Assembly: GCA_030168575.1 (NCBI GenBank)
Contig: CP115555.1
Location: forward strand, 1,364,001 to 1,428,000
Length of the DNA: 64,000 nucleotides
Direction: 5' to 3'
DNA from: Methanomassiliicoccales archaeon LGM-RCC1
GTDB taxonomy: Archaea; Thermoplasmatota; Thermoplasmata; Methanomassiliicoccales; Methanomethylophilaceae
In this document: one piece after another, positions 1-64,000 of the stretch
Layout of the letters: each line of letters begins with the position of its first letter
Numbering within the stretch: position 1 is the stretch's first letter
The notes under the pieces: generated by a model
What the model was told of the DNA's origin: nothing
What the model saw: the letters and a program-made list of their open reading frames with translations, nothing else
The model's database searches: none
Program-made: the position numbers and the translations under genes

Positions 1-935
1 TGGTCGAGTATCATCTCGTTAGGACTTGGGTTCCAAGAGGTCTTGGGATACCAAGCCTCGATCATCTCGTACCTCCAGGTCGTGGGCATCATGACTATGG
101 ACCACCAGTTATCCAGTTCCTTCCATTGGAAGAGCCTGAACTCATCGATGGTCTCAAGGTACCTGACATCCTTCATCATCTCCTTGCCGATCATGTCATC
201 GACAGCGGTGATGCTCCATCTGGTGGGGACGAACCTCCTCCTCTTTCCGATCCCCATGGTGCCGACGGAGAAGGCCTTCTCTATCTCGGAAACCAATGTA
301 CCGTTGTTATATGCTGCCATGACGGCATCCACTGACCTCATATCGGTATCATAGAAGGATTTCTCCAGATTATGCTCGAATCTCCCGTTCTCAACACGGA
401 TCTCGGACATCTTTCCTGAAGGTCCGAACGGCATGATCTCGTCATCCAGGACTATCCTGCCTGAGGGCCTTTTCTCGAACATAGTCTCTACGCTGACAGG
501 TTTCTCGGTCAATGCAAGTTCCTGCACGTTGTCAACGATCCTGCCGGATTTCTGGAAATCTGTCGCATCTATCCTGTACTTTCCACGGACAAGCTGGAAT
601 CTCATGGCGGCGATATCGTACATGGACTTGCCTCCCCAGAGCTCGGGTTTGTCCAGGACTGTGGTGTCTCCCATGTATGTGGGGAGAAGTGGACCTATCT
701 CCACCTTTGGATAGCCGTACCTTCCCACGAAAACAGCGGGGGGTGAGCTACCAGCGATGTCGTTGCTCTTGATCTCCGGGGTGTTGAGCTTCTTGGTGTA
801 GAACTTCACCATCAGGGGGCATCTGTCCTTTCCGCAAAGGCGTCTTGTACCCTTGCATACGTTGCAGAGACCGTTCTTCACAATGGAATCGCTATTCTCG
901 AGTGCTTCTTCGAATAAAGTGCTCTGCTCCCCCAT
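1..935 (-). CDS. Nre-family DNA repair protein (NreA-like), 3' end outside window
   Basis: The first 311 codons are visible; the rest lies beyond the left edge. The N-terminus carries a Cys4 zinc-finger pattern at C24, C27, C34 and C39 (CNVCKGTRRLCGKDRC), followed by the conserved Nre body with blocks such as SPPAVFVGRYGYPKV and GPLLPTYMGDT. These are typical of the archaeal Nre family, reported as DNA repair proteins that usually bind PCNA through a C-terminal motif; that end is not visible here. The start ATG at 935 directly precedes the conserved finger. A TATA-like AT-rich stretch lies about 25-30 nt upstream, so the gene probably has its own promoter. Family assignment is by recognition of motifs. 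Confidence 0.85.
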   Translation of the reverse strand, partial: MGEQSTLFEEALENSDSIVKNGLCNVCKGTRRLCGKDRCPLMVKFYTKKLNTPEIKSNDIAGSSPPAVFVGRYGYPKVEIGPLLPTYMGDTTVLDKPELWGGKSMYDIAAMRFQLVRGKYRIDATDFQKSGRIVDNVQELALTEKPVSVETMFEKRPSGRIVLDDEIMPFGPSGKMSEIRVENGRFEHNLEKSFYDTDMRSVDAVMAAYNNGTLVSEIEKAFSVGTMGIGKRRRFVPTRWSITAVDDMIGKEMMKDVRYLETIDEFRLFQWKELDNWWSIVMMPTTWRYEMIEAWYPKTSWNPSPNEMILD

Positions 936-1162
936 GGACTTAGGTATGGGTTAGATGTTAAAATAAGGAACGAATAGGAGAGACAGTTGGATTTCTCCGG
1001 TTGCAAGGGGCTGTCTCCCACTATGATTGTGCATATGGGTTGGAGAATATAAAACCCATTGATTAACAGTAGTTAAAAGTTGGATAATGGTCAATTATCG
1101 AATGTTTTTCACAGGAGGTATTTATAAAAGATGGAAAGAACGGGGCATTGCCCCGTATGAAT
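936..1162. other. Intergenic region between nre and hisD
   Basis: About 227 nt with no convincing ORF. It contains the hisD terminator hairpin at 1141-1155, an AT-rich promoter for the leftward nre gene near 955-970, and two short dyads (GATAAT/ATTATC around 1084-1100, ATGGGT/ACCCAT around 1035-1060). I see no tRNA or recognised RNA here. Confidence 0.5.
1141..1155 (-). terminator. hisD terminator hairpin
   Basis: CGGGGC-ATT-GCCCCG forms a perfect 6-bp stem with a 3-nt loop just past the hisD stop codon, followed on the minus strand by a T-rich stretch. Confidence 0.6.
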
Positions 1163-2422
1163 TCATTCGTCCGAATCGGATTTCCTAGCCGTGACGGATG
1201 CGCCGTGGGCATAGAGTCCCTCGGCATTCGCGAGGGTCTCGACCGTGTGAGCGAGCTCCGCCAATCCCTCTTTGGTGAGATATTGGACAGTGGATGTCTT
1301 CATGAAGGCCATCACGTTCAGTCCGGAACAGGTCTTAGCGTGCTCGGCCGTGGGCAGCACGTGGTTGGTACCCGAAGCATAATCGCCTGCGGCCACAGGG
1401 GTGTACGGGCCGACGAAGATCGAACCAGCGTTCTTGACCTTGCTGAGCGTATCCAAGGGGTCCTTGGTCTGGATGGAAAGGTGCTCCGGAGCGATCTCGT
1501 TGATGATCTCCACAGCCAGGTCCATATCGTCAGCGATGATGTATCCTGAGTTGTTCATGGCCTTCTCGATGATCTCCTTCCTGGGAGTCTCGCTGATGAA
1601 CTTCTCCATGATCTTCCAGGCCTTGTCAGGAAGTTCGGGGTCGTCTGTTACGAGTAGACAGGCTGATGATGGATCGTGCTCGGCCTGGGCCACAAGGTCC
1701 ATGGCCACGAATTCGACGTCCGCTGTCTCGTCTGCAAGGACAGCTACCTCGCTCGGTCCTGCAGGGAAGTCTATGTCCACCTTGTCCCTGAGCATCATCT
1801 TTGCCGCGGTGACGAACACGTTTCCGGGACCTACGATCTTCTGGACAGGCTCAACGCTCCCGGTACCGAGGGCCATAGCGGCAATCGCCTGGGCACCTCC
1901 GCTGTAATAGATCTCGTCCACGCCTGCGATATCGGCTGCTACGAGTGTGAGGGGGTTGGCAGGAGCCGGTGTGAACATGATGACCTCGTCGACACCAGCC
2001 ACCTTGGCGGGAATCGCTGTCATCAGGACGGTACTGGGGTATGAGGCCCTTCCGCCGGGGATGTAGCATCCTACCCTCTCGAGAGGAGTCGTCTTCACAC
2101 CCAGGGTGATACCGGGCTCGACCTCGGTCAGCCAGAGTCCCTGGGGCTTCTGCATCTTATGGAAGCGCTCGATGTTGTACGCTGCGTTCTCCAGCTCGTC
2201 CACGACATCCTGCGAGACCTTCTCGTAGGCCTCCTCGATCTCGTCCCTCGTGACGACTATGGACTTCAGTTTCACCTTGTCGAACTTCTCTGCGAGTTCG
2301 ATGAGAGCCTTGTCCCCGTCGTTGCGGACCTGGTCTATGATGCCTTTGACGATCTCGTTGACGTCGTCGACCTTCGATGCGCGATTCTTTGCCCAGAAAT
2401 CCTCGCTGACTTGCTTCCACAT
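1163..2422 (-). CDS. hisD: Histidinol dehydrogenase HisD
   Basis: Catalyses the last two NAD-dependent oxidations of histidine biosynthesis, L-histidinol to L-histidine. The 419-aa protein matches the family length (about 430). Seen in it are the zinc-binding QAEHD and PEHLSIQT blocks and the SGTNHVLPT segment with the C-terminal catalytic His. ATG at 2422 (MWKQVSEDFW) was chosen because the longer reading frame has an unrelated N-terminal tail overlapping the promoter, and because a TATA element (TATATTAA, near 2446-2454) lies about 28 nt upstream, which suggests a leaderless or nearly leaderless mRNA. Monocistronic here, divergent from trkA; no other his gene is adjacent. A hairpin terminator follows the TGA stop. 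Confidence 0.95.
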   Translation of the reverse strand: MWKQVSEDFWAKNRASKVDDVNEIVKGIIDQVRNDGDKALIELAEKFDKVKLKSIVVTRDEIEEAYEKVSQDVVDELENAAYNIERFHKMQKPQGLWLTEVEPGITLGVKTTPLERVGCYIPGGRASYPSTVLMTAIPAKVAGVDEVIMFTPAPANPLTLVAADIAGVDEIYYSGGAQAIAAMALGTGSVEPVQKIVGPGNVFVTAAKMMLRDKVDIDFPAGPSEVAVLADETADVEFVAMDLVAQAEHDPSSACLLVTDDPELPDKAWKIMEKFISETPRKEIIEKAMNNSGYIIADDMDLAVEIINEIAPEHLSIQTKDPLDTLSKVKNAGSIFVGPYTPVAAGDYASGTNHVLPTAEHAKTCSGLNVMAFMKTSTVQYLTKEGLAELAHTVETLANAEGLYAHGASVTARKSDSDE

Positions 2423-2439
2423 GATTATGGCTACGACAC

Positions 2440-2490
2440 GCGCCTGTATATTAACCCTTTTATTAAAGAATGATAACGCTTTTAACGTTA
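2440..2490. promoter_or_regulatory. Divergent promoters of hisD and trkA
   Basis: The 91-nt gap between the two divergent start codons holds a leftward TATA element around 2446-2454 and a rightward TTTTAA-type element around 2480-2487. Each sits about 28-30 nt from its start codon, the spacing expected for short-leader archaeal transcripts. Confidence 0.5.
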
Positions 2491-2513
2491 CGAATATCTC
2501 GGTCTTCAGTACC

Positions 2514-3866
2514 ATGAAGGTCATAATAATCGGTGCCGGCGCTGTCGGTTACGTAGCTGCCGAGACCATTTCGAACATGCACGATGTGCTTGTGATAGAG
2601 AACGATTCCGATATCGCGGACATGGTTAAGAACCGTCTGAATGTATCTGTTCTTCATGAGGACGGTACCAATCCAAAGACGATCAATTATGCTGTTGAGA
2701 CTCATGGAGCAGACGTTCTCATAAGCACCCTGAAGAGAGACGATTCCAATCTCTTCATCTGCATGATGGCGAAGAGGATCAGACCCGAGATCGTCACCGT
2801 GGCTTCGATCACCAATCCAGATTTCATGATCGCCACCACCAAAGATGGAGTGACGGGAGTGGATGTCATAATCTCCCCTGAGCTGATAACTGCCGACAAG
2901 ATGTACAGGATATGCACCCTGGAGAATGCTGTCGACTTCGAGGTCATGCCCATTTTCAACTCTTCCATGGCCGTATTCGAGGTCTCTCAGGACAGCAATA
3001 TGGTCGGGAAGATTGTACAGGATACCTTCTCACTGAACGATGCAACCGTGTTCGCCATCTATCGCGGCGATGACCTGTTCTTCCAGGTGGACACGATGGA
3101 GATACACGCTGGGGACAGGATATGCGTCATGGGAACCTATGAGGCCATTTCAGGCTACAATGCATCCCTGGGAGTGGAAATCTCAGCTAAGGACATAGTT
3201 ATCCTCGGAGGAACCATCGTCGGACAGCATCTGGCCTCGCTTCTGGCAGCTGATGATAAGCAGAGGTACGTCAGGATCATCGATAAGGACAATGAGCGCT
3301 GCAAGGACCTCTCTAGGAGCCTGAGCGGTGTGCTCGTCATCAACGGGGATTTCACAGATCCGGAAATTCAGTCATCTGAGAACCTTTTCAGATCCGACTG
3401 CTTGGTATCCGTAACGAATCAGGACGATACCAATCTTCTTATGTGCATGTCGGCTCAGAAGTACAACACTAACAAGATCGTATCCAGATACCTCAAGAAG
3501 GAGTATCAGGACATCTTCACGTTCACCGGTCTGGCCACCATCGTAGGATTCGACAAGATCGTATCCAACGAGATCGCCAAATGCGTCATTTCCGGGGACA
3601 AGGTGGTCATGAGGATGAGGAACAGCGATGAGCAGTTCTTCATCCACGATGTGGATTCGCATTCCAAGCTTATCGATAGGTATTACGGTGATCTCATCCT
3701 TCCTAACGGTGTGAGAGTCGTGGCCATCAAACGCAACGAAGATGTTCTTTATCCCGCCATGGACACCGAGTTCATTGAGGGCGACCGTCTTCTGGTATTC
3801 ACCAATTTCACGAAGGAGAAGGATCTTGCCAAGGTCTTCGGAAGGAACATCGTTTCAGAGAGCTGA
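2514..3866 (+). CDS. trkA: Trk potassium uptake regulatory subunit TrkA
   Basis: Cytoplasmic NAD(H)-binding gating protein of a Trk/Ktr potassium channel. The 450-aa sequence has two RCK units: an N-terminal Rossmann motif GAGAVGYVAAE at residues 6-16, a TrkA-C block near 140-220, then a second Rossmann motif (ILGGTIVGQHLASLL, near 228) and a second TrkA-C domain. The two-RCK layout and length are typical of full-length TrkA. ATG at 2514 was chosen because the Rossmann strand begins right after it; the frame is open further upstream, but that extension runs antisense through hisD. trkH follows 5 nt after the stop, so the two form an operon. Confidence 0.95.
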   Translation: MKVIIIGAGAVGYVAAETISNMHDVLVIENDSDIADMVKNRLNVSVLHEDGTNPKTINYAVETHGADVLISTLKRDDSNLFICMMAKRIRPEIVTVASITNPDFMIATTKDGVTGVDVIISPELITADKMYRICTLENAVDFEVMPIFNSSMAVFEVSQDSNMVGKIVQDTFSLNDATVFAIYRGDDLFFQVDTMEIHAGDRICVMGTYEAISGYNASLGVEISAKDIVILGGTIVGQHLASLLAADDKQRYVRIIDKDNERCKDLSRSLSGVLVINGDFTDPEIQSSENLFRSDCLVSVTNQDDTNLLMCMSAQKYNTNKIVSRYLKKEYQDIFTFTGLATIVGFDKIVSNEIAKCVISGDKVVMRMRNSDEQFFIHDVDSHSKLIDRYYGDLILPNGVRVVAIKRNEDVLYPAMDTEFIEGDRLLVFTNFTKEKDLAKVFGRNIVSES

Positions 3867-3871
3867 TTCCA

Positions 3872-5407
3872 ATGGGCCGTATCAAGGAAGAGAGTGTTTT
3901 GAGCAAGATCTCAAGGTGGAACAGCACCGAGATGAAGCTTTTGGGAGGGTTAGTGGCCATCATCGGAGGCACATACCTCTTCCCTGCCCTATACGCATTC
4001 CTGAACGGTGAAAACCCATTCATTTTCCTGACACCGGCCGTTCCGATGATAATCTTCGGTACGATAGTATACCTTCTTTTCGCCCCGTCGATCAATTTCA
4101 GGACGGTTAACGGACTGATCACCGTGGCTTTGGCCTGGATTGTCATGTTCGTCTGCGGATCCTTCCCGTACATCATGCTCAATTTCCCGCTGATCGATGC
4201 GGCTTTCGAATCTGTCAACGGTTTTACAACTACAGGATGCTCCACCATAGACGATGTCTATGCCTACCCGGTCAGCATCCTCATATGGAGATCCCTTACG
4301 CAGTGGCTGGGAGGTATAGCAGTCGTTATCATCTTCATGTACATCCTGCCGATGTTCGGAATGGGCCGTTCATTCTTCAGCAATGAGCTGGAAGGTTCCG
4401 GAAACAACAGGTTCTCGATGAAGCTCAGGAGCGCAGCGAAATCCTTCATATTGGTTTACGTCCTGCTATCTTTCCTGAACTTCATCATCCTGATGCTGCT
4501 GAATGTGCCTCTGGTGGATTCCATCTGTCTGTCGCTGACCACTATATCGACCGGCGGAAGCATAGTTTCCAACAACAGTATGATGGACTTCTCGCTGGCG
4601 GTCCAGATCGTCACCATGTTCTTCATGTTCATCGGAGCAGTAAACTTCTACCTGCACTTCAAAGCCATATACGGGAAGAACCTCAAGGAATACTACCACA
4701 ACAAGGAGATCAAGCTCCTCCTCGGATGGTACCTTTTCGCTGCCCTGGTGATATTCGTGCTTTACGCATTCCCGATCTTCAACACTGGCAGCGTTCCACC
4801 CTCTGAATACGGAGAGACCTTCAAGAACTCGCTGTTCATGGCGATATCCCTGGGAACCACCACAGGAGCTTTCGTCATCGACACGACCGCGGCCCCGGAG
4901 ATCATCATGTTCCTGTTCATCGTGCTCATGATGATCGGAGGATCTGCAGGTTCTACCGCTGGAGGTATAAAGATTACCAGGGTCAGGCTCATCCTGAAGT
5001 TCTTCCATAACAACCTGAAGAACATCCTCCACCCCAATGCAGTGTACACAGTCAAGGTTGACGGAGAGGATGTGGACGATTCCCGTGTTCTTTCAGCCGT
5101 CTCGATAATGCTCCTGTATCTAGGAACCACCTTCGTGGCGATCATCTTCCTCCTGCCGAACTGGGGCTGGGAGGAATCTCTGGGAATGGCTGTCGGTTCG
5201 ATAACCAACACCGGAATAGGATTCGGTACCATCGGAGAAGCGGGAACGTACTCCTTCATAGATCCCGTCACCAAAGGGTTCCTGATGCTCCTGATGTGGA
5301 TCGGACGTCTCGAGATATCCTTGGCATTGGTCTTCCTCACGCCTACATTCTGGCATGAACTGAGGATGAATATGAGGTACTCTAACTTCTTCAAGAAGTC
5401 TCAGTGA
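3872..5407 (+). CDS. trkH: Trk potassium transporter membrane subunit TrkH
   Basis: Integral membrane potassium-translocating subunit partnering TrkA. The 511-aa protein is hydrophobic throughout with four pore-loop repeats carrying the selectivity-filter glycines: TTGCST, STGGSIVS, TTTGAFV and TNTGIGFG. This fourfold M1-P-M2 plan defines the SKT (TrkH/KtrB) superfamily. It begins 5 nt after trkA. The end overlaps the convergent neighbouring gene by 7 nt. The last segment after the fourth pore loop (RLEISLALVFLTPTFW) is the normal C-terminal helix, so the gene looks complete. Confidence 0.95.
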   Translation: MGRIKEESVLSKISRWNSTEMKLLGGLVAIIGGTYLFPALYAFLNGENPFIFLTPAVPMIIFGTIVYLLFAPSINFRTVNGLITVALAWIVMFVCGSFPYIMLNFPLIDAAFESVNGFTTTGCSTIDDVYAYPVSILIWRSLTQWLGGIAVVIIFMYILPMFGMGRSFFSNELEGSGNNRFSMKLRSAAKSFILVYVLLSFLNFIILMLLNVPLVDSICLSLTTISTGGSIVSNNSMMDFSLAVQIVTMFFMFIGAVNFYLHFKAIYGKNLKEYYHNKEIKLLLGWYLFAALVIFVLYAFPIFNTGSVPPSEYGETFKNSLFMAISLGTTTGAFVIDTTAAPEIIMFLFIVLMMIGGSAGSTAGGIKITRVRLILKFFHNNLKNILHPNAVYTVKVDGEDVDDSRVLSAVSIMLLYLGTTFVAIIFLLPNWGWEESLGMAVGSITNTGIGFGTIGEAGTYSFIDPVTKGFLMLLMWIGRLEISLALVFLTPTFWHELRMNMRYSNFFKKSQ

Positions 5408-6228
5408 CCTTCGCAGTAAGAAAGGATGTTCATGGCAGCCTTGTTGCCGGGCGAGATCTCGTTGATTGCACCGGCGGTTATCCTGGCCTTGTCGTACTCG
5501 TTGGATAGGGCCAGGCATATCCCCAAAGTCTCCAAGGCTCCGATATGCTGATTGTCCTTCTGCACAGCCCTGGCAGCATATCCGCCCGCGGCCTTGACGT
5601 TCCCTTGGATCCTCATCACATATGCCGCGATTGCATTGGAATCAGCCGATTTGTCCTTCAGGCCTTCACGGACGTATTTGACGGCCTCCCTGTCATGCCC
5701 GCCAAGCATCAGCGATGTGACATAGGCCACCCTGACATCGTAATCCTTGGGATTCTCCTTCAGAAGGGCTGATGAGGTATCAAGGGATTGCCTATGCTCC
5801 CCCACCGCGCTCTGTATCGCAGACAGCATGATCCTGTCGTTGATGACTGGATTCGATATCTGTGGATAGCACTCCATCGCGGATTCGTACTCTTCCATGT
5901 CCACAAGGCAGTGGCATCTCAGCCTCTTGACCCTGTCATCCCCGTCCATATCCTTCGCAATCTGGTATGAGAAATAGGGACATCCGAGGTTGTACAGCGC
6001 TGTGGCGATCTCGAATCCGTTCTCCGTATCGGCCATCGCGACCAGCCTGTTGGCGATCTTGGATTCCGTGCCGTCGTTCGGAAGGAGCTTCAGAAGCGAC
6101 ATGCACTTCAGGAGTTCGAACGGGTCGTCCGAAGATTCGGACAGAGAAAGTATCCTCTGGCTGACCCCTTCCGTGTTCCCGGACGAAATATCAGCAGAGA
6201 TGCTCTTGAAAATCTCCTCGTTCGACAT
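5401..6228 (-). CDS. Hypothetical repeat-type (TPR-like) protein
   Basis: Not assigned to a named family. The 275-aa product is soluble, without signal peptide or membrane helices, and consists of short paired helices with small residues at regular spacing (for example GGYAARAVQKDNQHIGALE and ALSNEYDKARITAGAINE), which is the look of a tetratricopeptide-like solenoid used for protein-protein contacts. ATG at 6228 is preferred over the in-frame ATG at 6249 because a TATA element (about 6247-6257) lies 24 nt upstream of 6228 but overlaps 6249. It is convergent with trkH (7-nt overlap) and divergent from the ATPase gene at 6282. Function unknown. Confidence 0.65.
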   Translation of the reverse strand: MSNEEIFKSISADISSGNTEGVSQRILSLSESSDDPFELLKCMSLLKLLPNDGTESKIANRLVAMADTENGFEIATALYNLGCPYFSYQIAKDMDGDDRVKRLRCHCLVDMEEYESAMECYPQISNPVINDRIMLSAIQSAVGEHRQSLDTSSALLKENPKDYDVRVAYVTSLMLGGHDREAVKYVREGLKDKSADSNAIAAYVMRIQGNVKAAGGYAARAVQKDNQHIGALETLGICLALSNEYDKARITAGAINEISPGNKAAMNILSYCEGH

Positions 6229-6246
6229 CGAAGTGACATCCCCGCT

Positions 6247-6258
6247 CATATATTTTTA
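6247..6258. promoter_or_regulatory. Shared TATA element of divergent genes
   Basis: The AT-rich block ATATATTTTTAAC sits 24 nt from the leftward start at 6228 and about 27 nt from the rightward start at 6282, so one element may serve both leaderless transcripts. Confidence 0.4.
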
Positions 6259-6281
6259 ACTGATGAGTCCGATTTACTTTC

Positions 6282-7319
6282 ATGAAGATACGCTCGGTCA
6301 GTGTGGACGGGCTTTACAACGGGTTCGATTATGAGCTCAAACTGAATCCCGATCTGACATACATCCATTCTCCAAACGGTTACGGCAAGTCCACCCTGAT
6401 GCACATGCTCTACAGTGCTCTCAAGGGTGACTCCGCATATCTGGAGGAGATCCCATTCAAGAGATTCGACATAGAGTTCGTGGATGGTACCGTCCTTATT
6501 ATTGAGAACAAGGACTGCAAGCTGACCAAGATGGTACAGAAAATGGATCTGGACACCCGTGTGACCGATGAGGATGTCGAATCCATGTCGGACATAACAT
6601 ACATTGGTCCCGACCGCCTAACCATCAGGAAGAAGGACGGGCATCTTGTGAATGCCCTGGAGTTCTGTGCCCAGGAGCTGTATGAGACCATACGCCGCGC
6701 CAAGGACGACAATTCCCTGACCGAATACACCGGAGAGCGCAGGGAGATGTCCGACAGCGAACTCGACTTCTGGTGCAAGGACCTGAATGCAAAGCTCGAT
6801 TTCATCAAGGACGCAGGGTTCTACCCTGTTCTTCCCACGAACATAAAGTTCCCTCCGTCCAGATACGAGATAATAGACAACAGGAAGGCCTGCGAGGATC
6901 TGGCCTATTCCATCTCGGAATACGTGGACAGGGACTATCAGCTGGCCGAGTCCATAATAGTCTTCAAGGACATCGTGAACAACATCTTCCTGAACAAGTA
7001 CATCGATGTCACCGAAACAGGGAAGCTGACCGTAACCATGGCCAACGGGACCTCGCTGCAGCTGAACAAGCTGTCATCCGGCGAGACTCAGATCCTACTG
7101 ATGTTCTACAATATCCTTTTCCATTCCCACCAGGACGGCATAGTCATAGTGGATGAGCCCGAGATATCGCTGCACGTATCCTGGCAGCAGATGATAGGGG
7201 ACTACTTCAGTGACATATGCAGGGTGAGGAAGATTCAGATGCTTGTCGCCACCCATTCGCCCCAGGTGATACATGACAGGTGGGATCAGGCTCAGGAGCT
7301 GGTGCTGAAGAATGCGTGA
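6282..7319 (+). CDS. AAA/ABC-type ATPase of a two-gene ATPase-DUF4435 module (AriA-like)
   Basis: 345-aa ATPase of the SMC/ABC-like AAA group. Walker A is PNGYGKST at residues 31-38, the ABC-like signature LSSGETQ begins at 264, and Walker B IVIVDEPEISLH has D291 and E292, followed by an H-loop region (VATHSPQVI). The short central insertion replaces a coiled coil. The gene overlaps the DUF4435 gene by 8 nt, so translation is coupled. An ATPase of this type joined to a DUF4435 TOPRIM-like protein is the layout of the PARIS anti-phage system (AriA-AriB); related OLD-type pairs share it. That it is a defence system is an inference from layout; the ATPase is somewhat short for AriA. Confidence 0.75.
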   Translation: MKIRSVSVDGLYNGFDYELKLNPDLTYIHSPNGYGKSTLMHMLYSALKGDSAYLEEIPFKRFDIEFVDGTVLIIENKDCKLTKMVQKMDLDTRVTDEDVESMSDITYIGPDRLTIRKKDGHLVNALEFCAQELYETIRRAKDDNSLTEYTGERREMSDSELDFWCKDLNAKLDFIKDAGFYPVLPTNIKFPPSRYEIIDNRKACEDLAYSISEYVDRDYQLAESIIVFKDIVNNIFLNKYIDVTETGKLTVTMANGTSLQLNKLSSGETQILLMFYNILFHSHQDGIVIVDEPEISLHVSWQQMIGDYFSDICRVRKIQMLVATHSPQVIHDRWDQAQELVLKNA

Positions 7320-8187
7320 TTACCTTACTGTCGATGATATCTGCAACCAGATATCGATGAACAGATCCCTGTTCAAGGGAACCATACTGCTTTCTGAGGG
7401 CAACACCGACCAGAGGCTGTACGGCAAGTTCATAGACCGTAAGGGGACGAAGATCCTCCCCGCACACTCCAAGAGCAATGTCATACAGGTTGTCAACAAG
7501 ATGACCGCCCGCAGGGACGGAAAGGTACTGGGCATAGTTGACAAGGACCTGGACGAACTCAAGGGCAGGGTATATTCCCCTCCGGTTTTCTACACAGACA
7601 TGAGGGATCTGGAGATGATGCTGATCAACAGCGACGCCCTCGATGATGTGCTTTCAGAATACGGCGACCAGGACAGGATGCAGAGGTTCGAGCGCCAGTT
7701 CGGGAACATAAGGGAAGCTATAATCGAGGCTTCGTACCCGTTAGGGCTGCTCATGTATGTGTCCCATCTCAGGGGATACAACCTCAATTTCAAGAACCTG
7801 GACTTCAGGGATTTCATAGACAGGAAGACCCTCAAGGTCGATCTGACCAGGATGGTCCAGTCCGTCATCCAGAACACTTACGGCAGCGAGCTGTCAAGGA
7901 AGAACGTCCTCAGGGACCTTCAAAGTCAGATGTCCAACCATACCGACAAGCATATGATCGCCAGAGGACACGATGCCGTCAACGTACTGATGATAGGTCT
8001 GAAGGACGCCTTCGGAAGCTATAACTCATCAAATCTCAACGAGGGGAGCCTCGGTGGCGCTCTCAGATTAGCCTTCGATGACGATGAGTTCGAATCCACC
8101 GATCTTTTCAAGAACACCAGCGAATGGGCCTCCGAGAGGAACATAAAACTGTGGAAGATCAATCGAATTCCAGATCCTCTACCTTGA
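7312..8187 (+). CDS. DUF4435 TOPRIM-like effector protein (AriB-like)
   Basis: 291-aa protein with the DUF4435 pattern. Residues 25-34 read ILLSEGNTDQ, putting a conserved Glu at E29, and VDKDLD places acidic residues at D77, D79 and D81, as in the TOPRIM fold of OLD and AriB nucleases; YTDMRDLEMML follows at about 95-105, a hallmark of DUF4435. The metal-binding set looks intact, so it could be an active nuclease. It starts inside the end of the ATPase gene (8-nt overlap). Its own 3' end overlaps the convergent xseB by 29 nt. A role as the toxic effector released by the ATPase partner is inferred from PARIS. Confidence 0.75.
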   Translation: MRDYLTVDDICNQISMNRSLFKGTILLSEGNTDQRLYGKFIDRKGTKILPAHSKSNVIQVVNKMTARRDGKVLGIVDKDLDELKGRVYSPPVFYTDMRDLEMMLINSDALDDVLSEYGDQDRMQRFERQFGNIREAIIEASYPLGLLMYVSHLRGYNLNFKNLDFRDFIDRKTLKVDLTRMVQSVIQNTYGSELSRKNVLRDLQSQMSNHTDKHMIARGHDAVNVLMIGLKDAFGSYNSSNLNEGSLGGALRLAFDDDEFESTDLFKNTSEWASERNIKLWKINRIPDPLP

Positions 8188-8401
8188 TGCTGCCTGAGGA
8201 TTCCATTATCTTCTTGATCCTGCGCTCGCCCTCGTCCAGTATCTCCCTGCAATGGTTCCTAAGGATGACGGCCTTCTCATAGATCTCTATGCTGCGGTCG
8301 AGGTCTATGCCTCCAGCCTCCAATTCCTTCACCAGGCCCTCCAGGGTCTCGATGCTTTCCTCGAAGCTCATCTTCTCTACTTCTTCCGAATAATCGCTCA
8401 T
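8159..8401 (-). CDS. xseB: Exodeoxyribonuclease VII small subunit XseB
   Basis: 80-aa small subunit of exonuclease VII, which degrades single-stranded DNA. The sequence has the family core MSFEESIETLEGLVKELEAG followed by DLDRSIEIYEKAV, predicting a helical hairpin that wraps the large subunit. Length is typical. The start codon overlaps the xseA stop (ATGA), giving coupled translation in the order xseA-xseB. The 3' end overlaps the convergent DUF4435 gene by 29 nt. XseAB is mainly bacterial, so transfer into this archaeal lineage is likely. Confidence 0.93.
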   Translation of the reverse strand: MSDYSEEVEKMSFEESIETLEGLVKELEAGGIDLDRSIEIYEKAVILRNHCREILDEGERRIKKIMESSGSIKVEDLEFD

Positions 8402-9732
8402 TCCTTCATCTCCTTCGATTTGATGTCGGCCTCAGCCCTTCCATCCCTCATATGGATGGTAACGCTGTCGCCGACGTTGACATTATCTATGGTGGTGAGC
8501 ACCTTCCCTCCGGGGCCGGTGATCATGCTGTATCCTCTTGTGAGGACGTTGAGCGGGTTCACACCCTCCAATTGCTTGCTGTATGACGAGAGCTCGCTCT
8601 CCTTCTCCCTGACGGAGGTCATGATACCTACATTGATCCTTTCCAGGGAGGCCTCGACGTATTCCTTCTTGTTCTCCATATCGTCCAGAGCTCTGGAGGG
8701 TTGGAGCCTTGCTTCGAGCCCCTCGAAGTCCAGGATCATGTCGTGCATCTTGTCTACCAGGGCCCTATCGGCTGATTTTGACAGGTTCTCTATCCTCATG
8801 CGCTGAAGGGACAGGGCATCCAGGCCCCTCTGCGGGTCCAACCTGGAATCCAGAACCTCGAACGAATGCTGCATCTCATCCAGAACGGAAGAGATGGCAC
8901 GGTTGAGTCTGGTCATAAAAGAGGAGATCTCTGACCTCATCTCGGATTTGTCCCGTAGTATCAATGCCGCTGCCCCGGTCGGGGTTGGTGCCCTCAGGTC
9001 AGCGACGAAATCCGCTATGGTGAAATCCGTCTCGTGACCTACTGCTGATACCACAGGGACTTTGGAATTGTAAATCGCCCTGGCGACGATCTCCTCGTTG
9101 AAGGCCCATAGGTCCTCTATGGAACCTCCTCCCCTTCCGACTATGATGACATCCACTCCGGCCTTGTTCAGCAGCTCTATGCCGGCCACTATGGACTCCG
9201 CAGAGCCCTCTCCCTGGACCATCGCGGGCGCCAGAAGGATGTCCGCGGTGTACCTGGACTCTGAGGTTGTTATGATATCATGGATGACAGCACCCGTCTG
9301 GGAGGTGACCACCCCAATGGTCTTAGGGTACAGGGGGAGCTTCCTCTTGTGCGATTCAGCGAATAGTCCCTCGTCGGATAGCTTCTTCTTCAGCTTCTCA
9401 AATGCAACATATCTGTCGCCGACACCGGATTTCTCCATGGTCTCGACTATGAACTGGTAGCTTCCGCGGGCGACATAAATGTCGACGCGCCCGAACATCC
9501 TGACCTTCATGTTCTCTGTAGGTTCGAAATCGATCCTGGCGCGGGAACCCTTGAAAAGAGCGCAGCGGATCTCGCTGCCCTCGTCCTTGAGAACGAAATA
9601 GTAGTGCCCGGACGTGGATTTGGTCAATCCGGAGATCTCCCCGCTCACCCAAATATCGCTGAGACCTACAGTCCTGGAGAACAGTTCCTTGACGCGGGTG
9701 TTCAGTTGGGTTACGGTGATCACTTCGGGCAT
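8398..9732 (-). CDS. xseA: Exodeoxyribonuclease VII large subunit XseA
   Basis: Large catalytic subunit of exonuclease VII. The 444-aa protein starts with an OB-fold (VTQLNTRVKELFSRTVGLSD, WVSGEISGL, GHYYFVLKDEGSEIRCALF), continues with the nuclease core (IGVVTSQTGAVIHDI; VDVIIVGRGGGSIEDLWAFN; SAVGHETDFTIADFVAD; RAPTPTGAAAL) and ends in the helical C-terminal region. ATG at 9732 was chosen because MPEVITVTQLN is the usual N-terminus and a TATA-like TTTATC lies 29 nt upstream; in-frame TTG 9804 and ATG 9798 would add a non-conserved tail. The upstream regulator gene overlaps in another frame, discussed there. Confidence 0.93.
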   Translation of the reverse strand: MPEVITVTQLNTRVKELFSRTVGLSDIWVSGEISGLTKSTSGHYYFVLKDEGSEIRCALFKGSRARIDFEPTENMKVRMFGRVDIYVARGSYQFIVETMEKSGVGDRYVAFEKLKKKLSDEGLFAESHKRKLPLYPKTIGVVTSQTGAVIHDIITTSESRYTADILLAPAMVQGEGSAESIVAGIELLNKAGVDVIIVGRGGGSIEDLWAFNEEIVARAIYNSKVPVVSAVGHETDFTIADFVADLRAPTPTGAAALILRDKSEMRSEISSFMTRLNRAISSVLDEMQHSFEVLDSRLDPQRGLDALSLQRMRIENLSKSADRALVDKMHDMILDFEGLEARLQPSRALDDMENKKEYVEASLERINVGIMTSVREKESELSSYSKQLEGVNPLNVLTRGYSMITGPGGKVLTTIDNVNVGDSVTIHMRDGRAEADIKSKEMKE

Positions 9733-10132
9733 CGTTGGACCGTATGGGGACGGAGGATAAAGGATGTTGCATCGTACAATCGACCCATATGCTGTCATCA
9801 GCAATCCAGGGATCGCTCGGCGTCAGGAGCATTCGCACCAGAATGATGTCGTTTATCGAAGTCATGAGCTCGTGGACAGACACTCCCTTCTCGGTGATGG
9901 ATATGAGCTTCCTGTTGTACCTTCCATATCTGGTCTCGGCTATGAGGCCGAGAGAGATCAGCTTGTCGACGACATTGACGGCAGTATGGCCGTTCTGACC
10001 GATGTGGTCGTAGATCTCCGTCCTGATATGGTCTCCATCCCTCACGAGGTAGTCCAATATCTCGAAGACGTGCCTCTCGAACACACTGTCGCCTTCCATA
10101 CTCGACAGAATCTTTTCTGATTTCTTTATCAT
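9398..10132 (-). CDS. Winged-helix regulator, 3' end anomalous (probable frameshift)
   Basis: The first ~100 residues from ATG 10132 (alternative ATG 10099) are a clear winged helix: HVFEILDYLVRDGD, TEIYDHIGQNGHTAVNVVDKL, SLGLIAETRYGRYNRKLISITEKG. The same pattern occurs in the genes at 10209, 32952 and 60421. Past residue ~100 the frame does not stop and runs for 335 nt antiparallel-free but out of phase through xseA, yielding a composition unlike the domain. A single-base shift near 9820 would end it at the TGA at 9798-9800, overlapping a possible xseA ATG. So the true gene is probably 9798-10132 with an indel, real or from sequencing. Likely DNA-binding regulator of the divergent locus. 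Confidence 0.55.
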   Translation of the reverse strand: MIKKSEKILSSMEGDSVFERHVFEILDYLVRDGDHIRTEIYDHIGQNGHTAVNVVDKLISLGLIAETRYGRYNRKLISITEKGVSVHELMTSINDIILVRMLLTPSDPWIADDSIWVDCTMQHPLSSVPIRSNDARSDHRNPTEHPRQGTVLQDCRSQRYLGERGDLRIDQIHVRALLFRSQGRGQRDPLRSFQGFPRQDRFRTYREHEGQDVRARRHLCRPRKLPVHSRDHGEIRCRRQICCI

Positions 10133-10144
10133 ATTCTTATATCT

Positions 10145-10173
10145 ACTTTCGACCGAAAGTATAATATTATACT
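10145..10173. promoter_or_regulatory. Palindromic operator plus palindromic TATA between divergent regulators
   Basis: Positions 10145-10160 read ACTTTCG-AC-CGAAAGT, an inverted repeat with 7-nt arms. Positions 10158-10173 read AGTATAATATTATACT, a perfect 16-nt palindrome that supplies a TATA box in both directions. Expected start sites about 25 nt away match the divergent winged-helix genes starting at 10132 and 10209. The layout suggests autoregulation by one of the two regulators. Confidence 0.6.
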
Positions 10174-10208
10174 GAACAGTTAGAAAAAACAGCAGATGAG
10201 GCGCCAAA

Positions 10209-10643
10209 ATGGTAGAGAACTTGACTGAGAAGAGGATCCCCTTCGGAGGCAAATTGGATGACAGGAACAACGTTGATTCCTCGCCCAGGTCCTTCGACCA
10301 GTTGCCCAAGGATGTCCAGGAACTCCTGGTCAGCCGCAAGAACAGGCTCACCAAGGAGGCGAGATCGACCATCGCGGTTCTCGAGCAGAAGCATATGCTC
10401 ACGCTCATCCTCTATCTCGACGAGATGTCCCCCGTTCTCAAAACGGACATCTACAACGATGTGTCGAGGTGCTCCAACATGACTCAAAAACTGGATGATC
10501 TGGATGGTCTTGGGCTGATTGCCACGTATTACACCGGCCGCACCAATTCCCATATCATGATGATCACCGAGAAGGGACGTCTCGTGGCGGACTGCATCAG
10601 GGAGATCAGGGGCATCATAGAATCAGACGGTCCAGATGCCTGA
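10209..10643 (+). CDS. Winged-helix transcriptional regulator
   Basis: 144-aa protein with a ~65-residue polar N-terminal extension followed by a winged helix: KHMLTLILYLDEMSPVLKTD, IYNDVSRCSNMTQKLDDLDG, GLIATYYTGRTNSHIMMITE, then KGRLVADCIREIRGII. It is a paralogue of the regulators at 10132, 32952 and 60421. It diverges from its neighbour across a 76-nt gap with a palindromic promoter, and precedes the large surface-protein gene by 301 nt. Target and ligand unknown; control of the surface protein or its own promoter is a guess from position. Confidence 0.75.
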   Translation: MVENLTEKRIPFGGKLDDRNNVDSSPRSFDQLPKDVQELLVSRKNRLTKEARSTIAVLEQKHMLTLILYLDEMSPVLKTDIYNDVSRCSNMTQKLDDLDGLGLIATYYTGRTNSHIMMITEKGRLVADCIREIRGIIESDGPDA

Positions 10644-10944
10644 TGTACATCTTTTGCGACAAAAAGCGACCATCTCGGGTTTTGTCAAAACTCGTTATGG
10701 ATTTAGGCACGAGATTGAAAACCCGCTTAATATTCTGTTCAGATACATTGTTTCCGACCAAACTTTCGTCCTGAGGGAGGTTAGGGGCCTTATGGGATGA
10801 TTGCGGTCGGGCGGTGAAAGGCCCGCGGGGCAATGTATAGGGCATGTGTCCTGCAAGTAAACGGAGATTTTTCGACATCACTCCAGTATTCCTGGAGCAA
10901 CCCGGATCAGAGGTAACATCACCGCTGAAAAGGAGAAATGAAAT
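10644..10944 (+). promoter_or_regulatory. Long leader region of the surface-protein gene
   Basis: 301 nt without a credible ORF. A TATA-like TTAATATT sits near 10729-10736, which would start transcription near 10757 and give a leader of about 190 nt, much longer than others in this window. The leader contains GC-rich self-complementary pieces (GGGCC/GGCCC segments at about 10790-10840 and CTCCAG/CTGGAG around 10882-10898) and ends in a Shine-Dalgarno GGAG near 10931. It matches no riboswitch class that I recognise. Confidence 0.4.
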
Positions 10945-13900
10945 ATGAATACAAAAGGAATGAAATTCCTGGCAGTCCTGGCTGTATTGGCTATGGCGTT
11001 CGCCGCATTCGCTGTCGTCGCACCTGCGGAGACAGACGATGCGGGTGTTAACGACGGCGTCTTCACAAATGAAGAAGGAACAACTGCGGTCGTTGACACA
11101 GGAGATATCACCATCAATGCTAATACTACATGGTATGTCCGTGGAGCAGCTTCTATAACTAATGATATCACAATCAATGATGGAAAAACACTCACAATCG
11201 CTCCGGTCACCAATACAGCCGGTACCCCGGTCCTGACGTTAAGCAAAAAAGTGACCAACCTGGGAACGATGGATATCACAGGGGATACGACAATAATCGT
11301 GAACGGAGATGGCGCTGCGATCTACAGCGGCTCGAGCGAGACGACCGTGAAGGGAACCATCATCGTCGAGAGCACTGTAGCAAATGCGCTCACGATCACC
11401 CAGGGAACGGTATCCTACCAGAACATCACGACCGAATTCAAAGGCGAAATACAGGACGCTGTAATCAAGGTCGGAGGGACCGGAACCTCGAAACTCACCA
11501 ACAACAACATAACCCAGAAGACCGCATACGCAGCGTGGATCGATATCGCAAATGCATCGAATACGATATCAGTCACGAACAACAAATTCACAGCGGACTT
11601 GGACGATGGAATAATCTATTATTGTATCCAGGTCGGAGGAAGTACGAGCCAGACGTTCGGTAATTACACGACAGTGGACCTAACCAAGAACACATTCACG
11701 GATATCGACGATGCCAAATATTTCGAGGCATTCGGACCTTACCACTTCATCGGAAAAGGATACGGTATAGGAGTCTCGGGAACGGCGGGAGCCGAGGTGA
11801 TCGTCGATGCGACAATACCGAAGGCACAGGTCAATACCGGCGGAAACATCGGAATTGCCAGCGACCTGACCATCACCAAGCTCTTCATCCTGAACGGATC
11901 CGTGACCGTGGCCGCAGGAAAGACCCTAAAGGCCGATATCGATCTTGTCGTATGGACTACCACACCTTCGCTCGTACTCACTGCGAATGCTAATGGAGCA
12001 GTCTTCGACGGAACCATCTCCCACTACACGAACAAGGCCGTCAACTCCAGTGCAGATATGCTGGTCAAGGCTGGAACCGAAACTAACTTGACAATCGCGA
12101 CAGGTTCAGTCAAGGTCACCGGAGCACTTGGAACACTCAACGGATCCAAGATCCTCGCGACCACCGGAACAGTCGTCCTTGGAAATGGAGCCGGTAGCGA
12201 GTTTGAGGTTCCCGCAACAGCAACACTCGATCTCACCGGAAATGTCACCGGTAATGTTGCCAACGCAGGAACGATCGTTCTTGAGAGCGGTGCCGACATC
12301 TCGGACCTGAACATAACTGGAACCGGAGTCATCGATGACGAGACATCCGAGAGCGACATGAAGGAGATCATCATCGGAGGAGACTCCGAGGGTAAGAGCA
12401 CAGTATACTCCGCTAAGCAGCTTGTGACTGTCAGCTCCGAGATCAAGTTCTGGACCCTCAGCGAGGGATCGAAAGTCGAGATCAAGGGAGTGCTCGTCAT
12501 CCCCGAGGGAACCAAGCTCACCGTCGAGGCCGATGCGGAGCTCGTCATCCACAAGAACGCCAAGCTGATCGTCTACGGACAGCTGATAATCGACAAGAAG
12601 ACCGAGAGCGCGGAATCCGCCGGAAAGCTCACCATCGATGCAGGATATGTCTATGTCGAGGGAACGGTCGAGATGGACGGAATCACTTCGTTCGAGAACG
12701 GAGATGCCATCGTATCCACAGTCGAGGTCGCAGAGTCCGGATTGTTCACCATCGGTGACGACGGAACGGTCACCGAGGATGACTATTTCGAATTCATCGT
12801 CGACGACGGAGGATACCTGGTCGTTTACGGAACCATGGGAACCGTCATCAAGAACAGCGGATCTGTCACGGTCGACAGCGATGTCGCGGTGACCACCTCC
12901 ACGACCATCTACAACATGGCCGCCAACGCGGTAGTCGAAATCGAGAACTACACCGTCAAGGCATCCGCCAACGGTACCGCGACACTGACCATCTCCGACA
13001 GGGACCTTGTGTTCCTCACATACTGGGGAGGAGCCGCAGATGTCGATGTAAAACTTGCTAACAGCGAGGACAAGGTCGTCATCTCGACAGGTCTCGCCGT
13101 ACCCTCTGGAGAGATCACGGGAACGGATTACTCGGTCACATTCAGCGGACTGGTAGTCAAATCCACCGTTTCCTCTTCTTCGACCAGCGATGGAAGTGAC
13201 GCAACAAAAGGAATCTACAACGGAAAGCAGTATTCGAAGGCACTCGTCGTCGAAGGACTGACTTCGGTCGACTACACCTATATCGGGAACACGACCGGAA
13301 GGACCGACCTCACAGCACAGGCCACGGTGTCCACATACACCGATGCCGGTGACAACAAAAAATACTGTGCGGTCAAGGTTGTTGGAGCCATCCTCATCGG
13401 CGACAACGTCACGATCGCCAACACGCGGGGTCTCCTCACCGTTACCGGAACCATCACAAACGAGTCCTCGGCAGGACTGTTCACCAACGCCGCCAAGATC
13501 ACCGTATCGAACGACGGAGCCATCTCCCTTCTCGGTTCTTCCATCAATTCCGAGACCGGAATCAGCGCTGCGAAGTTCGTCGTCGTTGCGAAGGACAGTT
13601 CTGGAAGGAACTACAGGATCTACAACTACTACTCCATCGACGGCGCCCTTGCTGTCGTTAACGCCGAGGCTGTAACTGACGAGATCGTGGTCCTCGGATC
13701 CGGCCAGACCGTTTCCAAGAGCACCGATCTGCCGTCCCCGATCACCCTGGTGATCAACACCGGTGCGGACATGAAAGTCAAGAAGGACATCACCCTCACC
13801 ATCAAGGACGGGGCCACCCTCAAGGGAGAGGGAACCGTCAATGTGGACGGAACCCTCTACGCAGAGGAGAAGGGAGACGTCAAGTCCGCCCTCACCATCG

Positions 13901-15939
13901 TCGCAGACGTCAAGACCGAAGCCCTCGACGATAAGGGCAAGGCGGCTAGGACCGGATGGATCATGTGGACCAACCTCGCCAAGGCATTATCCGATGCCGA
14001 GCCCGGTTCCATCGTCACCATCACCAAGGCAGCCGACAAGTTCGTCACACTCAGCGGAAACCTCACGGTTCCCGAGGGAGTGACCCTCGAACTGCCCGAG
14101 AACGCCGCACCTCTTCTTTTGAAGAACGGTGTGACCCTCACCGTGGACGGTATCATCATCGTCGGATCCAACATCTACGCCCAGCAGGCATTCGGTCTTG
14201 AAGCGCAGAACATGAAGCTTACCGGCACGGCTAGCAGGTACTCTTCCGCCATCGTCGTCAACGGAGCCTTCATATCCGCAGTCGCAGTCGGATACGACGA
14301 CGGATACGCGTCAGTCACCGACCAAGATCCAAAGACTCCCGATGCGAACAAGATCGCACTGCTCGGAGGAAACTTCATCACTGGTCAGGGTTACATTACA
14401 TACAATACGGTTAATACCAACCTAAGTTCCCCTACCACCGCACCCATCGCCGGTGCTTACTACCAGGTGAAGGACGGCAGCAAGACATTGTACGTGGTCT
14501 CATCGCTGTCCTATGCAGCTATGGTCAACGACTACATCGTCGGAGATATCACGATCCACGGAAAGGTAGCTGCTTCTGTGGTGGCATTTAAGGAGACCAA
14601 CTACTTCAGCACCATCACTGTTCCTGAGGATGGTAATGTCACCGCACCCACGAGCACAGCCACCGGCTGCGCAGTGGGCACATCCCTGTCAGTGCTGTCT
14701 CTCGTCCTCGACGGGGTCACCGTGACTGCCATCAGTCCCGTCACCGGATACATCGGTGACATCGACGCCACCATGGCGTTCACCGCAGTGAAGGGAATCG
14801 CGACGGATGCATTAACCATCAAAGAGAACGACGGAAAGCTCTATGTCACCGGTACGATGGTTGCGTCCGCTACCGGATCATCCGCATCGGTCTCATCCGG
14901 AACCGTCTATCTCGGAACCAGCGACGCTACCTTCACCTACACCGGAGAAAGCAACAACCTCCTCATCGAGAAGGGCGCCAAGGCCGTGGTCGAGAAAGTG
15001 ACTAGTATCAGCGGAATCAGGGTCGAGGGAACCTTCGAGGTCCCTGCAAACAAGACAGTTCCGGTAACCAACCTCATCGATCTCGGAACCGTGACCGTCG
15101 CACCCGCGACCAGCACGACCGCCAAGGGATCCCTGACCGTTACCAACCTCTACATCGGTGCGGACGCTGCACCCAAGAATGCGAAGACCTTCGCCACCGC
15201 AGCTTTCAACGGGCCGGTAACTCTTGTAACATCAGCGATCGTCATGGGCGATGCAGAGCTCGACTACGATGCCCTCACCGCACTGGCAGCACATTATGAT
15301 ACCTCATTCGTCATCGACGATGATGTGTACTACACCGTCTATGCTGTAGCAAATAATGTGGCCCTCAGCACTTACACCGTATACAAGCCCCTCATCTCGG
15401 AGGCAGTGATCTCCGCTTGGTTGGACGAGAATGGTGATGCTCTTGCTAATGATGCATACATCGGAACCTACGACGCGGTTTATGCAGAGATCGTAACGAA
15501 GATCTACAGCGTGACCGTCATCACCGACTCCGGAATCAAGTCCGTCGCCATCGACGGAATCGAGATGGTAAGGCAGTCCGGAACGAACATCTTCACCATG
15601 GGAATGACCAATGGTGATTACACGGACACCCTCTCCAAACTGAAGACGGGCACCTACAAGATCACCTACACCCTGTACAGCACTTACCAGGAGGACAACA
15701 ACGGAGTCATCCTGTACACTGCTGACGGTACGATCCTGAAGGACATGAAGTTCTCTGCTTCCGGTGCATCCGATTACAAGACCGTCTCTCTCCAGTTGAA
15801 CGGAACCGAGCTCATCCCCGAGCCCGCTCCCGAGGAGCAGCAGTCCGAGTGGACCATCACCACCATCCTGCTCGTCATCCTCGTGATCCTGATCGCCGTC
15901 ATGGCAGTCATCGTCGCATTGAGACTCAACAGGAGCTGA
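10945..15939 (+). CDS. Large secreted, membrane-anchored adhesin-like surface protein
   Basis: 1664-aa protein with an N-terminal signal peptide (hydrophobic LAVLAVLAMAFAAFAVVAP, residues ~9-27), a very long extracellular part and a C-terminal membrane anchor (TTILLVILVILIAVMAVIVA followed by LRLNRS), preceded by a Pro/Glu-rich linker PEPAPEEQQSE. The ectodomain is rich in Thr, Ser, Gly and Val with recurring short strands such as LTVPEGVTLELPENA, GKLTIDAGYVYVEGTVEM and KTLTIAP, suggesting parallel beta-helix repeats. Such proteins are abundant in gut Methanomassiliicoccales and are presumed to contact host or partner cells. Composition differs from neighbours because of the repeats. A strong hairpin terminator follows. 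Binding partner unknown. Confidence 0.85.
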   Translation: MNTKGMKFLAVLAVLAMAFAAFAVVAPAETDDAGVNDGVFTNEEGTTAVVDTGDITINANTTWYVRGAASITNDITINDGKTLTIAPVTNTAGTPVLTLSKKVTNLGTMDITGDTTIIVNGDGAAIYSGSSETTVKGTIIVESTVANALTITQGTVSYQNITTEFKGEIQDAVIKVGGTGTSKLTNNNITQKTAYAAWIDIANASNTISVTNNKFTADLDDGIIYYCIQVGGSTSQTFGNYTTVDLTKNTFTDIDDAKYFEAFGPYHFIGKGYGIGVSGTAGAEVIVDATIPKAQVNTGGNIGIASDLTITKLFILNGSVTVAAGKTLKADIDLVVWTTTPSLVLTANANGAVFDGTISHYTNKAVNSSADMLVKAGTETNLTIATGSVKVTGALGTLNGSKILATTGTVVLGNGAGSEFEVPATATLDLTGNVTGNVANAGTIVLESGADISDLNITGTGVIDDETSESDMKEIIIGGDSEGKSTVYSAKQLVTVSSEIKFWTLSEGSKVEIKGVLVIPEGTKLTVEADAELVIHKNAKLIVYGQLIIDKKTESAESAGKLTIDAGYVYVEGTVEMDGITSFENGDAIVSTVEVAESGLFTIGDDGTVTEDDYFEFIVDDGGYLVVYGTMGTVIKNSGSVTVDSDVAVTTSTTIYNMAANAVVEIENYTVKASANGTATLTISDRDLVFLTYWGGAADVDVKLANSEDKVVISTGLAVPSGEITGTDYSVTFSGLVVKSTVSSSSTSDGSDATKGIYNGKQYSKALVVEGLTSVDYTYIGNTTGRTDLTAQATVSTYTDAGDNKKYCAVKVVGAILIGDNVTIANTRGLLTVTGTITNESSAGLFTNAAKITVSNDGAISLLGSSINSETGISAAKFVVVAKDSSGRNYRIYNYYSIDGALAVVNAEAVTDEIVVLGSGQTVSKSTDLPSPITLVINTGADMKVKKDITLTIKDGATLKGEGTVNVDGTLYAEEKGDVKSALTIVADVKTEALDDKGKAARTGWIMWTNLAKALSDAEPGSIVTITKAADKFVTLSGNLTVPEGVTLELPENAAPLLLKNGVTLTVDGIIIVGSNIYAQQAFGLEAQNMKLTGTASRYSSAIVVNGAFISAVAVGYDDGYASVTDQDPKTPDANKIALLGGNFITGQGYITYNTVNTNLSSPTTAPIAGAYYQVKDGSKTLYVVSSLSYAAMVNDYIVGDITIHGKVAASVVAFKETNYFSTITVPEDGNVTAPTSTATGCAVGTSLSVLSLVLDGVTVTAISPVTGYIGDIDATMAFTAVKGIATDALTIKENDGKLYVTGTMVASATGSSASVSSGTVYLGTSDATFTYTGESNNLLIEKGAKAVVEKVTSISGIRVEGTFEVPANKTVPVTNLIDLGTVTVAPATSTTAKGSLTVTNLYIGADAAPKNAKTFATAAFNGPVTLVTSAIVMGDAELDYDALTALAAHYDTSFVIDDDVYYTVYAVANNVALSTYTVYKPLISEAVISAWLDENGDALANDAYIGTYDAVYAEIVTKIYSVTVITDSGIKSVAIDGIEMVRQSGTNIFTMGMTNGDYTDTLSKLKTGTYKITYTLYSTYQEDNNGVILYTADGTILKDMKFSASGASDYKTVSLQLNGTELIPEPAPEEQQSEWTITTILLVILVILIAVMAVIVALRLNRS

Positions 15940-15990
15940 AGGTAACTTCGGAATAAGGTGCAACGAAAACCGATAACCACAAGACAAACC

Positions 15991-16011
15991 GAGAGGGGCA
16001 TCGCCCCTCTC
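15991..16011 (+). terminator. Terminator of surface-protein gene
   Basis: GAGAGGGGC-ATC-GCCCCTCTC is a perfect 9-bp stem with a 3-nt loop, 51 nt after the stop codon, followed by a pyrimidine-rich stretch. Confidence 0.75.
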
Positions 16012-16029
16012 ATCCTTCTCGTGATCGAC

Positions 16030-16974
16030 ATGCCTGGTGAACAGATCTTCGCCATGGAGAGGAAATTCAGACTCTCCCATCGTCCTAAACCGCTCTCGTA
16101 CGGCGAGGATGTCGCCAGTATGTTCAAGCTTCTGCTATGGAATTCGCCTAATCCGGGCGGATATCAGTCCATAGATGAGCCCTTAATAAAGAGCACCGAT
16201 CTGAGCGACGAGATATTCGATTATTTCACCTCGGCCATGGGATTGGACGAGGTCATATGCATCGGATGCGCGGGAAGCGGACCGGAAGATGTGAACGGAA
16301 AGATCATGGGTCTGGAGAAGGACGATCCGACTCGCAGGATGATAATGGCCTATGGATGCGGGAAGGAAGAGGGACAGACGAAGATGATGTCCATGCTGAC
16401 CCATCTGCGCAACTCTCTGGCTCACGGGAGGTTCACTCTGACGGAAGATTCCACATTCATCGGTTTCGATCGTAACAGGAACAACTACAACTTCTTCCTG
16501 AGGGTGGAATCGGGGCGTATCCTGCATCTGCTGGATTCCATGATGAAGAAAAAGGGCATGCCGAAGGCCTCGGAGGCCCCTCCAACGAATTGGTACATAG
16601 TGGACTTGCTATGGGCCGGTCTTTCGATGGATACGGGATACGAACTGTATGTCGGACCGCTTCACGGGAAGGGGAAGACCGGGCCGGACATGACAATCAG
16701 ACACATCAGGTCAGAGAGGACGTATCATCTTGAGATAAGTATCATGACCAGATTGCCGCCGTCGAACAGTCTCGATGAAAGAATCGGCGCTCATCCGACA
16801 ACGATGGGGGAGAAAGTCATCGATGCCAGGATCCTGCTCATACCGAACAAGGATTATGACAACTCCACCGTGGAACGCCTGAACAAGTTCGGATATGTAC
16901 TGCTTGACAAATCCCGTTTGAAAGGGACATTCAGTGGCAAGGATATGCTTTCAAACCAGCTGGACAGGCTGTGA
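16030..16974 (+). CDS. Hypothetical protein with HEPN-like RX4H motif
   Basis: 314-aa soluble protein of no family that I recognise. The segment MLTHLRNSLAHGRFTL contains R127-N-S-L-A-H132, the R-X4-H signature of HEPN domains, many of which are RNases in toxin-antitoxin or defence systems. An N-terminal helical region and a C-terminal half with alternating strands (EKVIDARILLIPNKDYDNST, GYVLLDKS) surround it. ATG at 16030 is taken because the frame further upstream crosses the terminator hairpin of the preceding gene; ATG at 16054 is also possible. No antitoxin-like partner is adjacent. Nuclease activity is only an inference from the motif. Confidence 0.6.
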   Translation: MPGEQIFAMERKFRLSHRPKPLSYGEDVASMFKLLLWNSPNPGGYQSIDEPLIKSTDLSDEIFDYFTSAMGLDEVICIGCAGSGPEDVNGKIMGLEKDDPTRRMIMAYGCGKEEGQTKMMSMLTHLRNSLAHGRFTLTEDSTFIGFDRNRNNYNFFLRVESGRILHLLDSMMKKKGMPKASEAPPTNWYIVDLLWAGLSMDTGYELYVGPLHGKGKTGPDMTIRHIRSERTYHLEISIMTRLPPSNSLDERIGAHPTTMGEKVIDARILLIPNKDYDNSTVERLNKFGYVLLDKSRLKGTFSGKDMLSNQLDRL

Positions 16975-17152
16975 CCGTCTCCTTTGAGAAGCGGATCGTC
17001 TGAACGTTGAGATCACCAGACTTTGCGGCACGTTACACGATTGTCGCCTACGAGGATGATCGAGATCCTGAACCCTACTCCGAGATACCACCATCCCAGA
17101 AAACATGCTGGTAGCTCGGATAGTTCTTTATTGTGATCCCCGATGCACGACC

Positions 17153-17587
17153 ATGGACAGATCAGACCTCCTTCCCCTGATGTCGGAGGACACCAAGCAG
17201 TATGCCGACCGCGTTCTGGAAGTTTTCGACGCCCCCTTCGCCCAGCACATGGGACTGAAGATCGAATCGATCTCCCAGGAAGAGGTTGTCTGCTCGATGA
17301 ATGTTCAGGATTTCATGATCAACAGCATGGGCAGGATGCACGGCGGTGCCGTCTATGCCCTTCTGGACCACACGTTCGCCATCATCTCCAACATGATGCA
17401 CGACGGAACCGGACAGAGCACCGAGGTCAAATTCTACCGTCCTGCCAACGGAAACCTCAGATGTGTTGCCAAACCCGTCAACATCTCCCGCTCCCTGGCG
17501 GTCTACGACGTGAAGGTCTATTCGGAAGAGGGGAAGCTCATAGCGTCATCTACTTGTACAGCCTTCATCATCAAGAAGGCAGAATGA
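17153..17587 (+). CDS. PaaI-family hotdog thioesterase
   Basis: 144-aa hotdog-fold protein that likely hydrolyses aryl- or acyl-CoA thioesters in the cytoplasm. The block GRMHGGAVYALLDHTFAI contains the HGG(x)3-4(D) pattern of PaaI thioesterases, followed by STEVKFYRPANGNLRCVAKP and a C-terminal strand. ATG at 17153 (MDRSDLLPLM) is chosen as the usual compact start; the frame opens 48 nt earlier. Its stop overlaps the start of the zinc-ribbon gene (ATGA), so the two are translationally coupled. A role with the phenylacetate-CoA ligases further downstream is possible but not shown. Confidence 0.85.
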   Translation: MDRSDLLPLMSEDTKQYADRVLEVFDAPFAQHMGLKIESISQEEVVCSMNVQDFMINSMGRMHGGAVYALLDHTFAIISNMMHDGTGQSTEVKFYRPANGNLRCVAKPVNISRSLAVYDVKVYSEEGKLIASSTCTAFIIKKAE

Positions 17588-18012
17588 CCCGTTACTGCCC
17601 TAATTGCGGAGAGGCCGTTCCGAGCAACTGCCTCACTTGTCCAAAGTGCTACGCCAAGATCCCTGCGGAACCTGTCAAGAACGAAAGAAGGCAGGAAGAG
17701 CAGAGGACTGGTTCCAACGGAAAGAATCAGAGCATCCGCCGTATCCTGGCGATCGTTCCCGGATTCTTCGGCATTCTCGGCCTTGGGCACATCTACATGG
17801 ATTACAAACAGCCCAGGGGATACAAGTTCCTCATCGTCGGGCTTGTTTTCTTTTCGATAGGGACGTTCCTCGTGACGGTCCCGTCGGATTGGTTGGGATT
17901 CATATTGAAGATGCCCGTCGGAATTGGATTCATTCTGCTGTACCTCATCACATTCGTCATATCGGTACTTGATTCCGCTTCAGGATTCCATGTGAAGATA
18001 CGCCATATGTGA
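17584..18012 (+). CDS. Zinc-ribbon membrane protein
   Basis: 142-aa protein: a zinc ribbon at the N-terminus (C5, C8, C19, C22 with an extra C16), a charged linker of about 25 residues (residues ~30-53), then two or three membrane helices beginning with ILAIVPGFFGILGLGHIYM. The same LAIVPGFF..GLG.I.M block occurs in the zinc-ribbon protein at 32291-32785, so they are one family. The start overlaps the thioesterase stop by ATGA. The 3' end overlaps the convergent pseudo-exonuclease by 33 nt. Function unknown; such proteins are common and uncharacterised in these methanogens. Confidence 0.8.
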   Translation: MTRYCPNCGEAVPSNCLTCPKCYAKIPAEPVKNERRQEEQRTGSNGKNQSIRRILAIVPGFFGILGLGHIYMDYKQPRGYKFLIVGLVFFSIGTFLVTVPSDWLGFILKMPVGIGFILLYLITFVISVLDSASGFHVKIRHM

Positions 18013-18540
18013 TCGGAAGAATCCTGTCTGACGGAGCTTCATCATGATCGACGTGGACATGAGGCACCTGTCCATAGCGGTCTTTCCTTCAATCTGCATC
18101 GGATTGCCCGGAGTGACGTAATCGTAGGCATCCTTCAGATCCGATGAATGCTCGGGCGGCAGTCTGGACGATATCGAAGGGAACAGCGCCAGCTCTCCAT
18201 TGAGATCCCACGGTTCCACGCACAGGAACTGACCGAAGGTCCTGTTGACATCGAAGGATGTAGCCTCGGTGTCCCTGAGCTTCTCCAAAAGCTCCTTGGC
18301 GACGATTCCTACCTCAGGGGATGCGTACAGCACCTCCGCAGTCATCCCGTAGTTCTCCTGGATGTAATCCAATGAATCCTTCCCTATGTCCATCGGCTCG
18401 GCGAAGACCGTGGAGTTGTACACGGTGTCGAAATCCTGACCGTCCCGATGCATCCTGCACACCGCAACGTCGACCACCCTGTCCATGGGGAAGCCTTTCG
18501 GTCCGGTTGTAGCGATCTCCACGATGTACACATCGTCCAT
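17980..18540 (-). CDS. Pseudo-exonuclease: DEDDh-fold protein with lost catalytic residues
   Basis: 186-aa paralogue of the intact exonuclease at 26776-27390. The shared framework is plain: IVEIATTG aligns with VLDTETTG, RVVDVAVCRM with VVVDVGITKV, TSFDVNRTFGQFLCVEPW with TSYNVAYDMNKFLYLEPW, and RLPPE with RLPSE. But the catalytic Asp and Glu of motif I are Glu8 and Ala10, the motif II Asp is Thr, and the motif III His is missing (GKTAMD versus HRALSD). It is therefore probably not a nuclease and may bind DNA, nucleotides or a partner. It lies divergently upstream of addB. The two paralogues bracket the addBA region. Confidence 0.7.
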   Translation of the reverse strand: MDDVYIVEIATTGPKGFPMDRVVDVAVCRMHRDGQDFDTVYNSTVFAEPMDIGKDSLDYIQENYGMTAEVLYASPEVGIVAKELLEKLRDTEATSFDVNRTFGQFLCVEPWDLNGELALFPSISSRLPPEHSSDLKDAYDYVTPGNPMQIEGKTAMDRCLMSTSIMMKLRQTGFFRSHMAYLHMES

Positions 18541-18649
18541 GACCGATTATCGGCTGAAGAGTACAAGAAAACATCGTACTAACACGGATAACAGGCATTA
18601 CAGGCATAACGCGGATGCCTTTATCACGGTGTAAGCAATCAGGAACACG

Positions 18650-21277
18650 ATGAGATGCACCAAGAGCATAGACGAACTCTACGAGGAGGTCAGGGACTTC
18701 GATCTGGTCATCACCACCGATGCCGCCCTGGCCACTGCCCTGAACGGCAGGATCGACAGGCCCATAATTGGGCATTTCGCCATGACGCCCAAACAGATAG
18801 CCGCTCACGTGGCATCCAGGGTCATGGGCGTCCCCCTTTACTCCGAACTAAAGGTCATCTCCACTGTATCGGCCGAGACCGGCCTCAGCATGAAGTACGT
18901 CCACAGCGAGATCGAGAATATCAAAGAGATTAGGCAATACACCAAGGAGGTCACAAAACATCTCCATACCGCCGCATCAAGGGCCGTATACGACTCGTAC
19001 GAGGCCATCCCCACGCTGGAGCGCGTGATGGGAGCCTTCGTCCCCGATGACGATGAATTCTACAGGGGCAACAGGGTGGCCGTCATAGCCGAGGAGCTGT
19101 TCAACGACCTGGACAAGCATTTCATCCCCATCAATCACGAATCCATATCCATTTCCAAGGATGATGATTACACCATCAACAGGATCTACGAGATCGGAAA
19201 CGACCGCCAGCTTGCGGAGAATGCCGTGGATCTGATAGATCCGAAGAAGAGCACCGATTACGCCATCGTCCTGAATACCGGCGGGCCCATCGCGGATGCG
19301 GTCAGGGCATCCCTGTACAGAGTGAATATCGGATTCATAAACGCCCTCAACGTCAGGGACCTCTCACAGATTAGGGACTACCTTCAGTTCATAACCCTGG
19401 CCATGGAATTCGATACTATTCGTGTCAAGCACGTCAAAGAGCTGTTCTCCAACTACAACGGATTCTTCAGGAAGGGCAGGGAGGAGTTCCTCCTCTGCAA
19501 GCAGAACGAATCAGACATGACGGAACGGGCGTCTGAGCTGTGGAATGTTATGAAGGCCATCCGCTCGATGACCTACAGGGATGTATGCGACATTGTCTGC
19601 GACAAGAGGGCCAGGATACAGGTCGGCATCCTTATCGAGGACCTGAAGGTGGCGGATACGAGAATCACATCGGTCAATCTGAACGAGGTGAAATACGCAG
19701 TGGACAACGTGAAGGAGCTTCACCACAACGAGGAGATCCCCGAGAACGAGAAGAGAGGTGTGCTCCTGGTCGACTGCAAGAACTCCGTCTACATCGATAG
19801 GCCTGTGGTTATATACCTCGGCATGGAGCAGGAATGGAACATCTCCGTTGTCGGCAAACCCTACATAGATGTCGAGGACGAGACCGATAAGAACGTCGAC
19901 AGGCTGAACGCATTGCTCCAGCAGGGCAATGTGAGGTACTATCTGGTCAACTCCACGAAAGGCGGCAAACCGGCGAGGCCTTGCATGCTGTTCGACCTGA
20001 TCTACAGGAAACCGATGGAATCCTTCTCTATGATGTGCAGGGAACTGGTCAAGGGCAGATGGCATAGGCCCGTGGACGAACTCATACCCGCGGATCCGAC
20101 CAAACAGGGGCCTGCGGACGACGGTTTCTCATCTTACTTCTCCAAATCATCATTCAACAACTACTACTCATGTCCGAGGAAGTACCTCTACGGTTCATTC
20201 CTCACCACACCGGATGAGAAGAGCACCGAGTTCGGTACCCTGATACACTCCTTCGCTGAGTTCTATGTATGCTATCCCGAAGATGTCAGGGAACTCGGTA
20301 TCGACCACTTCGTGTCGCTGATATCCGACAGGTACTCTGGCCTCTCATCCCCGATGATGAAGGACCTCGATGTGGCGAAGATCAAGCAGGCCATGTCGGC
20401 TATCATCGAATACATAGATCATCTGGACGTTAAGGATGCACCCCTTGACGTGAAGATCTCCGACAAGAAAAACCCCAACAGGTTCATGGAGGCTCTGGGG
20501 AAGGAATGGACCAGCTCTGTATGCGAGAGGGACATCAGGTCTGATAAGTTCCCCGTCCACGGCCAGCTGGACCTCGTCTGGGGCGGATCCATTACCGATT
20601 ACAAGACCGGAAAGGCCAGTACACCTGCGGATATCGCCAAGGCCATGACATTCGATTCCAAGGCCAGATACCCCGAGTTCCAAGCACCGATATACCTCTC
20701 GTTGATTCAGCAGGAGGTCGGGAACAAGGGAAGGTTCGACCTGTTCTACGCCATGGATAACGACACGACCGCCGCCACAGGCGAGACCCCGATCACATCC
20801 AACGTAAGATCCGTCATCGTACATGACAAGACCCTGAAGGAGATCGTCGTAAGCAGCAGGCCGTTTAGGGCATTCCTCGCCTGTTATCTCAGCAAGGAAC
20901 TCAGGAACGATGTTGACAGCCTCATGTCCGTCATCCAAGAGTTGGGCGGGGAAGATCCTGCCTATTGGGACCAGGATACGGTTTTGGTTGCAGCCATCAA
21001 CAATCGTCTGGGCATAAAATCATCTACCATCGAACCCGGTCTGAGGAAGATAGCCTCGCTGACCAAGGGAGGTATCCTCAGCTACGGCTCCATCATCGAG
21101 ATGCCGCAGTCCGAGCTGGATTCCAGGATGCAGAGAATCTCAGATATGCATTTGCTGATGATTGAGCAGAGCAAGGTAGAATTTCCGGCCCAACCCAGAC
21201 AAAAATGCAAGGATTGTCAGTATTTCTCGGTGTGTACCAAGGAGGTCATTGATGTCGGAGGTGAGACCGATGAGTGA
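18650..21277 (+). CDS. AddB-like subunit of a helicase-nuclease
   Basis: 875-aa partner of the AddA-like helicase downstream, acting in double-strand break end resection. No Walker A is seen, as in AddB where the helicase fold has lost ATPase function. The C-terminal third is a PD-(D/E)XK nuclease with D641 and D650-Y-K652 (GQLDLVW.. ITDYKTGKAS). The cysteines C508 (YYSCPRKYLY) and C853, C856, C862 (CKDCQYFSVC) match the 4Fe-4S cluster that brackets this nuclease in AddB and Cas4. A TATA-like CTTTATC lies ~30 nt before ATG 18650. The end overlaps addA by 8 nt. AddAB is a bacterial-type system, so horizontal origin is likely. Confidence 0.85.
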   Translation: MRCTKSIDELYEEVRDFDLVITTDAALATALNGRIDRPIIGHFAMTPKQIAAHVASRVMGVPLYSELKVISTVSAETGLSMKYVHSEIENIKEIRQYTKEVTKHLHTAASRAVYDSYEAIPTLERVMGAFVPDDDEFYRGNRVAVIAEELFNDLDKHFIPINHESISISKDDDYTINRIYEIGNDRQLAENAVDLIDPKKSTDYAIVLNTGGPIADAVRASLYRVNIGFINALNVRDLSQIRDYLQFITLAMEFDTIRVKHVKELFSNYNGFFRKGREEFLLCKQNESDMTERASELWNVMKAIRSMTYRDVCDIVCDKRARIQVGILIEDLKVADTRITSVNLNEVKYAVDNVKELHHNEEIPENEKRGVLLVDCKNSVYIDRPVVIYLGMEQEWNISVVGKPYIDVEDETDKNVDRLNALLQQGNVRYYLVNSTKGGKPARPCMLFDLIYRKPMESFSMMCRELVKGRWHRPVDELIPADPTKQGPADDGFSSYFSKSSFNNYYSCPRKYLYGSFLTTPDEKSTEFGTLIHSFAEFYVCYPEDVRELGIDHFVSLISDRYSGLSSPMMKDLDVAKIKQAMSAIIEYIDHLDVKDAPLDVKISDKKNPNRFMEALGKEWTSSVCERDIRSDKFPVHGQLDLVWGGSITDYKTGKASTPADIAKAMTFDSKARYPEFQAPIYLSLIQQEVGNKGRFDLFYAMDNDTTAATGETPITSNVRSVIVHDKTLKEIVVSSRPFRAFLACYLSKELRNDVDSLMSVIQELGGEDPAYWDQDTVLVAAINNRLGIKSSTIEPGLRKIASLTKGGILSYGSIIEMPQSELDSRMQRISDMHLLMIEQSKVEFPAQPRQKCKDCQYFSVCTKEVIDVGGETDE

Positions 21278-24155
21278 GCTGAACCCCTCCCAACAGAGGA
21301 TCGCGGACACCCACGAGGGAATGATTGTCGTCGATGCCGGTCCCGGTACCGGGAAAACGCATACCATAGTGGAGCGCTACATCAGCATGATCTCTAGGCA
21401 GGACATATCCCCGAAGGATGTCCTCCTGCTAACCTTCACGAACAATGCCGCGGCGGAGATGGAAGAACGCATAAAGAGGCGTATGACCGAGAAGGGCATG
21501 GAGAGGGATTCCAAGCTTGTCATGACCAAGACCTTTGACGCATTCTGTCTGTCGATAGTTATGGATTCCCCTGACGAGATCAGCGAATTCTTCGGCTTCA
21601 AGGAGAAGCTTACCAGATCGGCATACATGCAGGAGAACGACTCCCTGAACAGGGACTACTTCCATCGTTTCTTCGACGGTTTCCTTAGCAGCAAGGGTTC
21701 CGACTACGGTGATATTGCCGTCATAGCCAGCGAGAACCCGGAATCCCTGATGGACCTCATCGAGAACCTGATGTCTCGCGGTCTCATCCCACTGAGCAAA
21801 GGATGGTTCGGCAACCACGCCGACCGCATCCTGGAGGGGGATACGGAACAGATACTCGAACTCCTGAGGGCCAACAACTCCGTGACCGCCAGGGGCAAAT
21901 GCCTCAACGTCAACGCGTTGTCCAAGATCGATGACGACCAGGGATACAATGTCCCCGGGAGGAACGACGGCGGCAACATCGACGGATCGTTTCTTGAGGA
22001 ATCCGCAAGTGAGAACAGGACAGAGCTTTACAGGTTCGTCCACGACGTCTATTATGATTACATCAAACAGTCGATCACCGACAACCGCCTGACCTTCCAT
22101 CTGGTGGCCATCCTCGCGTTCACTGTGCTGTACAGACAGAGGAACGTCAGGGAAAGGAACTCCTTCCGCTACCTGATGGTGGATGAATTCCAGGACACCA
22201 ACGCCAACCAGTTGATGATCTCCCTGATGATCCTGAAGGAGCCCAACCTCTGCGTTGTCGGGGATTGGAAGCAGGGGATCTACGGCTTCAGGTACGTCTC
22301 CATAGAGAACATCACCAGATTCGAGGAAAAGACGGTAGAGTACAGGAGATTCCTGAACATAGGCGATAAGAGGGTCGGTTTCTCCATCCCCGAGGCTGTT
22401 AAGCTCCCTCTGGACGTCAACTACCGTTCTTCCCAGGAGATCATAGATACCGCATTCGAGTGCATCTGCCTCCCGGGTTCGAACGATGATGTCATCGGCT
22501 AGGAACAGCTGAAGGAGGACGTCGTCCTCATCCAGGCAGGAAGGGAGGACATCGGTGACTGCAAGGGCATCCGTTTTGTCCAGTCCGAATCGAAGGATGA
22601 TGAGGTCACGGACACAGTTCGTGCCATCAAGGAATACGTTTTCTCCAGGAAATACGCCGTCAGGGACGGTGAGACCTCCAGGAACGTGGGCTTCGGTGAC
22701 ATAGCGGTCATCTGCCGCAAGACCGAGCACTGCAGGATGATTAGGGACGCCTGCGAGGCGGAGGGGATCCCCGCCTATCTCCAGGGGGATGTGCAGATAA
22801 TGTCCACGCGCGAAGGGAAGCTGGCCCTCGCATGGCTGAGATATGTAAACAACGAGCGCGATCCATGGGCTTTCGTCCCCATAATGGCCGATATGGACTA
22901 CACACCTGTGCAGATCAGGTCAGCCGTGAAGAACCCCGATCTGATCCCCAAGATCCTAGTCGAACAGAGGGATGAGCTCTATAAGAAACGCCGCCGCATC
23001 ACGGATCTTCTCACAAGCCTGTTCCAGTTCTACAGCCTGGACAATGATGTCACCCAGGCCATCATTTCGACCGTGTCTTCCGTGCACAGGGGCACCCTGC
23101 TCACGATCTCCGATGTCATAAGGATAATCGACGACGACATCGAGAATGGTTCCACATATCCGGTCGAGAATCTCATCGACACCAAAGCGGTCACTATCAT
23201 GACCATGCACAAATCCAAGGGTCTGGAGTTCCCAGTTGTCATCACCCCGTTCATAGATTCCGGCGTGATGCCCAGCACCAACAGGGATTCGGGAACGTTC
23301 TTCTTCGACGACACCCTCGGAGTCCGCTGCGGTAAGGAGATAGGCCGTTTCGGCGACTACTCGAAGATCTGCATAAACTGGAGGACCAGGCTGGCCAAAT
23401 CCGTCCTCTCCATGGACTACAGCGAGGAGAGGAGACTGATGTTCGTCGCACTCTCCAGGGCGAAGCAGTACGAGACCGTAATCTGCGGACCCAAACCCTC
23501 CAAGTTCATAGAAGGGCTCATGGAAGACGGATTCTCCGCCATCCCCAATGTGGAATACGATCCGGATGTTCTAAGAGAGCAGCTCATCGACAGACCAGAC
23601 GTGCCCGACTACCCCTCCAGACGCCAAAAAATAGGTGTGCACGAGATCCTGAACTTCAATGACGGGGACGGGACATCCAACACTATGGGGTCCGACGAGG
23701 TCGGAGGCAAGGGCATGGAGTACGGAACCGAGGTCCACAAGATAGCAGAGCTGATGGCGGAGGGCAAGCCCGTTGACGAGAGCTATCCGGAGGTGGAGCA
23801 GATACGCAAGGTCCTGGCCGGCGTTTCCGATGCCGATATCAAGTACACCGAGATCGATTGCGGTCTCCCCATAGACGACCTGAACGCCACCCTTAGAGGG
23901 GTGATAGATCTGCTGGTCCTGTATCCGGATCGTATGGAGGTCCACGACTACAAGACCGACGTATCGGACAGGTTCGAGGAGGAGTACACCATTCAGCTTT
24001 CCGTCTACGCGTACGCTGTGCAAGGATTCTACAACAAGCCCGTCGACTGCTACATCGACTATGTGTCCAGAGGCATCTTCAAGAAGATAGAGCCCGTGGA
24101 TATGTCGGTAATCAAGAAACGTGTACTGGATTACGCGGGTGAACTTAATAAATGA
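21270..24155 (+). CDS. AddA-like UvrD-family helicase-nuclease with in-frame UAG codon
   Basis: 961-aa protein if the amber codon at 22500-22502 (codon 411) is read. Before it are the Q-motif (LNPSQQRIA), Walker A (GPGTGKT, residues 24-30), motif II MVDEFQDT (D305), motif III VGDWKQGIYGFR and motif IV NYRSSQEII. After it, in the same frame, are IAVICRKTEHCR, motif V TMHKSKGLEFPVV, motif VI RRLMFVALSRAK and a PD-(D/E)XK nuclease (GVIDLLV..VHDYKTD). No frameshift or other stop is present. ATG 21270 has a strong Shine-Dalgarno GGAGGTGA at 21257-21264. Termination at UAG would leave a useless half, so readthrough, probably with pyrrolysine, is inferred; a recent nonsense mutation is the alternative. 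Confidence 0.85.
22500..22502 (+). other. In-frame amber codon in addA (putative pyrrolysine)
   Basis: TAG preceded by DDVIG and followed without frame change by EQLKEDVVLIQ, between helicase motifs IV and V. The annotated gene ends in TGA. See the AddA entry for the domains on both sides. Confidence 0.7.
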
Positions 24156-24173
24156 TAGAGTAATCCTTGTGGT

Positions 24174-26801
24174 ATGGAAGGGCTGACTTCGAAAGAAGTT
24201 GACGAGAGGATAAAGAACGGTCAGATGAACAATGCCGATATCAAGACCAGCAGGTCTTACACCGACATCATAGTCAAGAACATCGTCACACCCTTCAACA
24301 TAATACTCTTCATCGTAGGAGCGGCGCTGATAGTCCTCGAGAACTACACCAGCGCCATATCCGCCACCGGAATCATCACGGTCAACATCATAATCTCCAC
24401 CATACAGGAGATCCGTGCCAAACGCCGTCTGGACAAGATATCCCTCCTGACCCGTCCCAAGGTTACGGTCATCCGCAACGGCGGCGAGGTCGTCATCGAC
24501 CAGAAGGACATCGTGAAGGACGATCTGATCAAGATCGCCGCAGGGGAGCAGGCACTGGTTGACGGCGAACTGATATACTGCAGGTCCATGGAGATGGACG
24601 AATCCCTGCTCACGGGAGAGTCCAGCACCGTAAAGAAAAACGTGGGGGACACGATCTATTCGGGATCTGTCTGCGTCACTGGTGAGGCGAAGTATGTCGT
24701 AACGGCATTCGGAAACGAATCATACGCATCCCAGATGCTGAACAGCGCCAAGAAGTTCACATCCAAGAAGACCCCCCTCCAGATGGAGACGGGCACTATA
24801 ACCACCGTGCTGATGGTCGTAGCCTTCTTCCTGCTATTCCTTTCGATCATATTCGAGGTGATCCACGGGCTGAACATCTTCGATATAGAGGATTTCGAGA
24901 GCATCCTTGAGATCCTTGTCCTTTGTCTGGATATCGTGCCCATCGCTTTGTTCCTCCTGATCACCCTCACCTACATGATAGCCGCGATCAGGATGGCGGA
25001 TACCGGTGTGCTCCTTCAGAGATTCAACTCCGTTGAGTCACTCAGCCATGTGGAAGTTGTCTGCATGGACAAGACCGGGACCATAACGACCAACAACCTC
25101 CTCTATGAATCCGCCACCAACTTCGTGGACGATTCCGAGATGGAGCACATGGTCCGCCTATTCTCCAACGCCACTGGCAGCAAGAACAGAACGATCAGGA
25201 CCCTCATTGATAAGTTCGGAGAGACCGAGACAGAACTAATCGAAGAGATACAGTTCTCTTCGGCCAGAAAATACAGCGCGGTCAAGGTCAGGGACGAGGG
25301 CATTATTTACACATTGTACTCTGGAGCATGGAATGTCCTGCGCCCGCACTGTTCCGACGCAGACAAGATCGATTCCATCATTCAGGAAGAATCCTCCAAG
25401 GGGTTCAGGACACTGGTGCTCTGCAGATCCGAGGACCTTCCGCTCAACAAGGGCGATGATTACGTCATCAACCCTCTCACTCCCGTATCCGTCATCACGA
25501 TAAGGGATGAGGTCAGGCCCGATTGCAGGGAGTCCATCGATGTGTTCATTCAGAACGGCATGGACATCAAGGTCATCTCGGGTGACGATCCGGTAACGGT
25601 CGATGCACTGTTCAAGATCGCGGACATCCCCGGAGAGAGGAACATAATCTCTGGTCCCGAGCTTGAGGCCCTTCCGGATTCCGAATTGGACGAGGTCGTC
25701 CTCAGGACTAACATCTTCGGAAGGATGAAACCTGAGAACAAGGAGAAGGTCATCGAGGTTCTCAAGCGCAACAGCAAGTACGTCGCGATGATAGGTGACG
25801 GGGTCAATGACGTCAAACCCATCAAATCCGCCCAGGTCGGTATAGCTTTGGAATCCGGTTCCGGTGCCGCCAGGGGAGTCGCCGACATGATCCTGGTGGA
25901 TGACAACTTCTCAGCACTACCGAAGGCTCTGGTCGAGGGAAGGAGGACGATCTCTGGAATCAGGGACATCCTCAAGGTCTACATCTCAAGGAACTTCGCC
26001 CTTGCTATAATGTTCGCCTTGGTGTTCTTCGTGTTCGGCAGGATGCCCATGCTCCCCATCCAGAATATGTTCTACGCATTCGTGGCCGTCACGGTCATCG
26101 CATTCTTCATGACCGTTTTCGCGACCCCAGACAAGAACGATGAGCTTATCCTGCCAGGCGTTTTGCGTTTCGCCATACCCTCAGCCATCATCATAGGTGT
26201 CATGGGCGTGATCATCTACGCCCTCACATGGAATATGATGTACGATAATCCCGATCTTATGGATTTCAGCTATCTTCAGGAGTACGCCGACAGACTGGGC
26301 ATATCGCTTTCTCAGTTCGTCAATTATTTCCTGGTATCGATGGATTACGAATATCCATCGGCCTCCGCCGTAGCAGATATAGTTGCAAGGTCCAGCATGG
26401 TGGAGTTCGCTGCCATCGTAGGTGCCCTTCAGCTGCTCATCGTCTGTCCCCGTTTCAAGTTCCTGTCGGTGGACGGCAACGTCAACAAGAAGATACTGCC
26501 CATCTTCCTGGTGGTCTTCGTCCTCGGACTGGTATGCATAATGTTCGCTTTCTTCCCGTGGTTCGCAGCGGTCATCGGAATGGCCCGTCTCCCCAGCGAT
26601 TGCGCGATGCTGGTCGTAGCCGCGGTGGCGATAGCGTTCTTCCTGATCCTGATATGTGTGAAGAGGAACATCATGCACAGACCGGTGGAGATGTTCGAGA
26701 AGTGGTATCTCAACAGGCTCGACAAAGAGTACACCAAGGGAGACGTTGTGAATGAGACGAACCTCTCCGAGAAGATCAAGGACGATATGAGCCGTCTTTG
26801 A
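24174..26801 (+). CDS. HAD-family P-type cation-transporting ATPase
   Basis: 875-aa membrane ATPase. It has an actuator block (MDESLLTGESS), the phosphorylation motif DKTGTIT with D299, the hinge motif IGDGVNDVKPIKSAQVGIAL and about ten membrane helices. The helix-4 region reads DIVPIALFLLITLTYM rather than the PEGL motif of calcium and proton pumps, and there is no N-terminal metal-binding domain, so it is not a heavy-metal CPx pump. The layout resembles bacterial CtpE-like pumps; the ion is not assignable from sequence. It begins 18 nt after addA. The C-terminal soluble tail carries EKWYLNRLDKEYTKGD. Convergent 3' overlap with the exonuclease gene (26 nt). Confidence 0.88.
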   Translation: MEGLTSKEVDERIKNGQMNNADIKTSRSYTDIIVKNIVTPFNIILFIVGAALIVLENYTSAISATGIITVNIIISTIQEIRAKRRLDKISLLTRPKVTVIRNGGEVVIDQKDIVKDDLIKIAAGEQALVDGELIYCRSMEMDESLLTGESSTVKKNVGDTIYSGSVCVTGEAKYVVTAFGNESYASQMLNSAKKFTSKKTPLQMETGTITTVLMVVAFFLLFLSIIFEVIHGLNIFDIEDFESILEILVLCLDIVPIALFLLITLTYMIAAIRMADTGVLLQRFNSVESLSHVEVVCMDKTGTITTNNLLYESATNFVDDSEMEHMVRLFSNATGSKNRTIRTLIDKFGETETELIEEIQFSSARKYSAVKVRDEGIIYTLYSGAWNVLRPHCSDADKIDSIIQEESSKGFRTLVLCRSEDLPLNKGDDYVINPLTPVSVITIRDEVRPDCRESIDVFIQNGMDIKVISGDDPVTVDALFKIADIPGERNIISGPELEALPDSELDEVVLRTNIFGRMKPENKEKVIEVLKRNSKYVAMIGDGVNDVKPIKSAQVGIALESGSGAARGVADMILVDDNFSALPKALVEGRRTISGIRDILKVYISRNFALAIMFALVFFVFGRMPMLPIQNMFYAFVAVTVIAFFMTVFATPDKNDELILPGVLRFAIPSAIIIGVMGVIIYALTWNMMYDNPDLMDFSYLQEYADRLGISLSQFVNYFLVSMDYEYPSASAVADIVARSSMVEFAAIVGALQLLIVCPRFKFLSVDGNVNKKILPIFLVVFVLGLVCIMFAFFPWFAAVIGMARLPSDCAMLVVAAVAIAFFLILICVKRNIMHRPVEMFEKWYLNRLDKEYTKGDVVNETNLSEKIKDDMSRL

Positions 26802-27390
26802 ACATCTTTATCATGATGTAAGAGGCCATCCGGGCATCGGAAAGCGCCCTGTGGTCCTGGACTCCGTGGATGCCCGCAGGGTCCTCTCCGTCGAGGATCT
26901 TGGCGTAGGCGTAATCCAGCTTGGGATAGCGGTACTTCCTCTCGTAGTACTCGCTGGGGAGCCTGCAGACCTCCGTGGCGGCCACCATGATGTCCGTGCA
27001 GGGTTTGAACGTCCCCCTGAGACACCAGGGCTCCAGATAGAGGAACTTGTTCATGTCGTATGCCACATTGTAGGAAGTGACTGCCTTGTTCCTGAGGATC
27101 CTGCGGACATCCTCAATAACGTTCATTGCGGGAGGAGCACCTGCCACCATGTCCAATGTCAAATCAGTGTTCTGGAAGATCCATGCATTGCGCTTGTAAT
27201 CGTCCCATTCGTCCACATCATAGCCCAGAACGGAGGAATAGACGTCCTCGACGATCTCCTGCCTCAGACAGACCTTCGTGATGCCCACATCGACTACGAC
27301 ATCCTTCGGTGCACCGAACAGACCTGTGGTCTCGGTATCGAGGACGTATATCTCGTCCGGCGGAATGGCATCCAGGGTCATGAAGTCCAT
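26776..27390 (-). CDS. DEDDh-family 3'-5' exonuclease
   Basis: 204-aa DnaQ-like exonuclease with all catalytic residues: motif I VLDTETTG (D18, E20), motif II SYNVAYDMNKFL (D112) and motif III HRALSDA (H180, D185). Such proteins trim DNA or RNA 3' ends. ATG at 27390 was chosen because the conserved fold begins directly after it; ATG 27381 is also possible and the longer frame lacks conservation. It shares blocks with the inactive paralogue at 17980-18540. The 3' end overlaps the convergent P-type ATPase by 26 nt. Substrate is unknown. Confidence 0.85.
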   Translation of the reverse strand: MDFMTLDAIPPDEIYVLDTETTGLFGAPKDVVVDVGITKVCLRQEIVEDVYSSVLGYDVDEWDDYKRNAWIFQNTDLTLDMVAGAPPAMNVIEDVRRILRNKAVTSYNVAYDMNKFLYLEPWCLRGTFKPCTDIMVAATEVCRLPSEYYERKYRYPKLDYAYAKILDGEDPAGIHGVQDHRALSDARMASYIMIKMFKDGSYRP

Positions 27391-27443
27391 GGTTCGTCCG
27401 ATAAGCTCTACGCGTATAAGTCCTGTGTTGTCGGTCTTTAGAA

Positions 27444-28385
27444 TCACGACTGTCTGATCAATGTGCGTATACGCTCCTGTGTCTCCTCGGCAGAACATGT
27501 GGTGTTGACCATGTAGACCTTGCATTGTGAGAGATACTTCCTGAAGAAGTCGGTACGGATGCCTACGCTGGTCTCGTCCCTTATGAGCTGGTGCGGATTG
27601 CAGAAGTCATGGGATTGGAGATAGCTGAGGGCATCTTCCGTGCTAAGCTCGCTGACGATTGTGGGATCTTCTTTGTCCCTCTTGAGAAGGATGACGATGG
27701 ACATGGATGTCTTGGAGATGACTGAACCCTGTCCCCGGACCCAACGGACGTTGCCGATCCCTCTGCCTTTGTTATCGAACTTCACGCCGGTGACCAGGGG
27801 CTTGTATTCCTCCCAGACGTCCCCTATATCCGCATCGATGTAGCAGTTCTTCTCAGAACCGTTTATCCTAGGACGGCCGGTTCCGAACTGGACGAAATAC
27901 CAATCGTCCGAGATAAGATGGGAGTTGGCTTCTCTTAGAAGGCCCCACGACTGAGTTGTCTTTCCGGTCTTAGAAGGCGCTATGAGGGTCACACCCTTGC
28001 CGTCGATGTCGATGGCCGCTCCGTGGACGGAATACACCCAATGCTCCCTCTCCAATATGTTTCCGGCCAATCCCAAGGCCACGCTCTTTATCCAGCCGTA
28101 GTAGTCGAAATTGAACAGGAATATCGTATGTGTGGAGATGTCGTACTCGGCATGCAGCTCCGTTGTACCGTCATCTATGCAATAGATCCTGGCGTGTGAC
28201 CTCACTGAATCGGACATATGATAGAAGTTGTCAGACCACATATCGATGAACTCTTTCCTGCAGGAGAACAGCTCCACACAGATACCGTTGATATCGGCCT
28301 TGTGGCGATAGTAGTTCATGGGTCTGCATATCTCGAGGAGCTCATTGGTCCTTGCAGTGTCGATGATCTTGGTCTCGTACGCCAT
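27444..28385 (-). CDS. HPr kinase-like P-loop protein
   Basis: 313-aa protein with the C-terminal HprK / PEP-carboxykinase-like ATPase core: HGAAI at residues 121-125, the P-loop APSKTGKTT at 136-144 and the following LISDDWYF (D160, D161). HPr and a PTS are not expected in this organism, so the substrate is probably not HPr; archaeal and bacterial relatives have been linked to small-molecule or serine kinases and to peptide-modification clusters. The N-terminal 110 residues do not match a family that I know. It precedes the exonuclease gene on the same strand by 53 nt and diverges from mntP. The precise function is open. Confidence 0.7.
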   Translation of the reverse strand: MAYETKIIDTARTNELLEICRPMNYYRHKADINGICVELFSCRKEFIDMWSDNFYHMSDSVRSHARIYCIDDGTTELHAEYDISTHTIFLFNFDYYGWIKSVALGLAGNILEREHWVYSVHGAAIDIDGKGVTLIAPSKTGKTTQSWGLLREANSHLISDDWYFVQFGTGRPRINGSEKNCYIDADIGDVWEEYKPLVTGVKFDNKGRGIGNVRWVRGQGSVISKTSMSIVILLKRDKEDPTIVSELSTEDALSYLQSHDFCNPHQLIRDETSVGIRTDFFRKYLSQCKVYMVNTTCSAEETQERIRTLIRQS

Positions 28386-28438
28386 CTTATCGGACTGTAA
28401 TGGCGCTATCGGGTAAAAAGGAGAATCCTCCCCTGAGG

Positions 28439-28466
28439 GAGTGAAGTGATATGTTGTGCTTCACTC
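28439..28466. repeat. Inverted repeat in the HprK-like/mntP divergent region
   Basis: GAGTGAAG at 28439-28446 and CTTCACTC at 28459-28466 form an 8-bp dyad with a 12-nt spacer. It lies between the divergent promoters and could be an operator or RNA hairpin. Confidence 0.4.
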
Positions 28467-28490
28467 AAAGCGATTAAGCCTGAACAACAA

Positions 28491-28523
28491 AATTTCATCT
28501 TCAGCGATGAAATTCTCTATAAA
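28491..28523 (+). promoter_or_regulatory. mntP promoter with adjacent palindromic operator
   Basis: AATTTCATC (28491-28499) and GATGAAATT (28506-28514) form a perfect 9-bp dyad with a 6-nt spacer. It directly abuts the TATA box TCTATAAA at 28516-28523. Transcription should start near 28545, six nucleotides before the ATG. The position fits a metal-responsive regulator site, but the regulator is not identified. Confidence 0.55.
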
Positions 28524-28550
28524 GATCATATTCTATTACACGGTGTTAAG

Positions 28551-29111
28551 ATGATCACCTGGATGACAGTCTTGATATGCATCGGAATGTCTGCTGATGT
28601 CTTTGCCGTGTCTTTGGGGATAGGTCTTTCCGAAAAGAAGATCACGCCCTTGATGCTGTTCAAGGTCGGACTATGGTTCGGTGTATTCCACGGCCTTATG
28701 CCATTGATCGGTTGGTCTCTGGGTGCGGAATTCTCTGATTTCATCTCTGATTACAGCTTCTACATTCTTTTCGTCATCATGTTGGTCCTGGGAATAGTTC
28801 TGATAAAAGATGCCTTGCTGGACGAGGATGAGAGGCCCGAATTCGACCTCTCCTTCAAAAGGATGCTTCCCCTATCTATCCTCCTCAGTATAGATGCAGC
28901 GGTTCTGGGCGTTTATTTCGCTGTCGGAGAGACCGGTAACTTCAAGGGGTCGGTACTTCTTGGATGCACCGTGTTCCTCGCTACAGTGATAGGAATGTAC
29001 CTGGGGAACCATATCGGTGAAAGGTTCGGTACGATCGCTGCCATCTTCGGCGGATGCCTCCTCATATTCAACAGCATCTGGGCGCTTTTAGAAGGCCTTG
29101 AAATCCTCTGA
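28551..29111 (+). CDS. mntP: MntP-like manganese efflux pump
   Basis: 186-aa membrane protein with six predicted helices in two repeats. The family's paired acidic motifs are visible as IGMSADVFAVSLGIGL at the N-terminus (D16) and LLSIDAAVLG in the second half, with a charged cytoplasmic loop (LLDEDERPEF) between. MntP proteins export manganese. ATG 28551 (MITWMTVLICIGM) is chosen over an upstream in-frame start because the TATA box lies between them. The operator-like palindrome next to the TATA box suggests regulation by metal; no yybP-ykoY riboswitch pattern was seen. Monocistronic. Confidence 0.88.
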   Translation: MITWMTVLICIGMSADVFAVSLGIGLSEKKITPLMLFKVGLWFGVFHGLMPLIGWSLGAEFSDFISDYSFYILFVIMLVLGIVLIKDALLDEDERPEFDLSFKRMLPLSILLSIDAAVLGVYFAVGETGNFKGSVLLGCTVFLATVIGMYLGNHIGERFGTIAAIFGGCLLIFNSIWALLEGLEIL

Positions 29112-29189
29112 TTAATCGGTCGATTAATGTATATAATATCAACTGCATCTGGGTCTTAGTCACGGAGCGCCGTGGCTGGATGTGATGGG

Positions 29190-29603
29190 ATGGCAAAAGC
29201 ACTCATATTCGCTACAACTTTCATGACAAAGGGGAACATCCCCATTGCCAAGTACATTTCAAAAAACGCTAAGACAGACATCTTCAACCTGAAGGACCTG
29301 ATGACTCTGAACCTGGATGCGTACGATACAATCATCTTCGGTACCGCGAACAACAGCGGCAGGGCCGATAAGCTTGTTGATGAGTTCGTCCAAAAGAACA
29401 CAGATGTTCTGGCGAAGAAGAAGAAATACCTCTACGTCCTGGTCTCCAAAGACGATGAGAAGAACGCTGAGCAGGCTGCTCAGATCGCTCAGGATCTTGG
29501 AGTAGAAGCTTCCAATGCGTTCTACATCCCCAAGAAGGCAGAAGAGATGAACGAGTCCGGATTCCCTGCGGAAGTCGATTCATTCATCTCCAGACTGGGA
29601 TGA
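29190..29603 (+). CDS. Flavodoxin-domain protein
   Basis: 137-aa single-domain protein. The N-terminus MAKALIFATTFMTKGNIPIA has the FMN phosphate-binding loop layout of flavodoxin (T/S-rich loop after strand 1), and IIFGTANNSGRADKLVDEFV corresponds to the 60s loop region. It ends with short helices. Closest in appearance to the flavodoxin-5 type used as electron carriers or in oxygen and quinone metabolism. ATG 29190 is chosen over 29172 because of the conserved strand directly after it. A TATA box (TATATAATA, near 29128-29137) and a small hairpin (CACGG/CCGTG, 29161-29174) lie upstream. The DUF1294 gene follows after 4 nt. Confidence 0.75.
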   Translation: MAKALIFATTFMTKGNIPIAKYISKNAKTDIFNLKDLMTLNLDAYDTIIFGTANNSGRADKLVDEFVQKNTDVLAKKKKYLYVLVSKDDEKNAEQAAQIAQDLGVEASNAFYIPKKAEEMNESGFPAEVDSFISRLG

Positions 29604-29607
29604 TCCG

Positions 29608-29907
29608 ATGGAATACGGACTTATCGTATTCCTCGTCTACATCGTACTGAACATCATCGCCTTCCTGGCCTTTGTTTGGGACAAGCACAAGGCGAAGGAG
29701 GACATGTGGAGGACCAAGGAGTCCACACTCATCGCTCTGGCCTTCTTCGGACCTTTCGGTGCGACCGCGGGAATGCTTGCAGTCAGGCATAAGACGCAGA
29801 AGCTGAAGTTCAAACTGGTCTACCTGTTCCTGGTGCTGCACGTCATCGCGATCGCATACTTGGCGTACACCGGACGCCTGGACTTCCTGCTTCACCTGTT
29901 CAACTGA
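29608..29907 (+). CDS. DUF1294 membrane protein
   Basis: 99-aa protein with three membrane segments. The block VWDKHKAKEDMWRTKESTL followed by ALAFFGPFGATAGMLAVRHKTQK is the DUF1294 signature (DK.A..G..R..E..L......GG..G...GM...RHKT). Function unknown. It is 4 nt downstream of the flavodoxin gene and probably co-transcribed. Its last 16 nt overlap the convergent taw1 gene. Confidence 0.85.
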   Translation: MEYGLIVFLVYIVLNIIAFLAFVWDKHKAKEDMWRTKESTLIALAFFGPFGATAGMLAVRHKTQKLKFKLVYLFLVLHVIAIAYLAYTGRLDFLLHLFN

Positions 29908-30836
29908 TAAGATTTGCTGACGTCAAGCTCTGAGTCCTGGTGACCCAACAAAACGACACGGCTGTCCTCTCTGGTGCGGATGACTTCCATCCCCACCAGG
30001 GGGCCCAGTTCATTAGCGAAATCCATTATTTCTTGGAAAGAAGGCATATTCGACATCGAGAGACGCTGTCTCGATCCGCCCACGAAGACGTAACCCTTAG
30101 GCTCTATGAGATCGGGCTGAGCGATGTTGTCCAGCGCCGCATACTTGTCGACTTCCATCATGTTGATGTCTTTGACCAAAGTATGCCTTATGACAGTACC
30201 CGTTTCAAGGGAAGGCATCAGTTCTAAGGTCTGCATGAGCTTCTGCCATCCATCCTTTATCTTGGGCCTGCAGATCTTACGATAGGTCTCCTCGTTAGGC
30301 GCTGCTACAGTGACGTAGACCTTGGTGGGCAGCTCCTCCAAGGCAGCAAGCCTCTCGGGGTAAGTACCGTTCGTTACTAGGAAGGTTGACATCTTCCTGC
30401 GGTGGCATTCCTTGATGAAATCCGACAGATATGGATAGGTGATAGGTTCACCGGCTAGTGAGATTGCCACCTGGTTGGGGTTCATCGCCTCCTCGAACCT
30501 CTGGCGATCGCATCTGGGGTCGCCCTTGAATCCCTGAATGAGCTTCCTTTGCTCGTTTATGAGCGCGTCTAGCATCTCCTTGGGCTCGGCCCAGTCGTTC
30601 ACCTGGAAATCGCTGCCCTGTACCCTCCAGCAGAACGTGCAGAGATGGCTGCATTCGTTTATGGCCGGGGTCATCTGAAGGCATCTGTGACTCTGGATGC
30701 CATAGAAATCCTGCTTGTAGCAGTGGCGCTCATGGAGCATGCTCTCCTTCATCCAATGGCAGAGCTTGACGGCGGCATGGTCCTTGTAGATACGGTACTG
30801 CTGCTTGATCAGTAGGTTCCTGTAATCCTCGTCCAT
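29892..30836 (-). CDS. taw1: 4-demethylwyosine synthase (Taw1/TYW1)
   Basis: 314-aa radical SAM enzyme that forms the imidazo ring of 4-demethylwyosine on G37 of tRNA-Phe from N1-methylguanosine and pyruvate. The radical SAM cluster motif is C62-SHL-C66-TF-C69, and the archaeal TYW1 blocks HRCLQMTPA, NPNQVAISLAGEPITYPYL and PKGYVFVGGSRQRL are present. ATG 30836 is chosen; a GTG at 30845, immediately after the extended rfcL stop, is possible. It follows rfcL in the same direction. Normal length and motifs. Confidence 0.93.
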   Translation of the reverse strand: MDEDYRNLLIKQQYRIYKDHAAVKLCHWMKESMLHERHCYKQDFYGIQSHRCLQMTPAINECSHLCTFCWRVQGSDFQVNDWAEPKEMLDALINEQRKLIQGFKGDPRCDRQRFEEAMNPNQVAISLAGEPITYPYLSDFIKECHRRKMSTFLVTNGTYPERLAALEELPTKVYVTVAAPNEETYRKICRPKIKDGWQKLMQTLELMPSLETGTVIRHTLVKDINMMEVDKYAALDNIAQPDLIEPKGYVFVGGSRQRLSMSNMPSFQEIMDFANELGPLVGMEVIRTREDSRVVLLGHQDSELDVSKSYQLNR

Positions 30837-30845
30837 GCTATCCAC

Positions 30846-32291
30846 TCAGAAATCGAAAAGGCTGGCCTGATTCTTCTTGCGATCGTTGGATTGCTAGGCG
30901 GATTTCTCCTCGACAGGTGCAGGCTCGGGTACAGGTTCGGCCTTCTTTGGTTTCGCCTTCTTGATTGGGGCCTCTTTGACCTCAGGGACAGAATCTGCTT
31001 CGATAGCAGCGAATACGGCCTTTACTTCCTTGGAATCCGGTTTCTTCCCCAGAAGGAATCCGAGTTCCTCCGGTTCCAGCATGAGTTCCTTTGTAACTAT
31101 GATCCTGAGATCAGAATCATTTGCGATCATCTGCTTCAGATAGGGCAGGATGTCCAGATCAGCACGCCTTGTAGAAGTGTGTAGATAGATAGCAAGCTTG
31201 AGGTCAATGCTCTTCCTGAGAGCGCGGACGCCTTTGCTCCTGGACATCTTCATCAGATATGATGGGAAATGAAGACGGTCGTGTGAGAACCTGTTGCTCA
31301 TACGGGCCGAGTTGACCCCAGCAGTCATAGTATCGCTGGCGTAGGACCAGAAGCCGAAGTACTGCCTCCTCTGAACCCTGCCGAGATAGATGTCGGCACG
31401 TGAGAGCTTCTCGTATCCGCGGACGAGATCTCCCTTGTCCAGATACTCGTAAGGAAGGTTCTCATCTACCCAAAGCTCCAACTCTGGCGGATCGGTATCC
31501 ACATCCCTTAAGAGATTGCGGGACTTCATCGCGTCGTTCGATCTGAATATAGCGGACATGAGGGCGTACATGTCGTTGCGCTTGTCACGGGTGGAGAGGT
31601 CCTCGGCCATCGCAGCAGTCACGTGTGTCTGGCCGAGCGATAGCGCCTCCAGATTACGGACGGCTGCACGCATATCCCCGTTGGCCTTCTCAGCGATCAT
31701 CGTCATTGCATCGGGATCTACTTCGATACCCTCTGCCTCGGCGATCTTGTATAGTGCCTTGGCCATGGAAACGGCCTTGGGCTTTTGGAAAGTTATCTGG
31801 AGCGTATCGGTCTTGGCTGCGCTGCATTTGCGTGACAGCTCGTAGTAATCGTTCACTATGAGTATGACCGGTTGGAGCGTCTCCTTGATCAACTTGGTGA
31901 TGACGGGGATCGCGCCCCTGTCCACATTGCCGAAGAAGTTATCGGCCTCGTCCAGGATGATCAGCTTGCGCTGCCCTTTGCCCGTATCGAGGTATTCACC
32001 CGAATCAGAGAAGGTATTGAACTTGGATCCGCGAATGGCGATGTTCTCGATGGCATCCCCCGTACGCTGGTCCGAAGCGTTCATCTCCACAACTGACCAG
32101 CCCATATCCATGGCCAATGCTTCCGCGGAAGTGGTCTTCCCTATTCCCGGAGTGCCTATCAGCACGACCGCCCTTTTCTCTGGTATGCCTTTTTCCCAGG
32201 ACTCGGCCCAGAGCCTCAACGAGCTCACGGCTCCTGGATTGCCTATGACGTCATCGAGTGTCTTAGGACGGTACTTCTCTGTCCAGTCCAT
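30846..32291 (-). CDS. rfcL: Replication factor C large subunit RfcL with in-frame UAG before PIP box
   Basis: Clamp-loader large subunit that opens PCNA at primer ends. It has an N-terminal MDWTEKYRPKTLDDVIGNP, Walker A GTPGIGKTT (46-54), Walker B LIILDEADNF and the SRC-equivalent region of large subunits. The frame meets TAG at 30894-30896 (codon 466) after a Lys/Pro/Glu-rich tail, but continues for 15 codons, QSNDRKKNQASLFDF, to a TGA at 30846-30848. QASLFDF is a canonical PCNA-interaction (PIP) motif, normally at the RfcL C-terminus. Readthrough of UAG, probably as pyrrolysine, would give 481 aa. ATG 32291 overlaps the stop of the zinc-ribbon gene (TGATG). The taw1 gene follows directly. 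Confidence 0.92.
30894..30896 (-). other. In-frame amber codon in rfcL (putative pyrrolysine)
   Basis: TAG follows PVEEKSA and is followed in frame by QSNDRKKNQASLFDF and TGA. The downstream peptide ends in a PIP box, so it is likely translated. Confidence 0.75.
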
Positions 32292-32785
32292 CACGACTCA
32301 CCTCTCAGAACGGCGTTGTAGACATCCATTATGGACAACAGGAAGATGAACATCTCTACGACTATCAGCAGCATGTAGGAGGACGAAGTCGTCATTAGAT
32401 TAGGGGCCAGATAGTATAGCATTATCGTGGCGCAGATGTAGAAGAAGGCCTTTGACCATCTCTTCATCACTATCTGTCCCAATCCGAACACGTTGAAGAA
32501 TCCCGGTACAATGGCCAAGAACAAAGCTATGTAATCCATTGCTCCGAACTTCTTGGGTCTGGTGAAGCCCATGTCTATAGAGGCGATATCCGCAGGCTCT
32601 CCGCATTTTGGACATGTCTCCAGTCCTCTGGGGACAGGCGAGTTGCAATTCTTGCAGTAAGGAACGTTGATGATGTTACCATCATCGTTAATCATAAGAG
32701 AATCCTTGACCAAGGCACCGCATACGTAACAGAACTCCTGACCTTCAGGGATCTCGTTTCCACATCCGATGCACACATGCCTCAC
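32291..32785 (-). CDS. Double zinc-ribbon membrane protein
   Basis: 164-aa protein with two zinc ribbons (CIGCG..EFCYVCG and YCKNCNSPV..ETCPKCG) followed by three membrane helices starting at MDYIALFLAIVPGFFNVFGL. That block is shared with the protein at 17584-18012. Translation starts at GTG 32785, set by a strong Shine-Dalgarno GGAGGTGA about 6 nt upstream. Its stop overlaps the rfcL start (TGATG), so the two genes are coupled. Function unknown; linkage with rfcL and taw1 gives no clear hint. Confidence 0.8.
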   Translation of the reverse strand: MRHVCIGCGNEIPEGQEFCYVCGALVKDSLMINDDGNIINVPYCKNCNSPVPRGLETCPKCGEPADIASIDMGFTRPKKFGAMDYIALFLAIVPGFFNVFGLGQIVMKRWSKAFFYICATIMLYYLAPNLMTTSSSYMLLIVVEMFIFLLSIMDVYNAVLRGES

Positions 32786-32951
32786 TGAACTTCACCTCCG
32801 TCCAAATGCAATCTAGACACCTCCATGCTCTTCGCCCTTAATACTTTGACTATAGATGTGGGGCATCAGCGGGCATAATTGATATCTGAGATGCCCGAGC
32901 ACAGTGCCCGTCAATGGTCGGAATGCCGAAGAATGCTGGGATGCTCCCGGT

Positions 32952-33230
32952 TTATTCCGACTTGATCAGCCTGTCCACTTCTTTCAGGAGATCGCAGACC
33001 TGCTTCCCTTTGGGGGTTAGAGAAATGATAATGGACCTCTGGTTGGGGTCATGGATCTGTTTTATCAGACCCATGCCCTCCAGACGGTCGAGTTTTTCCG
33101 GTATGCGTGGGTTCGACGTGATCTGCTCGTAGATGTCCATCTTCTTGCATTCTTCGTTTATCGACATGTACATCATTATCGATATCAGATGCTTCTCCTC
33201 GAAGGATGCAACAGACTTCTCTCTGGTCAC
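32952..33230 (-). CDS. Small winged-helix regulator
   Basis: 92-aa winged-helix protein: KHLISIMMYMSINEECKKMD, IYEQITSNPRIPEKLDRLEG, MGLIKQIHDPNQRSIIISLT and KGKQVCDLLKEVDRLI. It belongs to the same family as the regulators at 10132, 10209 and 60421, and is the most compact one. The start is taken at GTG 33230 (MTREKSV). A GGGCATC/GATGCCC dyad near 32862-32897 downstream could be its terminator. It lies between the symporter gene and the zinc-ribbon gene, all leftward; it may control the symporter, but that is a guess from position. Confidence 0.75.
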   Translation of the reverse strand: MTREKSVASFEEKHLISIMMYMSINEECKKMDIYEQITSNPRIPEKLDRLEGMGLIKQIHDPNQRSIIISLTPKGKQVCDLLKEVDRLIKSE

Positions 33231-33254
33231 AGTCGTCCTACCACTTGTGTTGTT

Positions 33255-34904
33255 TTATGCGCTCACTGTATTTGGTTCTTTTTTCTGAACTAATATCATG
33301 ATTGCCATTACGATTGTCGAAAGAGGCAGCGAGATCACCAGGGGATCCACGAATGCGATGGTGGTTCCCGGGAAAAGCACGGCCGATCCGGTAATCATCT
33401 TGCAGATTGGCAGGAATATGCTCATACCAGCATTCAGGAAGAGTGCGGAGAACATGTACGCCGTGGTACCGACGACGATGCTCGCCACTGCAGCCTTCCT
33501 GTTCGGTCTCTTGGAGTACAGAGAGTGGAAGTAAGCTGGCAGCAATGCGGCAGCGGTGACTCCCATGAACACTGAAGTCGCCTTAGCGATGATGTCGCTG
33601 GGCATCATGTAGCAGTAAACCACCACGAGAACCATGAAGACGACGATGAATGCCCTGTTCAGGTTGATGTTCTGTGAATCCGCTCTGATTCCGGTCTTCC
33701 TGCTCTTGAACTCCGAGTACAGATCGTATCCCCCAGCGACTCCGATGGTGTGCATCAGGGCGCTGATTGTCGAGATGGAAGCACAGATCAGCGACAGCAG
33801 GAACAGCGATACGAATACCTCGCCGAACGTGATGTTGCTGAACACCTCCAGGATGTACTGCGGGATGATGAAATCCGTTCCGAGACCCATGCTGGTGAGG
33901 TACTCGTAAGACAACATTCCGTGCTCGTTTGTGAAGAACACGTTGGTCAGAGGACCTACGGTGTATGCGGCGCCGACAACCACCAAGATGAATATCGACC
34001 CTATGAGGAGGGACTTGTCTAGATCCTTGTCGGACTTAGCAGACATGTACCTGACGACCAGCTGGGGCTGCGTCAACGCACCGATGCCTACACCCATGAT
34101 GAATGTGGTCACGACGGTAAGCCATTCGCGGGTTCCGAATGATGACGTTTCTGTCCATCCGTTGAATCCGTCCGCTACTCCGATTCCGGATATGTCTCCC
34201 ATCCTGGCATCCCAGAGGCTAACTAGAGACTCATTTCCTGCGGTGATTCCGCCGGTGTATGCCCAGGTCACCAAGAGGATGACCAGCATACCAGCGAACA
34301 TGATGAATGCCTGGAAAGCATCGTTGTACATGACAGCGATGATACCTCCGTATACGACATATACGGCAACGACAAGGGAAAGTCCGATCAGAATGAGGTT
34401 GTAGTACTCTGTAAGGCCTGTGATGACCGCCAGGGAGTTCACTCCTCCCTTAAGAACTGCAGCGCAGTAGATGGGCATCATCACAAGGATCAATATCGCA
34501 GTGAACACCCTGATCCCCTTGGAGTTGTATACCTTTCCAAGGAAATCCGCGAATGTTGCCGCACCGAGCTTTCTGCCGATCCTTCTTGTCCTCTTACCGA
34601 AGATAATGAATGCTACGACCAGACCTGCGAAGAGGTTCAGGAAGCAAAGCCACATCAATGACATTCCGTGTACGGCAGTCTGACCGCCGAAACCGATGAC
34701 GGCAGAAGCACTTAGGAATGTTGCCCCATAGGACAGAGCGATGATCAACGGACTGGTCTTGTTACGTCCGAGAAGGAACTCCTGGTTGTTCTTGGTGTTC
34801 CTGTATCCGTACCAACCGAGGAACAGCGTGACAGCGATGAACACCGCCGTCATTGCGCCGAGGATTACGAGATCGACACCGTCAGTCATCCAAATCATCT
34901 CCAT
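33255..34904 (-). CDS. Sodium:solute symporter
   Basis: 549-aa membrane transporter of the SSS family (PutP/PanF fold). About 13 helices are visible. Family blocks include FLLGRNKTSPLIIALSYGA near the N-terminus, FADFLGKVYNSKGIRVF, and the TQPQLVVRYMSAKSD segment that corresponds to the conserved substrate/sodium region. The substrate cannot be assigned from sequence. A 44-aa accessory membrane protein gene precedes and overlaps it by 23 nt. The promoter upstream of that small gene is nearly identical to that of paaK at 62 kb, which suggests an aromatic acid or amino-acid substrate. ATG 34904 has GGGAG upstream; ATG 34889 is an alternative. Confidence 0.9.
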   Translation of the reverse strand: MEMIWMTDGVDLVILGAMTAVFIAVTLFLGWYGYRNTKNNQEFLLGRNKTSPLIIALSYGATFLSASAVIGFGGQTAVHGMSLMWLCFLNLFAGLVVAFIIFGKRTRRIGRKLGAATFADFLGKVYNSKGIRVFTAILILVMMPIYCAAVLKGGVNSLAVITGLTEYYNLILIGLSLVVAVYVVYGGIIAVMYNDAFQAFIMFAGMLVILLVTWAYTGGITAGNESLVSLWDARMGDISGIGVADGFNGWTETSSFGTREWLTVVTTFIMGVGIGALTQPQLVVRYMSAKSDKDLDKSLLIGSIFILVVVGAAYTVGPLTNVFFTNEHGMLSYEYLTSMGLGTDFIIPQYILEVFSNITFGEVFVSLFLLSLICASISTISALMHTIGVAGGYDLYSEFKSRKTGIRADSQNINLNRAFIVVFMVLVVVYCYMMPSDIIAKATSVFMGVTAAALLPAYFHSLYSKRPNRKAAVASIVVGTTAYMFSALFLNAGMSIFLPICKMITGSAVLFPGTTIAFVDPLVISLPLSTIVMAIMILVQKKEPNTVSA

Positions 34905-35016
34905 CGTCGGGCTCCCTGCCTTTCTTTATGCTGTAGCAGATGCAGAACACAACAGACAGTATGCATCCTACGTATGCGGCTACTACCCAGGGGTCCGTTA
35001 GGCCTAAGATACTCAT
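34882..35016 (-). CDS. Symporter small accessory protein
   Basis: 44-aa single-pass membrane protein: MSILGLTDPWVVAAYVGCIL begins a single helix that continues to about residue 29, then a KKGREPDD acidic tail. It overlaps the symporter start by 23 nt and is transcribed with it. Short proteins of this type, with the LGLxDPWxxxAY start, accompany sodium:solute symporters in many prokaryotes and probably stabilise or target them. It is too short for default gene finders and easily missed. GGTGATT about 6 nt upstream serves as ribosome binding site. Confidence 0.8.
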   Translation of the reverse strand: MSILGLTDPWVVAAYVGCILSVVFCICYSIKKGREPDDGDDLDD

Positions 35017-35023
35017 TTTCAAT

Positions 35024-35087
35024 CACCAATGTGGCGTGCTAACACATAGCACGGTAATTGGGGTTATGATAGTTTGGTATATAAAAT
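35024..35087 (-). promoter_or_regulatory. Promoter with conserved dyad operator for the symporter operon (shared with paaK)
   Basis: A TATA box (minus-strand TTTTATATACC, 35076-35087) lies about 25 nt before the predicted start site. At that site is CGTGCTA-ACACA-TAGCACG (35035-35053), a perfect 7-bp dyad inside a block 35024-35056 that matches 62124-62156 at 28 of 33 positions with identical spacing to the TATA box. This looks like a repressor operator, or less likely an RNA hairpin. Confidence 0.65.
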
Positions 35088-35187
35088 TGACGTACCAGCA
35101 ATTACTGGCCTAATTTTGAGACATTCAACGACTTGGATTTATTGTGCATTAGTTTTTTTAACAACATCAAGAATTACCTATTGTTTG

Positions 35188-35455
35188 GCTTGACCGGGGT
35201 GCTTGGCGTGCCCTATACCCGAAATCGTCAATACGCGGGGGTGACAGCAGCGGGCGGGCCCGTTGATGTCCTTGAGCCCATCGAGCAACTATGAAATCTT
35301 GTCCTGTAGAGTCGGAGTTTGTCTTAGAAACGGCCGGAGGGTCGTTCTCCAGGCATTAATCGGGGGAACCGGGTCAGGTCCTGACGGGAGCAGCCTTACT
35401 TCGAACCACTGACGTTTACGGGATCGCAGGGTTGAGGCGCGAAATGGTCAACTTG
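35188..35455 (+). ncRNA. ffs: Signal recognition particle RNA (7S RNA)
   Basis: The region carries the SRP helix-8 signature GGTCAGGTCCTGACGGGAGCAGC near 35373-35395 in pieces (GTCAGG, GGAGCAGC), with the 5' domain CCGGGGTGCTTGGCGTGCC at about 35194-35212. The ends pair as TTGACC (35190-35195) with GGTCAA (35446-35451), giving a length near 265-270 nt. An AT-rich promoter stretch lies just upstream. The RNA binds SRP54 and SRP19 and directs membrane protein targeting. Exact termini are estimates. Confidence 0.88.
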
Positions 35456-35491
35456 GGGACGGATGCGAGAACAACCGCTGTGGCCAGACAC

Positions 35492-36469
35492 TTATTTCTT
35501 AACTTTGACACCGGTTATGATGTCCTTATCGAAATCGAAAAGCGTGACAGTTTGCTTTCCATCGGTTATCTTCAGGACATTGGAATCGTCCACCTTCCCC
35601 ACAACGGCACCGGCACAGCATACCTGGGCGAATAGATCGATAATCTCCTGTGAATGCGATGGGTCGCAAGAGAAAACGAATCCGCATCCCTGATAGATCT
35701 TGGACCACTCGATTGGATCCACTCCCTCCGGGATAGGGATCTTGTTCACATCGACCAGCCCACCCTTGCAGGAGGTCTCCAGCATCATTCCAAGTGTACC
35801 GAGGTGTCCCGGATTGCTCATATCCTTGCATGCATGGGCCAGGTGCTTCTCTGCGATGACTGCTACGGCCTCAAGCTGTGCCTGGACGATCTCATCCGAC
35901 CTGGCGGATGTGGTATCGTAAGTATAGGGAACAGACTCTGGGAAGCGGCCATCCAGATCGATCACGAAGACAATATCGTCCCCTGCCTGTGCAGTGGAGC
36001 TGAGCAGAGCATCACCGTTCTTCACTGAGCCGATTATAGAGATCTCAATCGCCCTGTAATCACAGTCTGGATGTGTGTGGCCGCCCACTATGGGTACTCC
36101 GAACTTCTTGATACCCGCCTGGATTCCGCGAATGACCTCCTCTTCGCCCTTGCCGTCGTTCATCGAGAGGACGTCGACCATCCCCAGAGGGCGCCCGCCC
36201 ATAGCGGCTATATCGTTGACGTTCACGAGAACAGCGTAATAGCCTGCCAGATAGGGATCGGCCTCCATGAGGGATTCCATGATACCGTCTGCCGCGAACA
36301 GGACGCAGTGGTCACCGTTCTCCAGAACAGCGGCATCTTCACCCTCGGCAGCGATCACCTTGGGGAAACCGGAGGTCGGGAACATGTCCACGACCTTGTG
36401 GATGGCGTTCTTCCTGGTGACCCCGGGATAGGTACGGATGGCGTTAGCGAGCTTCTCCAGATCTACCAT
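35492..36469 (-). CDS. mmp2: Methanogenesis marker protein 2 (AIR synthase-related)
   Basis: 325-aa protein of the PurM/SelD/ThiL fold. It has an AIR-synthase N-terminal domain with GEDAAVLENGDHCVLFAADGIMES and VNVNDIAAMGGRPLGMVDVL, and a C-terminal domain with KDMSNPGHLGTLGMMLE. This arrangement matches the methanogen-specific marker 2 family, present in methanogens but with no established reaction; an ATP-dependent role in cofactor or McrA modification has been proposed. ATG 36469 is chosen; the ORF can be extended but only antisense to corA's frame. The gene starts 5 nt after the corA stop, so it is in an operon with it. Confidence 0.88.
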   Translation of the reverse strand: MVDLEKLANAIRTYPGVTRKNAIHKVVDMFPTSGFPKVIAAEGEDAAVLENGDHCVLFAADGIMESLMEADPYLAGYYAVLVNVNDIAAMGGRPLGMVDVLSMNDGKGEEEVIRGIQAGIKKFGVPIVGGHTHPDCDYRAIEISIIGSVKNGDALLSSTAQAGDDIVFVIDLDGRFPESVPYTYDTTSARSDEIVQAQLEAVAVIAEKHLAHACKDMSNPGHLGTLGMMLETSCKGGLVDVNKIPIPEGVDPIEWSKIYQGCGFVFSCDPSHSQEIIDLFAQVCCAGAVVGKVDDSNVLKITDGKQTVTLFDFDKDIITGVKVKK

Positions 36470-36474
36470 GGTGA

Positions 36475-37419
36475 TCAGCGCCAAAGACCTCTCTTGCGCA
36501 ATATCACGACGGATATGGCGCAGAGCACGACCATGATGATCAGCAGGATGACGAACGTGTACTCGTAGCCTCCTCCCGGAAGCTCCACGTTCATTCCGTA
36601 GAAGCTGGCGATCATAGTCGGAATAGAGATGATCAGAGTGATCGATGTCAAGAACTTCATGACGTTCGCCAGGGAGTTGTTGAGATCGGCCTCTACGAGC
36701 TGCCTGGTACCCTTGATGATCTGCGAGTACGTGGTGGTCATCTCCAGAGCCTGGTTGGTCTCGACTATGACATCGTCTATGAGCTCCCTGTCCTCGGGCG
36801 TCGTGATGAGCCTGGACTGCCTGCTGATCCTCTCTATGATGGAAGCGTTCACAGACAGACTGGTCTTGAAGTAGACCAGGTTGGATTCCAACTCGTGGAG
36901 CTCGAACAGGTCCTCTCTCTTGGTGGCCTTGCGTATCGACTCCTCGATCGCATTGCGCTTGACCTCGATGTACTTGAGGTCGGACTGATAGTTGATTGCA
37001 ATCCTGAAGAGGATCTGGAGCAGGAAGCGCGACCTGTTGGTGACATCCACTGTGTTGATGTACTTGTTCATCGACGACAGGATGTTGTTGATAGCGAACA
37101 GGGGCTGCAGACAGACGGTAACGATGACCTTGTCCGTGAGCGTGATGGAGATAGGGAAGGTTGTGAACTCCTCGTGTCCATTCCTCCACTCCCTGGTAGG
37201 TGCATCGACCAAGACGATAGAATAGTTCTTTGCCACCTCTGTCCTGGAACCCTCCTCGTCATCCAGAGCGGCGGTGAGGGCTTCCCTATCGATACCTAGC
37301 GCCTGTTGCACAGCGTCGATCTCCTCAACGGTGGGATTCACCATGTTGATCCATACGTTGTCCTTGATCTCGTCGGTCTTAGCGACCTTGCCGTTGACCA
37401 TCTCGTAGATATCGATCAT
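36475..37419 (-). CDS. corA: CorA-type magnesium/divalent cation channel
   Basis: 314-aa protein with a large N-terminal cytoplasmic domain and two C-terminal membrane helices. The selectivity motif YGMNVELP follows the first helix (TSITLIISIPTMIASFYGMN), and the second helix ends RKRGLWR, as in CorA. CorA forms homopentameric Mg2+ channels. ATG 37419 is chosen because a Shine-Dalgarno GAGGTGA lies 5-11 nt upstream and overlaps the alternative GTG 37428. It sits 18 nt downstream of the site-2 protease gene and 5 nt upstream of mmp2. Confidence 0.92.
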   Translation of the reverse strand: MIDIYEMVNGKVAKTDEIKDNVWINMVNPTVEEIDAVQQALGIDREALTAALDDEEGSRTEVAKNYSIVLVDAPTREWRNGHEEFTTFPISITLTDKVIVTVCLQPLFAINNILSSMNKYINTVDVTNRSRFLLQILFRIAINYQSDLKYIEVKRNAIEESIRKATKREDLFELHELESNLVYFKTSLSVNASIIERISRQSRLITTPEDRELIDDVIVETNQALEMTTTYSQIIKGTRQLVEADLNNSLANVMKFLTSITLIISIPTMIASFYGMNVELPGGGYEYTFVILLIIMVVLCAISVVILRKRGLWR

Positions 37420-37437
37420 CTCTTTCACCTCTTTTCC

Positions 37438-39051
37438 TCATATTACGAATGCGAGCAGGACTAGGAAGAACATGAGCAGTACGACGTTGGATATCGAGCC
37501 GGAGATGCTCTCCGACAGTTTCCTGCGCCTCTCCTCGTCCTTAACACCTAGGAGCTCCAACAACCAATTGATGCCTCCCTCAAATAAAAATCCTCCATCG
37601 AAAGGATAGGCGGGGAGAGCATTGGAAATGCCTAGCAGGATGTCCAACCAGAACACCCAATACAGTATCTTCACGATAATCCATGTGAGGTCTCCGCCGG
37701 GGGCGTCATACCACCATGTGATCTTGTCCGGAATGGGGTCCAGACCGTTCAGCGGGCCTGAAAGGTAGGTCAACAGAGCCTGGACGTAACTCAGCGGATC
37801 CGTGCAGTTCTTGAACGGATTCGTGGCGGAATCCATCATGATGGTCGGAGTGGTGAGGGTGAAACCGGAATTGGTCACCGACAGTCCGAGGTAACCCTGC
37901 GATCCAGATGCCGTGAGCGTGGTCTCGTAATCATGCAGCTCTATGTTTCCGTCCTCGGCGATTGTAGCGGTGGTTATCGTCGCCTTGTCTCCGGCATGCG
38001 TCTTGGTCATGGTCGACATGAAGTCATTAGCGTCATGTATCTCGTAGACCGTGGTTGAATCATCATCGGTTATCGTGATGGAGTAGAGATAGTTGAGTGG
38101 CTGCAGTCCAGCTGAACTGGCAGGACTGTTATTAGTGACTGATTTGATCAGAGCACCCATCTGCAAAGGTTCCGAATATCTGACGACGCCGTCTCCTAGG
38201 ACGTAACGCAATTGATACATGTTCAGCGGAGAGAATTCCAAATCTGAACCTATCGAAACGTATCTGCCGTATACATCGGCATAGACTGGTAGATAATCCT
38301 CGCCGTCGACCTCCTTGACTCCTGTGATCAAAGCTGATGTGGTCAGACCGGATAGGTATCCTGGGGAGCCCTCATCGATGGAATAGATTCCGGGCAGATC
38401 CCCGTCGACCTCGTTGGAGAACGTTGCAACGGGGATGGCAGAGCATATCAGAAGCATCAGCGCCAGCGATATGACCGCGACGAATGTGTTCACCGATATT
38501 CCTGCAGAGTAGACATCCATCTGAGCCCTGCGGGAGAGATGCTTGAGCTCTTCCTCATTAGGCTCGCAGAAGGCTCCCAGCGGTACGACTCCGTAGAGAA
38601 GTCCGGTAGAATCGACCTTGCAGTCGTTGGCCCTGGACTGGATGCCGTGACCCATCTCATGGACGACCATAGCGATGAATAGTGCAAGAATACCGTATGT
38701 GAGCGGCAGCATGGGGTTGAATCCCGGGATGGCCAGAGCATACTGGATGCCTATTCCTCCGGAACCTATTCTGGAAGGAAGGGCCAGCAGCGACATGATC
38801 AGCATGTACATCATGATGAAGAACAGGATGGCCGCGAGCAGCCTCGATATGAATCCGAAGACGCGCCAGAACAGACGGTGCTTCCCGATCCTGTCCATGG
38901 CCTTGATACCCAATTGGGTCTTGATCATGACGGTCGGACCGTACTTGACAAGATGGTACTTGGCCGCTTTCTCAGGATTCCTCCACACCCAGAACCAAAT
39001 TGGGATGTAGACGACACAGAGAATGATCATGACCAAGTATGCCGTATCCAT
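37438..39051 (-). CDS. Site-2 protease-type (M50) membrane metalloprotease with PDZ domain
   Basis: 537-aa membrane protease. The zinc motif is H131-EMG-H135, the third ligand is in the C-terminal NALPAYPFDGG segment, and a PDZ-like extracytoplasmic region lies between (SPGYLSGLTTSALITGVKEV; NNSPASSAGLQPLNYLYSI). Several membrane helices precede and follow. S2P proteases cleave membrane-bound regulators within the bilayer. The start ATG 39051 is preceded by a palindromic element at 39080-39099. Genes corA and mmp2 follow in the same direction. Its substrate is unknown. Confidence 0.88.
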   Translation of the reverse strand: MDTAYLVMIILCVVYIPIWFWVWRNPEKAAKYHLVKYGPTVMIKTQLGIKAMDRIGKHRLFWRVFGFISRLLAAILFFIMMYMLIMSLLALPSRIGSGGIGIQYALAIPGFNPMLPLTYGILALFIAMVVHEMGHGIQSRANDCKVDSTGLLYGVVPLGAFCEPNEEELKHLSRRAQMDVYSAGISVNTFVAVISLALMLLICSAIPVATFSNEVDGDLPGIYSIDEGSPGYLSGLTTSALITGVKEVDGEDYLPVYADVYGRYVSIGSDLEFSPLNMYQLRYVLGDGVVRYSEPLQMGALIKSVTNNSPASSAGLQPLNYLYSITITDDDSTTVYEIHDANDFMSTMTKTHAGDKATITTATIAEDGNIELHDYETTLTASGSQGYLGLSVTNSGFTLTTPTIMMDSATNPFKNCTDPLSYVQALLTYLSGPLNGLDPIPDKITWWYDAPGGDLTWIIVKILYWVFWLDILLGISNALPAYPFDGGFLFEGGINWLLELLGVKDEERRRKLSESISGSISNVVLLMFFLVLLAFVI

Positions 39052-39079
39052 GCTATGCCTCGAGTGCAGACAAAGCCTT

Positions 39080-39099
39080 CATCCTATAATAATAGGATG
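39080..39099 (-). promoter_or_regulatory. Palindrome upstream of site-2 protease gene
   Basis: CATCCTAT-AATA-ATAGGATG is a perfect 8-bp dyad with a 4-nt spacer, 28 nt upstream of the protease start codon and 7 nt past the mptE stop. Its AT-rich centre coincides with where a TATA box is expected, so it may be a promoter covered by an operator. Confidence 0.5.
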
Positions 39100-39106
39100 A
39101 GTGGAA

Positions 39107-39742
39107 TCAGCATTGGGATTGGATGATCTTTCTGGCCCAGACCAGCTTCCTCTTCTTCACAGCAGGATCCGATCCTTCCTTGGGCATGGGATTATCATAG
39201 TCAAAACCGACCAGGTGTATGTCCTTGACACCGAAATGTCTGGCGAAGCAAAAGGCTCTGTCCCCGTCGGTGAATCCTCCGTAGTTGAACACTGTGTACT
39301 CCGGAGCGGATTGTGTAGTCTGGACGACAGGCCCCTTGAACATGCCGGCATACTTCATGATCAGATCAGCATTGTCCCCGTGGGCATGTATGAAGGTGAA
39401 TGCCCCCTTGGAACTGGCCTCTATCTGGGGATCGATATCCCCATCCAGATCGGTGAATATCATGTCCGGCATGATGCTCTGGGCCATCAATCTTCCCACT
39501 GCGGAACCTGAGCAAAGAACCGTTCCTTCTACCCCTCTAGAGATGTCCGCCTCGAGACATGGAGCATTCCCCACGACTGTGACCACATCCCCCAGAATTT
39601 CCGCCGCATCTTCACCCGAGCGGAGATCGGAATTCAATGTTACCGCTTTGAGTATGCGTACTGAGTTCTCATCCTCATCGCGGCTGTAACCGAGGTCGTT
39701 CAGGATCTCAATGTAGATGGGTTCCCACTCTGAGAAATCCAA
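39107..39742 (-). CDS. mptE: 6-hydroxymethyl-7,8-dihydropterin pyrophosphokinase MptE (DUF115)
   Basis: 211-aa enzyme that activates 6-hydroxymethyl-dihydropterin with ATP during tetrahydromethanopterin-type pterin synthesis. Family blocks visible are VTVVGNAPCLEADI, FTDLDGDIDPQI, FIHAHGDNADLI and the C-terminal DIHLVGFDYDNP with KKRKLVWARK. TTG at 39742 is the start, with the Shine-Dalgarno GGGTGATC overlapping the stop of the DUF373 gene. That coupling suggests the two are translated together. Length is close to the family norm. Confidence 0.88.
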   Translation of the reverse strand: MDFSEWEPIYIEILNDLGYSRDEDENSVRILKAVTLNSDLRSGEDAAEILGDVVTVVGNAPCLEADISRGVEGTVLCSGSAVGRLMAQSIMPDMIFTDLDGDIDPQIEASSKGAFTFIHAHGDNADLIMKYAGMFKGPVVQTTQSAPEYTVFNYGGFTDGDRAFCFARHFGVKDIHLVGFDYDNPMPKEGSDPAVKKRKLVWARKIIQSQC

Positions 39743-39746
39743 CGGA

Positions 39747-40853
39747 TCACCCGGCTACGGTAGGGACTGAATACTGCCTCTTGATGAAGTTGGATGCTAT
39801 CGCTATAGCCAATCCCAAGAAGATCTCCACTATTCCGATGAGCCCATCATATCCGGGATTGATGTAGTACAGGACAATGTCGATGATACCCGTGAGCGTG
39901 ATCCCGAGACTAGCTATGCTGAAGCAGTTGAAGAGATTGGTCAGACGGAGAACTGAATCAACCTGTATGTCATCCATCATCCTTCCGAAGAAGAAGGCCA
40001 TAACCGCAAGCATAACAGGCCAGACCATCGTGTTCCCGTAAGAGACGATCATGACCAGGCCGTTCGGATAAAACGTATCCATCACCTGATAGTACGACAC
40101 TATAGCTCCGATGAGAACAATACCGACTGCCAAGAAACTCATCACCATCATTATTCCCCTGCCGAGGATGTTGGATTTGACGTAAGAGGTGATCTTTTCC
40201 CATTTATCCTGGAAGCTGTAAGCGTACCCCAGTATGACTAATCCGATGACCAGGAGAACCGCGTCTCTGGTTATGGCGGGCAGTGATGACAAGTCGCCGG
40301 ACATTATGAGCAGGACCAGATCGGGCACCAGCATGACGAATGCTATCGCGAATATCAGGGCGCCTATCGGGGCCAGGAATCTCTTCCTCTTGTTTGGCTC
40401 GGAGAGCATCTTGGTGATGACGTAGAACGAACTCTCGATGTTGGGTGCCTGCTTGACGTACACCTTCCTGACTGAATCAACGTGTGCACGGGACGATATG
40501 ATCGGATAGATGTATTCGTCCTCTGCCCCGTCACCGATCAAGATGATGTTATCGGGCTTGTACTCATCGAGGACCTTCTCCAGCTGGGAGACCAGAGCCA
40601 AATCGGACCTGTGCCCGACCCTCTCGTCACCGCAGATCAGAGCTACATCGGCATCCACGCCGTCCTCTCTGAGCTCCATGCATGTGCTTATTCCCGCATA
40701 TAGAGCATTGAGGTCGGAATCCTCAGGGTCCGCTATCCCCAGGGCGTTGGCGGCATCCAGGCACTGATCCATGCCGATGACGGGCGTCACAACTTTACCC
40801 TTGACGCCGAAATCGTCATCCCTGTCAACTGCCAAGACCAGAGTCCGCTTCAT
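39747..40853 (-). CDS. DUF373 family membrane protein
   Basis: 368-aa archaeal protein. The N-terminal soluble half begins KRTLVLAVDRDDDFGVKGKV and includes ALICGDERVGHRSDLAL and NIILIGDGAEDEYIYPI, all typical of DUF373; the C-terminal half has six or seven membrane helices. Function is not known. It is followed by mptE with only 4 nt between, and diverges from the MBL hydrolase gene across an 85-nt region. Confidence 0.85.
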   Translation of the reverse strand: MKRTLVLAVDRDDDFGVKGKVVTPVIGMDQCLDAANALGIADPEDSDLNALYAGISTCMELREDGVDADVALICGDERVGHRSDLALVSQLEKVLDEYKPDNIILIGDGAEDEYIYPIISSRAHVDSVRKVYVKQAPNIESSFYVITKMLSEPNKRKRFLAPIGALIFAIAFVMLVPDLVLLIMSGDLSSLPAITRDAVLLVIGLVILGYAYSFQDKWEKITSYVKSNILGRGIMMVMSFLAVGIVLIGAIVSYYQVMDTFYPNGLVMIVSYGNTMVWPVMLAVMAFFFGRMMDDIQVDSVLRLTNLFNCFSIASLGITLTGIIDIVLYYINPGYDGLIGIVEIFLGLAIAIASNFIKRQYSVPTVAG

Positions 40854-40938
40854 ATACCCGTAATCGTCAACCGCGTATAAATGTCATAATCCCTGCGCTC
40901 CTGATACCATTATTATCTAAATCACGCATTCGACACTC

Positions 40939-41583
40939 ATGATCATAAGATGGCACGGCCACGCATGCTTCGAATTCACCGACGGGGAGACCACCGTCGT
41001 AATCGATCCGCACGACGGCCGTTCGCTCGGTCTCAAACCTCCTGTGGCGACGGCCAATGTTGTCCTCATGACTCACGACCATTACGATCATAACGCATCC
41101 CGCGTCATCAAAGGGGAGCACAAAGATTTCAAGCTGGTTACAGGCGAGTTCGAGACTTCTAACGGACTCAAGGTCACCGGCTATCCGTCATGGCATGACC
41201 ACTCGGAGGGTTCGGAGCGCGGCCCCAACACGATCTACAGTTTCGTCATGGACGGCATCAGGATATGCCACTGCGGCGATCTGGGATGCATACCGTCCGA
41301 TGATGTCATCCAGGCCATCAAGGGCGCTGATTTCATGTTCATCCCCGTCGGGGAGATCTACACCATGGAGATCCCTGAGATCAGAAAGTTCATTGAGCTG
41401 GTGAATCCGAGGATCATCATCCCCATGCATTACATGGTCGGCGGGCTGTCCTTCCGCCTTTCCCCACTGGACAAATTCTTGGAGATCATACCAGACGGCG
41501 CCACCGATTACATCGGTAACGAGCTGGACATAATGGTCTCCGACCTTCCGGAAACAAAAGAATGCTGGATTTTCGACAGCTGA
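40939..41583 (+). CDS. Metallo-beta-lactamase fold hydrolase (UlaG-like)
   Basis: 214-aa cytoplasmic metal-dependent hydrolase. The fold shows MIIRWHGHACFEF and the metal motif LMTHDHYDHN (HxHxDH), then WHDHSEG, CHCGDLG and MHYMVGG, which supply the remaining ligands. The short form is like UlaG-related UPF0173 hydrolases. Substrate not assignable. Its stop is immediately followed by the convergent aIF6 stop with no gap, so there is no room for a terminator between them. Confidence 0.85.
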   Translation: MIIRWHGHACFEFTDGETTVVIDPHDGRSLGLKPPVATANVVLMTHDHYDHNASRVIKGEHKDFKLVTGEFETSNGLKVTGYPSWHDHSEGSERGPNTIYSFVMDGIRICHCGDLGCIPSDDVIQAIKGADFMFIPVGEIYTMEIPEIRKFIELVNPRIIIPMHYMVGGLSFRLSPLDKFLEIIPDGATDYIGNELDIMVSDLPETKECWIFDS

Positions 41584-42243
41584 TCAGTAGAGGGCGAGAC
41601 CCTCTTCGATCTTACCCATCTCGATGGGTGTTGTGTCATCGCCGATCAATGCGCCCTTGGAGTTAGCAAGTATGCCTGCTCCCACCATGCGCGCACCGTG
41701 GTTGACGGTGGTCCTGATGGGCTCAACCTTCAGGATGTCCTTGATCAGCTGTATGTCGTCATCGGATGCGTCAGCATGGCAGACGCATCCCTTGTTGGTG
41801 ACCTTGCATATGGAACCGACTGTATTCAGTCCTGCTATGGTGGACCTGACGCACTCGACTCCGAGGGCATCGGATATGACCTTGACCATATCGTCGGTGT
41901 ACTCAGGATTTAGTATTGCTCCGTGATCGTTCGCCAGGATGTTGTTTCCGGCTGCGTTCAGCGGGTCATCTACTCCGGTACATGGGATGCGCTCCGCGAA
42001 AATGGATACTTCCCTGGGGTCTGCCAGACCGGAGATCACGGCACCGTTGGAATTCATGACGACGAGTGACCCGATCACGAATGATCCGGCCACCGTCATC
42101 AGTTGCGTTTCTACCTGTAACGCCTCCTCCACGTCCTTCACGAACTCGGGGGCGGCGTCGGCCGCGATGAATGAGAAGCTCTCGTTGGCGACGGCGAACA
42201 CCCCTATGTTGGATGTGCCTGCATAGCGCGAGAATCTCATCAT
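41584..42243 (-). CDS. Translation initiation factor aIF6
   Basis: 219-aa anti-association factor that binds the large ribosomal subunit. The fivefold repeat (pentein) fold shows as repeating blocks: GVFAVANESFSFI, VIGSLVVMNSNGAVI, NNILANDHGAILNPE, VGSICKVTNKGCVCH and VGAGILANSKGALIGDDTTP. ATG 42243 (MMRFSRYAG) is chosen because family members begin with this block and AAGGTG lies 9 nt upstream; a GTG at 42258 overlaps the L31e stop. It is the last gene of the ribosomal cluster. Confidence 0.95.
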   Translation of the reverse strand: MMRFSRYAGTSNIGVFAVANESFSFIAADAAPEFVKDVEEALQVETQLMTVAGSFVIGSLVVMNSNGAVISGLADPREVSIFAERIPCTGVDDPLNAAGNNILANDHGAILNPEYTDDMVKVISDALGVECVRSTIAGLNTVGSICKVTNKGCVCHADASDDDIQLIKDILKVEPIRTTVNHGARMVGAGILANSKGALIGDDTTPIEMGKIEEGLALY

Positions 42244-42254
42244 CGACGGCACCT

Positions 42255-42518
42255 TCACTCTGCGAGCGAGACTTCGACAAGACCGTCGTCGAACTTTACA
42301 GCTTTGACTGTGATCTTGTTTGGAGGGTTGCGGATTCCGTTCTCCCAGATCTTCTCGTTGACGCTAGCGTCGATCCAGATCTGGTCATCCTCGGCCTTCA
42401 TGTGCCTGGCGATGTTCTCCCTGAGCTCCTTCACAGCGCGGTTCGCCCTACGGGTGCGGGGCGCCTGCTTTGTCTTCCTGAGGGGAACGACGATTGTTCT
42501 CTCGATTTCGTCTGCCAT
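42255..42518 (-). CDS. rpl31e: Ribosomal protein L31e
   Basis: 87-aa large-subunit protein near the exit tunnel. The blocks RTIVVPLRKTKQAPRTRRAN, RAVKELRENIARHMKAEDDQ and IWIDASVNEKIWENGIRNPP are diagnostic. ATG 42518 is preceded by GGAGTGA at a suitable distance; this Shine-Dalgarno lies in the end of the L39e gene. Operon S19e-PDCD5-L39e-L31e-aIF6, as in other euryarchaea. Confidence 0.96.
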   Translation of the reverse strand: MADEIERTIVVPLRKTKQAPRTRRANRAVKELRENIARHMKAEDDQIWIDASVNEKIWENGIRNPPNKITVKAVKFDDGLVEVSLAE

Positions 42519-42523
42519 CCGAA

Positions 42524-42679
42524 TCACTCCTTAATCTTGCTCATGCGCCACGACCTTCTCTTGGGGTGGCGGAGGAACTGCCTGCTGGTCCTCATCATGA
42601 CCCATGCGGGGACACGGCGGTTCTCTTTGACCTTCTTGTTCAGCCTGGCTTTCATTGCGGGGGCCTTTGTACTTGACAT
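42524..42679 (-). CDS. rpl39e: Ribosomal protein L39e
   Basis: 51-aa, strongly basic tunnel protein, the exact family length. It begins [20 protein letters not shown] and ends [15 protein letters not shown]; blocks [12 protein letters not shown] and the R-rich C-terminus define L39e. It lies 2 nt downstream of the PDCD5 gene stop and 5 nt upstream of L31e. Short enough to be missed by default gene calls. Confidence 0.95.
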
Positions 42680-42681
42680 GA

Positions 42682-43011
42682 TTATCTCCTCTCTATGGTG
42701 ATCTCCCTCTTCTTGGGGGTGATCTGACCTAGGATACTTCTCAGCGTGTCGTCATCGACGGGGACGGGGATCCTTCCGCTCTGGGCTAACTGGACCAACT
42801 GCATCTCGATCTGCTGTCCCATCTGGGGGGTGGCAAGCAAGATGTTGTTGAGCCTGTCCCTGGCCTCGGGAGTCAGGATCTGCCTCATAGCGTTCTGAAG
42901 CTGCATCTCGACCTGCTGCCTCTGCTGCTCCTGCGCCTGCTGCTGTGCAGCCTGCTGCTGGATTTCCTGCATGCGCCTCTGTCTCAATGCTTCTAATTCC
43001 GGATCGTCCAT
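42682..43011 (-). CDS. DNA-binding protein, PDCD5 (TFAR19) family
   Basis: 109-aa helical protein. It has a Gln-rich coiled helix ([20 protein letters not shown]) followed by the PDCD5 core [20 protein letters not shown] and the C-terminal [20 protein letters not shown] with a basic tail. Archaeal members bind DNA in vitro; the cellular role is unclear. Its position between S19e and L39e is conserved in archaea. Confidence 0.93.
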
Positions 43012-43026
43012 TGCTGAGACCTCCTT

Positions 43027-43455
43027 TCAGGCCTTCATCTCGTCGTAGACCTCTTTCGCAGTGTTGTCCAGAAGGGACTGACCTGCGGGGCTGATTGCAC
43101 GGCCCTCTTTGTCCTTGGATACCAAATAACCGGCGGCCTCGAGCTGCATCAGGCATTTCCTTGCGATGTTGCGGCTTCCCTTGACTGCCTGGTTCGGCAT
43201 TGATCCCCTGTCAGCGTAACCACCGTACTCGGCGGCGAGCTTGGAGGATCCCATGGGTCCTTTGACGTACAGCTTCCTCATGATGGAGGCGGCACGAGTG
43301 TACCACCAGTCATCCTGGGAAGGCGCTCTCTCTGTGTGCCTACCGGTCTTGACATACTCTGCCCACTCGGGAGGAACGATCTTGTCGTTCTCCTTGAGCT
43401 TCTGGGCTGTCTTGAGTATGAGCTGCTCGGCAGGAACATCGTAGACAGTTACCAT
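43027..43455 (-). CDS. rps19e: Ribosomal protein S19e
   Basis: 142-aa small-subunit protein. Typical blocks are TVYDVPAEQLILKTAQKLKE, WAEYVKTGRHTERAPSQDDW, YTRAASIMRKLYVKGPMGSS and QLEAAGYLVSKDKEGRAISP. A leftward TATA box (CTTATATAC, about 43514-43524) predicts a start site near 43490. First gene of the five-gene ribosomal operon running to aIF6. Confidence 0.96.
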   Translation of the reverse strand: MVTVYDVPAEQLILKTAQKLKENDKIVPPEWAEYVKTGRHTERAPSQDDWWYTRAASIMRKLYVKGPMGSSKLAAEYGGYADRGSMPNQAVKGSRNIARKCLMQLEAAGYLVSKDKEGRAISPAGQSLLDNTAKEVYDEMKA

Positions 43456-43940
43456 TTCATTACCTCGCTAATGTCCACAGAGTGGACCTAACTGATACTT
43501 TGGTATAGTGGTATTGTATATAAGCGTTGCTAAAATAAATGATATAAAATCAGGTATTCCAACTCCGCACGTTCGGCACTCGCCCCCGTACGGCCTGAGG
43601 ATGAAACATCCTCCACGGCAGAATCCATAATGCGGACCCTGATCTCCGTGATACTCCCGATATAGTCTTAGTATAAGAACTCTACCGCACATCGCACCCA
43701 TACCGATTATCGCTGCACAAGATTGATTTCATTAACCGATTGATTTTCAACCTCAGGAAATAAGCTAGGATCTCTCATCTGCATACTGATTCCATAACTC
43801 TAGAGGGGCCGTCTCCCCACTCCAGTTTCGTTTCCACTTTCAGTCCAAAAAATTGATATCCAGACTGCAAAATCAAACAGTCCACTTTCAGTCACCTCCC
43901 CTTCAGAGCTTTAAATACTCCGGGGGCGATCGTATAATCA
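43456..43940. other. Gene-free region upstream of rps19e
   Basis: About 485 nt without a convincing gene. It holds the leftward rps19e promoter (TATA at 43514-43524), a GAGGATGAAACATCCTC-type hairpin near 43596-43612, and a 13-nt direct repeat TCCACTTTCAGTC at 43833-43845 and 43881-43893. A 77-codon leftward frame (43468-43701) crosses the rps19e promoter and looks spurious. I found no tRNA. Confidence 0.45.
43833..43893. repeat. 13-nt direct repeat, two copies
   Basis: TCCACTTTCAGTC occurs at 43833-43845 and 43881-43893, spaced 48 nt apart. Two copies are too few for CRISPR. They lie just upstream of the candidate small RNA promoter. Confidence 0.45.
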
Positions 43941-44037
43941 GAGGATAAGAAGTGCATCCCCAAAAGCACAAATCCTCCGGATGGCACCGAAATTCCATCC
44001 ATCCTATCCTATCCTTCGGTGCCATCGGATTTTTCTT
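43910..44037 (+). ncRNA. Candidate structured small RNA with own promoter
   Basis: A TATA box TTTAAATA at 43910-43917 predicts a rightward start near 43940. The transcript would form hairpin 1 (GAGGAT 43941-43946 with ATCCTC 43972-43977, inner GTGC/GCAC) and hairpin 2 (GATGGCACCGAA 43980-43991 with TTCGGTGCCATC 44015-44026, 12 perfect bp), then a T-rich tail GGATTTTTCTT. The 23-nt loop of hairpin 2 repeats CCATCC/CTATCC, which could pair with purine-rich Shine-Dalgarno-like targets. No known family is recognised. Hairpin 2 could instead be the terminator of the leftward gene ending at 44040. Confidence 0.45.
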
Positions 44038-44039
44038 AC

Positions 44040-44579
44040 TCAATTGTTGAAGAGATACTGCTTCTCTTTGATCTTCATTGAAATTACGATACCTACGACC
44101 ACAGTTATCACAGTGGGGAAGGACAGGACAGATGCTGCTAGGCATGAGTAATAGGCCACTTTGAAGCGACTTTTGGTGCTCCAGAGTATACCTGTGATGG
44201 CTGCCATTACACCGCTTGCAGCATAAAGGCCTCCGAGTGCGAACCCCATGTAGGTGAGGACCTCGGGATTCAGACTCAGGACGGCTGCTTCAAGCTCTGG
44301 GAAAGATTCGTACATCTGGGCGGTGTTCTCTATAACCCATTCGGGATTGAGTCCTATGAAGAAGAACTCGTACGCCATATAGAATGCGAACAGGACGTAG
44401 ACGAAGATCAGTACGGTCATCATGGTGCCGTTACCGTCGCTGATGGATGCGCTCATCTGGTGACTGAGATCACGGTGCTCGTGGTTTCCTCCAATGACCG
44501 CTCCGCACTCGGGACAGAACTCGGCATCGTCCGGCAATTCCCTTCCGCATTTCACGCAGAAGTTGTACTTATCTTCCAT
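44040..44579 (-). CDS. Zinc-ribbon membrane protein
   Basis: 179-aa protein with an N-terminal zinc ribbon (C8, C11, C22, C25: FCVKCGRELPDDAEFCPECG) and four membrane helices. It is a divergent paralogue of the protein at 44689-45297 across the 109-nt promoter region, with the same ribbon and helix layout. Function unknown; the pair may form one membrane unit. Hairpin 2 of the candidate RNA lies right after its stop. Confidence 0.8.
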   Translation of the reverse strand: MEDKYNFCVKCGRELPDDAEFCPECGAVIGGNHEHRDLSHQMSASISDGNGTMMTVLIFVYVLFAFYMAYEFFFIGLNPEWVIENTAQMYESFPELEAAVLSLNPEVLTYMGFALGGLYAASGVMAAITGILWSTKSRFKVAYYSCLAASVLSFPTVITVVVGIVISMKIKEKQYLFNN

Positions 44580-44688
44580 AGGATACGAATCTTACCTTAG
44601 ATATAAGTCATAATCGCAGGGTGTTTCAGTTTGTTAAACTAAACAAGTTCGCAAGACACTTTTTAACTATGATAACTATGCAACCAGC

Positions 44689-45297
44689 ATGTCAGACTAC
44701 AAGATCAAGTACTGCTTCAAATGCGGTGCTGAACTTCCTGAACCGAGCGACTTCTGTCCTGAATGCGGTGCGAACCTCACCGGGAAGGAGGAGCCTCAGA
44801 GGGCTGAATATACGGCTAGGCCTACACAGGAACCACCTAAGGGAGACATGGGGATCATTCCCATACTCATCATGGTGTATGGCGTACTGGCCATCGTTGC
44901 AGGCATTTTCATGATCATGGTAGGCATGTCGATCGATTCCATAATCACGATCGCCAGGGAATACGCCGAATCTATGGACCCTCAAACAAGGACTGAGATA
45001 CTGGCAGTAATCGAGGTATTGGCCCAGTTGAACATGATCTACTTCACTGCCATAGCTATCCTGATGATGCTGAGCGGAATTTTCGCCTTGGTCGCAGGAC
45101 ATCTCGCAGGGAAGGTCTCCAGTTGGAAAGCGGCATTGGTCTGCTGTCTGGTGGCGTCATTGGTGCCTCTGTTCTCCATCCCTCTGGACATGTCATTCCA
45201 TGTCAGCGGCAGTATGATTGGCACGATATTGATATCGGCCATAGGTCTGCTCATGACCTATTTCATCTACGCCGCAAAGGACAAGTTCATCAGCTGA
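44689..45297 (+). CDS. Zinc-ribbon membrane protein
   Basis: 202-aa protein: zinc ribbon YCFKCGAELPEPSDFCPECG at residues ~8-27, a polar linker with EPPKGDMG, then four membrane helices (IIPILIMVYGVLAIVAGIFM and others) with an extracytoplasmic loop. Paralogue of the divergent gene at 44040-44579. The TGA stop is followed by an adjacent TAG and the ubiX start 4 nt later, so ubiX may be co-transcribed. Function unknown. Confidence 0.8.
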   Translation: MSDYKIKYCFKCGAELPEPSDFCPECGANLTGKEEPQRAEYTARPTQEPPKGDMGIIPILIMVYGVLAIVAGIFMIMVGMSIDSIITIAREYAESMDPQTRTEILAVIEVLAQLNMIYFTAIAILMMLSGIFALVAGHLAGKVSSWKAALVCCLVASLVPLFSIPLDMSFHVSGSMIGTILISAIGLLMTYFIYAAKDKFIS

Positions 45298-45301
45298 TAG
45301 C

Positions 45302-45844
45302 ATGAGATACGTGATCGCGATCACCGGGGCCTCGGGTTCAATCTACGGGGTAAGGCTCCTTCAAGAGCTCAAGGGCGAGAAGATACTCGTCATGTCAGCC
45401 ACAGCCAAGGCCATTCTCCCGGAAGAGACCGATTACACCGTCGAACAGGTATACGCCATGGCTGACCAGGTCTTCGAGGATGACCAGATGTTCGCATCCA
45501 TCGCATCGGGGAGCTTCTCCTACGATGCGATGATAGTCGCACCATGCAGCGAGTCCTCCCTGGCGAAGTTCGCCTGCGGTATCGGCGACACGCTCATCTC
45601 CCGTGCGGTGTCGGTATGTCTCAAGGAAGGCAGGAGACTCATCCTCCTCCCCAGGGAATCGCCGAAGAGCGCCATAATGCTTGAGAATGAACTCAAACTC
45701 GCTAGGCTCGGGGTGTGCATCCTGGATGCCAACCCCGGCTTCTATCCCAAACCCAAGACGGTTGACGATCTTGTCAACATCGTCGTCGGAAGATGCCTGG
45801 ACCAGCTGGGCCAGGAGCACAGCCTTTACAAAAGATGGGAATGA
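45302..45844 (+). CDS. ubiX: Flavin prenyltransferase UbiX
   Basis: 180-aa enzyme that attaches a dimethylallyl group to FMN to make prenylated FMN, the cofactor of UbiD-type decarboxylases. Characteristic blocks are AITGASGSIYGVRLLQEL, SGSFSYDAMIVAPCSESSLA, GDTLISRAVSVCLKEGR and LLPRESPKSAIMLENELKL, ending in NPGFYPKPKTVDDLV. No ubiD lies adjacent. It ends in a hairpin shared with convergent leuS. Confidence 0.93.
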   Translation: MRYVIAITGASGSIYGVRLLQELKGEKILVMSATAKAILPEETDYTVEQVYAMADQVFEDDQMFASIASGSFSYDAMIVAPCSESSLAKFACGIGDTLISRAVSVCLKEGRRLILLPRESPKSAIMLENELKLARLGVCILDANPGFYPKPKTVDDLVNIVVGRCLDQLGQEHSLYKRWE

Positions 45845-45863
45845 TGGGGTCTCCCCCGTCATT
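45840..45863. terminator. Bidirectional terminator between ubiX and leuS
   Basis: AATGATGGGG-TCTC-CCCCGTCATT makes a 10-bp stem (one G-T pair) with a 4-nt loop. It overlaps the ubiX stop codon and precedes the convergent leuS end. Confidence 0.6.
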
Positions 45864-45875
45864 CCTTCAGGTTTC

Positions 45876-48776
45876 TCATTCCAGATAGATTGCTGGCCTT
45901 CCGGGCACTGCAACCTTGGCCTTGCCCTGCGGGTCATAGATTCCCTCGGCATCTGCGGAGTAGACCTCCACGGGCACACCGTTCTCCTCGGAGAGGAACT
46001 TGGCGGCCGATGTGAACAATGCGGTCTCGTCGGTGGTGACCAGCGGGAGCTTCTGCTCGACGGTTGACCTCTGGAATTCGACAGCGACCTTCTGAGCGAG
46101 AGAGGAGACGGCCTTTCCGTTCTTCCTCAGTTCCTCGTTGGCCATACAGGCCTTAGTGAGGTCGGGTATTGTGAGCTTTCCTTCCTTCATCATGTCAAGG
46201 GCCATGGACATGACATCCTTCTTCCACTGAGCGGAAGTGTAGAGGACGATCTTCTTCACATCGATGCCCGCGATCTTCCTGATCTCGGTGATGTCGGACA
46301 TGGCATCCCTGAGGAGGTTCTCCCCGTATTCCGCTGCGTCGGACATCTTGGACTGATCGGGTTCGGGAAGCTGTCCTGCTGAGACGAGTCCCTCGAATCC
46401 CGCCTGCTCCCAGAGTTCCTCTGCGACATGTGGGGTTACAGGCATCATGCACTGGATCCAGATCTTCATGGCGTCCAGGATGGATTCCTTGTTGTTTCCT
46501 CCGCGCCTGTTGTACCACTTGAGGTCGTTGAACATATCGAAGTAGACAATAGTGGTCATGGCCCTCAGGTCGTTCTTGTCCATCGCCTTCCTGATGGCTA
46601 CCAGATGGTTGTTGAACCTAGAGACCAGCCAAGCATCGATGTCGGACTTGGGTGAATCGGATTCTGAGGCGATGAGATCCTGCACGGCGATCATCAGCTT
46701 GTCTACCCTCTGGCGGTAGGTCATGACGGTATCCTCATCCCACTCGACATCCACGAACATGGAAGCGACATTGGCGTAGTAGAGCCTCATGGCGTCCACT
46801 CCGTACTTGGCCGCCGCTCCGGGGATAGGCTGAGCGCCTCCCTTGGACTTCGAGATCTTGCTGGCCTCTCCGGACTTGTCCTTCTTTCCGGTGATGTACC
46901 AATTGACGGTGATTCCCTTGGGCCACATCTCCGGCGGGAGGATGGCCACATGGTTCATCAGGAAAGCCGGGAAGTGCACGGTCATGTGCTCCTTTCCTCC
47001 CAGATTGAGATCGAGGGGATACCAGTATAGGACATCCTTCCTGATGGTGTCCAGGAGATCGGCGGGTATTCCGGTGCTGTCGGACACGCTCTTGACATCG
47101 CCCTTACCTAGTATGGCGTAATCGAAGAACTGCTCGGTCATCTGCTCGGGCTTGATCTTTCCCTCGTTGGCGTAGATGGAGATGATGTAGTAAACAGGGT
47201 AGAGTGTTGAATCGGAGATGGCTTCGATGATCCATTTGTCATCGTAGGGGAACTTCGTTCCAAGCCAGTTTCCGAGCCTGACGCAGGCCCTCTCTCTGAA
47301 CCAGTCCAGGACACCGTAGACGTTGTCGCTCCACTCCGGTGGGTTGAGCTCCATGTCCTTGCAGTGATCCTTGGTCATCTGGGTGAACTTGGGGTCGGCG
47401 TAGTTGATGAACCACTGGTCGTCGATCCTCTTGATGTGGACACGGGATCCGCACCTGCAGACGACCTCCTCGGTCAGGTCGTAGAACACATCCGCCTCAC
47501 CGGAAGCGATCATCGCCTGCTTCATCTTCTCCTGAGCCTCCTGGACACGGAGTCCGGCGAACTCGCCGCAGATGTCCTTCATCTTTCCGGTGTGGAATCC
47601 ATCCTTGTACACGATGTGCTTGGCGTCCAGGAGCTTGGGGTCGCCGGGCTCTTTGATGCCGAGCTTGTCGATGATATCCTTAGCGGGGAAGTCCCCGTAG
47701 CCCTTCATCTCGATGATGGAGATGGGCACAGCCTTGTCAAGTATGTCCTTGGAGAGACCGTATTTGGTGATCATCTCAGGATTCTTCTTGATAGCTTCAA
47801 GGGAGATCCAATCGTCGGGCGCATCTGAAGGGACGGATGTGACCAGTCCGGTTCCGACGTCAGGGTTGACGAAAGTGGCAGGGAATACGGGGATCTCGCG
47901 GTGGATCATGGGTGCCTCGCACATCCAGCCGATCATGTCCTTTCCGGGGATGGAACCGACTTCCTCGATTCCGTCTTTCTGGAGCGTGAGCTTCTCTGCT
48001 GCCTGGGGGGAGACGATCCATGTCTCTCCGTTGTACTTCACCCTCTTGTACTCGGTCTCGGGGTCAACCCAGAAGCAGACCTGTCCGTAAACGGTCTCGG
48101 GCCTGAGCGTGGCGGCGATGAGATACTCGTCGCCGTGCCTGAACTTCAGTATGGTGTATTCCTGCGTTTCGGCCTTACCTCCCTTGGAGATATCGGTCTC
48201 CGAGGCGTCGACCGCCACCGGTCCGCAGTTGGGACAGACAGGAGCGTAGTAGGGCTTCTGTATGAGCATACCGGCATCATGGAGCTTCCTGAACTGCCAG
48301 TCGATGAACTTGTTGTAATCGGGATACAGGGTGCAGGTGAATCTGCGCCAGTCAGACAAGAAACCGAACTTGCGCCAGTAATCGTTCTGGTAGACCTGGT
48401 TGAAGAAGTCTATGACCGACAGGGGATCCTTCATCTTCGCGATGTCCTCGTCGGTGCATCCGTTCCTCTTCAGGTAGTCGATGGTGTTCTCGTCTCCCCT
48501 GGAGATCTTCCTGAAGAGACTTATTCCGCCGTTTCCTGTAGCGTGAGTTCCCACAGGGAAGAGTACGTTGTAGCCTGTCATACGCTTGTACCTGGTGATG
48601 GCGTCCAGATAGGTGTATCCCCTTAGGTGTCCGACATGTAGGTATCCGGTGACACCGGGGTATGCGAAGATCGCCATGAACTTCGGCTTGCTGTCATCCC
48701 TATCAGACTTGTCGAGACCCGCTTCAGTCCAGCGGTTCTGCCACTTCTTTTCCATCGCTCCGTAGTCGTATGCCAT
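45876..48776 (-). CDS. leuS: Leucyl-tRNA synthetase
   Basis: 966-aa class I synthetase of archaeal type. The HIGH motif is seen as GYLHVGHLRGYT near residue 40 and the KMSKS motif as KISKSKGG near 640; the connective editing domain (CP1) lies between (TLRPETVYGQVCFWVDPETE, FVNPDVGTGLVTSVPSDAPD). The C-terminus has the anticodon-binding domain (MMPVTPHVAEELWEQAGF). Monocistronic. A tRNA-Leu(UAG) gene lies elsewhere in the window. Confidence 0.96.
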   Translation of the reverse strand: MAYDYGAMEKKWQNRWTEAGLDKSDRDDSKPKFMAIFAYPGVTGYLHVGHLRGYTYLDAITRYKRMTGYNVLFPVGTHATGNGGISLFRKISRGDENTIDYLKRNGCTDEDIAKMKDPLSVIDFFNQVYQNDYWRKFGFLSDWRRFTCTLYPDYNKFIDWQFRKLHDAGMLIQKPYYAPVCPNCGPVAVDASETDISKGGKAETQEYTILKFRHGDEYLIAATLRPETVYGQVCFWVDPETEYKRVKYNGETWIVSPQAAEKLTLQKDGIEEVGSIPGKDMIGWMCEAPMIHREIPVFPATFVNPDVGTGLVTSVPSDAPDDWISLEAIKKNPEMITKYGLSKDILDKAVPISIIEMKGYGDFPAKDIIDKLGIKEPGDPKLLDAKHIVYKDGFHTGKMKDICGEFAGLRVQEAQEKMKQAMIASGEADVFYDLTEEVVCRCGSRVHIKRIDDQWFINYADPKFTQMTKDHCKDMELNPPEWSDNVYGVLDWFRERACVRLGNWLGTKFPYDDKWIIEAISDSTLYPVYYIISIYANEGKIKPEQMTEQFFDYAILGKGDVKSVSDSTGIPADLLDTIRKDVLYWYPLDLNLGGKEHMTVHFPAFLMNHVAILPPEMWPKGITVNWYITGKKDKSGEASKISKSKGGAQPIPGAAAKYGVDAMRLYYANVASMFVDVEWDEDTVMTYRQRVDKLMIAVQDLIASESDSPKSDIDAWLVSRFNNHLVAIRKAMDKNDLRAMTTIVYFDMFNDLKWYNRRGGNNKESILDAMKIWIQCMMPVTPHVAEELWEQAGFEGLVSAGQLPEPDQSKMSDAAEYGENLLRDAMSDITEIRKIAGIDVKKIVLYTSAQWKKDVMSMALDMMKEGKLTIPDLTKACMANEELRKNGKAVSSLAQKVAVEFQRSTVEQKLPLVTTDETALFTSAAKFLSEENGVPVEVYSADAEGIYDPQGKAKVAVPGRPAIYLE

Positions 48777-49046
48777 ACGTATCCCTGTATGAGTAATGCT
48801 GGAATACTGCCCGCTTATAATAATTTATAGCGCGCCTGCAAGAAGGGTCTATAGAGAATTGGAGGACTAACCTTTTTATCGATGATGTGGATGAGGTGTC
48901 TGATAAGACAATTGTAAGATTTGTGACAGACTTACGTCGTCTTTTGTCCGACAGCTATATATACCCTCAGTGTATTGTAGTTATTGCAGCAAAGAAAGGG
49001 ATGGGACTCTTAATGAGCTGCACTCAAAAAAGAAGGACGGATGAAA
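48777..49046. promoter_or_regulatory. Promoter region of leuS and of the RHH regulator
   Basis: About 270 nt without a gene. A rightward TATA box TATATATA at 48956-48963 precedes the RHH gene by ~85 nt, implying a leader of about 60 nt. A short dyad TGTCT-GATA-AGACA at 48897-48910 could be an operator. The leuS promoter lies near 48815-48830 (AT-rich TTATAATAATTTATAG). Confidence 0.45.
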
Positions 49047-49406
49047 ATGTCGGACGACGGGACCAAGATCACGATCAGGATGGGACCAGAGGAAATCCAG
49101 ATGATGGAGGACTTCATGGCTGATCACGATATCGGAAACAGATCCGACTTCATCCGTGACGCAATCAAGGGCTACATCGCCTCCATAAGAGCCGGACAGC
49201 CCCAGATTGAGGAAGGCGGGATCTTCGTCCGCCTCAGCGACATACAGATGGACGCCCTCGATGGCCTCGTCAGGACCGGCATAACCGTGTCCGGAGAGGA
49301 ATTCATCAGGAAGTGCCTCATCGAGAAGATCGTTCCCAAGAACGTCGAGGATGAGAGCATCGAGAATGCATTCAGGGCTGCCCAGATGAAAGCTGTATAC
49401 AAGTGA
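49047..49406 (+). CDS. Ribbon-helix-helix regulator, CdrS/CdrL-like
   Basis: 119-aa protein. The first 45 residues are a ribbon-helix-helix DNA-binding domain: a strand (TKITIRMGPEEIQMMEDFMA) and helices with DIGNRSDFIRDAIKGYI. A second, less conserved half follows (FVRLSDIQMDALDGLVRTG, VSGEEFIRKCLIEKIVP), perhaps a second such unit. It lies directly upstream of an FtsZ-like gene, as the CdrS regulator does upstream of ftsZ2 in haloarchaea, so a role in cell-division gene control is inferred. ATG 49047 has AAGGA 9 nt upstream; ATG 49041 is the alternative. TATA box at 48956. Confidence 0.7.
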   Translation: MSDDGTKITIRMGPEEIQMMEDFMADHDIGNRSDFIRDAIKGYIASIRAGQPQIEEGGIFVRLSDIQMDALDGLVRTGITVSGEEFIRKCLIEKIVPKNVEDESIENAFRAAQMKAVYK

Positions 49407-49436
49407 AGAAAAAATGGATGGGAAATAAAAGCATAG

Positions 49437-49471
49437 TCCGGCGGATGGGAAAGGCCTCTGGCCTAGCCGGA
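49437..49471 (+). terminator. Hairpin between RHH regulator and FtsZ-like gene
   Basis: TCCGGC (49437-49442) pairs with GCCGGA (49466-49471), enclosing AGGCC-TCT-GGCCT (49452-49464). The core GGCCTCTGGCC recurs in the hairpin after the FtsZ-like gene. Confidence 0.5.
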
Positions 49472-49518
49472 TCATGCTGTTGGAAACTCTTTAATCAAAA
49501 CGAATGGGGATGCACACA

Positions 49519-50199
49519 ATGGTGTACAACGCAAAGAACGAACTCAAAGTAGCGATCGTAGGAGTCGGCGGCGCAGGATGCAACGTCGTCTCCGCCTTCA
49601 CCGGAAGATATGGAATGGATACGATAGCTATCAATACCGACAAGGAGGCCCTTCACGAGGCACATGCTGACGCGAAGATCTACATCTGCAAGGGTGTCCT
49701 CCACGGACAGGGAACCTCAGGAGAGGCAGAGCTCGGTAAGAAGTGCGCTGACATCCACATCGAGGAGATCAAAGAGGCAGTCTCAGGCTATGACAGGGTT
49801 TTCGTCATCGCAGGACTCGGCGGAGGTACCGGAACCGGTGCCACTCCAGTGATCATCGACGCCATCCAGTCTCTGAATATCATGACCGACGCCATCGCCA
49901 TCAAGCCCTTCGGATTCGAGGGAAGCAGGGTCGAGGTCGCCAGCAAGGGATACGACAAGATCAGAGCCGTCTGCCCCTACAGCATCGCGATCAAGAACGA
50001 TTCGCTCATCGGACTCATGTCCGACAAGACCCTTGACGAGGCATACGCGGTCGTCAACAACGAGATCATGAACTACATCGAGGCCCGCCTGATGGACATC
50101 ACCAGGGACAACGACGGTGTATCTCAGACCATCGACAATGACGATGGGTTCGACTCCTTCATCAGGAACTCTCCCATCTTCGCTTTCATTAACGCTTAA
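49519..50199 (+). CDS. FtsZ/tubulin-like GTPase lacking the C-terminal domain
   Basis: 226-aa protein with the GTP-binding half of FtsZ: VAIVGVGGAGCNVVSAFTGR at the N-terminus, the tubulin signature GLGGGTGTGATPVI with G101-G107, and the H7 helix region (TLDEAYAVVNNEIMNYIEAR). It ends soon after, where FtsZ would continue with the T7 synergy loop (NxDxxD) and a ~120-residue activation domain; the tail has only DNDDGFDSFI. It should bind GTP but may not polymerise like FtsZ, and could regulate it. ATG 49519 follows GGGGATG; ATG 49504 and 49510 are in frame. A stop TAA and a hairpin follow, so this is a natural length, not truncation by the window. Confidence 0.75.
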   Translation: MVYNAKNELKVAIVGVGGAGCNVVSAFTGRYGMDTIAINTDKEALHEAHADAKIYICKGVLHGQGTSGEAELGKKCADIHIEEIKEAVSGYDRVFVIAGLGGGTGTGATPVIIDAIQSLNIMTDAIAIKPFGFEGSRVEVASKGYDKIRAVCPYSIAIKNDSLIGLMSDKTLDEAYAVVNNEIMNYIEARLMDITRDNDGVSQTIDNDDGFDSFIRNSPIFAFINA

Positions 50200-50212
50200 G
50201 TTTTCCCCCTTA

Positions 50213-50235
50213 GCGGGTGGCCTCTGGCCATCCGC
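50213..50235 (+). terminator. Terminator of FtsZ-like gene
   Basis: GCGGGTGGCC-TCT-GGCCATCCGC is a 10-bp stem (one G-T pair) with 3-nt loop, 14 nt after the stop codon, preceded by a pyrimidine run. Confidence 0.65.
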
Positions 50236-50279
50236 ACTTACCTTTTATCCTCATTCCTCCATACGTATCTCCAGATATC

Positions 50280-51224
50280 ATGGCAGAGAACGCTATCGAG
50301 GTCTCTCACCTTGTGAAGCAGTACGGTGATTTCACAGCGGTGTCCGACATAAGCTTCAATGTCCCTAGAGGAGAGTTCATGGGACTGCTCGGGCCCAACG
50401 GGGCCGGTAAGAGCACCACCCTTAAGGCCATCACAGGACTTTTGACTCCCACTTCGGGTACAGTGACAATACAGGGAGTAGACATCAAGGACCATAGAAA
50501 GGCCCTGGAGCATGTCGGATGTGTCGTGGAGACACCTGAACCCTATCCGGAATTCACCCCCAATGAGTTCCTCAGACATGTAGGGAGGCTCTATGGGATG
50601 AGCAAAGCCGAGAACGCCATCCGTACTCGCGATGTCCTGGAAGAGGTGAAGCTCTGGGAATGGAGGGACAAGAAGATCGGGGGTTTCTCCAAGGGAATGA
50701 AACAGAGATGTGTCCTTGCTCAGGCCCTTCTGACCAATCCAGAGGTCATTATACTGGATGAGCCTACGTCAGGTCTCGATCCCAGAGGGATGATCGAGAT
50801 ACGCACCCTCTTGAACAATCTGAAGAAGCGGGACCGGTCCCTTCTGATCAGCACCCATATGTTGAAAGAGGTCTCTGAGATGTGCGGGCAGGTCACCATG
50901 ATACGCAACGGCAAGGCTGTCCTTTCCGGAGATGTGGCCAAACTGCTGGAGCATGGTAGCGACAGCGGCATAACCCTAGAGGTCAAGGTTCTTGATCCGC
51001 TCACAGATGAATTCGTTACCAACCTCTCAGGATGTGCCGGAGTAACAGGCTATGACAAGCTGGGAGAGCACATAGTCAAGCTGCAGTTCAACGGTAGCAC
51101 CGAACAGCAGGCTGACGTCATTTCCATGGCCTACAACGGTGGTCTGAGGCTTCTGTCGGTCAACGAGAAGGGAATGGATCTCGAGGACCTCTACATGGAC
51201 CTTACGGAGGAGGTGTCGGAATGA
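50280..51224 (+). CDS. ABC transporter ATP-binding protein
   Basis: 314-aa ATPase: Walker A GPNGAGKST, signature FSKGMKQRCVLAQALL, Walker B EVIILDEPTSGLDPRG and H-loop LLISTHMLKEV. A C-terminal ~90-residue extension resembles exporter-type (CcmA/NatA, drug or lantibiotic) ATPases. ATG 50280 begins MAENAIEVSHLVKQYGDFTA; TATA-like CTTTTATCC lies ~35-40 nt upstream. The permease starts at its stop (ATGA overlap), so it is an exporter operon. Substrate unknown. Confidence 0.92.
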   Translation: MAENAIEVSHLVKQYGDFTAVSDISFNVPRGEFMGLLGPNGAGKSTTLKAITGLLTPTSGTVTIQGVDIKDHRKALEHVGCVVETPEPYPEFTPNEFLRHVGRLYGMSKAENAIRTRDVLEEVKLWEWRDKKIGGFSKGMKQRCVLAQALLTNPEVIILDEPTSGLDPRGMIEIRTLLNNLKKRDRSLLISTHMLKEVSEMCGQVTMIRNGKAVLSGDVAKLLEHGSDSGITLEVKVLDPLTDEFVTNLSGCAGVTGYDKLGEHIVKLQFNGSTEQQADVISMAYNGGLRLLSVNEKGMDLEDLYMDLTEEVSE

Positions 51225-52105
51225 GCCTTTTCTCGAAGACTTATGAAGAAGTATCCGATGGATCATGGGAATCCTCCGGATATGCTGCAACCGATGAGGA
51301 GGCTCACCGCGATACCGAATACAAGGCCGCATCTGTTGCCAGTCAGACCCTGACATTCATGCTGACCGAGCTGAAAAGGATGTCCCGTGATTACGGACTC
51401 TATGCGTCCATAATCGTGGCCTTCCTGATACCGGTTGCATACTTCTTAAGGGATATCATAGGTGCGATCGACCCTACATCAGGAATGGGGAGCATACTTG
51501 TACTCCTGACCGTGCTGGTATCCATATTCACGGCCAATGCCTGCGGTAAGCAGATCCCCAACGAATATCAGGAAAAGACAGCCTACATGAACCTGGCGAT
51601 GCCAGTATCTAGGACATCCTTCGCCCTCGGAAAGCTATTCGCAGGACTGACGGTCTGCCTTGGAATCTTCATGCTGGCGTATGTTCTGGCCTACATCATG
51701 TCTATGATTATATTCGAGGGCTCCCCCGATACAGATAAGGTCATCCAGTCCATCGCTTACATGGTCATGGGTGTGGTGGTGTTCTCCACTACCGCTTTCG
51801 GGCTCAGCACTGTGTTCACCCGTGCCAACGTTCTGCTCCCTGTGGTGCTGATGTTCTTCCTCATGCCAATAGTCGGGATCAGTATAGACCAATACCTGGA
51901 CGACTCTGTAATCGCACTCTTCCCCTGCTGGTTCCCCGACTATGCTGTAGCCATCCTCGGAGGGCTTCCCATGTCATTCGGGATGTTCGGAGCATTCAGC
52001 ATGATAGATATCCTCAATGTGCCTGTGTTCTTCGGCATAGGTGCCGCTTGGTCCTTGGGGATGGTGGCATTCGGACTCTATATGGTCCAGAGAAAACAGC
52101 TCTGA
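51221..52105 (+). CDS. ABC transporter permease
   Basis: 294-aa membrane subunit of the exporter. After a ~60-residue polar N-terminal stretch there are six predicted helices. PLAYERS of ABC-2 type are recognised by the layout, for example FTANACGKQIPNEYQEKTAY before helix 3 and MPVSRTSFALGKLFAGLTVC, a motif common in ABC-2 permeases. Its start overlaps the ATPase stop by ATGA. The 3' side ends in a strong hairpin shared with iorB. Confidence 0.85.
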   Translation: MSLFSKTYEEVSDGSWESSGYAATDEEAHRDTEYKAASVASQTLTFMLTELKRMSRDYGLYASIIVAFLIPVAYFLRDIIGAIDPTSGMGSILVLLTVLVSIFTANACGKQIPNEYQEKTAYMNLAMPVSRTSFALGKLFAGLTVCLGIFMLAYVLAYIMSMIIFEGSPDTDKVIQSIAYMVMGVVVFSTTAFGLSTVFTRANVLLPVVLMFFLMPIVGISIDQYLDDSVIALFPCWFPDYAVAILGGLPMSFGMFGAFSMIDILNVPVFFGIGAAWSLGMVAFGLYMVQRKQL

Positions 52106-52121
52106 AAACGTTTTGAAAGGA

Positions 52122-52145
52122 CTGGGCAGGAACCGTCCTGCCCAG
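52122..52145. terminator. Bidirectional terminator between ABC permease and iorB
   Basis: CTGGGCAGGA-ACCG-TCCTGCCCAG is a perfect 10-bp stem with a 4-nt loop between the two convergent stop codons. Confidence 0.75.
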
Positions 52146-52154
52146 ATCCATTTC

Positions 52155-52742
52155 TCAGCACATCGCGGAATATCCCATCTCGAATGCCTTGTCGTTGAGC
52201 TCCCTGAACTTCTCGGGGACCTGCTCCAAAAGGCACTCCTTGAGCGCATCCTTGGGGATCGGGAATCCCTTCATGGCGGCGACCGCACCGATCATCACAG
52301 CGTTGGCCGCAACGGCCTTTCCTGCGTCGATGGCGATCTTGGTGGCATCGATGGTATAGAGGTTCTTGTTCTCTGCCAGAACGGCCTGTTTGAGCGATTC
52401 TATCTCGGGATACTCCTCGAATCCTGCCGCCACCATTGACGGAAGGACTGGATCGAGGTTCATTAGAATGATGGAATCCTTGTTTCCGAGAGGCAGATTC
52501 CTGCAGGTCTCTGCGGGCTCGAATCCCATGATGAGATCGGCGCATCCGGCTGCCTCCAGAGGGCTGATGACATCGTCACCGAAGCGCAATGTGGATAGGA
52601 CGCTTCCTCCCCTCTGGGCCATTCCGTGGACCTCGCTCATGGCGACCTTGTATCCCTGCTTCATCGCAGCGTTTCCCAACACCATGGAGGCGAGCAGGAC
52701 TCCCTGTCCTCCGACTCCGACGATCTGGACGGTGTACTTCAT
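52155..52742 (-). CDS. iorB: Indolepyruvate:ferredoxin oxidoreductase beta subunit IorB
   Basis: 195-aa small subunit. It has the gamma-domain-like Rossmann block VQIVGVGGQGVLLASMVLGN and SEVHGMAQRGGSVLSTLRFG, both diagnostic for 2-oxoacid oxidoreductases. With IorA it decarboxylates arylpyruvates to arylacetyl-CoA, reducing ferredoxin. ATG 52742 overlaps the iorA stop (ATGA), giving coupled translation after iorA. Confidence 0.93.
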   Translation of the reverse strand: MKYTVQIVGVGGQGVLLASMVLGNAAMKQGYKVAMSEVHGMAQRGGSVLSTLRFGDDVISPLEAAGCADLIMGFEPAETCRNLPLGNKDSIILMNLDPVLPSMVAAGFEEYPEIESLKQAVLAENKNLYTIDATKIAIDAGKAVAANAVMIGAVAAMKGFPIPKDALKECLLEQVPEKFRELNDKAFEMGYSAMC

Positions 52743-54556
52743 TGTTTCACCTCGATTGCTCCGGTGGGGCATACGTTAGCGCACATTCCGCACCCTATGC
52801 ATTGAGTGGGATCTGTGGAGATCTGCCCCTCCTTGCTCTTGAACAAAGCCGGACAAGCGATGGTCCTGACGCAGTTGTAGCACTTGATGCATTTATCCTG
52901 GTGGACTTCCACAGCCTTGATCACCAGTTGCTTCTGCTTCTTCAATTCCAACGGGCAGGGGCACTTCGAGATGACCACAGCGACACCGTCGAAGTCCAAG
53001 GCATCCTTCATGACCTTTGTAGCTGCCTTCACGTCGTAAGGGTTGATCTCCCTGACGAACTTGACCCCGACTCCCTCGACCAATGACTTGATGTCTATGG
53101 CTTCGGTGGAGATGCCTCCGAAGTCCCTTCCGGTTCCGGGGTTGGGCTGATGGCCGGTCATCGCTGTCGTACGGTTGTCCAGGACTACGATGACGACCTT
53201 GTGGTTGTTGAACAGCGCATTGATCATCGGTGGGATTCCCGCATGGAAGAATGTGGAATCACCCATGAATGCGATAGCTTTCTGCTCGGTTGATTGCGCG
53301 AATCCTCCCGCCGCTCCGGCTCCTCCTCCCATGCAGATGATGAAGTCAGCAGCCTGGAATGGGGGCTGGACACCGAGGGTGTAGCATCCGATATCTGAAC
53401 AGTAGATCACGTCAGTGTTGCCTGCCGCCTTCTTCGCTGCTGCGAACATTCCTCTGTGGGGGCATCCGGCACAGAGTGTGGGCGGCCTGTTGGGAAGGAC
53501 GATCGATACCTTGGGCATAGGCTCGCTGAATTCCTGTACCTCGACCAGTTCCTTGATTCCCTTGAGCGTGTCCGGGGAGAACTCCCACTCTCTGGGAAGA
53601 TGTCCGGACCTCTTTCCGTAGACCTTGACTGAAACGGAGTTCTGTGCAGCGATCCTAAGGACCTGATCCTCTAGGAAGGGCTCCAGCTCCTCCACGACGA
53701 TGATTGCTTTCTTGTTCTTCATGAACTCGGCGATCTTCTTCTCAGGCAGAGGGTTGGTGAATCCTAGCTTGAGGATGCTGACGCCTTTGACGAACTCGCA
53801 GACGTATGTGTACGATACTCCGGATGTGATGACTCCTATTTCCCCGGAGCCCTCCGTGAAGTTCAGGGGAGACTCCTCAGACATCTCCTGGGCCTTCTTG
53901 TACAGGTTCAGAAGCCTGACCCTGTTCTGCTTCGCATAAGCGGGGATGTTGACGAACCTAGCGACATCCTTGTCGAAGTGGCCGATGGTCTTGGGCTCTG
54001 CCTTCTGGCCGAGCTCGACTACACCGCGGGCATGGTTGACCCTGGTGGTGGTCCTGAACAACAAGGGGAGAGTTAGCTCCTCGGAGACCCTGAAGGCCTC
54101 CTTGACCATATCCTTAGCCTCCTGGGGCGTGGAGGGTTCCATCATCGGTATCAGGGCCAATGTCGAATAGTAACGGTTGTCCTGCTCGTTCTGAGAGCTG
54201 TGGCAAGAAGGGTCATCTGCGGACATGATGAGCATTCCGCCTCTGATTCCAGCATAGGCCAGGGTCATCATCGGATCCGCAGCAACGTTCAATCCGACGT
54301 GCTTCATGAACACGAAGGACCTTACTCCGGAGGATGCAGCGGCTGCGGATACCTCCATGGCCACCTTCTCGTTAGTCGAGAACTCGAAGTACATGCCTGC
54401 TTCGGATGAGATCTTCTCCAGGATGTTCCCCACTTCCGATGAGGGGGTACCCGGATACGTTGATGCGAAGCCCGTACCGGCCTCGATCAATCCTCTAGTG
54501 ATGGCCTCGTTGCCCAGAAGGAGCTGCTTGCCATTTTCAGCGAGTAAATTCGGCAT
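52739..54556 (-). CDS. iorA: Indolepyruvate:ferredoxin oxidoreductase alpha subunit IorA
   Basis: 605-aa large subunit. The N-terminal pyrimidine-binding domain has LLLGNEAITRGLIEAGTGFA and TYPGTPSSEVG; the TPP domain has IYCSDIGCYTLGVQPPFQAA, MGDSTFFHAGIPPMINALFN and NRTTAMTGHQPNPGTG. Two [4Fe-4S] motifs close the protein (CIKCYNCVRTIAC and CIGCGMCANVCPTGAI). Function with IorB in aromatic amino-acid breakdown, in line with the arylacetate-CoA ligase genes nearby. Length is typical. Confidence 0.95.
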   Translation of the reverse strand: MPNLLAENGKQLLLGNEAITRGLIEAGTGFASTYPGTPSSEVGNILEKISSEAGMYFEFSTNEKVAMEVSAAAASSGVRSFVFMKHVGLNVAADPMMTLAYAGIRGGMLIMSADDPSCHSSQNEQDNRYYSTLALIPMMEPSTPQEAKDMVKEAFRVSEELTLPLLFRTTTRVNHARGVVELGQKAEPKTIGHFDKDVARFVNIPAYAKQNRVRLLNLYKKAQEMSEESPLNFTEGSGEIGVITSGVSYTYVCEFVKGVSILKLGFTNPLPEKKIAEFMKNKKAIIVVEELEPFLEDQVLRIAAQNSVSVKVYGKRSGHLPREWEFSPDTLKGIKELVEVQEFSEPMPKVSIVLPNRPPTLCAGCPHRGMFAAAKKAAGNTDVIYCSDIGCYTLGVQPPFQAADFIICMGGGAGAAGGFAQSTEQKAIAFMGDSTFFHAGIPPMINALFNNHKVVIVVLDNRTTAMTGHQPNPGTGRDFGGISTEAIDIKSLVEGVGVKFVREINPYDVKAATKVMKDALDFDGVAVVISKCPCPLELKKQKQLVIKAVEVHQDKCIKCYNCVRTIACPALFKSKEGQISTDPTQCIGCGMCANVCPTGAIEVKQ

Positions 54557-54651
54557 TTGAACACCTTATAATGGCACTGCCTATCTTATCGCGTAATTTA
54601 ATGCTTGGGTAGGGGAAGGATAATAAAAGGGCAGTTGATACTGCGGGACAA

Positions 54652-54735
54652 GCGAGGGTTGCCGAGCTAGGTCAAAGACGCAGGACTTAGGATCCTGTCC
54701 TTAGTGGTTCAAGGGTTCGAATCCCTTCCCTCGCA
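54652..54735 (+). tRNA. tRNA-Leu (anticodon UAG)
   Basis: Acceptor stem GCGAGGG (54652-54658) with CCCTCGC (54728-54734), anticodon stem CAGGA/TCCTG with loop CTTAGGA and anticodon TAG reading CUA, a long variable arm, and T arm GGGTTCGAATCCC. Discriminator A at 54735; CCA not encoded. Length 84 nt, a class II tRNA. A TATA-like AATAAAA lies near 54623-54629. Confidence 0.97.
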
Positions 54736-54748
54736 CTTCTCAGAAAAT

Positions 54749-54773
54749 GACGATGGGCGTTTTGCCCACCGTC
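54749..54773. terminator. Hairpin between tRNA-Leu and carB
   Basis: GACGATGGGC-GTTTT-GCCCACCGTC is a 10-bp stem with one A-C mismatch and a 5-nt loop, between the rightward tRNA and the leftward carB end. Confidence 0.5.
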
Positions 54774-54783
54774 TTTATGGTTT

Positions 54784-57700
54784 TCAGTTCACCAGTCTGT
54801 GGAACTCGGTGAGGCTTCTCACACCGGTCTTGCCGTTCCTGGCGACCTTTATGGCTCCGACGGTCATCTCAGCACCCTGTATGGTGGTGATGATCGGGAT
54901 CTGCAGCTCGACCGCGAGTCTCCTCATGGCCGCTCCGTCCCTGATCGCACCGGACTTCTGGGTGGGGGTGTTGATGATCATCTGTATCTTGCCCTCGCGC
55001 ATGGCACTTACGGCGTTGGGTGCCTGATTCTCGCTGACCTTGTACAGGGTGGCGACAGGCACTCCGTGATCGATGAGATACTTAGCGGTTCCCTTGGTGG
55101 CGTAGATCGTGAATCCGAGCTCATCCAGTGCCTTGGCCGACGGAAGGATCTTCTCCTTGTCGTTGTCGTTGACCGTGATGTAGACCCCTCCCGATTCGGT
55201 TGGATAGTTGCATCCGGCAGCGACCTGGGCCTTGTAGCATGCTGCGTAGAAGTCCTCGTCGATTCCCATGACCTCTCCGGTGGATTTCATCTCGGGTGTG
55301 AGGATGCAGTCCACTCCGGGGAGCTTCAGGAACGGGAACACTACCTCCTTGACAGCGTAGTGGTCCAGCTGCTTGTATCCGGTAAGTCCGAAGTCCTTCA
55401 GGGTCTTTCCGAGCATGATCTTGGTGGCGATCTTCGCCATCTGGATTCCGGTGGCCTTGGAGATGAAGGGTACGGTCCTCGATGCTCTGGGGTTGGCCTC
55501 GATCATATAGATCTCGTCGCCCTTGACCGCCAGCTGGAGGTTCATCAGTCCCTTTATGTGCAGTGCGAGTGCGACCCTCTTGGTGATGTCCAGGATCTCG
55601 TCGATCTTGTCCTGTCCGATCATCTTCGGGGGCATGACCATGGTTGCGTCTCCTGAGTGGCATCCGGCGTACTCGACGTGCTCCAGGATTCCTCCGATGT
55701 AGACGTCCGTTCCGTCAGCCACGCAGTCCACATCGATCTCGATGGCGTCGGTGAGGTACTTATCGATCAGGATCGGGTGGTTCCTGGATACCTTGACTGC
55801 GCTCTCGACGTATGTCTTCAGGTCCTCGGTCGAGTAGACGATCTCCATCGCCCTACCTCCAAGGACGTACGAAGGCCTGACGATGACAGGGTATCCGATG
55901 TCCTCTGCGATCTGCTTGGCCTCCTCGAATGAGTATCCGGTTCCGGATGAGGGTTGCTTGATCTTCAGGTCGTCCATCAGCTTGGAGAACCTGCGCCTGT
56001 CCTCTGCCACATCCATATCGTCTGGTGTGGTTCCCAGGACCTTGGTCTTGGTCCCTGCCAGTGCCTTCTCAAGGTCCACCGCCAGGTTGACGGAGGTCTG
56101 TCCTCCGTACTGGCAGATGACTCCGTCGGCATCCTCTGCCTCGATGACGTTCAGGACGTCTCCGAGTGTGAGGGGCTCGAAGTATAGCCTGTCGGACATG
56201 TCGAAGTCTGTCGAGACAGTCTCGGGGTTGTTGTTGACGATGACCGCATCCACTCCCTCCTCCTGAAGGGCCATGACTCCGTGGACACAGCAGTAGTCGA
56301 ACTCGATTCCCTGTCCGATCCTGATGGGTCCTCCTCCTACGATGACGACCTTCTTCTTGTCCTTGGAGGGCTTGGCCTCAGTCTCCCTGCATCCGTATGT
56401 CGAGTAGAAGTAGGGGGTCTTGGCCTCAAACTCTCCCGCACAGGTGTCGACCATCTTGAAGACAGGGACCAGTCCCTGCTTCTTCCTCATGTCGCGTATG
56501 TCCAGCGAGGGGTTGCCGGTGAGCTCTGCGATGGTCTCATCGGAGAATCCCATGAGCTTGGCTTCCTTCAGAACCTCTGGTGTGAGTCCGGCCTTGATCT
56601 TGTACTCCATCTTCACGATGTTCTGGAGCTTCCTTATGAAGAAGACATCCCAGTTGGTGAGCTCTGCGACCTTCTCGGGCGTCCAGCCTCTCCTGAGTGC
56701 CTCTCCCATCACGAATATGCGCTGATCGGTTGCGTGCTTAAGCAGGTCCTCGATGTCCTTGTCCAGGACGTCGAACCTGTCGAGTCCGTTGACTCCGATC
56801 TCCAATGACCTGAGGCCCTTGAGGAGACACTCCTCGAAGGTCCTTCCGATGGCCATGGTCTCTCCGGTGGACTTCATCTGCGTTCCGAGATGCCTGTCCA
56901 CTGTGCGGAACTTGTCGAATGGCCATCTGGCGATCTTAAGCACAACGTAGTCCACTGAAGGCTCGAAGGCCGACATGGTGGTTCCCGTGACCCTGTTGGG
57001 GATCTCGTCCAGCGTGTAGCCGAGACCGATCTTCATCGATACCCTGGCGATGGGGTATCCTGTGGCTTTGGACGCCAGTGCGGATGAACGGGACACACGG
57101 GGGTTGACCTCGATCAGCCTGTAGTCGCCGTTCTTGGGGTTGAATGCGAACTGGACGTTGCATCCTCCCTCGATGTTGAGCTCCCTCATGACCTTGATGG
57201 CTGAGTTCCTGAGCTTGTCCACGTCCTTCTCGGACAGTGTGAGGATGGGAGCACATACGATACTCTCTCCAGTGTGGATTCCCATCGGGTCGATGTTCTC
57301 CATGTTACAGATGATGATGCAGCTGTCGTTGGAATCCCTCATGACCTCGAACTCGATCTCCTTCCATCCCAGTACAGATTCCTCGATGAGGACCTGATGG
57401 ATACGGCTGTAAGCGAGTCCGTGTGCGGTGATCTCCTTCAGCTCCTTTTCGTCGTAGGCGATACCTCCTCCGGTACCTCCCAGCGTGAATGCGGGCCTGA
57501 CCAGGACCGGGTACCTTCCGATCTTCTCGGCTGCCTTGATCGCCTCATCGATGGAGTTGACGCTCTCGGACATCGGGATCGGCTCGCCGATCTTCATCAT
57601 GGCCTCCTTGAACAACTCTCTGTCCTCGGATTTCGCAATGGCATCGGGCTGTGTTCCTATGAGCTCGCAGTGAAGCCTGTCCAGGGTGCCGTTCTCAGCA

Positions 57701-57999
57701 AGCTCTGAACAGATGTTTAGTCCCGTCTGGCCTCCCATTCCGGAGACCACTCCGTCAACGCCTTCCTTCTCTATGATCTTGGCTACCGTCTCGGCGTTAA
57801 GCGGTTCTACGTAGACCGCATCAGCGGTCTCGGTGTCTGTCTGGATGGTTGCAGGGTTGGAGTTAACCAGGACCGTCTTGTATCCTTCTTCCCTGAGGGA
57901 ACGGCAGGCCTGTGTTCCGGAGAAATCGAACTCCGCTGCCTGACCGATGACTATGGGTCCGGATCCGATGACCAGGACCTTCTTGTAATCCTTCTTCAT
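54784..57999 (-). CDS. carB: Carbamoyl-phosphate synthase large subunit CarB
   Basis: 1071-aa synthase that makes carbamoyl phosphate from bicarbonate, 2 ATP and ammonia for pyrimidines and arginine. Two ATP-grasp halves are seen: KKVLVIGSGPIVIGQAAEFD near the N-terminus and KKKVVIVGGGPIRIGQGIEF near residue 550, each with ATP-binding blocks (RPAFTLGGTGGGIAYDEKEL; RPSYVLGGRAMEIVYSTEDL). A C-terminal MGS-like allosteric domain ends the protein (DRSVKNG-like AMREGKIQMIINTPTQKSGA). Full length. The carA stop overlaps the carB start (ATGA). With the defective CarA it probably uses free ammonia. Confidence 0.95.
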   Translation of the reverse strand: MKKDYKKVLVIGSGPIVIGQAAEFDFSGTQACRSLREEGYKTVLVNSNPATIQTDTETADAVYVEPLNAETVAKIIEKEGVDGVVSGMGGQTGLNICSELAENGTLDRLHCELIGTQPDAIAKSEDRELFKEAMMKIGEPIPMSESVNSIDEAIKAAEKIGRYPVLVRPAFTLGGTGGGIAYDEKELKEITAHGLAYSRIHQVLIEESVLGWKEIEFEVMRDSNDSCIIICNMENIDPMGIHTGESIVCAPILTLSEKDVDKLRNSAIKVMRELNIEGGCNVQFAFNPKNGDYRLIEVNPRVSRSSALASKATGYPIARVSMKIGLGYTLDEIPNRVTGTTMSAFEPSVDYVVLKIARWPFDKFRTVDRHLGTQMKSTGETMAIGRTFEECLLKGLRSLEIGVNGLDRFDVLDKDIEDLLKHATDQRIFVMGEALRRGWTPEKVAELTNWDVFFIRKLQNIVKMEYKIKAGLTPEVLKEAKLMGFSDETIAELTGNPSLDIRDMRKKQGLVPVFKMVDTCAGEFEAKTPYFYSTYGCRETEAKPSKDKKKVVIVGGGPIRIGQGIEFDYCCVHGVMALQEEGVDAVIVNNNPETVSTDFDMSDRLYFEPLTLGDVLNVIEAEDADGVICQYGGQTSVNLAVDLEKALAGTKTKVLGTTPDDMDVAEDRRRFSKLMDDLKIKQPSSGTGYSFEEAKQIAEDIGYPVIVRPSYVLGGRAMEIVYSTEDLKTYVESAVKVSRNHPILIDKYLTDAIEIDVDCVADGTDVYIGGILEHVEYAGCHSGDATMVMPPKMIGQDKIDEILDITKRVALALHIKGLMNLQLAVKGDEIYMIEANPRASRTVPFISKATGIQMAKIATKIMLGKTLKDFGLTGYKQLDHYAVKEVVFPFLKLPGVDCILTPEMKSTGEVMGIDEDFYAACYKAQVAAGCNYPTESGGVYITVNDNDKEKILPSAKALDELGFTIYATKGTAKYLIDHGVPVATLYKVSENQAPNAVSAMREGKIQMIINTPTQKSGAIRDGAAMRRLAVELQIPIITTIQGAEMTVGAIKVARNGKTGVRSLTEFHRLVN

Positions 58000-59072
58000 T
58001 GGGACACCCCCTTCACGACAGCGAGGAAGTCATCGTAGAGGAACACCGTGTCCCCCTGTCCAGTGCCTCCCTCTGGGCGGTACTCGTATCCGTACACCGG
58101 GAGCTTGGAATGCTTGAATCCCTCGATGATGTTGTCGTTGAGGTTCGTCTGTGTGACCTCGAGTCCGGCCGCCTTGAGGCTGTCGGGCTCCACGAAGTAG
58201 TCCTGCATCTGGGATGTCATGCAGATGCGACCTTTGATCTTGACAGGCTGGTTGCATCCGTGGTGGCCCAGTTTCATGTGGGAGACCTTTGCTCCCATGG
58301 CGATGGCGAGAATCTCTGATCCCAGCGCGACACCCATGATGGGCATCTTGGACGAGAGCTCTTTGACCGTTGCCACAGTGGGTGCGAGCTCAGGGTCGTT
58401 AGGGCATGCAGGTCCGCTGGAGACTATTACTCCCTTGGCACCGGACTTGATTATGTCCTCGGCCTTAACGTCATAGGGGAACCTGATCACGTTGAACCTC
58501 TCTCCGAGTGTCTCATAAAGTCCGCATCCGGTTCCGCAGTCTATCACCGCAATGGTGACATCCTTTCCGTTATCGAGCTTCTTGACCTCTTTGGGAGAGA
58601 CATCCTTGACGGATTTGTCGACCTTCAGGTCCTTGAGTTCCTTGACTGTCTTCTCTATGTCCGTTCCCTCTTTGACGATCTTTCCCTTCATCGTTCCGCA
58701 CTTGCGGATCTTGAGGGTAAGTTCGCGGGTGTCCACTCCGGTTAAGCCCACTGCTCCCTTCTCGACCATGAAGTCGCCGAGGAGGGTTCCGTTGTAGAAC
58801 TCGGAGGGCTCCGTGCAGAGCTCCCTCATCACTACACCGTTGACGTGGACCTTGTCGGACACATTGAATTCGTCTGTAACGCCATAATTCCCGATCAGAG
58901 GGTAAGTGAATACGATTATCTTCCCTTTGTTCGACGGATCAGTGATTGTCTCCTGATATCCGTCGACCCCTCCGGTCAAAAACACTACTTCTCCAGCTTT
59001 CTCGATGTTGGCACCGATCAGCTGACCATCGAATTTGGTCCCGTCTTCCAGGACCAGGTAGCCTCCTGTCAT
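57996..59072 (-). CDS. carA: Carbamoyl-phosphate synthase small subunit CarA with degenerate glutaminase site
   Basis: 358-aa small subunit with the CarA N-terminal domain (MTGGYLVLEDGTKFDGQLIG, GGVDGYQETITDPSNKGKII) and a class I glutaminase domain. But the nucleophile elbow that normally reads GICLGHQ is GVALGSE: the Cys is A249 and the following HQ is SE. The catalytic His of YHPE is R332 (YRPE), and the ITSQNHG block is MTSQMQD. It therefore cannot hydrolyse glutamine by the known mechanism, as in ammonia-dependent CPS I of vertebrates. It is still kept in an operon with intact carB (ATGA overlap), so it probably has a structural role. Confidence 0.93.
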   Translation of the reverse strand: MTGGYLVLEDGTKFDGQLIGANIEKAGEVVFLTGGVDGYQETITDPSNKGKIIVFTYPLIGNYGVTDEFNVSDKVHVNGVVMRELCTEPSEFYNGTLLGDFMVEKGAVGLTGVDTRELTLKIRKCGTMKGKIVKEGTDIEKTVKELKDLKVDKSVKDVSPKEVKKLDNGKDVTIAVIDCGTGCGLYETLGERFNVIRFPYDVKAEDIIKSGAKGVIVSSGPACPNDPELAPTVATVKELSSKMPIMGVALGSEILAIAMGAKVSHMKLGHHGCNQPVKIKGRICMTSQMQDYFVEPDSLKAAGLEVTQTNLNDNIIEGFKHSKLPVYGYEYRPEGGTGQGDTVFLYDDFLAVVKGVSQ

Positions 59073-59216
59073 CGAGATTTTAGTGATTTACGTAGCCTAT
59101 ATAATTCCTTGTCCTTCGAGTTTACATACTATTTTTCAGATTGTCGGTTTTCAGACATTTACCCTCAGAAGGGGCTTTTTGGATACATTTCTATAAGTCG
59201 ATAACATCACTCAATC

Positions 59217-60254
59217 ATGCGCGTATTGGGCGAGGATGCCTCCAACGAGAGTGTGAAACTCCAGGTTGAGACGGATGAAGATCTTTGGCATCTGTACAAC
59301 ATCATCGAGGTAGGTGACCTAGTTACCGCATCGACGACCAGGCGCGAAGAGAAGGCCGCGGACAAGCTCAGGGCCGAGAAGATGGAGAAGAAGAGGATGA
59401 CCCTCGGGATCCGCATCGAGAAGATCGAGTTCTCGGAGGACGACCTCAGGCTTAAGCTCCTAGGTATCATCGAGACCGGCCCGCAGGACATCGGTCAGCA
59501 CCATACCCTGATCTTCGAGAACGGGGACTCCATGACCATTCAGAAGAAGAAATGGAGGGCAACGCAGCTTGATAGGGTTAAGAAGGCCGTCACCGAATCC
59601 AAGAAACCCCGCATAGTGTTCGTATCCCTTGATCAGGATGAGGCCACCATCGCCATCCTCAGGCAGTACGGATTGAAGGAGATCGCCACTGTACGTTCAG
59701 GAAGGTCCGGAAAACAGTATGAAGAGAAGCCTTCCGTCGACGGCTATCACGGAGAGATTCACTCCAAATTGAAATTCATCATAGAGCCCAATATGCCCCT
59801 GGTCCTTCTGGGCCCTGGTTTCGAGAAGGAGACCCTGGCGGATGGTCTGAAGAAGATCGATCCCGAGATGTACAAGAAGGTCTACGTCTACCACACCGGT
59901 CAATCCGGCATGGTGGGGATCAACGAGCTGATGAAGGCTGGAATGGGGGCCGATGTGCTCAGGGAGTCCGCCGTGGGATCGGAGATAGAGGCCGTAGAGC
60001 AGCTTATGACCGAGATAGCTAAGGACGGGCTCGGAACATACGGTCCGAACGAGGTCATGAACGCTGCCATGTCCGGTGCGGTCGATAAACTGTTGATATT
60101 GGACTCGAAGGTCCGCGAGCAGGACCTGGACGACATAGTGCGTGCGGTCGAGTCGCAGAAGGGGTCTGTGATCATCATATCCTCTCAGCATGACGGGGGC
60201 AAGGAACTCGCTGCCCTGGGCGGAATGGGTGCGATCCTGCGCTATAAGGTGTAA
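59217..60254 (+). CDS. pelA: Pelota (aPelota/Dom34), ribosome rescue factor
   Basis: 345-aa three-domain factor that with aABCE1 splits stalled ribosomes, a paralogue of aRF1. Domain A begins VLGEDASNESVKLQVETDED and contains LWHLYNIIEVGDLVTASTTR, domain B has LVLLGPGFEKETLADGLKKI, and domain C has MNAAMSGAVDKLLILDSKVRE. It lacks the GGQ and NIKS motifs of release factors, as expected. Its relation to UAG decoding here is unknown but the protein is conserved in all archaea. Divergent from carA. Confidence 0.95.
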   Translation: MRVLGEDASNESVKLQVETDEDLWHLYNIIEVGDLVTASTTRREEKAADKLRAEKMEKKRMTLGIRIEKIEFSEDDLRLKLLGIIETGPQDIGQHHTLIFENGDSMTIQKKKWRATQLDRVKKAVTESKKPRIVFVSLDQDEATIAILRQYGLKEIATVRSGRSGKQYEEKPSVDGYHGEIHSKLKFIIEPNMPLVLLGPGFEKETLADGLKKIDPEMYKKVYVYHTGQSGMVGINELMKAGMGADVLRESAVGSEIEAVEQLMTEIAKDGLGTYGPNEVMNAAMSGAVDKLLILDSKVREQDLDDIVRAVESQKGSVIIISSQHDGGKELAALGGMGAILRYKV

Positions 60255-60420
60255 ATTCCTAAATCGGGACAACATCCCTATTTAATCCTATCAATCATTG
60301 ATCTAATCCAGACATCAGATGATTTTTCCGTACCCCTAACGATGTTATCAGAGACTCCCCTCGATTTGAAATCGAAAACGGGGATATCAGCTTATTAACT
60401 AAGAAAGAAACGTAGGATCC

Positions 60421-60792
60421 ATGTTTGAAGGTTTACTCATAAACAGAATCTTCGATGAGAAGAATGCACCTAACATCATCCTATTCCTGTACCTCTTCGG
60501 CCCTAAGACTAGAACGGAGATCTACGACAACATCTCACGCAACCCCCGCATGGCTGTTAAGATAGAGATGTTGATGTCCATGGGGCTGATCGAGGAGACG
60601 TACGGCTACAACGGCATGATGAATGCCCTCTACCTCACAGACCTTGGAGAGAAGTATGCGACATCCCTATGCGAACTTGAGAAGCTCTCGGGCGGGAACA
60701 TGGAGAAGTCCAGATGGAACCATGTGATGTCCAATATCGAGATGTTCACAGTCGGCAAGAAAGCTAAGTCGGTAGTGGACGAAAAGAAATGA
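60421..60792 (+). CDS. Winged-helix transcriptional regulator
   Basis: 123-aa member of the window's winged-helix family: APNIILFLYLFGPKTRTEIY, DNISRNPRMAVKIEMLMSMG, LIEETYGYNGMMNALYLTDL, GEKYATSLCELEKL, then a basic C-terminal tail of ~35 residues. Lies between pelota and the convergent paaK. A TATA-like CTTATTAA lies about 30 nt before the start. Candidate regulator of paaK and the conserved operator, but this is only positional. Confidence 0.75.
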   Translation: MFEGLLINRIFDEKNAPNIILFLYLFGPKTRTEIYDNISRNPRMAVKIEMLMSMGLIEETYGYNGMMNALYLTDLGEKYATSLCELEKLSGGNMEKSRWNHVMSNIEMFTVGKKAKSVVDEKK

Positions 60793-60809
60793 AGGGGGGT
60801 TATCCCCCT
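60793..60809. terminator. Hairpin between regulator and paaK
   Basis: AGGGGG-GTTAT-CCCCCT forms a 6-bp stem with a 5-nt loop directly after the regulator stop and before the convergent paaK stop. Confidence 0.6.
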
Positions 60810-60815
60810 GATGTT

Positions 60816-62117
60816 TCATTCGTAACTGCGGTTGTCGGTTACGTGCGAGGCCTTGCCCTCAAACCTAGGCAGGGTGCCGGGCAGGCAGAGTTTGACCTCG
60901 GCCTTGATATTCAGGACATCCTTGAGTCTCCTGGAGAGCTCATTGGACATCTTATTGAGCTTCACCATGTCCTCTGTAAGGGACTCCTCTGTGAGCTCGA
61001 CCTCGACCAACAGGTTGTCCATGTAGTTCTCGTTGGTGAGTGTCAAATGGTAGAACGGTGAGAGCCATGAGATCTCGCCGATGACGCTCTCGATCTGGCT
61101 GGGGAACACGTTGACTCCGCGGACGACGAGCATATCGTCTGTCCTTCCTGATATCCTCATCAGTCTGGGGTGAGTCCTTCCGCACTTGCAAGGGGTCCAG
61201 TCGATGGCTGAGATATCCCCTATCCTGTACCTGATGAGCGGGAAAGCTTCCTTCTGCAGCATCGTGATGACGATTGCCCCCCTCTCTCCTTCCTTACAGG
61301 GCTGGTCGTTCTCGTCAAGGATCTCGACATAAGCAAGGTCGGCCCAGAGATGGAGCCCATCCTGCTGCTCGCACTCGAGGAACATGGGGCCGTAGAACTC
61401 ACTGGCGCCGTAGCAGTTGTAAGTTTTAATTCCGGTACGCTCCTCGAGCTTCTTCCTCATGCTCTCGGACCAGGGCTCTCCCCCGGCGATTCCTTTCCTG
61501 ACCTTGGTAGCCTTCCTGAGATCAATGCCCATCTGATCACAGACATCAGCGATATGGAAGTAGTACGACGGTGTTCCTGCGAGAGCCGTGACCGGAAGGT
61601 CCTGCATCAATTGGATCTGCCTGTTTGTGTTTCCTGTGCTGATAGGAAGAACGGTTGCACCGATCCTCTCTGCACCGTAGTGAACACCGAGTCCTCCGGT
61701 GAACAGTCCGTATCCGTGCATGTTCTGAACCATATCCTTCTTGGTCATGCCGAACGAGGTCATTCCTCTTGCGAGGGCCTCTGTCCAGTTATCCAGGTCC
61801 TTCTGGGTGTATCCGACGACAGTGGGCTTACCTGTGGTTCCTGACGAAACGTGTATCCTCACGAGATCATCGTACGGAACGACGAAGAGCTTGTCAGGAT
61901 AGTTGTCACGGAGATCGGTCTTCTTCATGAAGGGGACCTTTCTGAAATCCTCGAAACTCTTGATATCCTCGGGCTTAACACCAGCCTCGTCCATCCTCTT
62001 GTGGAAGAACTCGGACTTAACATACATCTCCGCAACCTTCTCCTGAAGGAGGCGCAGCTGCATCTTCTCGAGTTCCTCACGGGGCATCGTTTCGATCTTC
62101 TCGTTCCAGAAAGCCAT
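60816..62117 (-). CDS. paaK: Phenylacetate-CoA ligase PaaK-type (arylacetate-CoA ligase)
   Basis: 433-aa AMP-forming ligase that converts phenylacetate or related arylacetates and CoA to the CoA ester. The P-loop-like VRIHVSSGTTGKPTVVGYTQ, the core SEFYGPMFLECEQQDGLHLW, RYRIGDISAID and the C-terminal GTLPRFEGKASHVTDNR are diagnostic. ATG 62117 (MAFWNEKIETMPREEL) matches usual starts. In this lineage it may run in reverse to conserve energy from arylacetyl-CoA made by IorAB; that is an inference. Its promoter carries the operator-like block shared with the symporter. A second copy begins off the right edge. Confidence 0.93.
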   Translation of the reverse strand: MAFWNEKIETMPREELEKMQLRLLQEKVAEMYVKSEFFHKRMDEAGVKPEDIKSFEDFRKVPFMKKTDLRDNYPDKLFVVPYDDLVRIHVSSGTTGKPTVVGYTQKDLDNWTEALARGMTSFGMTKKDMVQNMHGYGLFTGGLGVHYGAERIGATVLPISTGNTNRQIQLMQDLPVTALAGTPSYYFHIADVCDQMGIDLRKATKVRKGIAGGEPWSESMRKKLEERTGIKTYNCYGASEFYGPMFLECEQQDGLHLWADLAYVEILDENDQPCKEGERGAIVITMLQKEAFPLIRYRIGDISAIDWTPCKCGRTHPRLMRISGRTDDMLVVRGVNVFPSQIESVIGEISWLSPFYHLTLTNENYMDNLLVEVELTEESLTEDMVKLNKMSNELSRRLKDVLNIKAEVKLCLPGTLPRFEGKASHVTDNRSYE

Positions 62118-62123
62118 CTTAAA

Positions 62124-62186
62124 CACCAATGTCGTGTGCTATCACTTAGCACGGTACCCCTCTGTAATGATACTTTCAATATAAGG
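62124..62186 (-). promoter_or_regulatory. paaK promoter with conserved dyad operator
   Basis: TATA box (minus-strand CCTTATATT, 62178-62186). At the predicted start site GTGCTA-TCACT-TAGCAC (62136-62152) forms a 6-bp dyad within a 33-nt block (62124-62156) nearly identical to 35024-35056, with the TATA box at the same distance in both. A common regulator of paaK and the symporter operon is inferred. Confidence 0.65.
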
Positions 62187-62292
62187 ATTGCTGGAGTTTG
62201 GACCCTTTCCATTATAAAAAGTGACTTTCCAAGAATTCAAACAAAAGCATTTTCTTATAGCTTTATTATTTGCTTAGTCAATTATAATAATA

Positions 62293-62314
62293 TAGCTAAT
62301 TACTTAATTAGCTA
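62293..62314. promoter_or_regulatory. Palindrome in the AT-rich region upstream of paaK
   Basis: TAGCTAATTA-CT-TAATTAGCTA is a perfect 10-bp dyad with a 2-nt spacer in a very AT-rich stretch between the EF-Tu-like gene end and the paaK promoter. It could be an operator or a terminator for the leftward EF-Tu-like gene. Confidence 0.45.
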
Positions 62315-62376
62315 AATTTCAAAAAAAAGTGGCTAAGGGATGCAAGAAAACGTAATTTCTGAAGGTCCTGTAAGCT

Positions 62377-63339
62377 TTACGGCAGCGAAATGGAACCTGC
62401 TACCCTGAGCTTTCCGCCCTCGAGATACATGATGATCGCCTTGTCACCGGGCTTGTGTATCATGTCGTCGTCCATCTCGAAAGTAACGTTAGCGGTCCTG
62501 AAATCCGAACCATTGTCGACTGCAGTGATCCTGCAGGGCACCATCTGCATCCAGTGACCGATATGGACGACCATTCCCTCTTTGAGGGGCGAGGCCCAGA
62601 ACTTGACGAGCGATACCTGTCCAGAAACGGAGCGGCTCATCTTGACTGAAGGATCGGTTGTGACCACAAATCCCCTGTCCAGCTCCTCTGATTCGATTCC
62701 TCTGAGCGCAAGACCTACATGGTCCCCTTTGATTCCGTCCTGAGCATCAATGTCGTGCTTCTGGATGGACTTCAGGATGACCTCCTTCTTAGTGGGGAAG
62801 ACGGTCATCTTATCGTGGACCTTGAAATATCCGTCTATGACTGAACCGAGAACGACAGTTCCTACGCCCTTGACGTTGAAGTGGCTGTCCACGGGACATG
62901 ATCCGCATGTGCCGTCTCCGGCGGTCTTTGCCTGGGCCTTGGCCATGCCGATGAGCTCCTCCCTAAGTTTTATGGGATCGTCCTCACGAGGCTCATAGTG
63001 CTCAAGAGAGGTACCTGCGAGAAGAGGTGCCAGCTGTTCTGGCTGAATGTAATTCTGGAGGATGACGAATCCCTTGTCTATGCCCAAGGAGTCGACCATT
63101 ACGATGGTCTCCCCTAGGAAGGAATCGATCTTGTCAACCACCAGTACGACGAACTCTGACATCGCGACCGAGTAGAAAAGGGACGACAGTTTCTCGGGGA
63201 ATTTGGAGGGCTCTATGAGGGTGAACGAGTCGTGCCCGTCCTTGTACTCATAGAAGGTCATGTCAGTGACTGTGCCCTTCTTACCGATCTTTCCTGCGTA
63301 ATCCTTTGCTCCCAGTACCGCGATGTTCAGGTTCCCCAT
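62377..63339 (-). CDS. EF-Tu/SelB-like protein without GTP-binding P-loop
   Basis: 320-aa protein in which the domain-2 and domain-3 part of EF-Tu/SelB is clear (VDSHFNVKGVGTVVLGSVID; GIKGDHVGLALRGIESEELD; AVDNGSDFRTANVTFEMDDD). The G domain remnant begins NIAVLGAKDYAGKIGKKGTV with no GxxxxGK[ST] loop, and no NKxD is seen, so it is unlikely to bind GTP normally. Related proteins (EF-Tu/IF-2/RF-3-like) occur in methanogens without known function. It lies between paaK copies and next to the ACT-domain gene. A link to UAG decoding is only speculation. Confidence 0.7.
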   Translation of the reverse strand: MGNLNIAVLGAKDYAGKIGKKGTVTDMTFYEYKDGHDSFTLIEPSKFPEKLSSLFYSVAMSEFVVLVVDKIDSFLGETIVMVDSLGIDKGFVILQNYIQPEQLAPLLAGTSLEHYEPREDDPIKLREELIGMAKAQAKTAGDGTCGSCPVDSHFNVKGVGTVVLGSVIDGYFKVHDKMTVFPTKKEVILKSIQKHDIDAQDGIKGDHVGLALRGIESEELDRGFVVTTDPSVKMSRSVSGQVSLVKFWASPLKEGMVVHIGHWMQMVPCRITAVDNGSDFRTANVTFEMDDDMIHKPGDKAIIMYLEGGKLRVAGSISLP

Positions 63340-63343
63340 TTAA

Positions 63344-63766
63344 TCAAATCTCCGATTCGGACACCATCTTGATGCCCTGTTTGCCGATGACATCGACGGC
63401 CTTCTCAGGGTCATCAACCCTGATGAAGAATATCGCCTTGTCATTGTAGGAATAGGCGTAACCATACTCAATGTTTATATTAGCCTTTCCCAGGGCATCG
63501 GCGGACTGGAATAGGGCACCGGGAGTGTCATCCAGATAGACTCCGATCATATCCGTCTTCTTGACGATGATGCCTTTGGCCTTCAGCTTGTCGTAGGCAT
63601 CGTCGGGGTTCTCAACGATGGTCCTCAGGATACCGAACTCTGTGGACTCGGCTAGATTGAAGGCCCTCATGTTGACGTTGCATTCCTTGAGCACCGATGA
63701 TATGTACGCCAGGCGTCCGGGCTCGTTGTTGACGAATATTGAAAGCTGCTTGATTATGTTGGACAT
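63344..63766 (-). CDS. Tandem ACT-domain protein
   Basis: 140-aa protein with two ACT folds: SIFVNNEPGRLAYISSVLKE and MIGVYLDDTPGALFQSADAL, both with the conserved N-P-G turn. ACT domains bind amino acids and control enzymes or regulators. Proteins of this type often follow paaK in archaea and are thought to sense aromatic acids or amino acids. Its start overlaps the stop of the preceding paaK copy (TGATG), so the two are translated together. Confidence 0.88.
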   Translation of the reverse strand: MSNIIKQLSIFVNNEPGRLAYISSVLKECNVNMRAFNLAESTEFGILRTIVENPDDAYDKLKAKGIIVKKTDMIGVYLDDTPGALFQSADALGKANINIEYGYAYSYNDKAIFFIRVDDPEKAVDVIGKQGIKMVSESEI

Positions 63767-64000
63767 CAGATCACCCTGTTGTCGATCACTCTCTTGGCCT
63801 TGCCCTCGAACCTGGGAAGTTCTCCGGGGGCTTTGAGCTCTACTGTGACGGCTATATTGAGGTATTTCTTTAAAGCGGATTCGATGTGGGCCCTGAGTTT
63901 GAGCATATCGTCCATGTTATCGCTGAAGGCATCAGGCTTGATCTCCACCTGGACCTTCATGTTGTCGAGGGCTCCATCCCTGGTCACATAGATCATGTAC
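63766..64000 (-). CDS. paaK: Second phenylacetate-CoA ligase PaaK, C-terminal part, 5' end outside window
   Basis: Only the last ~77 codons are inside. GELPRFEGKAKRVIDNRVI matches the GTLPRFEGKASHVTDNR ending of the complete paaK at 60816-62117, and VQVEIKPDAFSDNMDDMLKL resembles its C-terminal domain, so it is the end of a paralogue. The frame continues beyond the right edge. Translationally coupled to the ACT-domain gene downstream. Confidence 0.85.
   Translation of the reverse strand, partial: YMIYVTRDGALDNMKVQVEIKPDAFSDNMDDMLKLRAHIESALKKYLNIAVTVELKAPGELPRFEGKAKRVIDNRVI

Follow-up and report, generated by a model that had tools for sequence, protein, structure and literature searches.

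The in-frame UAG codon in the gene for an AddA/RecB-like helicase-nuclease of Methanomassiliicoccales archaeon LGM-RCC1, a gut-type methanogen, is very probably a sense codon, by which a full-length protein with pyrrolysine, the rare 22nd amino acid, at residue 411 would be produced. The gene lies in a window of 64,000 nucleotides (the whole stretch of DNA that was analysed) within the single 1,664,211-base contig of the source genome, here designated G000. The frame is intact on both sides of the TAG, the codon is found in other genomes, selection is seen past it, the pyrrolysine machinery is present and TAG stops are rare. From these sequences we infer that the inserted residue is pyrrolysine, that UAG is decoded efficiently and that the residue is nearly neutral. 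What appears as readthrough would most likely be ordinary pyrrolysine decoding of UAG, and the simplest account is that UAG serves as an ordinary, though rare, sense codon in the genus.

Table 1. Features of the helicase-nuclease gene and its neighbours (window positions)
Feature	Position	Strand	Remark
AddA/RecB-like SF1 helicase with C-terminal PD-(D/E)XK nuclease	21270..24155	+	961 codons, TAG counted as residue
In-frame TAG, proposed pyrrolysine codon	22500..22502	+	residue 411 from ATG 21270 (418 of P0001)
GGAGGTGA, probable ribosome binding site of helicase gene	21258..21265	+	from sequence reading
Motif I (AGPGTGKT)	21336..21359	+	
Motif II (DEFQDT)	22182..22199	+	
Motif III (GDWKQGIYGFR)	22260..22292	+	
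Motif IV (NYRSS)	22419..22433	+	shortly 5' of TAG
Motif V (VTIMTMHKSKGLE region)	23187..23228	+	3' of TAG
Motif VI (EERRLMFVALSRAK region)	23424..23465	+	3' of TAG
PD-(D/E)XK nuclease core (HDYKTD)	23943..23960	+	
PD-(D/E)XK nuclease with Cas4-like end, upstream partner	18650..21277	+	overlaps helicase start; AddB-like by position and domain
P-type ATPase, downstream neighbour	24174..26801	+	orthology anchor; order conserved

Translation of the helicase is likely to start at ATG 21270, with GGAGGTGA just upstream. Between this codon and the TGA at 24153-24155 the TAG is the sole stop. It is positioned 23 residues past motif IV and about 230 ahead of motif V, in agreement with the initial annotation, which had placed an in-frame amber codon between these motifs. 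The same annotation had described one frame carrying all motifs and a C-terminal nuclease, free of any other stop, indel or motif loss, and this is borne out: UvrD_N, UvrD_C and PDDEXK_1 of Pfam all match the read-through protein, and a survey of motif residues in 35 relatives found K29, D305, E306, Q335, R386, G651, R730, D880, D893 and K895 to be invariant on both sides of the TAG. Motifs V and VI and the nuclease are all encoded 3' of the TAG and hence, as had been pointed out, would be absent from a truncated product. A structure predicted from the window and locus sequences had a mean pLDDT of 86 and placed the TAG residue where a short helix begins, past the loop that follows motif IV. 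No local RNA structure or PYLIS-type element was found at the helicase TAG (z 0.18). This does not count against its assignment to the pyrrolysine class, since the PYLIS element is missing from many Pyl genes and is unnecessary for insertion (PMC9499178).

The initial annotation had called the helicase AddA-type. Architecture and fold agree with this name but the curated AddA models do not: the protein scores 145.7 bits against the AddA equivalog TIGR02785, whose curated cut-off is 707.65. With SF1 motifs I-VI and a C-terminal PD-(D/E)XK domain it belongs to the AddA/RecB-like helicase-nucleases in the broad sense, and the best match of its model among solved structures was chain A of AddAB (4cei_A, E 3.9e-38, TM about 0.5 over the whole length). 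AddA of AddAB and RecB of RecBCD likewise combine an SF1 helicase with a C-terminal PD-(D/E)XK nuclease and have an AddB-like gene alongside, but the G000 protein is shorter (961 aa) and falls far below the curated score cut-offs for AddA and RecB. The helicase-nuclease is thus AddA/RecB-like by architecture, partner gene and fold, but the curated models do not class it as AddA proper. Judging by position and domain, the nuclease encoded upstream is AddB-like and a putative partner of the helicase. In the close relatives examined, the nuclease gene is again followed by the helicase gene and then by that of the P-type ATPase. G036 has another, less closely related AddB/helicase pair as well, whose helicase has two in-frame TAGs elsewhere (L125:4112-7069).

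A search for pylT and pylS had been suggested as a check on the initial annotation. Both were found, together with pylB, pylC and pylD, in one run at genome positions 1290439-1294378, about 70 kb upstream of the window. PylS scored 259 bits against an NCBIfam cut-off of 178 bits, and PylB, PylC and PylD all exceeded theirs. Within the genus, PylS was above the cut-off in 27 of 31 genomes and partial in others. Beside the pyl genes are two genes for MtmB, the monomethylamine methyltransferase, each with its own in-frame TAG; monomethylamine methyltransferases are classical pyrrolysine proteins. The pylT-like gene (genome 1290439-1290509) was recognised by reading and folding of the sequence. 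It lies directly ahead of pylS, has a CUA anticodon and adopts a tRNA fold in which the anticodon stem has six pairs, no spacer parts the acceptor and D stems, and the D loop has four bases. These features match those reported for the order, except that the anticodon stem is broken there (PMC3941956). An Rfam search of the pyl region gave no match, nor did a pattern for the tRNA-Pyl of M. alvus. The pylTSBCD cluster of G000 is uninterrupted (L005:7440-11379), whereas pylB of Ca. M. alvus has been reported about 0.7 Mb away (PMC3941956).

Alignment with relatives, another check that had been proposed, was unambiguous around the site. TAG stands at the same helicase codon in G026 (a SIG9 MAG of the same species, 97% identical), G036 (63%) and G068 (62%), while other relatives have assorted sense codons, with 12 kinds of residue among 26 relatives. 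The TAG carriers do not form one clade in the helicase tree or in trees that include neighbouring genes (AU p 0.003 and 0.0001). Consequently, either the TAG was retained on several long branches while other lineages lost it, or it arose repeatedly. Nested among the carriers are G069, G065 and G064 with GTG, GAG and GAA, respectively, and since these specify valine or glutamate, residue 411 is probably of little importance. The G068 orthologue (L155) has a second TAG, at codon 913, in place of an almost invariant alanine by the nuclease motif QLSVYA, where a neutral pyrrolysine would be less expected.

Downstream of the TAG, G000 and G026 differ by 84 synonymous and 29 amino-acid changes (dN/dS 0.086), a low ratio that may partly reflect time spent in a TAG-less allele because of downstream recombination between the two. 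With this caveat, the comparison supports continued purifying selection 3' of the TAG. Near helicase codon 480, synonymous divergence between the two genomes (L014; window 22690-24155) jumps from about 2.5% to 31%, and the stretch 3' of this codon has probably recombined in one lineage.

TAG stops were surveyed in 501 kb of G000 (about 30% of the genome), where a simple codon-usage gene finder retained 417 genes. Eight of these meet a TAG. In four, namely the helicase, the two MtmB genes and a TnpB-like transposase gene, the coding sequence extends a further 258-550 codons, and the other four reach a TGA within 3-24 codons. The likely TAG stops in this 30% sample thus number 4 in 413 genes, each with a TGA within 24 codons, and true TAG stops would account for about 1% of genes at most. 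TAG stops are very few in Ca. M. alvus too, and its published share of 1.6% agrees with the G000 estimate (PMC4153887). No TAG-ended gene with a short tail was found in the 408 kb of G036 examined; TAG occurs there inside aconitase, a phosphomannomutase-like gene, a Na/Pi cotransporter and others.

We propose that the genome's own pylTSBCD set makes tRNA-Pyl (CUA) and loads it, and that the charged tRNA would read the UAG and insert pyrrolysine at residue 411, giving one full-length helicase-nuclease. Most likely the TAG originated by a single-base substitution within a variable loop of the helicase, a place at which residue 411 would matter little; the ancestral codon may have been GAG, for glutamate. 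The TAG would persist since UAG is decoded with efficiency and seldom serves as a stop.

It might be thought that a stop in mid-gene, at a site where other genomes have a sense codon, marks a pseudogene in early decay, or that it is a mere sequencing or assembly error, as single base changes can be. Both are very unlikely because the same TAG is present in G026, G036 and G068. For an error the chance is negligible: G026 is an independent genome, two other species have the same codon, and the sequencing correction that the initial annotation had allowed for is not to be expected. Decay, very unlikely as stated, is at odds with the lack of any further stop or frameshift, with the preserved motif residues, with the presence of this TAG in three species that have long evolved independently and with selection that persists 3' of the TAG. 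The earlier preference for readthrough over decay is upheld by this selection, by the TAG in other genomes and by the pyl set. A split gene, in which one protein would stop at the TAG and translation of the second half would be initiated anew, could draw on the earliest in-frame starts 3' of the TAG, GTG 22686 and ATG 22737. On reading the sequence no clear Shine-Dalgarno sequence was seen at either, and the second half had already been judged to have no convincing start. Moreover, the stretch from 22503 to 22686 would go unused, yet it is open and alignable in relatives; the cut would fall within the helicase core; and the whole protein is a single stop-free frame in most relatives of the family. 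We regard a split gene as highly improbable.

The remaining alternative also involves pyrrolysine decoding and differs from our explanation only in that the codon is not near-neutral. The TAG would have been selected, either because pyrrolysine in the loop is functional or because UAG ties the amount of full-length enzyme to pyrrolysine supply and growth on methylamines. The TAG does recur at one column in three species that are well separated and form no clade. These species share a codon at only 2 of 107 equally variable columns, one being the TAG column, a figure that is suggestive but comes from a helicase chosen for its TAG. Against selection, the sense codons of the nested G069, G065 and G064 indicate that the residue is dispensable, species also share TAG columns in other genes (that of the Na/Pi cotransporter spans six species) and the site gave no RNA signal. 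We consider a selected TAG unlikely. Its more specific form, in which UAG was kept or regained by selection and the supply of pyrrolysine governs how much of a double-strand-break repair enzyme is made or how active it is, is if anything less likely; if true, it would link methylamine metabolism to DNA repair.

Near-neutral pyrrolysine decoding would mean that the helicase TAG marks no broken gene and involves no novel mechanism; most likely it extends a habit known in these archaea. Sixteen pyrrolysine proteins other than methyltransferases have been predicted in Ca. M. alvus (PMC4153887), 46 genes with an in-frame amber, methylamine genes included, in ISO4-H5 (PMC5011839), and 25 Pyl proteins, 9 of them methyltransferases, in ISO4-G1 (PMC4824259). 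As in the helicase, the extra Pyl genes of Methanomassiliicoccales have an in-frame TAG, homologues that are mostly TAG-free and pylTSBCD in the genome. By its sequence the helicase-nuclease adds a further candidate to these predicted genes. The published table for Ca. M. alvus has no AddA/RecB-like helicase-nuclease of such size (PMC4153887); the ISO4-G1 orthologue may be among the 25 Pyl proteins of that genome, unlisted in the text of the paper. In MtmB, MtbB and MttB, UAG is likewise decoded as pyrrolysine, but in these methyltransferases the residue has a catalytic role and the codon characterises the family, whereas the helicase TAG stands in a variable column and outside the helicase and nuclease motifs. 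Another parallel is the tRNA-His guanylyltransferase of Methanosarcina, likewise an enzyme that contains pyrrolysine without requiring it, for which neutral evolution was suggested, according to the account of Heinemann (2009) given in PMC4153887. It is a different enzyme, and the helicase TAG is common to three species that do not form a clade. A limited literature search found no report on the full archaeal pyrrolysine code. Such a report is said to have appeared in Science in about 2025.

One practical consequence is that, in such methanogens, gene callers using the standard code would break this DNA-repair enzyme into two pieces. Together, the helicase, the aconitase and the phosphate transporter suggest that UAG is a general sense codon in the genus. 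Its TAG sites would be of all ages (within-species, patchy and clade-wide), and it should be a good system for the study of how a stop codon turns into a sense codon. In age the helicase TAG stands between those of the aconitase and the Na/Pi cotransporter.

Orthologues were checked for few of the TAG genes other than the helicase. In the aconitase gene of G000 (L216; G000:C1:1206211-1208844), an in-frame TAG takes the place of a conserved lysine codon, which is AAG in G026; since both genomes belong to the same species, this TAG is polymorphic within it. The TAG of the G036 aconitase is at a different position. In the Na/Pi cotransporter, which has a PhoU domain, TAG occupies an identical column in six species of the genus (L209-L214, L203:3787-5562), and GAG stands there in the outgroup G061. 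This column is a candidate for a long-kept pyrrolysine site. A TnpB/IS605-type gene has an in-frame TAG at codon 123 (L007:10438-11772), and orthologues of a TetR gene with a TAG were too few for a useful comparison. A Replication factor C-like AAA gene on the minus strand of the window (30894-32294) ends in TAG with a TGA 15 codons further; the TAG may be a stop backed up by the TGA, or it may lead into a short pyrrolysine-containing tail. Finally, in G000 and G026 only a TAG parts a CbiZ gene from a gene of about 180 residues, and in G068 the two form a single open frame (L141:1645-3411). The TAG-joined frame was rejected as one gene on the grounds that most relatives have two adjacent genes, and this TAG may either act as a stop or join the two proteins into one.

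Follow-up and report, generated by a model that had tools for sequence, protein, structure and literature searches.

A predicted pyrrolysine codon between the clamp-loader domains and the PCNA-binding tail of the replication factor C large subunit in Methanomassiliicoccales archaeon LGM-RCC1

In the methyltransferases MtmB, MtbB, and MttB, pyrrolysine (Pyl) is catalytic and conserved, and it is inserted at an in-frame TAG by Pyl-tRNA. Kivenson and colleagues (about 2025) have reportedly proposed, with proteomics, a ‘Pyl code’ for some archaea, under which every TAG codon is Pyl. Within the order Methanomassiliicoccales, Ca. Methanomethylophilus alvus has 16 predicted Pyl proteins besides the methyltransferases, with TAG making up 1.6% of stops (Borrel 2014, PMC4153887), and in strain ISO4-H5 amber codons lie in-frame in 46 genes, adenylate kinase among them (PMC5011839). 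The original prediction for the locus described here, which regarded a Pyl codon in the replication factor C large subunit gene (rfcL) as lying outside the methylamine methyltransferases for which Pyl is known, was out of date in this respect, as other Pyl proteins have been predicted since 2014 (PMC4153887, PMC5011839).

The genome of LGM-RCC1, a gut-type methanogen, resembles those of Ca. M. alvus and ISO4-H5 in belonging to the same order, in carrying a complete pyl cluster, in using TAG very rarely as a stop, and in having in-frame TAGs scattered over ordinary and core genes whose homologues elsewhere have sense codons. It differs in that RFC is absent from the genes in the main texts of those papers (PMC4153887, PMC5011839), and in that the TAG of rfcL separates a defined motif, the PIP box, from the rest of the protein while a conspecific genome with a sense codon exists. 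As in MtmB, MtbB, and MttB, the in-frame TAG is predicted to be decoded by Pyl-tRNA; unlike the catalytic, conserved residue of those enzymes, the Pyl of RfcL would be strain-specific and placed in a variable linker. As in the ‘Pyl code’, TAG behaves as sense genome-wide, a behavior read here from sequence. In a limited literature search, rfcL did not come up among predicted Pyl genes in any earlier work. Since TAG is in-frame in many genes of this genome, rfcL is not singled out, and, as a replication gene, it appears to extend the known list of predicted Pyl genes rather than to represent a new phenomenon.

The rfcL locus and its C-terminal tail

The window, i.e., the whole stretch of 64,000 nucleotides that was analyzed (contig CP115555.1, positions 1,364,001 to 1,428,000), carries rfcL on its minus strand with the following features:

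30846..32294, minus strand: rfcL, replication factor C large subunit, at full length with TAG as sense (482 codons from GTG 32294)
30894..30896, minus strand: in-frame TAG of rfcL (codon 467 counted from the GTG; the conspecific genome G054 has GAA, Glu)
30849..30893, minus strand: 15-codon C-terminal segment of RfcL after the TAG, QSNDRKKNQASLFDF (peptide identical in G054, with one synonymous change)
30849..30869, minus strand: PIP box QASLFDF, PCNA-binding motif, at the extreme RfcL C-terminus (motif in 48 of 48 relatives)
30846..30848, minus strand: TGA, functional stop of rfcL (TGA also ends rfcL in most relatives)
29892..30845, minus strand: radical SAM/Wyosine_form protein (TYW1-like), the next gene, whose GTG (30845-30843) abuts the rfcL TGA

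The true start of rfcL may be the ATG at 32291 instead of the GTG at 32294. The ORF upstream of the TAG is 466 codons long and carries AAA and RFC-lid Pfam domains (RFC1-like lid and RCF1/5 lid), and a product cut at the TAG would have the C-terminus ...VEEKSA. Around the site the minus strand reads GCC TAG CAA TCC AAC GAT CGC AAG AAG AAT CAG GCC AGC CTT TTC GAT TTC TGA GTG, and the protein accordingly reads AEPVPEPAPVEEKSA, then the TAG (Pyl, O, predicted), then QSNDR. The sequence and coordinates from which the prediction had started (TAG at 30896-30894, 15 in-frame codons, and TGA) are exact, and its placing of the TGA (30848-30846) next to the GTG/ATG of the following gene stands, that gene having an ATG three codons beyond its GTG.

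With AAA+ domains of the clamp-loader type and a PIP box at its C-terminus, the protein carries the features of an archaeal RfcL, and a PCNA gene is present in the genome. For RFC-B, the large RFC subunit of Haloferax volcanii, a PIP box at the C-terminus has been described (PMC7776575). In a search of the family, RfcL matches were obtained in 101 of 102 genomes, mostly near full length, with a paralogous or partial hit only in a few fragmented genomes, and the identity of the LGM-RCC1 protein to Methanomassiliicoccales RfcL loci was 41-99%. Of the relatives examined, all 48 whose C-terminus is readable have a PIP box at the RfcL end or close to it (Q-x-S-L-F-D-F and variants), in agreement with the earlier description of QASLFDF as a PIP box normal at this position. 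The last eight residues, NQASLFDF, are kept with synonymous changes only in the nearest six other species (G057, G058, G059, G062, G064, and G052). When all 29,328 six-frame segments ending at a stop in 464 kb of the genome were searched for the pattern Q-x-[STN]-[LIM]-[FL]-[DEQ]-[FY] at their ends, a single segment, that of rfcL, matched, and a chance origin of the tail is therefore excluded. The 15 codons past the TAG, with about eight synonymous sites, are too few for dN/dS to decide or for this gene by itself to give a strong test of selection.

At the TAG site the conspecific genome G054 (MAG SIG9) has GAA, followed by an identical peptide, so that a relative of the kind anticipated by the original prediction, in which the codon is sense and the PIP box unchanged, does exist. 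In other aligned species the residue at this site is Pro, Lys, or Thr; as this linker position varies between species, it is unconstrained, unlike the PIP box. The two conspecific genes differ at 18 of 1,449 bases, and two of these differences fall in the TAG/GAA codon. The TAG is seen in one assembly only, owing to which its persistence is unproven, and a sequencing or assembly error might be suspected. Such an error would have to have struck two bases of one codon independently, and the in-frame TAG of a helicase gene in the same window is confirmed in the independent assembly G054; we therefore regard this explanation as extremely improbable.

TAG usage and the pyrrolysine machinery

TAG usage was examined in the window together with twenty 20-kb stretches (464 kb, about 28% of the genome), with genes called by codon usage; the TAG rates are estimates, because a 28% sample was used. 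Among the 384 well-supported genes, to which the tally applies, with a few short low-scoring ORFs outside it, the stops were TGA in 338, TAA in 39, and TAG in seven. The coding score remained positive past the stop in all seven TAG-ended genes, whereas this held for 29 of the 338 genes ending at TGA and 5 of the 39 ending at TAA. The seven are two MtmB genes, the helicase, rfcL, an IS110-type transposase, a T4SS-type ATPase, and a 127-codon ORF. TAG is a sense codon across the sampled genome and, in these well-supported genes, not a terminator. Extrapolation from the sample suggests a few dozen in-frame TAG genes per genome, like the 46 in ISO4-H5.

Several short TAG ORFs (e.g., L067 493-699, L068 19500-19841, and L072 11551-12900) were left uncounted as they look like wrong-strand or overlapping calls, and so were TAGs near the first codons of ORFs (L066 4161, L077 11047, L081 12331, and L075 2568), which probably reflect a wrong choice of start. 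A short antitoxin-like ORF (L071 6940-7227, plus strand), the extension of which scores as non-coding, could have TAG as a rare real stop.

The second TAG gene of the window is the helicase, which is kept in several genomes along with its TAG:

21252..24155, plus strand: UvrD-type helicase with a PD-(D/E)XK nuclease domain (967 codons)
22500..22502, plus strand: in-frame TAG of the helicase (TAG also in G054, G050, and G062)

The UvrD_C domain match (387-542) spans this TAG, dN/dS downstream of it is 0.09-0.18, and the position is Glu, Val, Ser, or Ala in five other genomes, making it a candidate for a longer-lived Pyl position. The preceding ORF (18650-21277) resembles a putative AddB-like partner. 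Outside the window, the aconitase gene (L081 6208-8862, minus strand; G000:C1:1206208-1208862) has an in-frame TAG at codon 118, inside the Pfam domain, where all compared relatives have Lys (AAG/AAA). The aconitase of G050 has a different TAG, at a position that is Glu in the closest relatives.

TAG codons were found in rfcL elsewhere in the family as well. In G058 a TAG lies near codon 402, at a position that is Glu in seven of nine aligned relatives, with everything downstream in the protein, the PIP box included, intact, and in G028 a TAG lies at codon 202 (L086), where eight of the ten genomes compared have Glu, again with intact downstream sequence. PylS was found in G058, and it was not found in G028, a genome that is 84% complete. 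In five genomes of the sister genus g8 (L038, L086, L090, L099, and L102), the rfcL stop is a TAG directly after the PIP box (SLFQF-TAG); TAG may still terminate rfcL in this genus, though PylS is present in most of its genomes. We considered this arrangement as a counterexample and set it aside, as that TAG is located after the PIP box and just before the start of the next gene and does not speak against TAG being sense in LGM-RCC1.

The pyl cluster of LGM-RCC1, for which a genome search had been proposed, is complete: tRNA-Pyl (CTA anticodon) is followed by PylS, PylB, PylC, and PylD at G000:C1 1290439-1294378, about 70 kb from the window (PylS was identified by model; for PylB, PylC, and PylD, the sequence and the gene order served as evidence). 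Adjoining the cluster are two mtmB genes, each with the in-frame TAG that is canonical for them. No second CUA anticodon was found among the resolved tRNAs, a list that is incomplete in that the search missed tRNA-Trp and tRNA-Tyr. A single aRF1 was found, with its NIKS and GGQ motifs kept. The window also holds a Pelota-like gene.

Decoding of the rfcL TAG

Taken together, these data make it highly likely that UAG is a genome-wide Pyl sense codon and that the rfcL TAG is read through to a full-length RfcL with its PIP tail. As pylTSBCD is present and no other CUA tRNA is among those found, the residue inserted at the rfcL UAG is, as judged from sequence, almost certainly Pyl. The central proposal of the original prediction, that UAG is probably decoded as Pyl in a core replication gene, is thus supported at this level by the pyl genes, the tRNA list, and the sense codon and tail in relatives.

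Alternatively, the TAG might be a recent nonsense mutation at which rfcL terminates in this strain; RfcL would then have lost its last 15 residues, with the PIP box still present in the sequence only because the mutation is young. The restriction of the TAG to one strain within the species would leave little time for the tail to decay, and aRF1 looks able to terminate at UAG; nevertheless, TAG is sense elsewhere in the genome, including in aconitase, the helicase, and MtmB, and the PIP box is kept universally in the family, which makes such a truncation improbable. The canonical aRF1 offers no reason why termination at UAG should have been lost, and part of the RfcL may for this reason be truncated.

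The TAG could also be leaky, such that the supply of Pyl (i.e., the methylamine state) would set how much RfcL is made with the PIP box relative to RfcL lacking it and act as a switch on clamp loading. As the site lies after the folded part and before the PIP box, exactly two forms would result, and aRF1 is present to compete. If this were true, scarce Pyl would give RfcL without its PCNA-binding tail, and replication would be tied to methylamine availability in this strain. The site, however, is unconserved, since the conspecific has GAA and other relatives have various sense codons, and the TAGs of other genes lie at unrelated places, which fits drift; we consider a switch of this kind very improbable.

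Under the preferred reading, in which UAG is read as Pyl throughout the genome, a Glu codon of rfcL, located in the variable linker that joins the folded domains to the PIP box, would have changed to TAG, probably by the path GAA to GAG to TAG, GAG being one base from TAG. Other TAGs replace Glu or Lys, with which such a path is consistent. Pyl-tRNA(CUA) would then read the rfcL UAG to give a 482-residue RfcL with Pyl467 and the tail QASLFDF, stopping at TGA; Pyl467 would sit in the flexible linker with the PIP box intact. We propose that the TAG is tolerated because UAG is efficiently decoded, and, as UAG is effectively sense here, drift from Glu to TAG is the simplest account of rfcL. Pyl probably has no special role in RfcL and is a neutral replacement of Glu; both the near-complete decoding of this UAG and the neutrality of the position are what we infer.

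On this reading, the working C-terminus of a presumably essential replication protein would depend on UAG being decoded as Pyl, and the conspecific with Glu would serve as a natural control. The gene would exemplify the entry of Pyl codons into core genes by apparent drift, as is expected once UAG is sense. In this group, standard gene callers cut off functional tails (e.g., the RfcL PIP box) and split genes (e.g., the helicase).

Elsewhere in the window (10945-15939, plus strand), a very long, repetitive ORF (1664 aa) looks secreted: its N-terminus is signal-like, and a transmembrane stretch lies at the C-terminal end. It resembles the adhesin-like proteins of gut methanogens.

Follow-up and report, generated by a model that had tools for sequence, protein, structure and literature searches.

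In the relevant part of one account, glutamine is given as the donor for all bacterial carbamoyl-phosphate synthases (CPSs), C269 and H353 of CarA are termed essential to glutamine hydrolysis, and ammonia is described as being used by Escherichia coli CPS only at very high concentration (PMC6245113). A second account gives glutamine as the donor for every CPS type but CPS1. There, the human enzyme is described as keeping an inactive glutaminase-like domain structurally, with the Cys replaced by Ser294, and as using outside ammonia, and frog CPS1 is described as retaining the entire triad (PMC4655335). CPS I is the only ammonia-only, full-length CPS presented in the pertinent passages of three papers (PMC4655335, PMC6245113, and PMC6022934).

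We analyzed a 64,000-nucleotide stretch of DNA (the window) from Methanomassiliicoccales archaeon LGM-RCC1 (GCA_030168575.1, contig CP115555.1, positions 1,364,001 to 1,428,000). The minus strand carries carA, encoding a CPS small subunit without the glutaminase nucleophile (57996 to 59072), and carB, encoding the large subunit (54784 to 57999; 1,071 aa). The carA frame runs uninterrupted over 358 aa and overlaps carB by 4 bp, an arrangement also found in relatives, so the first-pass annotation was right to describe carA as intact beside carB. The protein was identified as CarA by NCBIfam profile scores of 326.9 for PRK12838 (curated cut-off, 221) and 317.3 for TIGR01368 (cut-off, 307.35). Its AlphaFold2 model (pLDDT, 92.1) matched E. 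coli CarA (1c30_B; Z, 48.5; rmsd, 1.8; 351 aligned) and human CPS1 (Z, 44) in structure comparison, and the G359F structure of E. coli CarA was also among the matches. By sequence and by fold, E. coli CarA and human CPS1 are the closest proteins. Elsewhere in the window, the product of 62377 to 63339 (minus strand) has weak similarity to SelB/EF-1alpha, strongest in its second half, and its N-terminal half apparently lacks the GTPase P-loop.

Residues were numbered on E. coli MG1655 CarA aligned to the window CarA. The nucleophile elbow (residues 247 to 253; 58314 to 58334, minus strand) reads GVALGSE in place of GICLGHQ, with Ala249 at the Cys position, as had been read from the sequence at first. 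The E. coli triad C269/H353/E355 thus corresponds to A249/R332/E334. In the catalytic His/Glu loop (residues 330 to 339; 58056 to 58085, minus strand), P360 is also replaced, by Q339, and G359 is kept. Further swaps are E253 for Q273, M289 for N311, D291 for G313, and A222 for G243; we take these to be glutamine/oxyanion-site positions and Q273 to be Gln binding. The earlier claim that the His and other site residues are altered holds for R332 and these four positions, but the triad Glu is kept, and the His itself survives in five of the nine CarA proteins of the clade. In the model, the elbow strand (245 to 248) and helix (250 to 258) are preserved; the R332/E334 loop is of low confidence, with residues 336 to 339 scoring below 50.

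The clade shares these features. Ala or Ser occupies the Cys position in 9/9 members, comprising the window CarA, a same-species genome (G077; 99% identical), G073 (taken as ISO4-G1), and six more relatives. Q273 is replaced by Glu or Asp in 9/9, N311 is lost in 9/9, and G313 is lost in 8/9. ISO4-G1 is a sheep-rumen isolate with a finished genome (PMC4824259), and the same loss at the Cys position there, together with several linked residues changed in common with G077, refutes a sequencing or assembly error, the chance of which is negligible. Another alternative is that CarA still splits glutamine through a different nucleophile, namely a Cys three residues on (GIALGCD), a Ser, or a Glu-activated water. 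A Cys is indeed present at elbow position 252 in 4/9 clade members (L011 to L014), and Glu334 is kept throughout the clade, but the window CarA has S252, with Ala as the elbow residue itself (Gly or Ala in most other cases), and the glutamine-site positions are lost as counted above while the His position varies widely. We regard continued glutamine hydrolysis as extremely unlikely.

A survey of the Cys and His positions across the order, which the first-pass annotation had proposed, was carried out on 147 genomes, 137 of which matched; the count took in 131 CarA copies, each 330 aa or longer, from 124 genomes and left out shorter ones such as the amber-split gene of G034. The Cys was present in 102 copies, three of which had no His, and absent from 29. 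All 29 Cys-less copies belong to family f1 (29/95 copies). Because the Cys is kept in 36/36 copies of families f2 to f6 while G077, ISO4-G1, and the six relatives share its absence, the loss is more than chance. The Cys-less copies lie in 28 genomes, and 23 of these have such copies alone. Six of the eight sub-length fragments were readable and five showed the elbow: G053 lacks the Cys, G002, G003, and G129 have it, and G060 has the Cys without the His and Glu. On a tree of the order built by a quick method with the catalytic columns removed, the Cys label changed at least eight times, with six changes forced by starred branches. The trait had been placed in this methanogen group; it is present in relatives but is neither confined to the group nor universal in it.

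Several genomes of the order carry additional variants. In G037 (L074) and G045 (L089), a Cys-less carA-carB pair lies directly upstream of a Cys-containing pair, about 4.5 to 4.7 kb apart, and by analogy with paired CPS I/CPS II, these tandem operons are possibly a natural ammonia/glutamine CPS pair. G085 and G087 each have a canonical second CarA that may reflect contamination or transfer, because it groups with genera g5/g7 and adjoins a CTP synthase gene. The carA of G034 (G034:C1, L087) is otherwise canonical and has one in-frame TAG (148 + 218 aa); since the order reads UAG as pyrrolysine, this may be either readthrough or a pseudogene.

The source genome consists of one contig (1.66 Mb; 98.8% complete). 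A PF00117 profile search and a protein search of the whole genome found no second CarA, whose presence would have spoken against the initial prediction, and G073 likewise has a single CarA with the same loss. PF00117 gave five matches: the window CarA, GuaA-A, HisH, and the weaker CobQ and PurQ, the last four being names that we presume from motif and neighbors. All four retain the Cys (GxCxG). A general loss of glutaminases across the genome is therefore ruled out, and the loss is specific to CarA. These amidotransferase subunits also leave room for a separate cellular glutaminase that docks on CarAB and supplies ammonia instead of CarA. However, the PF00117 matches look dedicated, and nothing glutaminase-like occurs in the operon or its neighborhood. 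On the PF00117 matches and the gene neighborhood, we consider such docking very unlikely.

OTCase, ATCase, one AmtB, and one GSIII-like glutamine synthetase are encoded in the source genome. CTP synthase (PF06418) is absent from this complete genome (G000) and from ISO4-G1 (G073), and from G075, G079, G080, G081, G082, G084, and G086; it is also absent from G088, G089, G090, G093, G094, and G099. The same profile was found in 14/14 control genomes and in most genomes of other families. CTP may come from salvage or another enzyme in genomes without it.

Both ATP-grasp halves of the window CarB retain R129, R169, E215, E299, N301, R303, R675, R715, E761, E841, N843, R845, and others, residues that we take to be catalytic. 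When CarB proteins from 26 glutaminase-dead and 23 live operons were compared, the catalytic residues, the gate (C232/A251/A314), and A23/G575 were kept wherever covered, and the catalytic, gate, and carbamate-tunnel residues of the window CarB are intact. Positions 230, 258, 262, and 265 were changed in four to six dead lineages versus none or one of the 23 live rows. Convergent change with glutaminase-dead CarA falls on window residues 257 to 264 (E. coli 258 to 265; 57208 to 57231, minus strand), and R265 is kept in the window CarB.

The dN/dS of clade CarA, obtained by Nei-Gojobori counting on four own-clade pairs, was 0.08 to 0.15 (0.09 to 0.13 in the amidotransferase domain), indicating purifying selection. 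Live CarA pairs gave 0.03 to 0.14 in 10/11 cases, the eleventh having saturated dS. These values bear on the explanation that carA is in decay and on its way to being lost, carbamoyl phosphate being supplied by another route or by CarB alone. At a CarB identity of 85% to 90%, the median CarA identity was 0.587 in dead pairs (n = 12) versus 0.729 in live pairs (n = 7), and this faster divergence of clade CarA relative to CarB also fits relaxed constraint. However, in addition to the low dN/dS, the carA frame is open in 9/9 clade members, the model confidence is 92, and 30/84 conserved columns are unchanged across all nine dead lineages. Decay is accordingly a very improbable explanation.

An outgroup of 37 sequences (36 CarA of other families and E. 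coli CarA) defined 114 conserved columns, in which residues that change together with the Cys were sought by comparing 63 live f1 copies with 32 dead ones (the 29 Cys-less copies and the three with the Cys but without the His). Conserved cells were changed at 5.7% in live versus 27.4% in dead copies in the C-terminal domain and at 7.3% versus 15.9% in the N-terminal domain. Beside C269 and H353, the sharpest contrasts were at K202 (changed in 1/63 live versus 28/32 dead copies), I205 (2/63 versus 28/32), P360 (1/63 versus 20/32), and F367 (0/63 versus 18/32); these counts are weakened by relatedness, and p 0.05 is out of reach of a phylogeny-aware test with five independent pairs. In the window CarA, K202 and I205 correspond to Gly and Leu within residues 182 to 185 (58518 to 58529, minus strand), a segment whose change accompanies that of the Cys in almost every Cys-less lineage. 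CarA G359 and P360 and CarB R265 are, we believe, the residues that others mutated to perforate the ammonia tunnel of E. coli CPS.

Outside the order, 84,980 species genomes were scanned with a degenerate pattern that describes CarA lacking the elbow Cys and matched none of the Cys-containing loci compared. At least 120 stretches matched, and 80 loci were listed, of which 71 are CarA without the Cys and nine are not CarA. The elbow residue of the 71 listed CarA is Gly in 65, Ala in three, Ser in two, and Arg in one; both His and Glu are kept in 5/71, the His position varying widely. The carB gene is directly downstream or fused in 64 of these loci, which again argues against a docking glutaminase; four have no room to tell, and three, all in Akkermansia metagenome-assembled genomes (MAGs; L157, L197, and L200), have no adjoining carB despite room. 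Bacillota account for 52/71. By record title, 30 listed loci come from RGIG ruminant-gut MAGs, nine from SIG/SUG, seven from AS, and 25 from others, raw counts that give an impression of enrichment in guts and digesters. On a wider tree of 123 rows, built by the quick method, the label changed 16 times, with 13 changes forced by starred branches. From these sequences, the same loss seems to have arisen many times in gut and other anaerobic microbes.

No other full CarA was found in 46/69 genomes checked from the matches listed (26/40 and 20/29), among them the isolate Hydrogenoanaerobacterium saccharovorans An564; the 69 genomes cover all but two of the 71 listed loci and are mostly MAGs, so a missing second CarA is weak evidence outside the order. 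Among 19 second or third copies read in multi-copy genomes, 16 have the Cys and three (Lederbergia, Aliibacillus, and Kroppenstedtia) lack it. Both CarA found in Aliibacillus and Kroppenstedtia, and two of three in Lederbergia, are Cys-less (L144, L154, and L212; L303, L306, and L319), and each genus has one Gly copy with most of the remaining site intact. An arginine-specific CPS of Bacillus stearothermophilus, reportedly described by Yang in 1997, could be a precedent for Cys-less CarA, because the second CarA in these three Bacillales genomes also lacks the Cys. In a Bacteroidales MAG (L193), a Cys-less CarA is fused to CarB in one frame of at least 1,292 aa, the architecture of CPS I, and the genome also has a separate Cys-containing CarA (L315).

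We conclude that the window carAB probably encodes an ammonia-dependent CPS in which CarA persists in a structural role. The first-pass annotation had predicted ammonia dependence, and the prediction is supported at the sequence level by selection, CarB conservation, operon structure, and the parallel losses in anaerobes; the His kept in 5/9 and the Glu kept in 9/9 clade CarA count against it. The triad is lost from an intact, selected carA, CarB is intact, no second CarA accompanies them, and the downstream enzymes are present; we infer complex formation, ammonia use, entry path, and affinity. Free ammonia would be the nitrogen donor, and CarA, having lost glutamine hydrolysis, would be retained to fold, bind CarB, and shape the ammonia path. 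NH3 from an ammonia-rich gut, with AmtB, would come in around the former glutaminase site or where CarA meets CarB, and would react with carboxyphosphate in CarB, whose product, carbamoyl phosphate, would pass to OTCase (arginine) and ATCase (pyrimidines). Since E. coli CPS is poor with ammonia, a low Km for NH3 would be required of the window CarAB.

More broadly, we lean slightly towards the view that ammonia-only CarAB enzymes form a class that is widespread in prokaryotes and evolved repeatedly, the two-gene equivalent of CPS I, for which N-acetylglutamate (NAG) may be dispensable. The CarA tunnel wall and CarB interface (CarA K202, I205, P360, and G359; CarB 258 to 265) would have been rebuilt after glutaminase loss to admit NH3 directly, and in some methanogens the enzyme would stand in tandem with a glutamine-dependent copy, mirroring CPS I/CPS II, with use set by ammonia supply. 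If Cys-less CarA belong to ammonia enzymes, the two cited statements on glutamine as the donor would not hold in many microbes of guts and digesters, and the "glutamine-hydrolyzing" annotation (TIGR01368) would be wrong for them. Many independent replicates would then be available for studying how ammonia replaces glutamine, a shift familiar from the emergence of the urea-cycle enzyme, and the trait would mark, at the genome level, organisms living with high ammonia. A literature search for Cys-less CarA or ammonia-dependent CarAB in prokaryotes (archaea, methanogens, Methanomassiliicoccales, rumen, and bacteria), with subscription journals mostly outside its coverage, found no report, in line with the earlier remark that the trait was not known for this group; its novelty is provisional.

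Among known systems, the window CarAB resembles E. coli CarAB (CPS II) in its two-gene carA-carB operon, full CarA fold, and retention of all CarB catalytic and gate residues checked, but differs in lacking the triad Cys and His and in the changes at K202, I205, P360, Q273, N311, and G313. The system shares an archaeal setting and anabolic carbamoyl phosphate with the carbamate-kinase-like CPS of Pyrococcus as treated in PMC6022934, ammonia dependence being predicted here; unlike that enzyme, which has an unrelated fold, it acts through an ATP-grasp CarB. The 41-kDa CPS of Methanobrevibacter smithii, as outlined in the same source, is likewise an unusual CPS of a gut methanogen, but it is a short homodimer, whereas the window CarAB is full length. 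These two kinds, the small enzyme of M. smithii and the carbamate-kinase-like CPSs, stand apart. The analogy to vertebrate CPS I, first raised in the first-pass annotation, applies to the replaced nucleophile and the retained glutaminase-like domain, but only as an analogue, and frog CPS1 has the whole triad. The tunnel-blocking Q318 of CPS1 (E. coli G293) is C273 in the window CarA. CPS I is one fused mitochondrial polypeptide needing NAG, whereas the window has two genes, for 358 and 1,071 aa; as read by eye from an alignment with human CPS1, the NAG-site positions T1391, T1394, N1437, and P1439 are kept in the window CarB, and W1410, T1443, and N1449 are replaced by Tyr, Ser, and Gly, respectively. 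Most likely, the window CarAB works like CPS I, yet it does not belong to CPS I: it consists of two genes, and its NAG site, on that reading, is conserved only in part.
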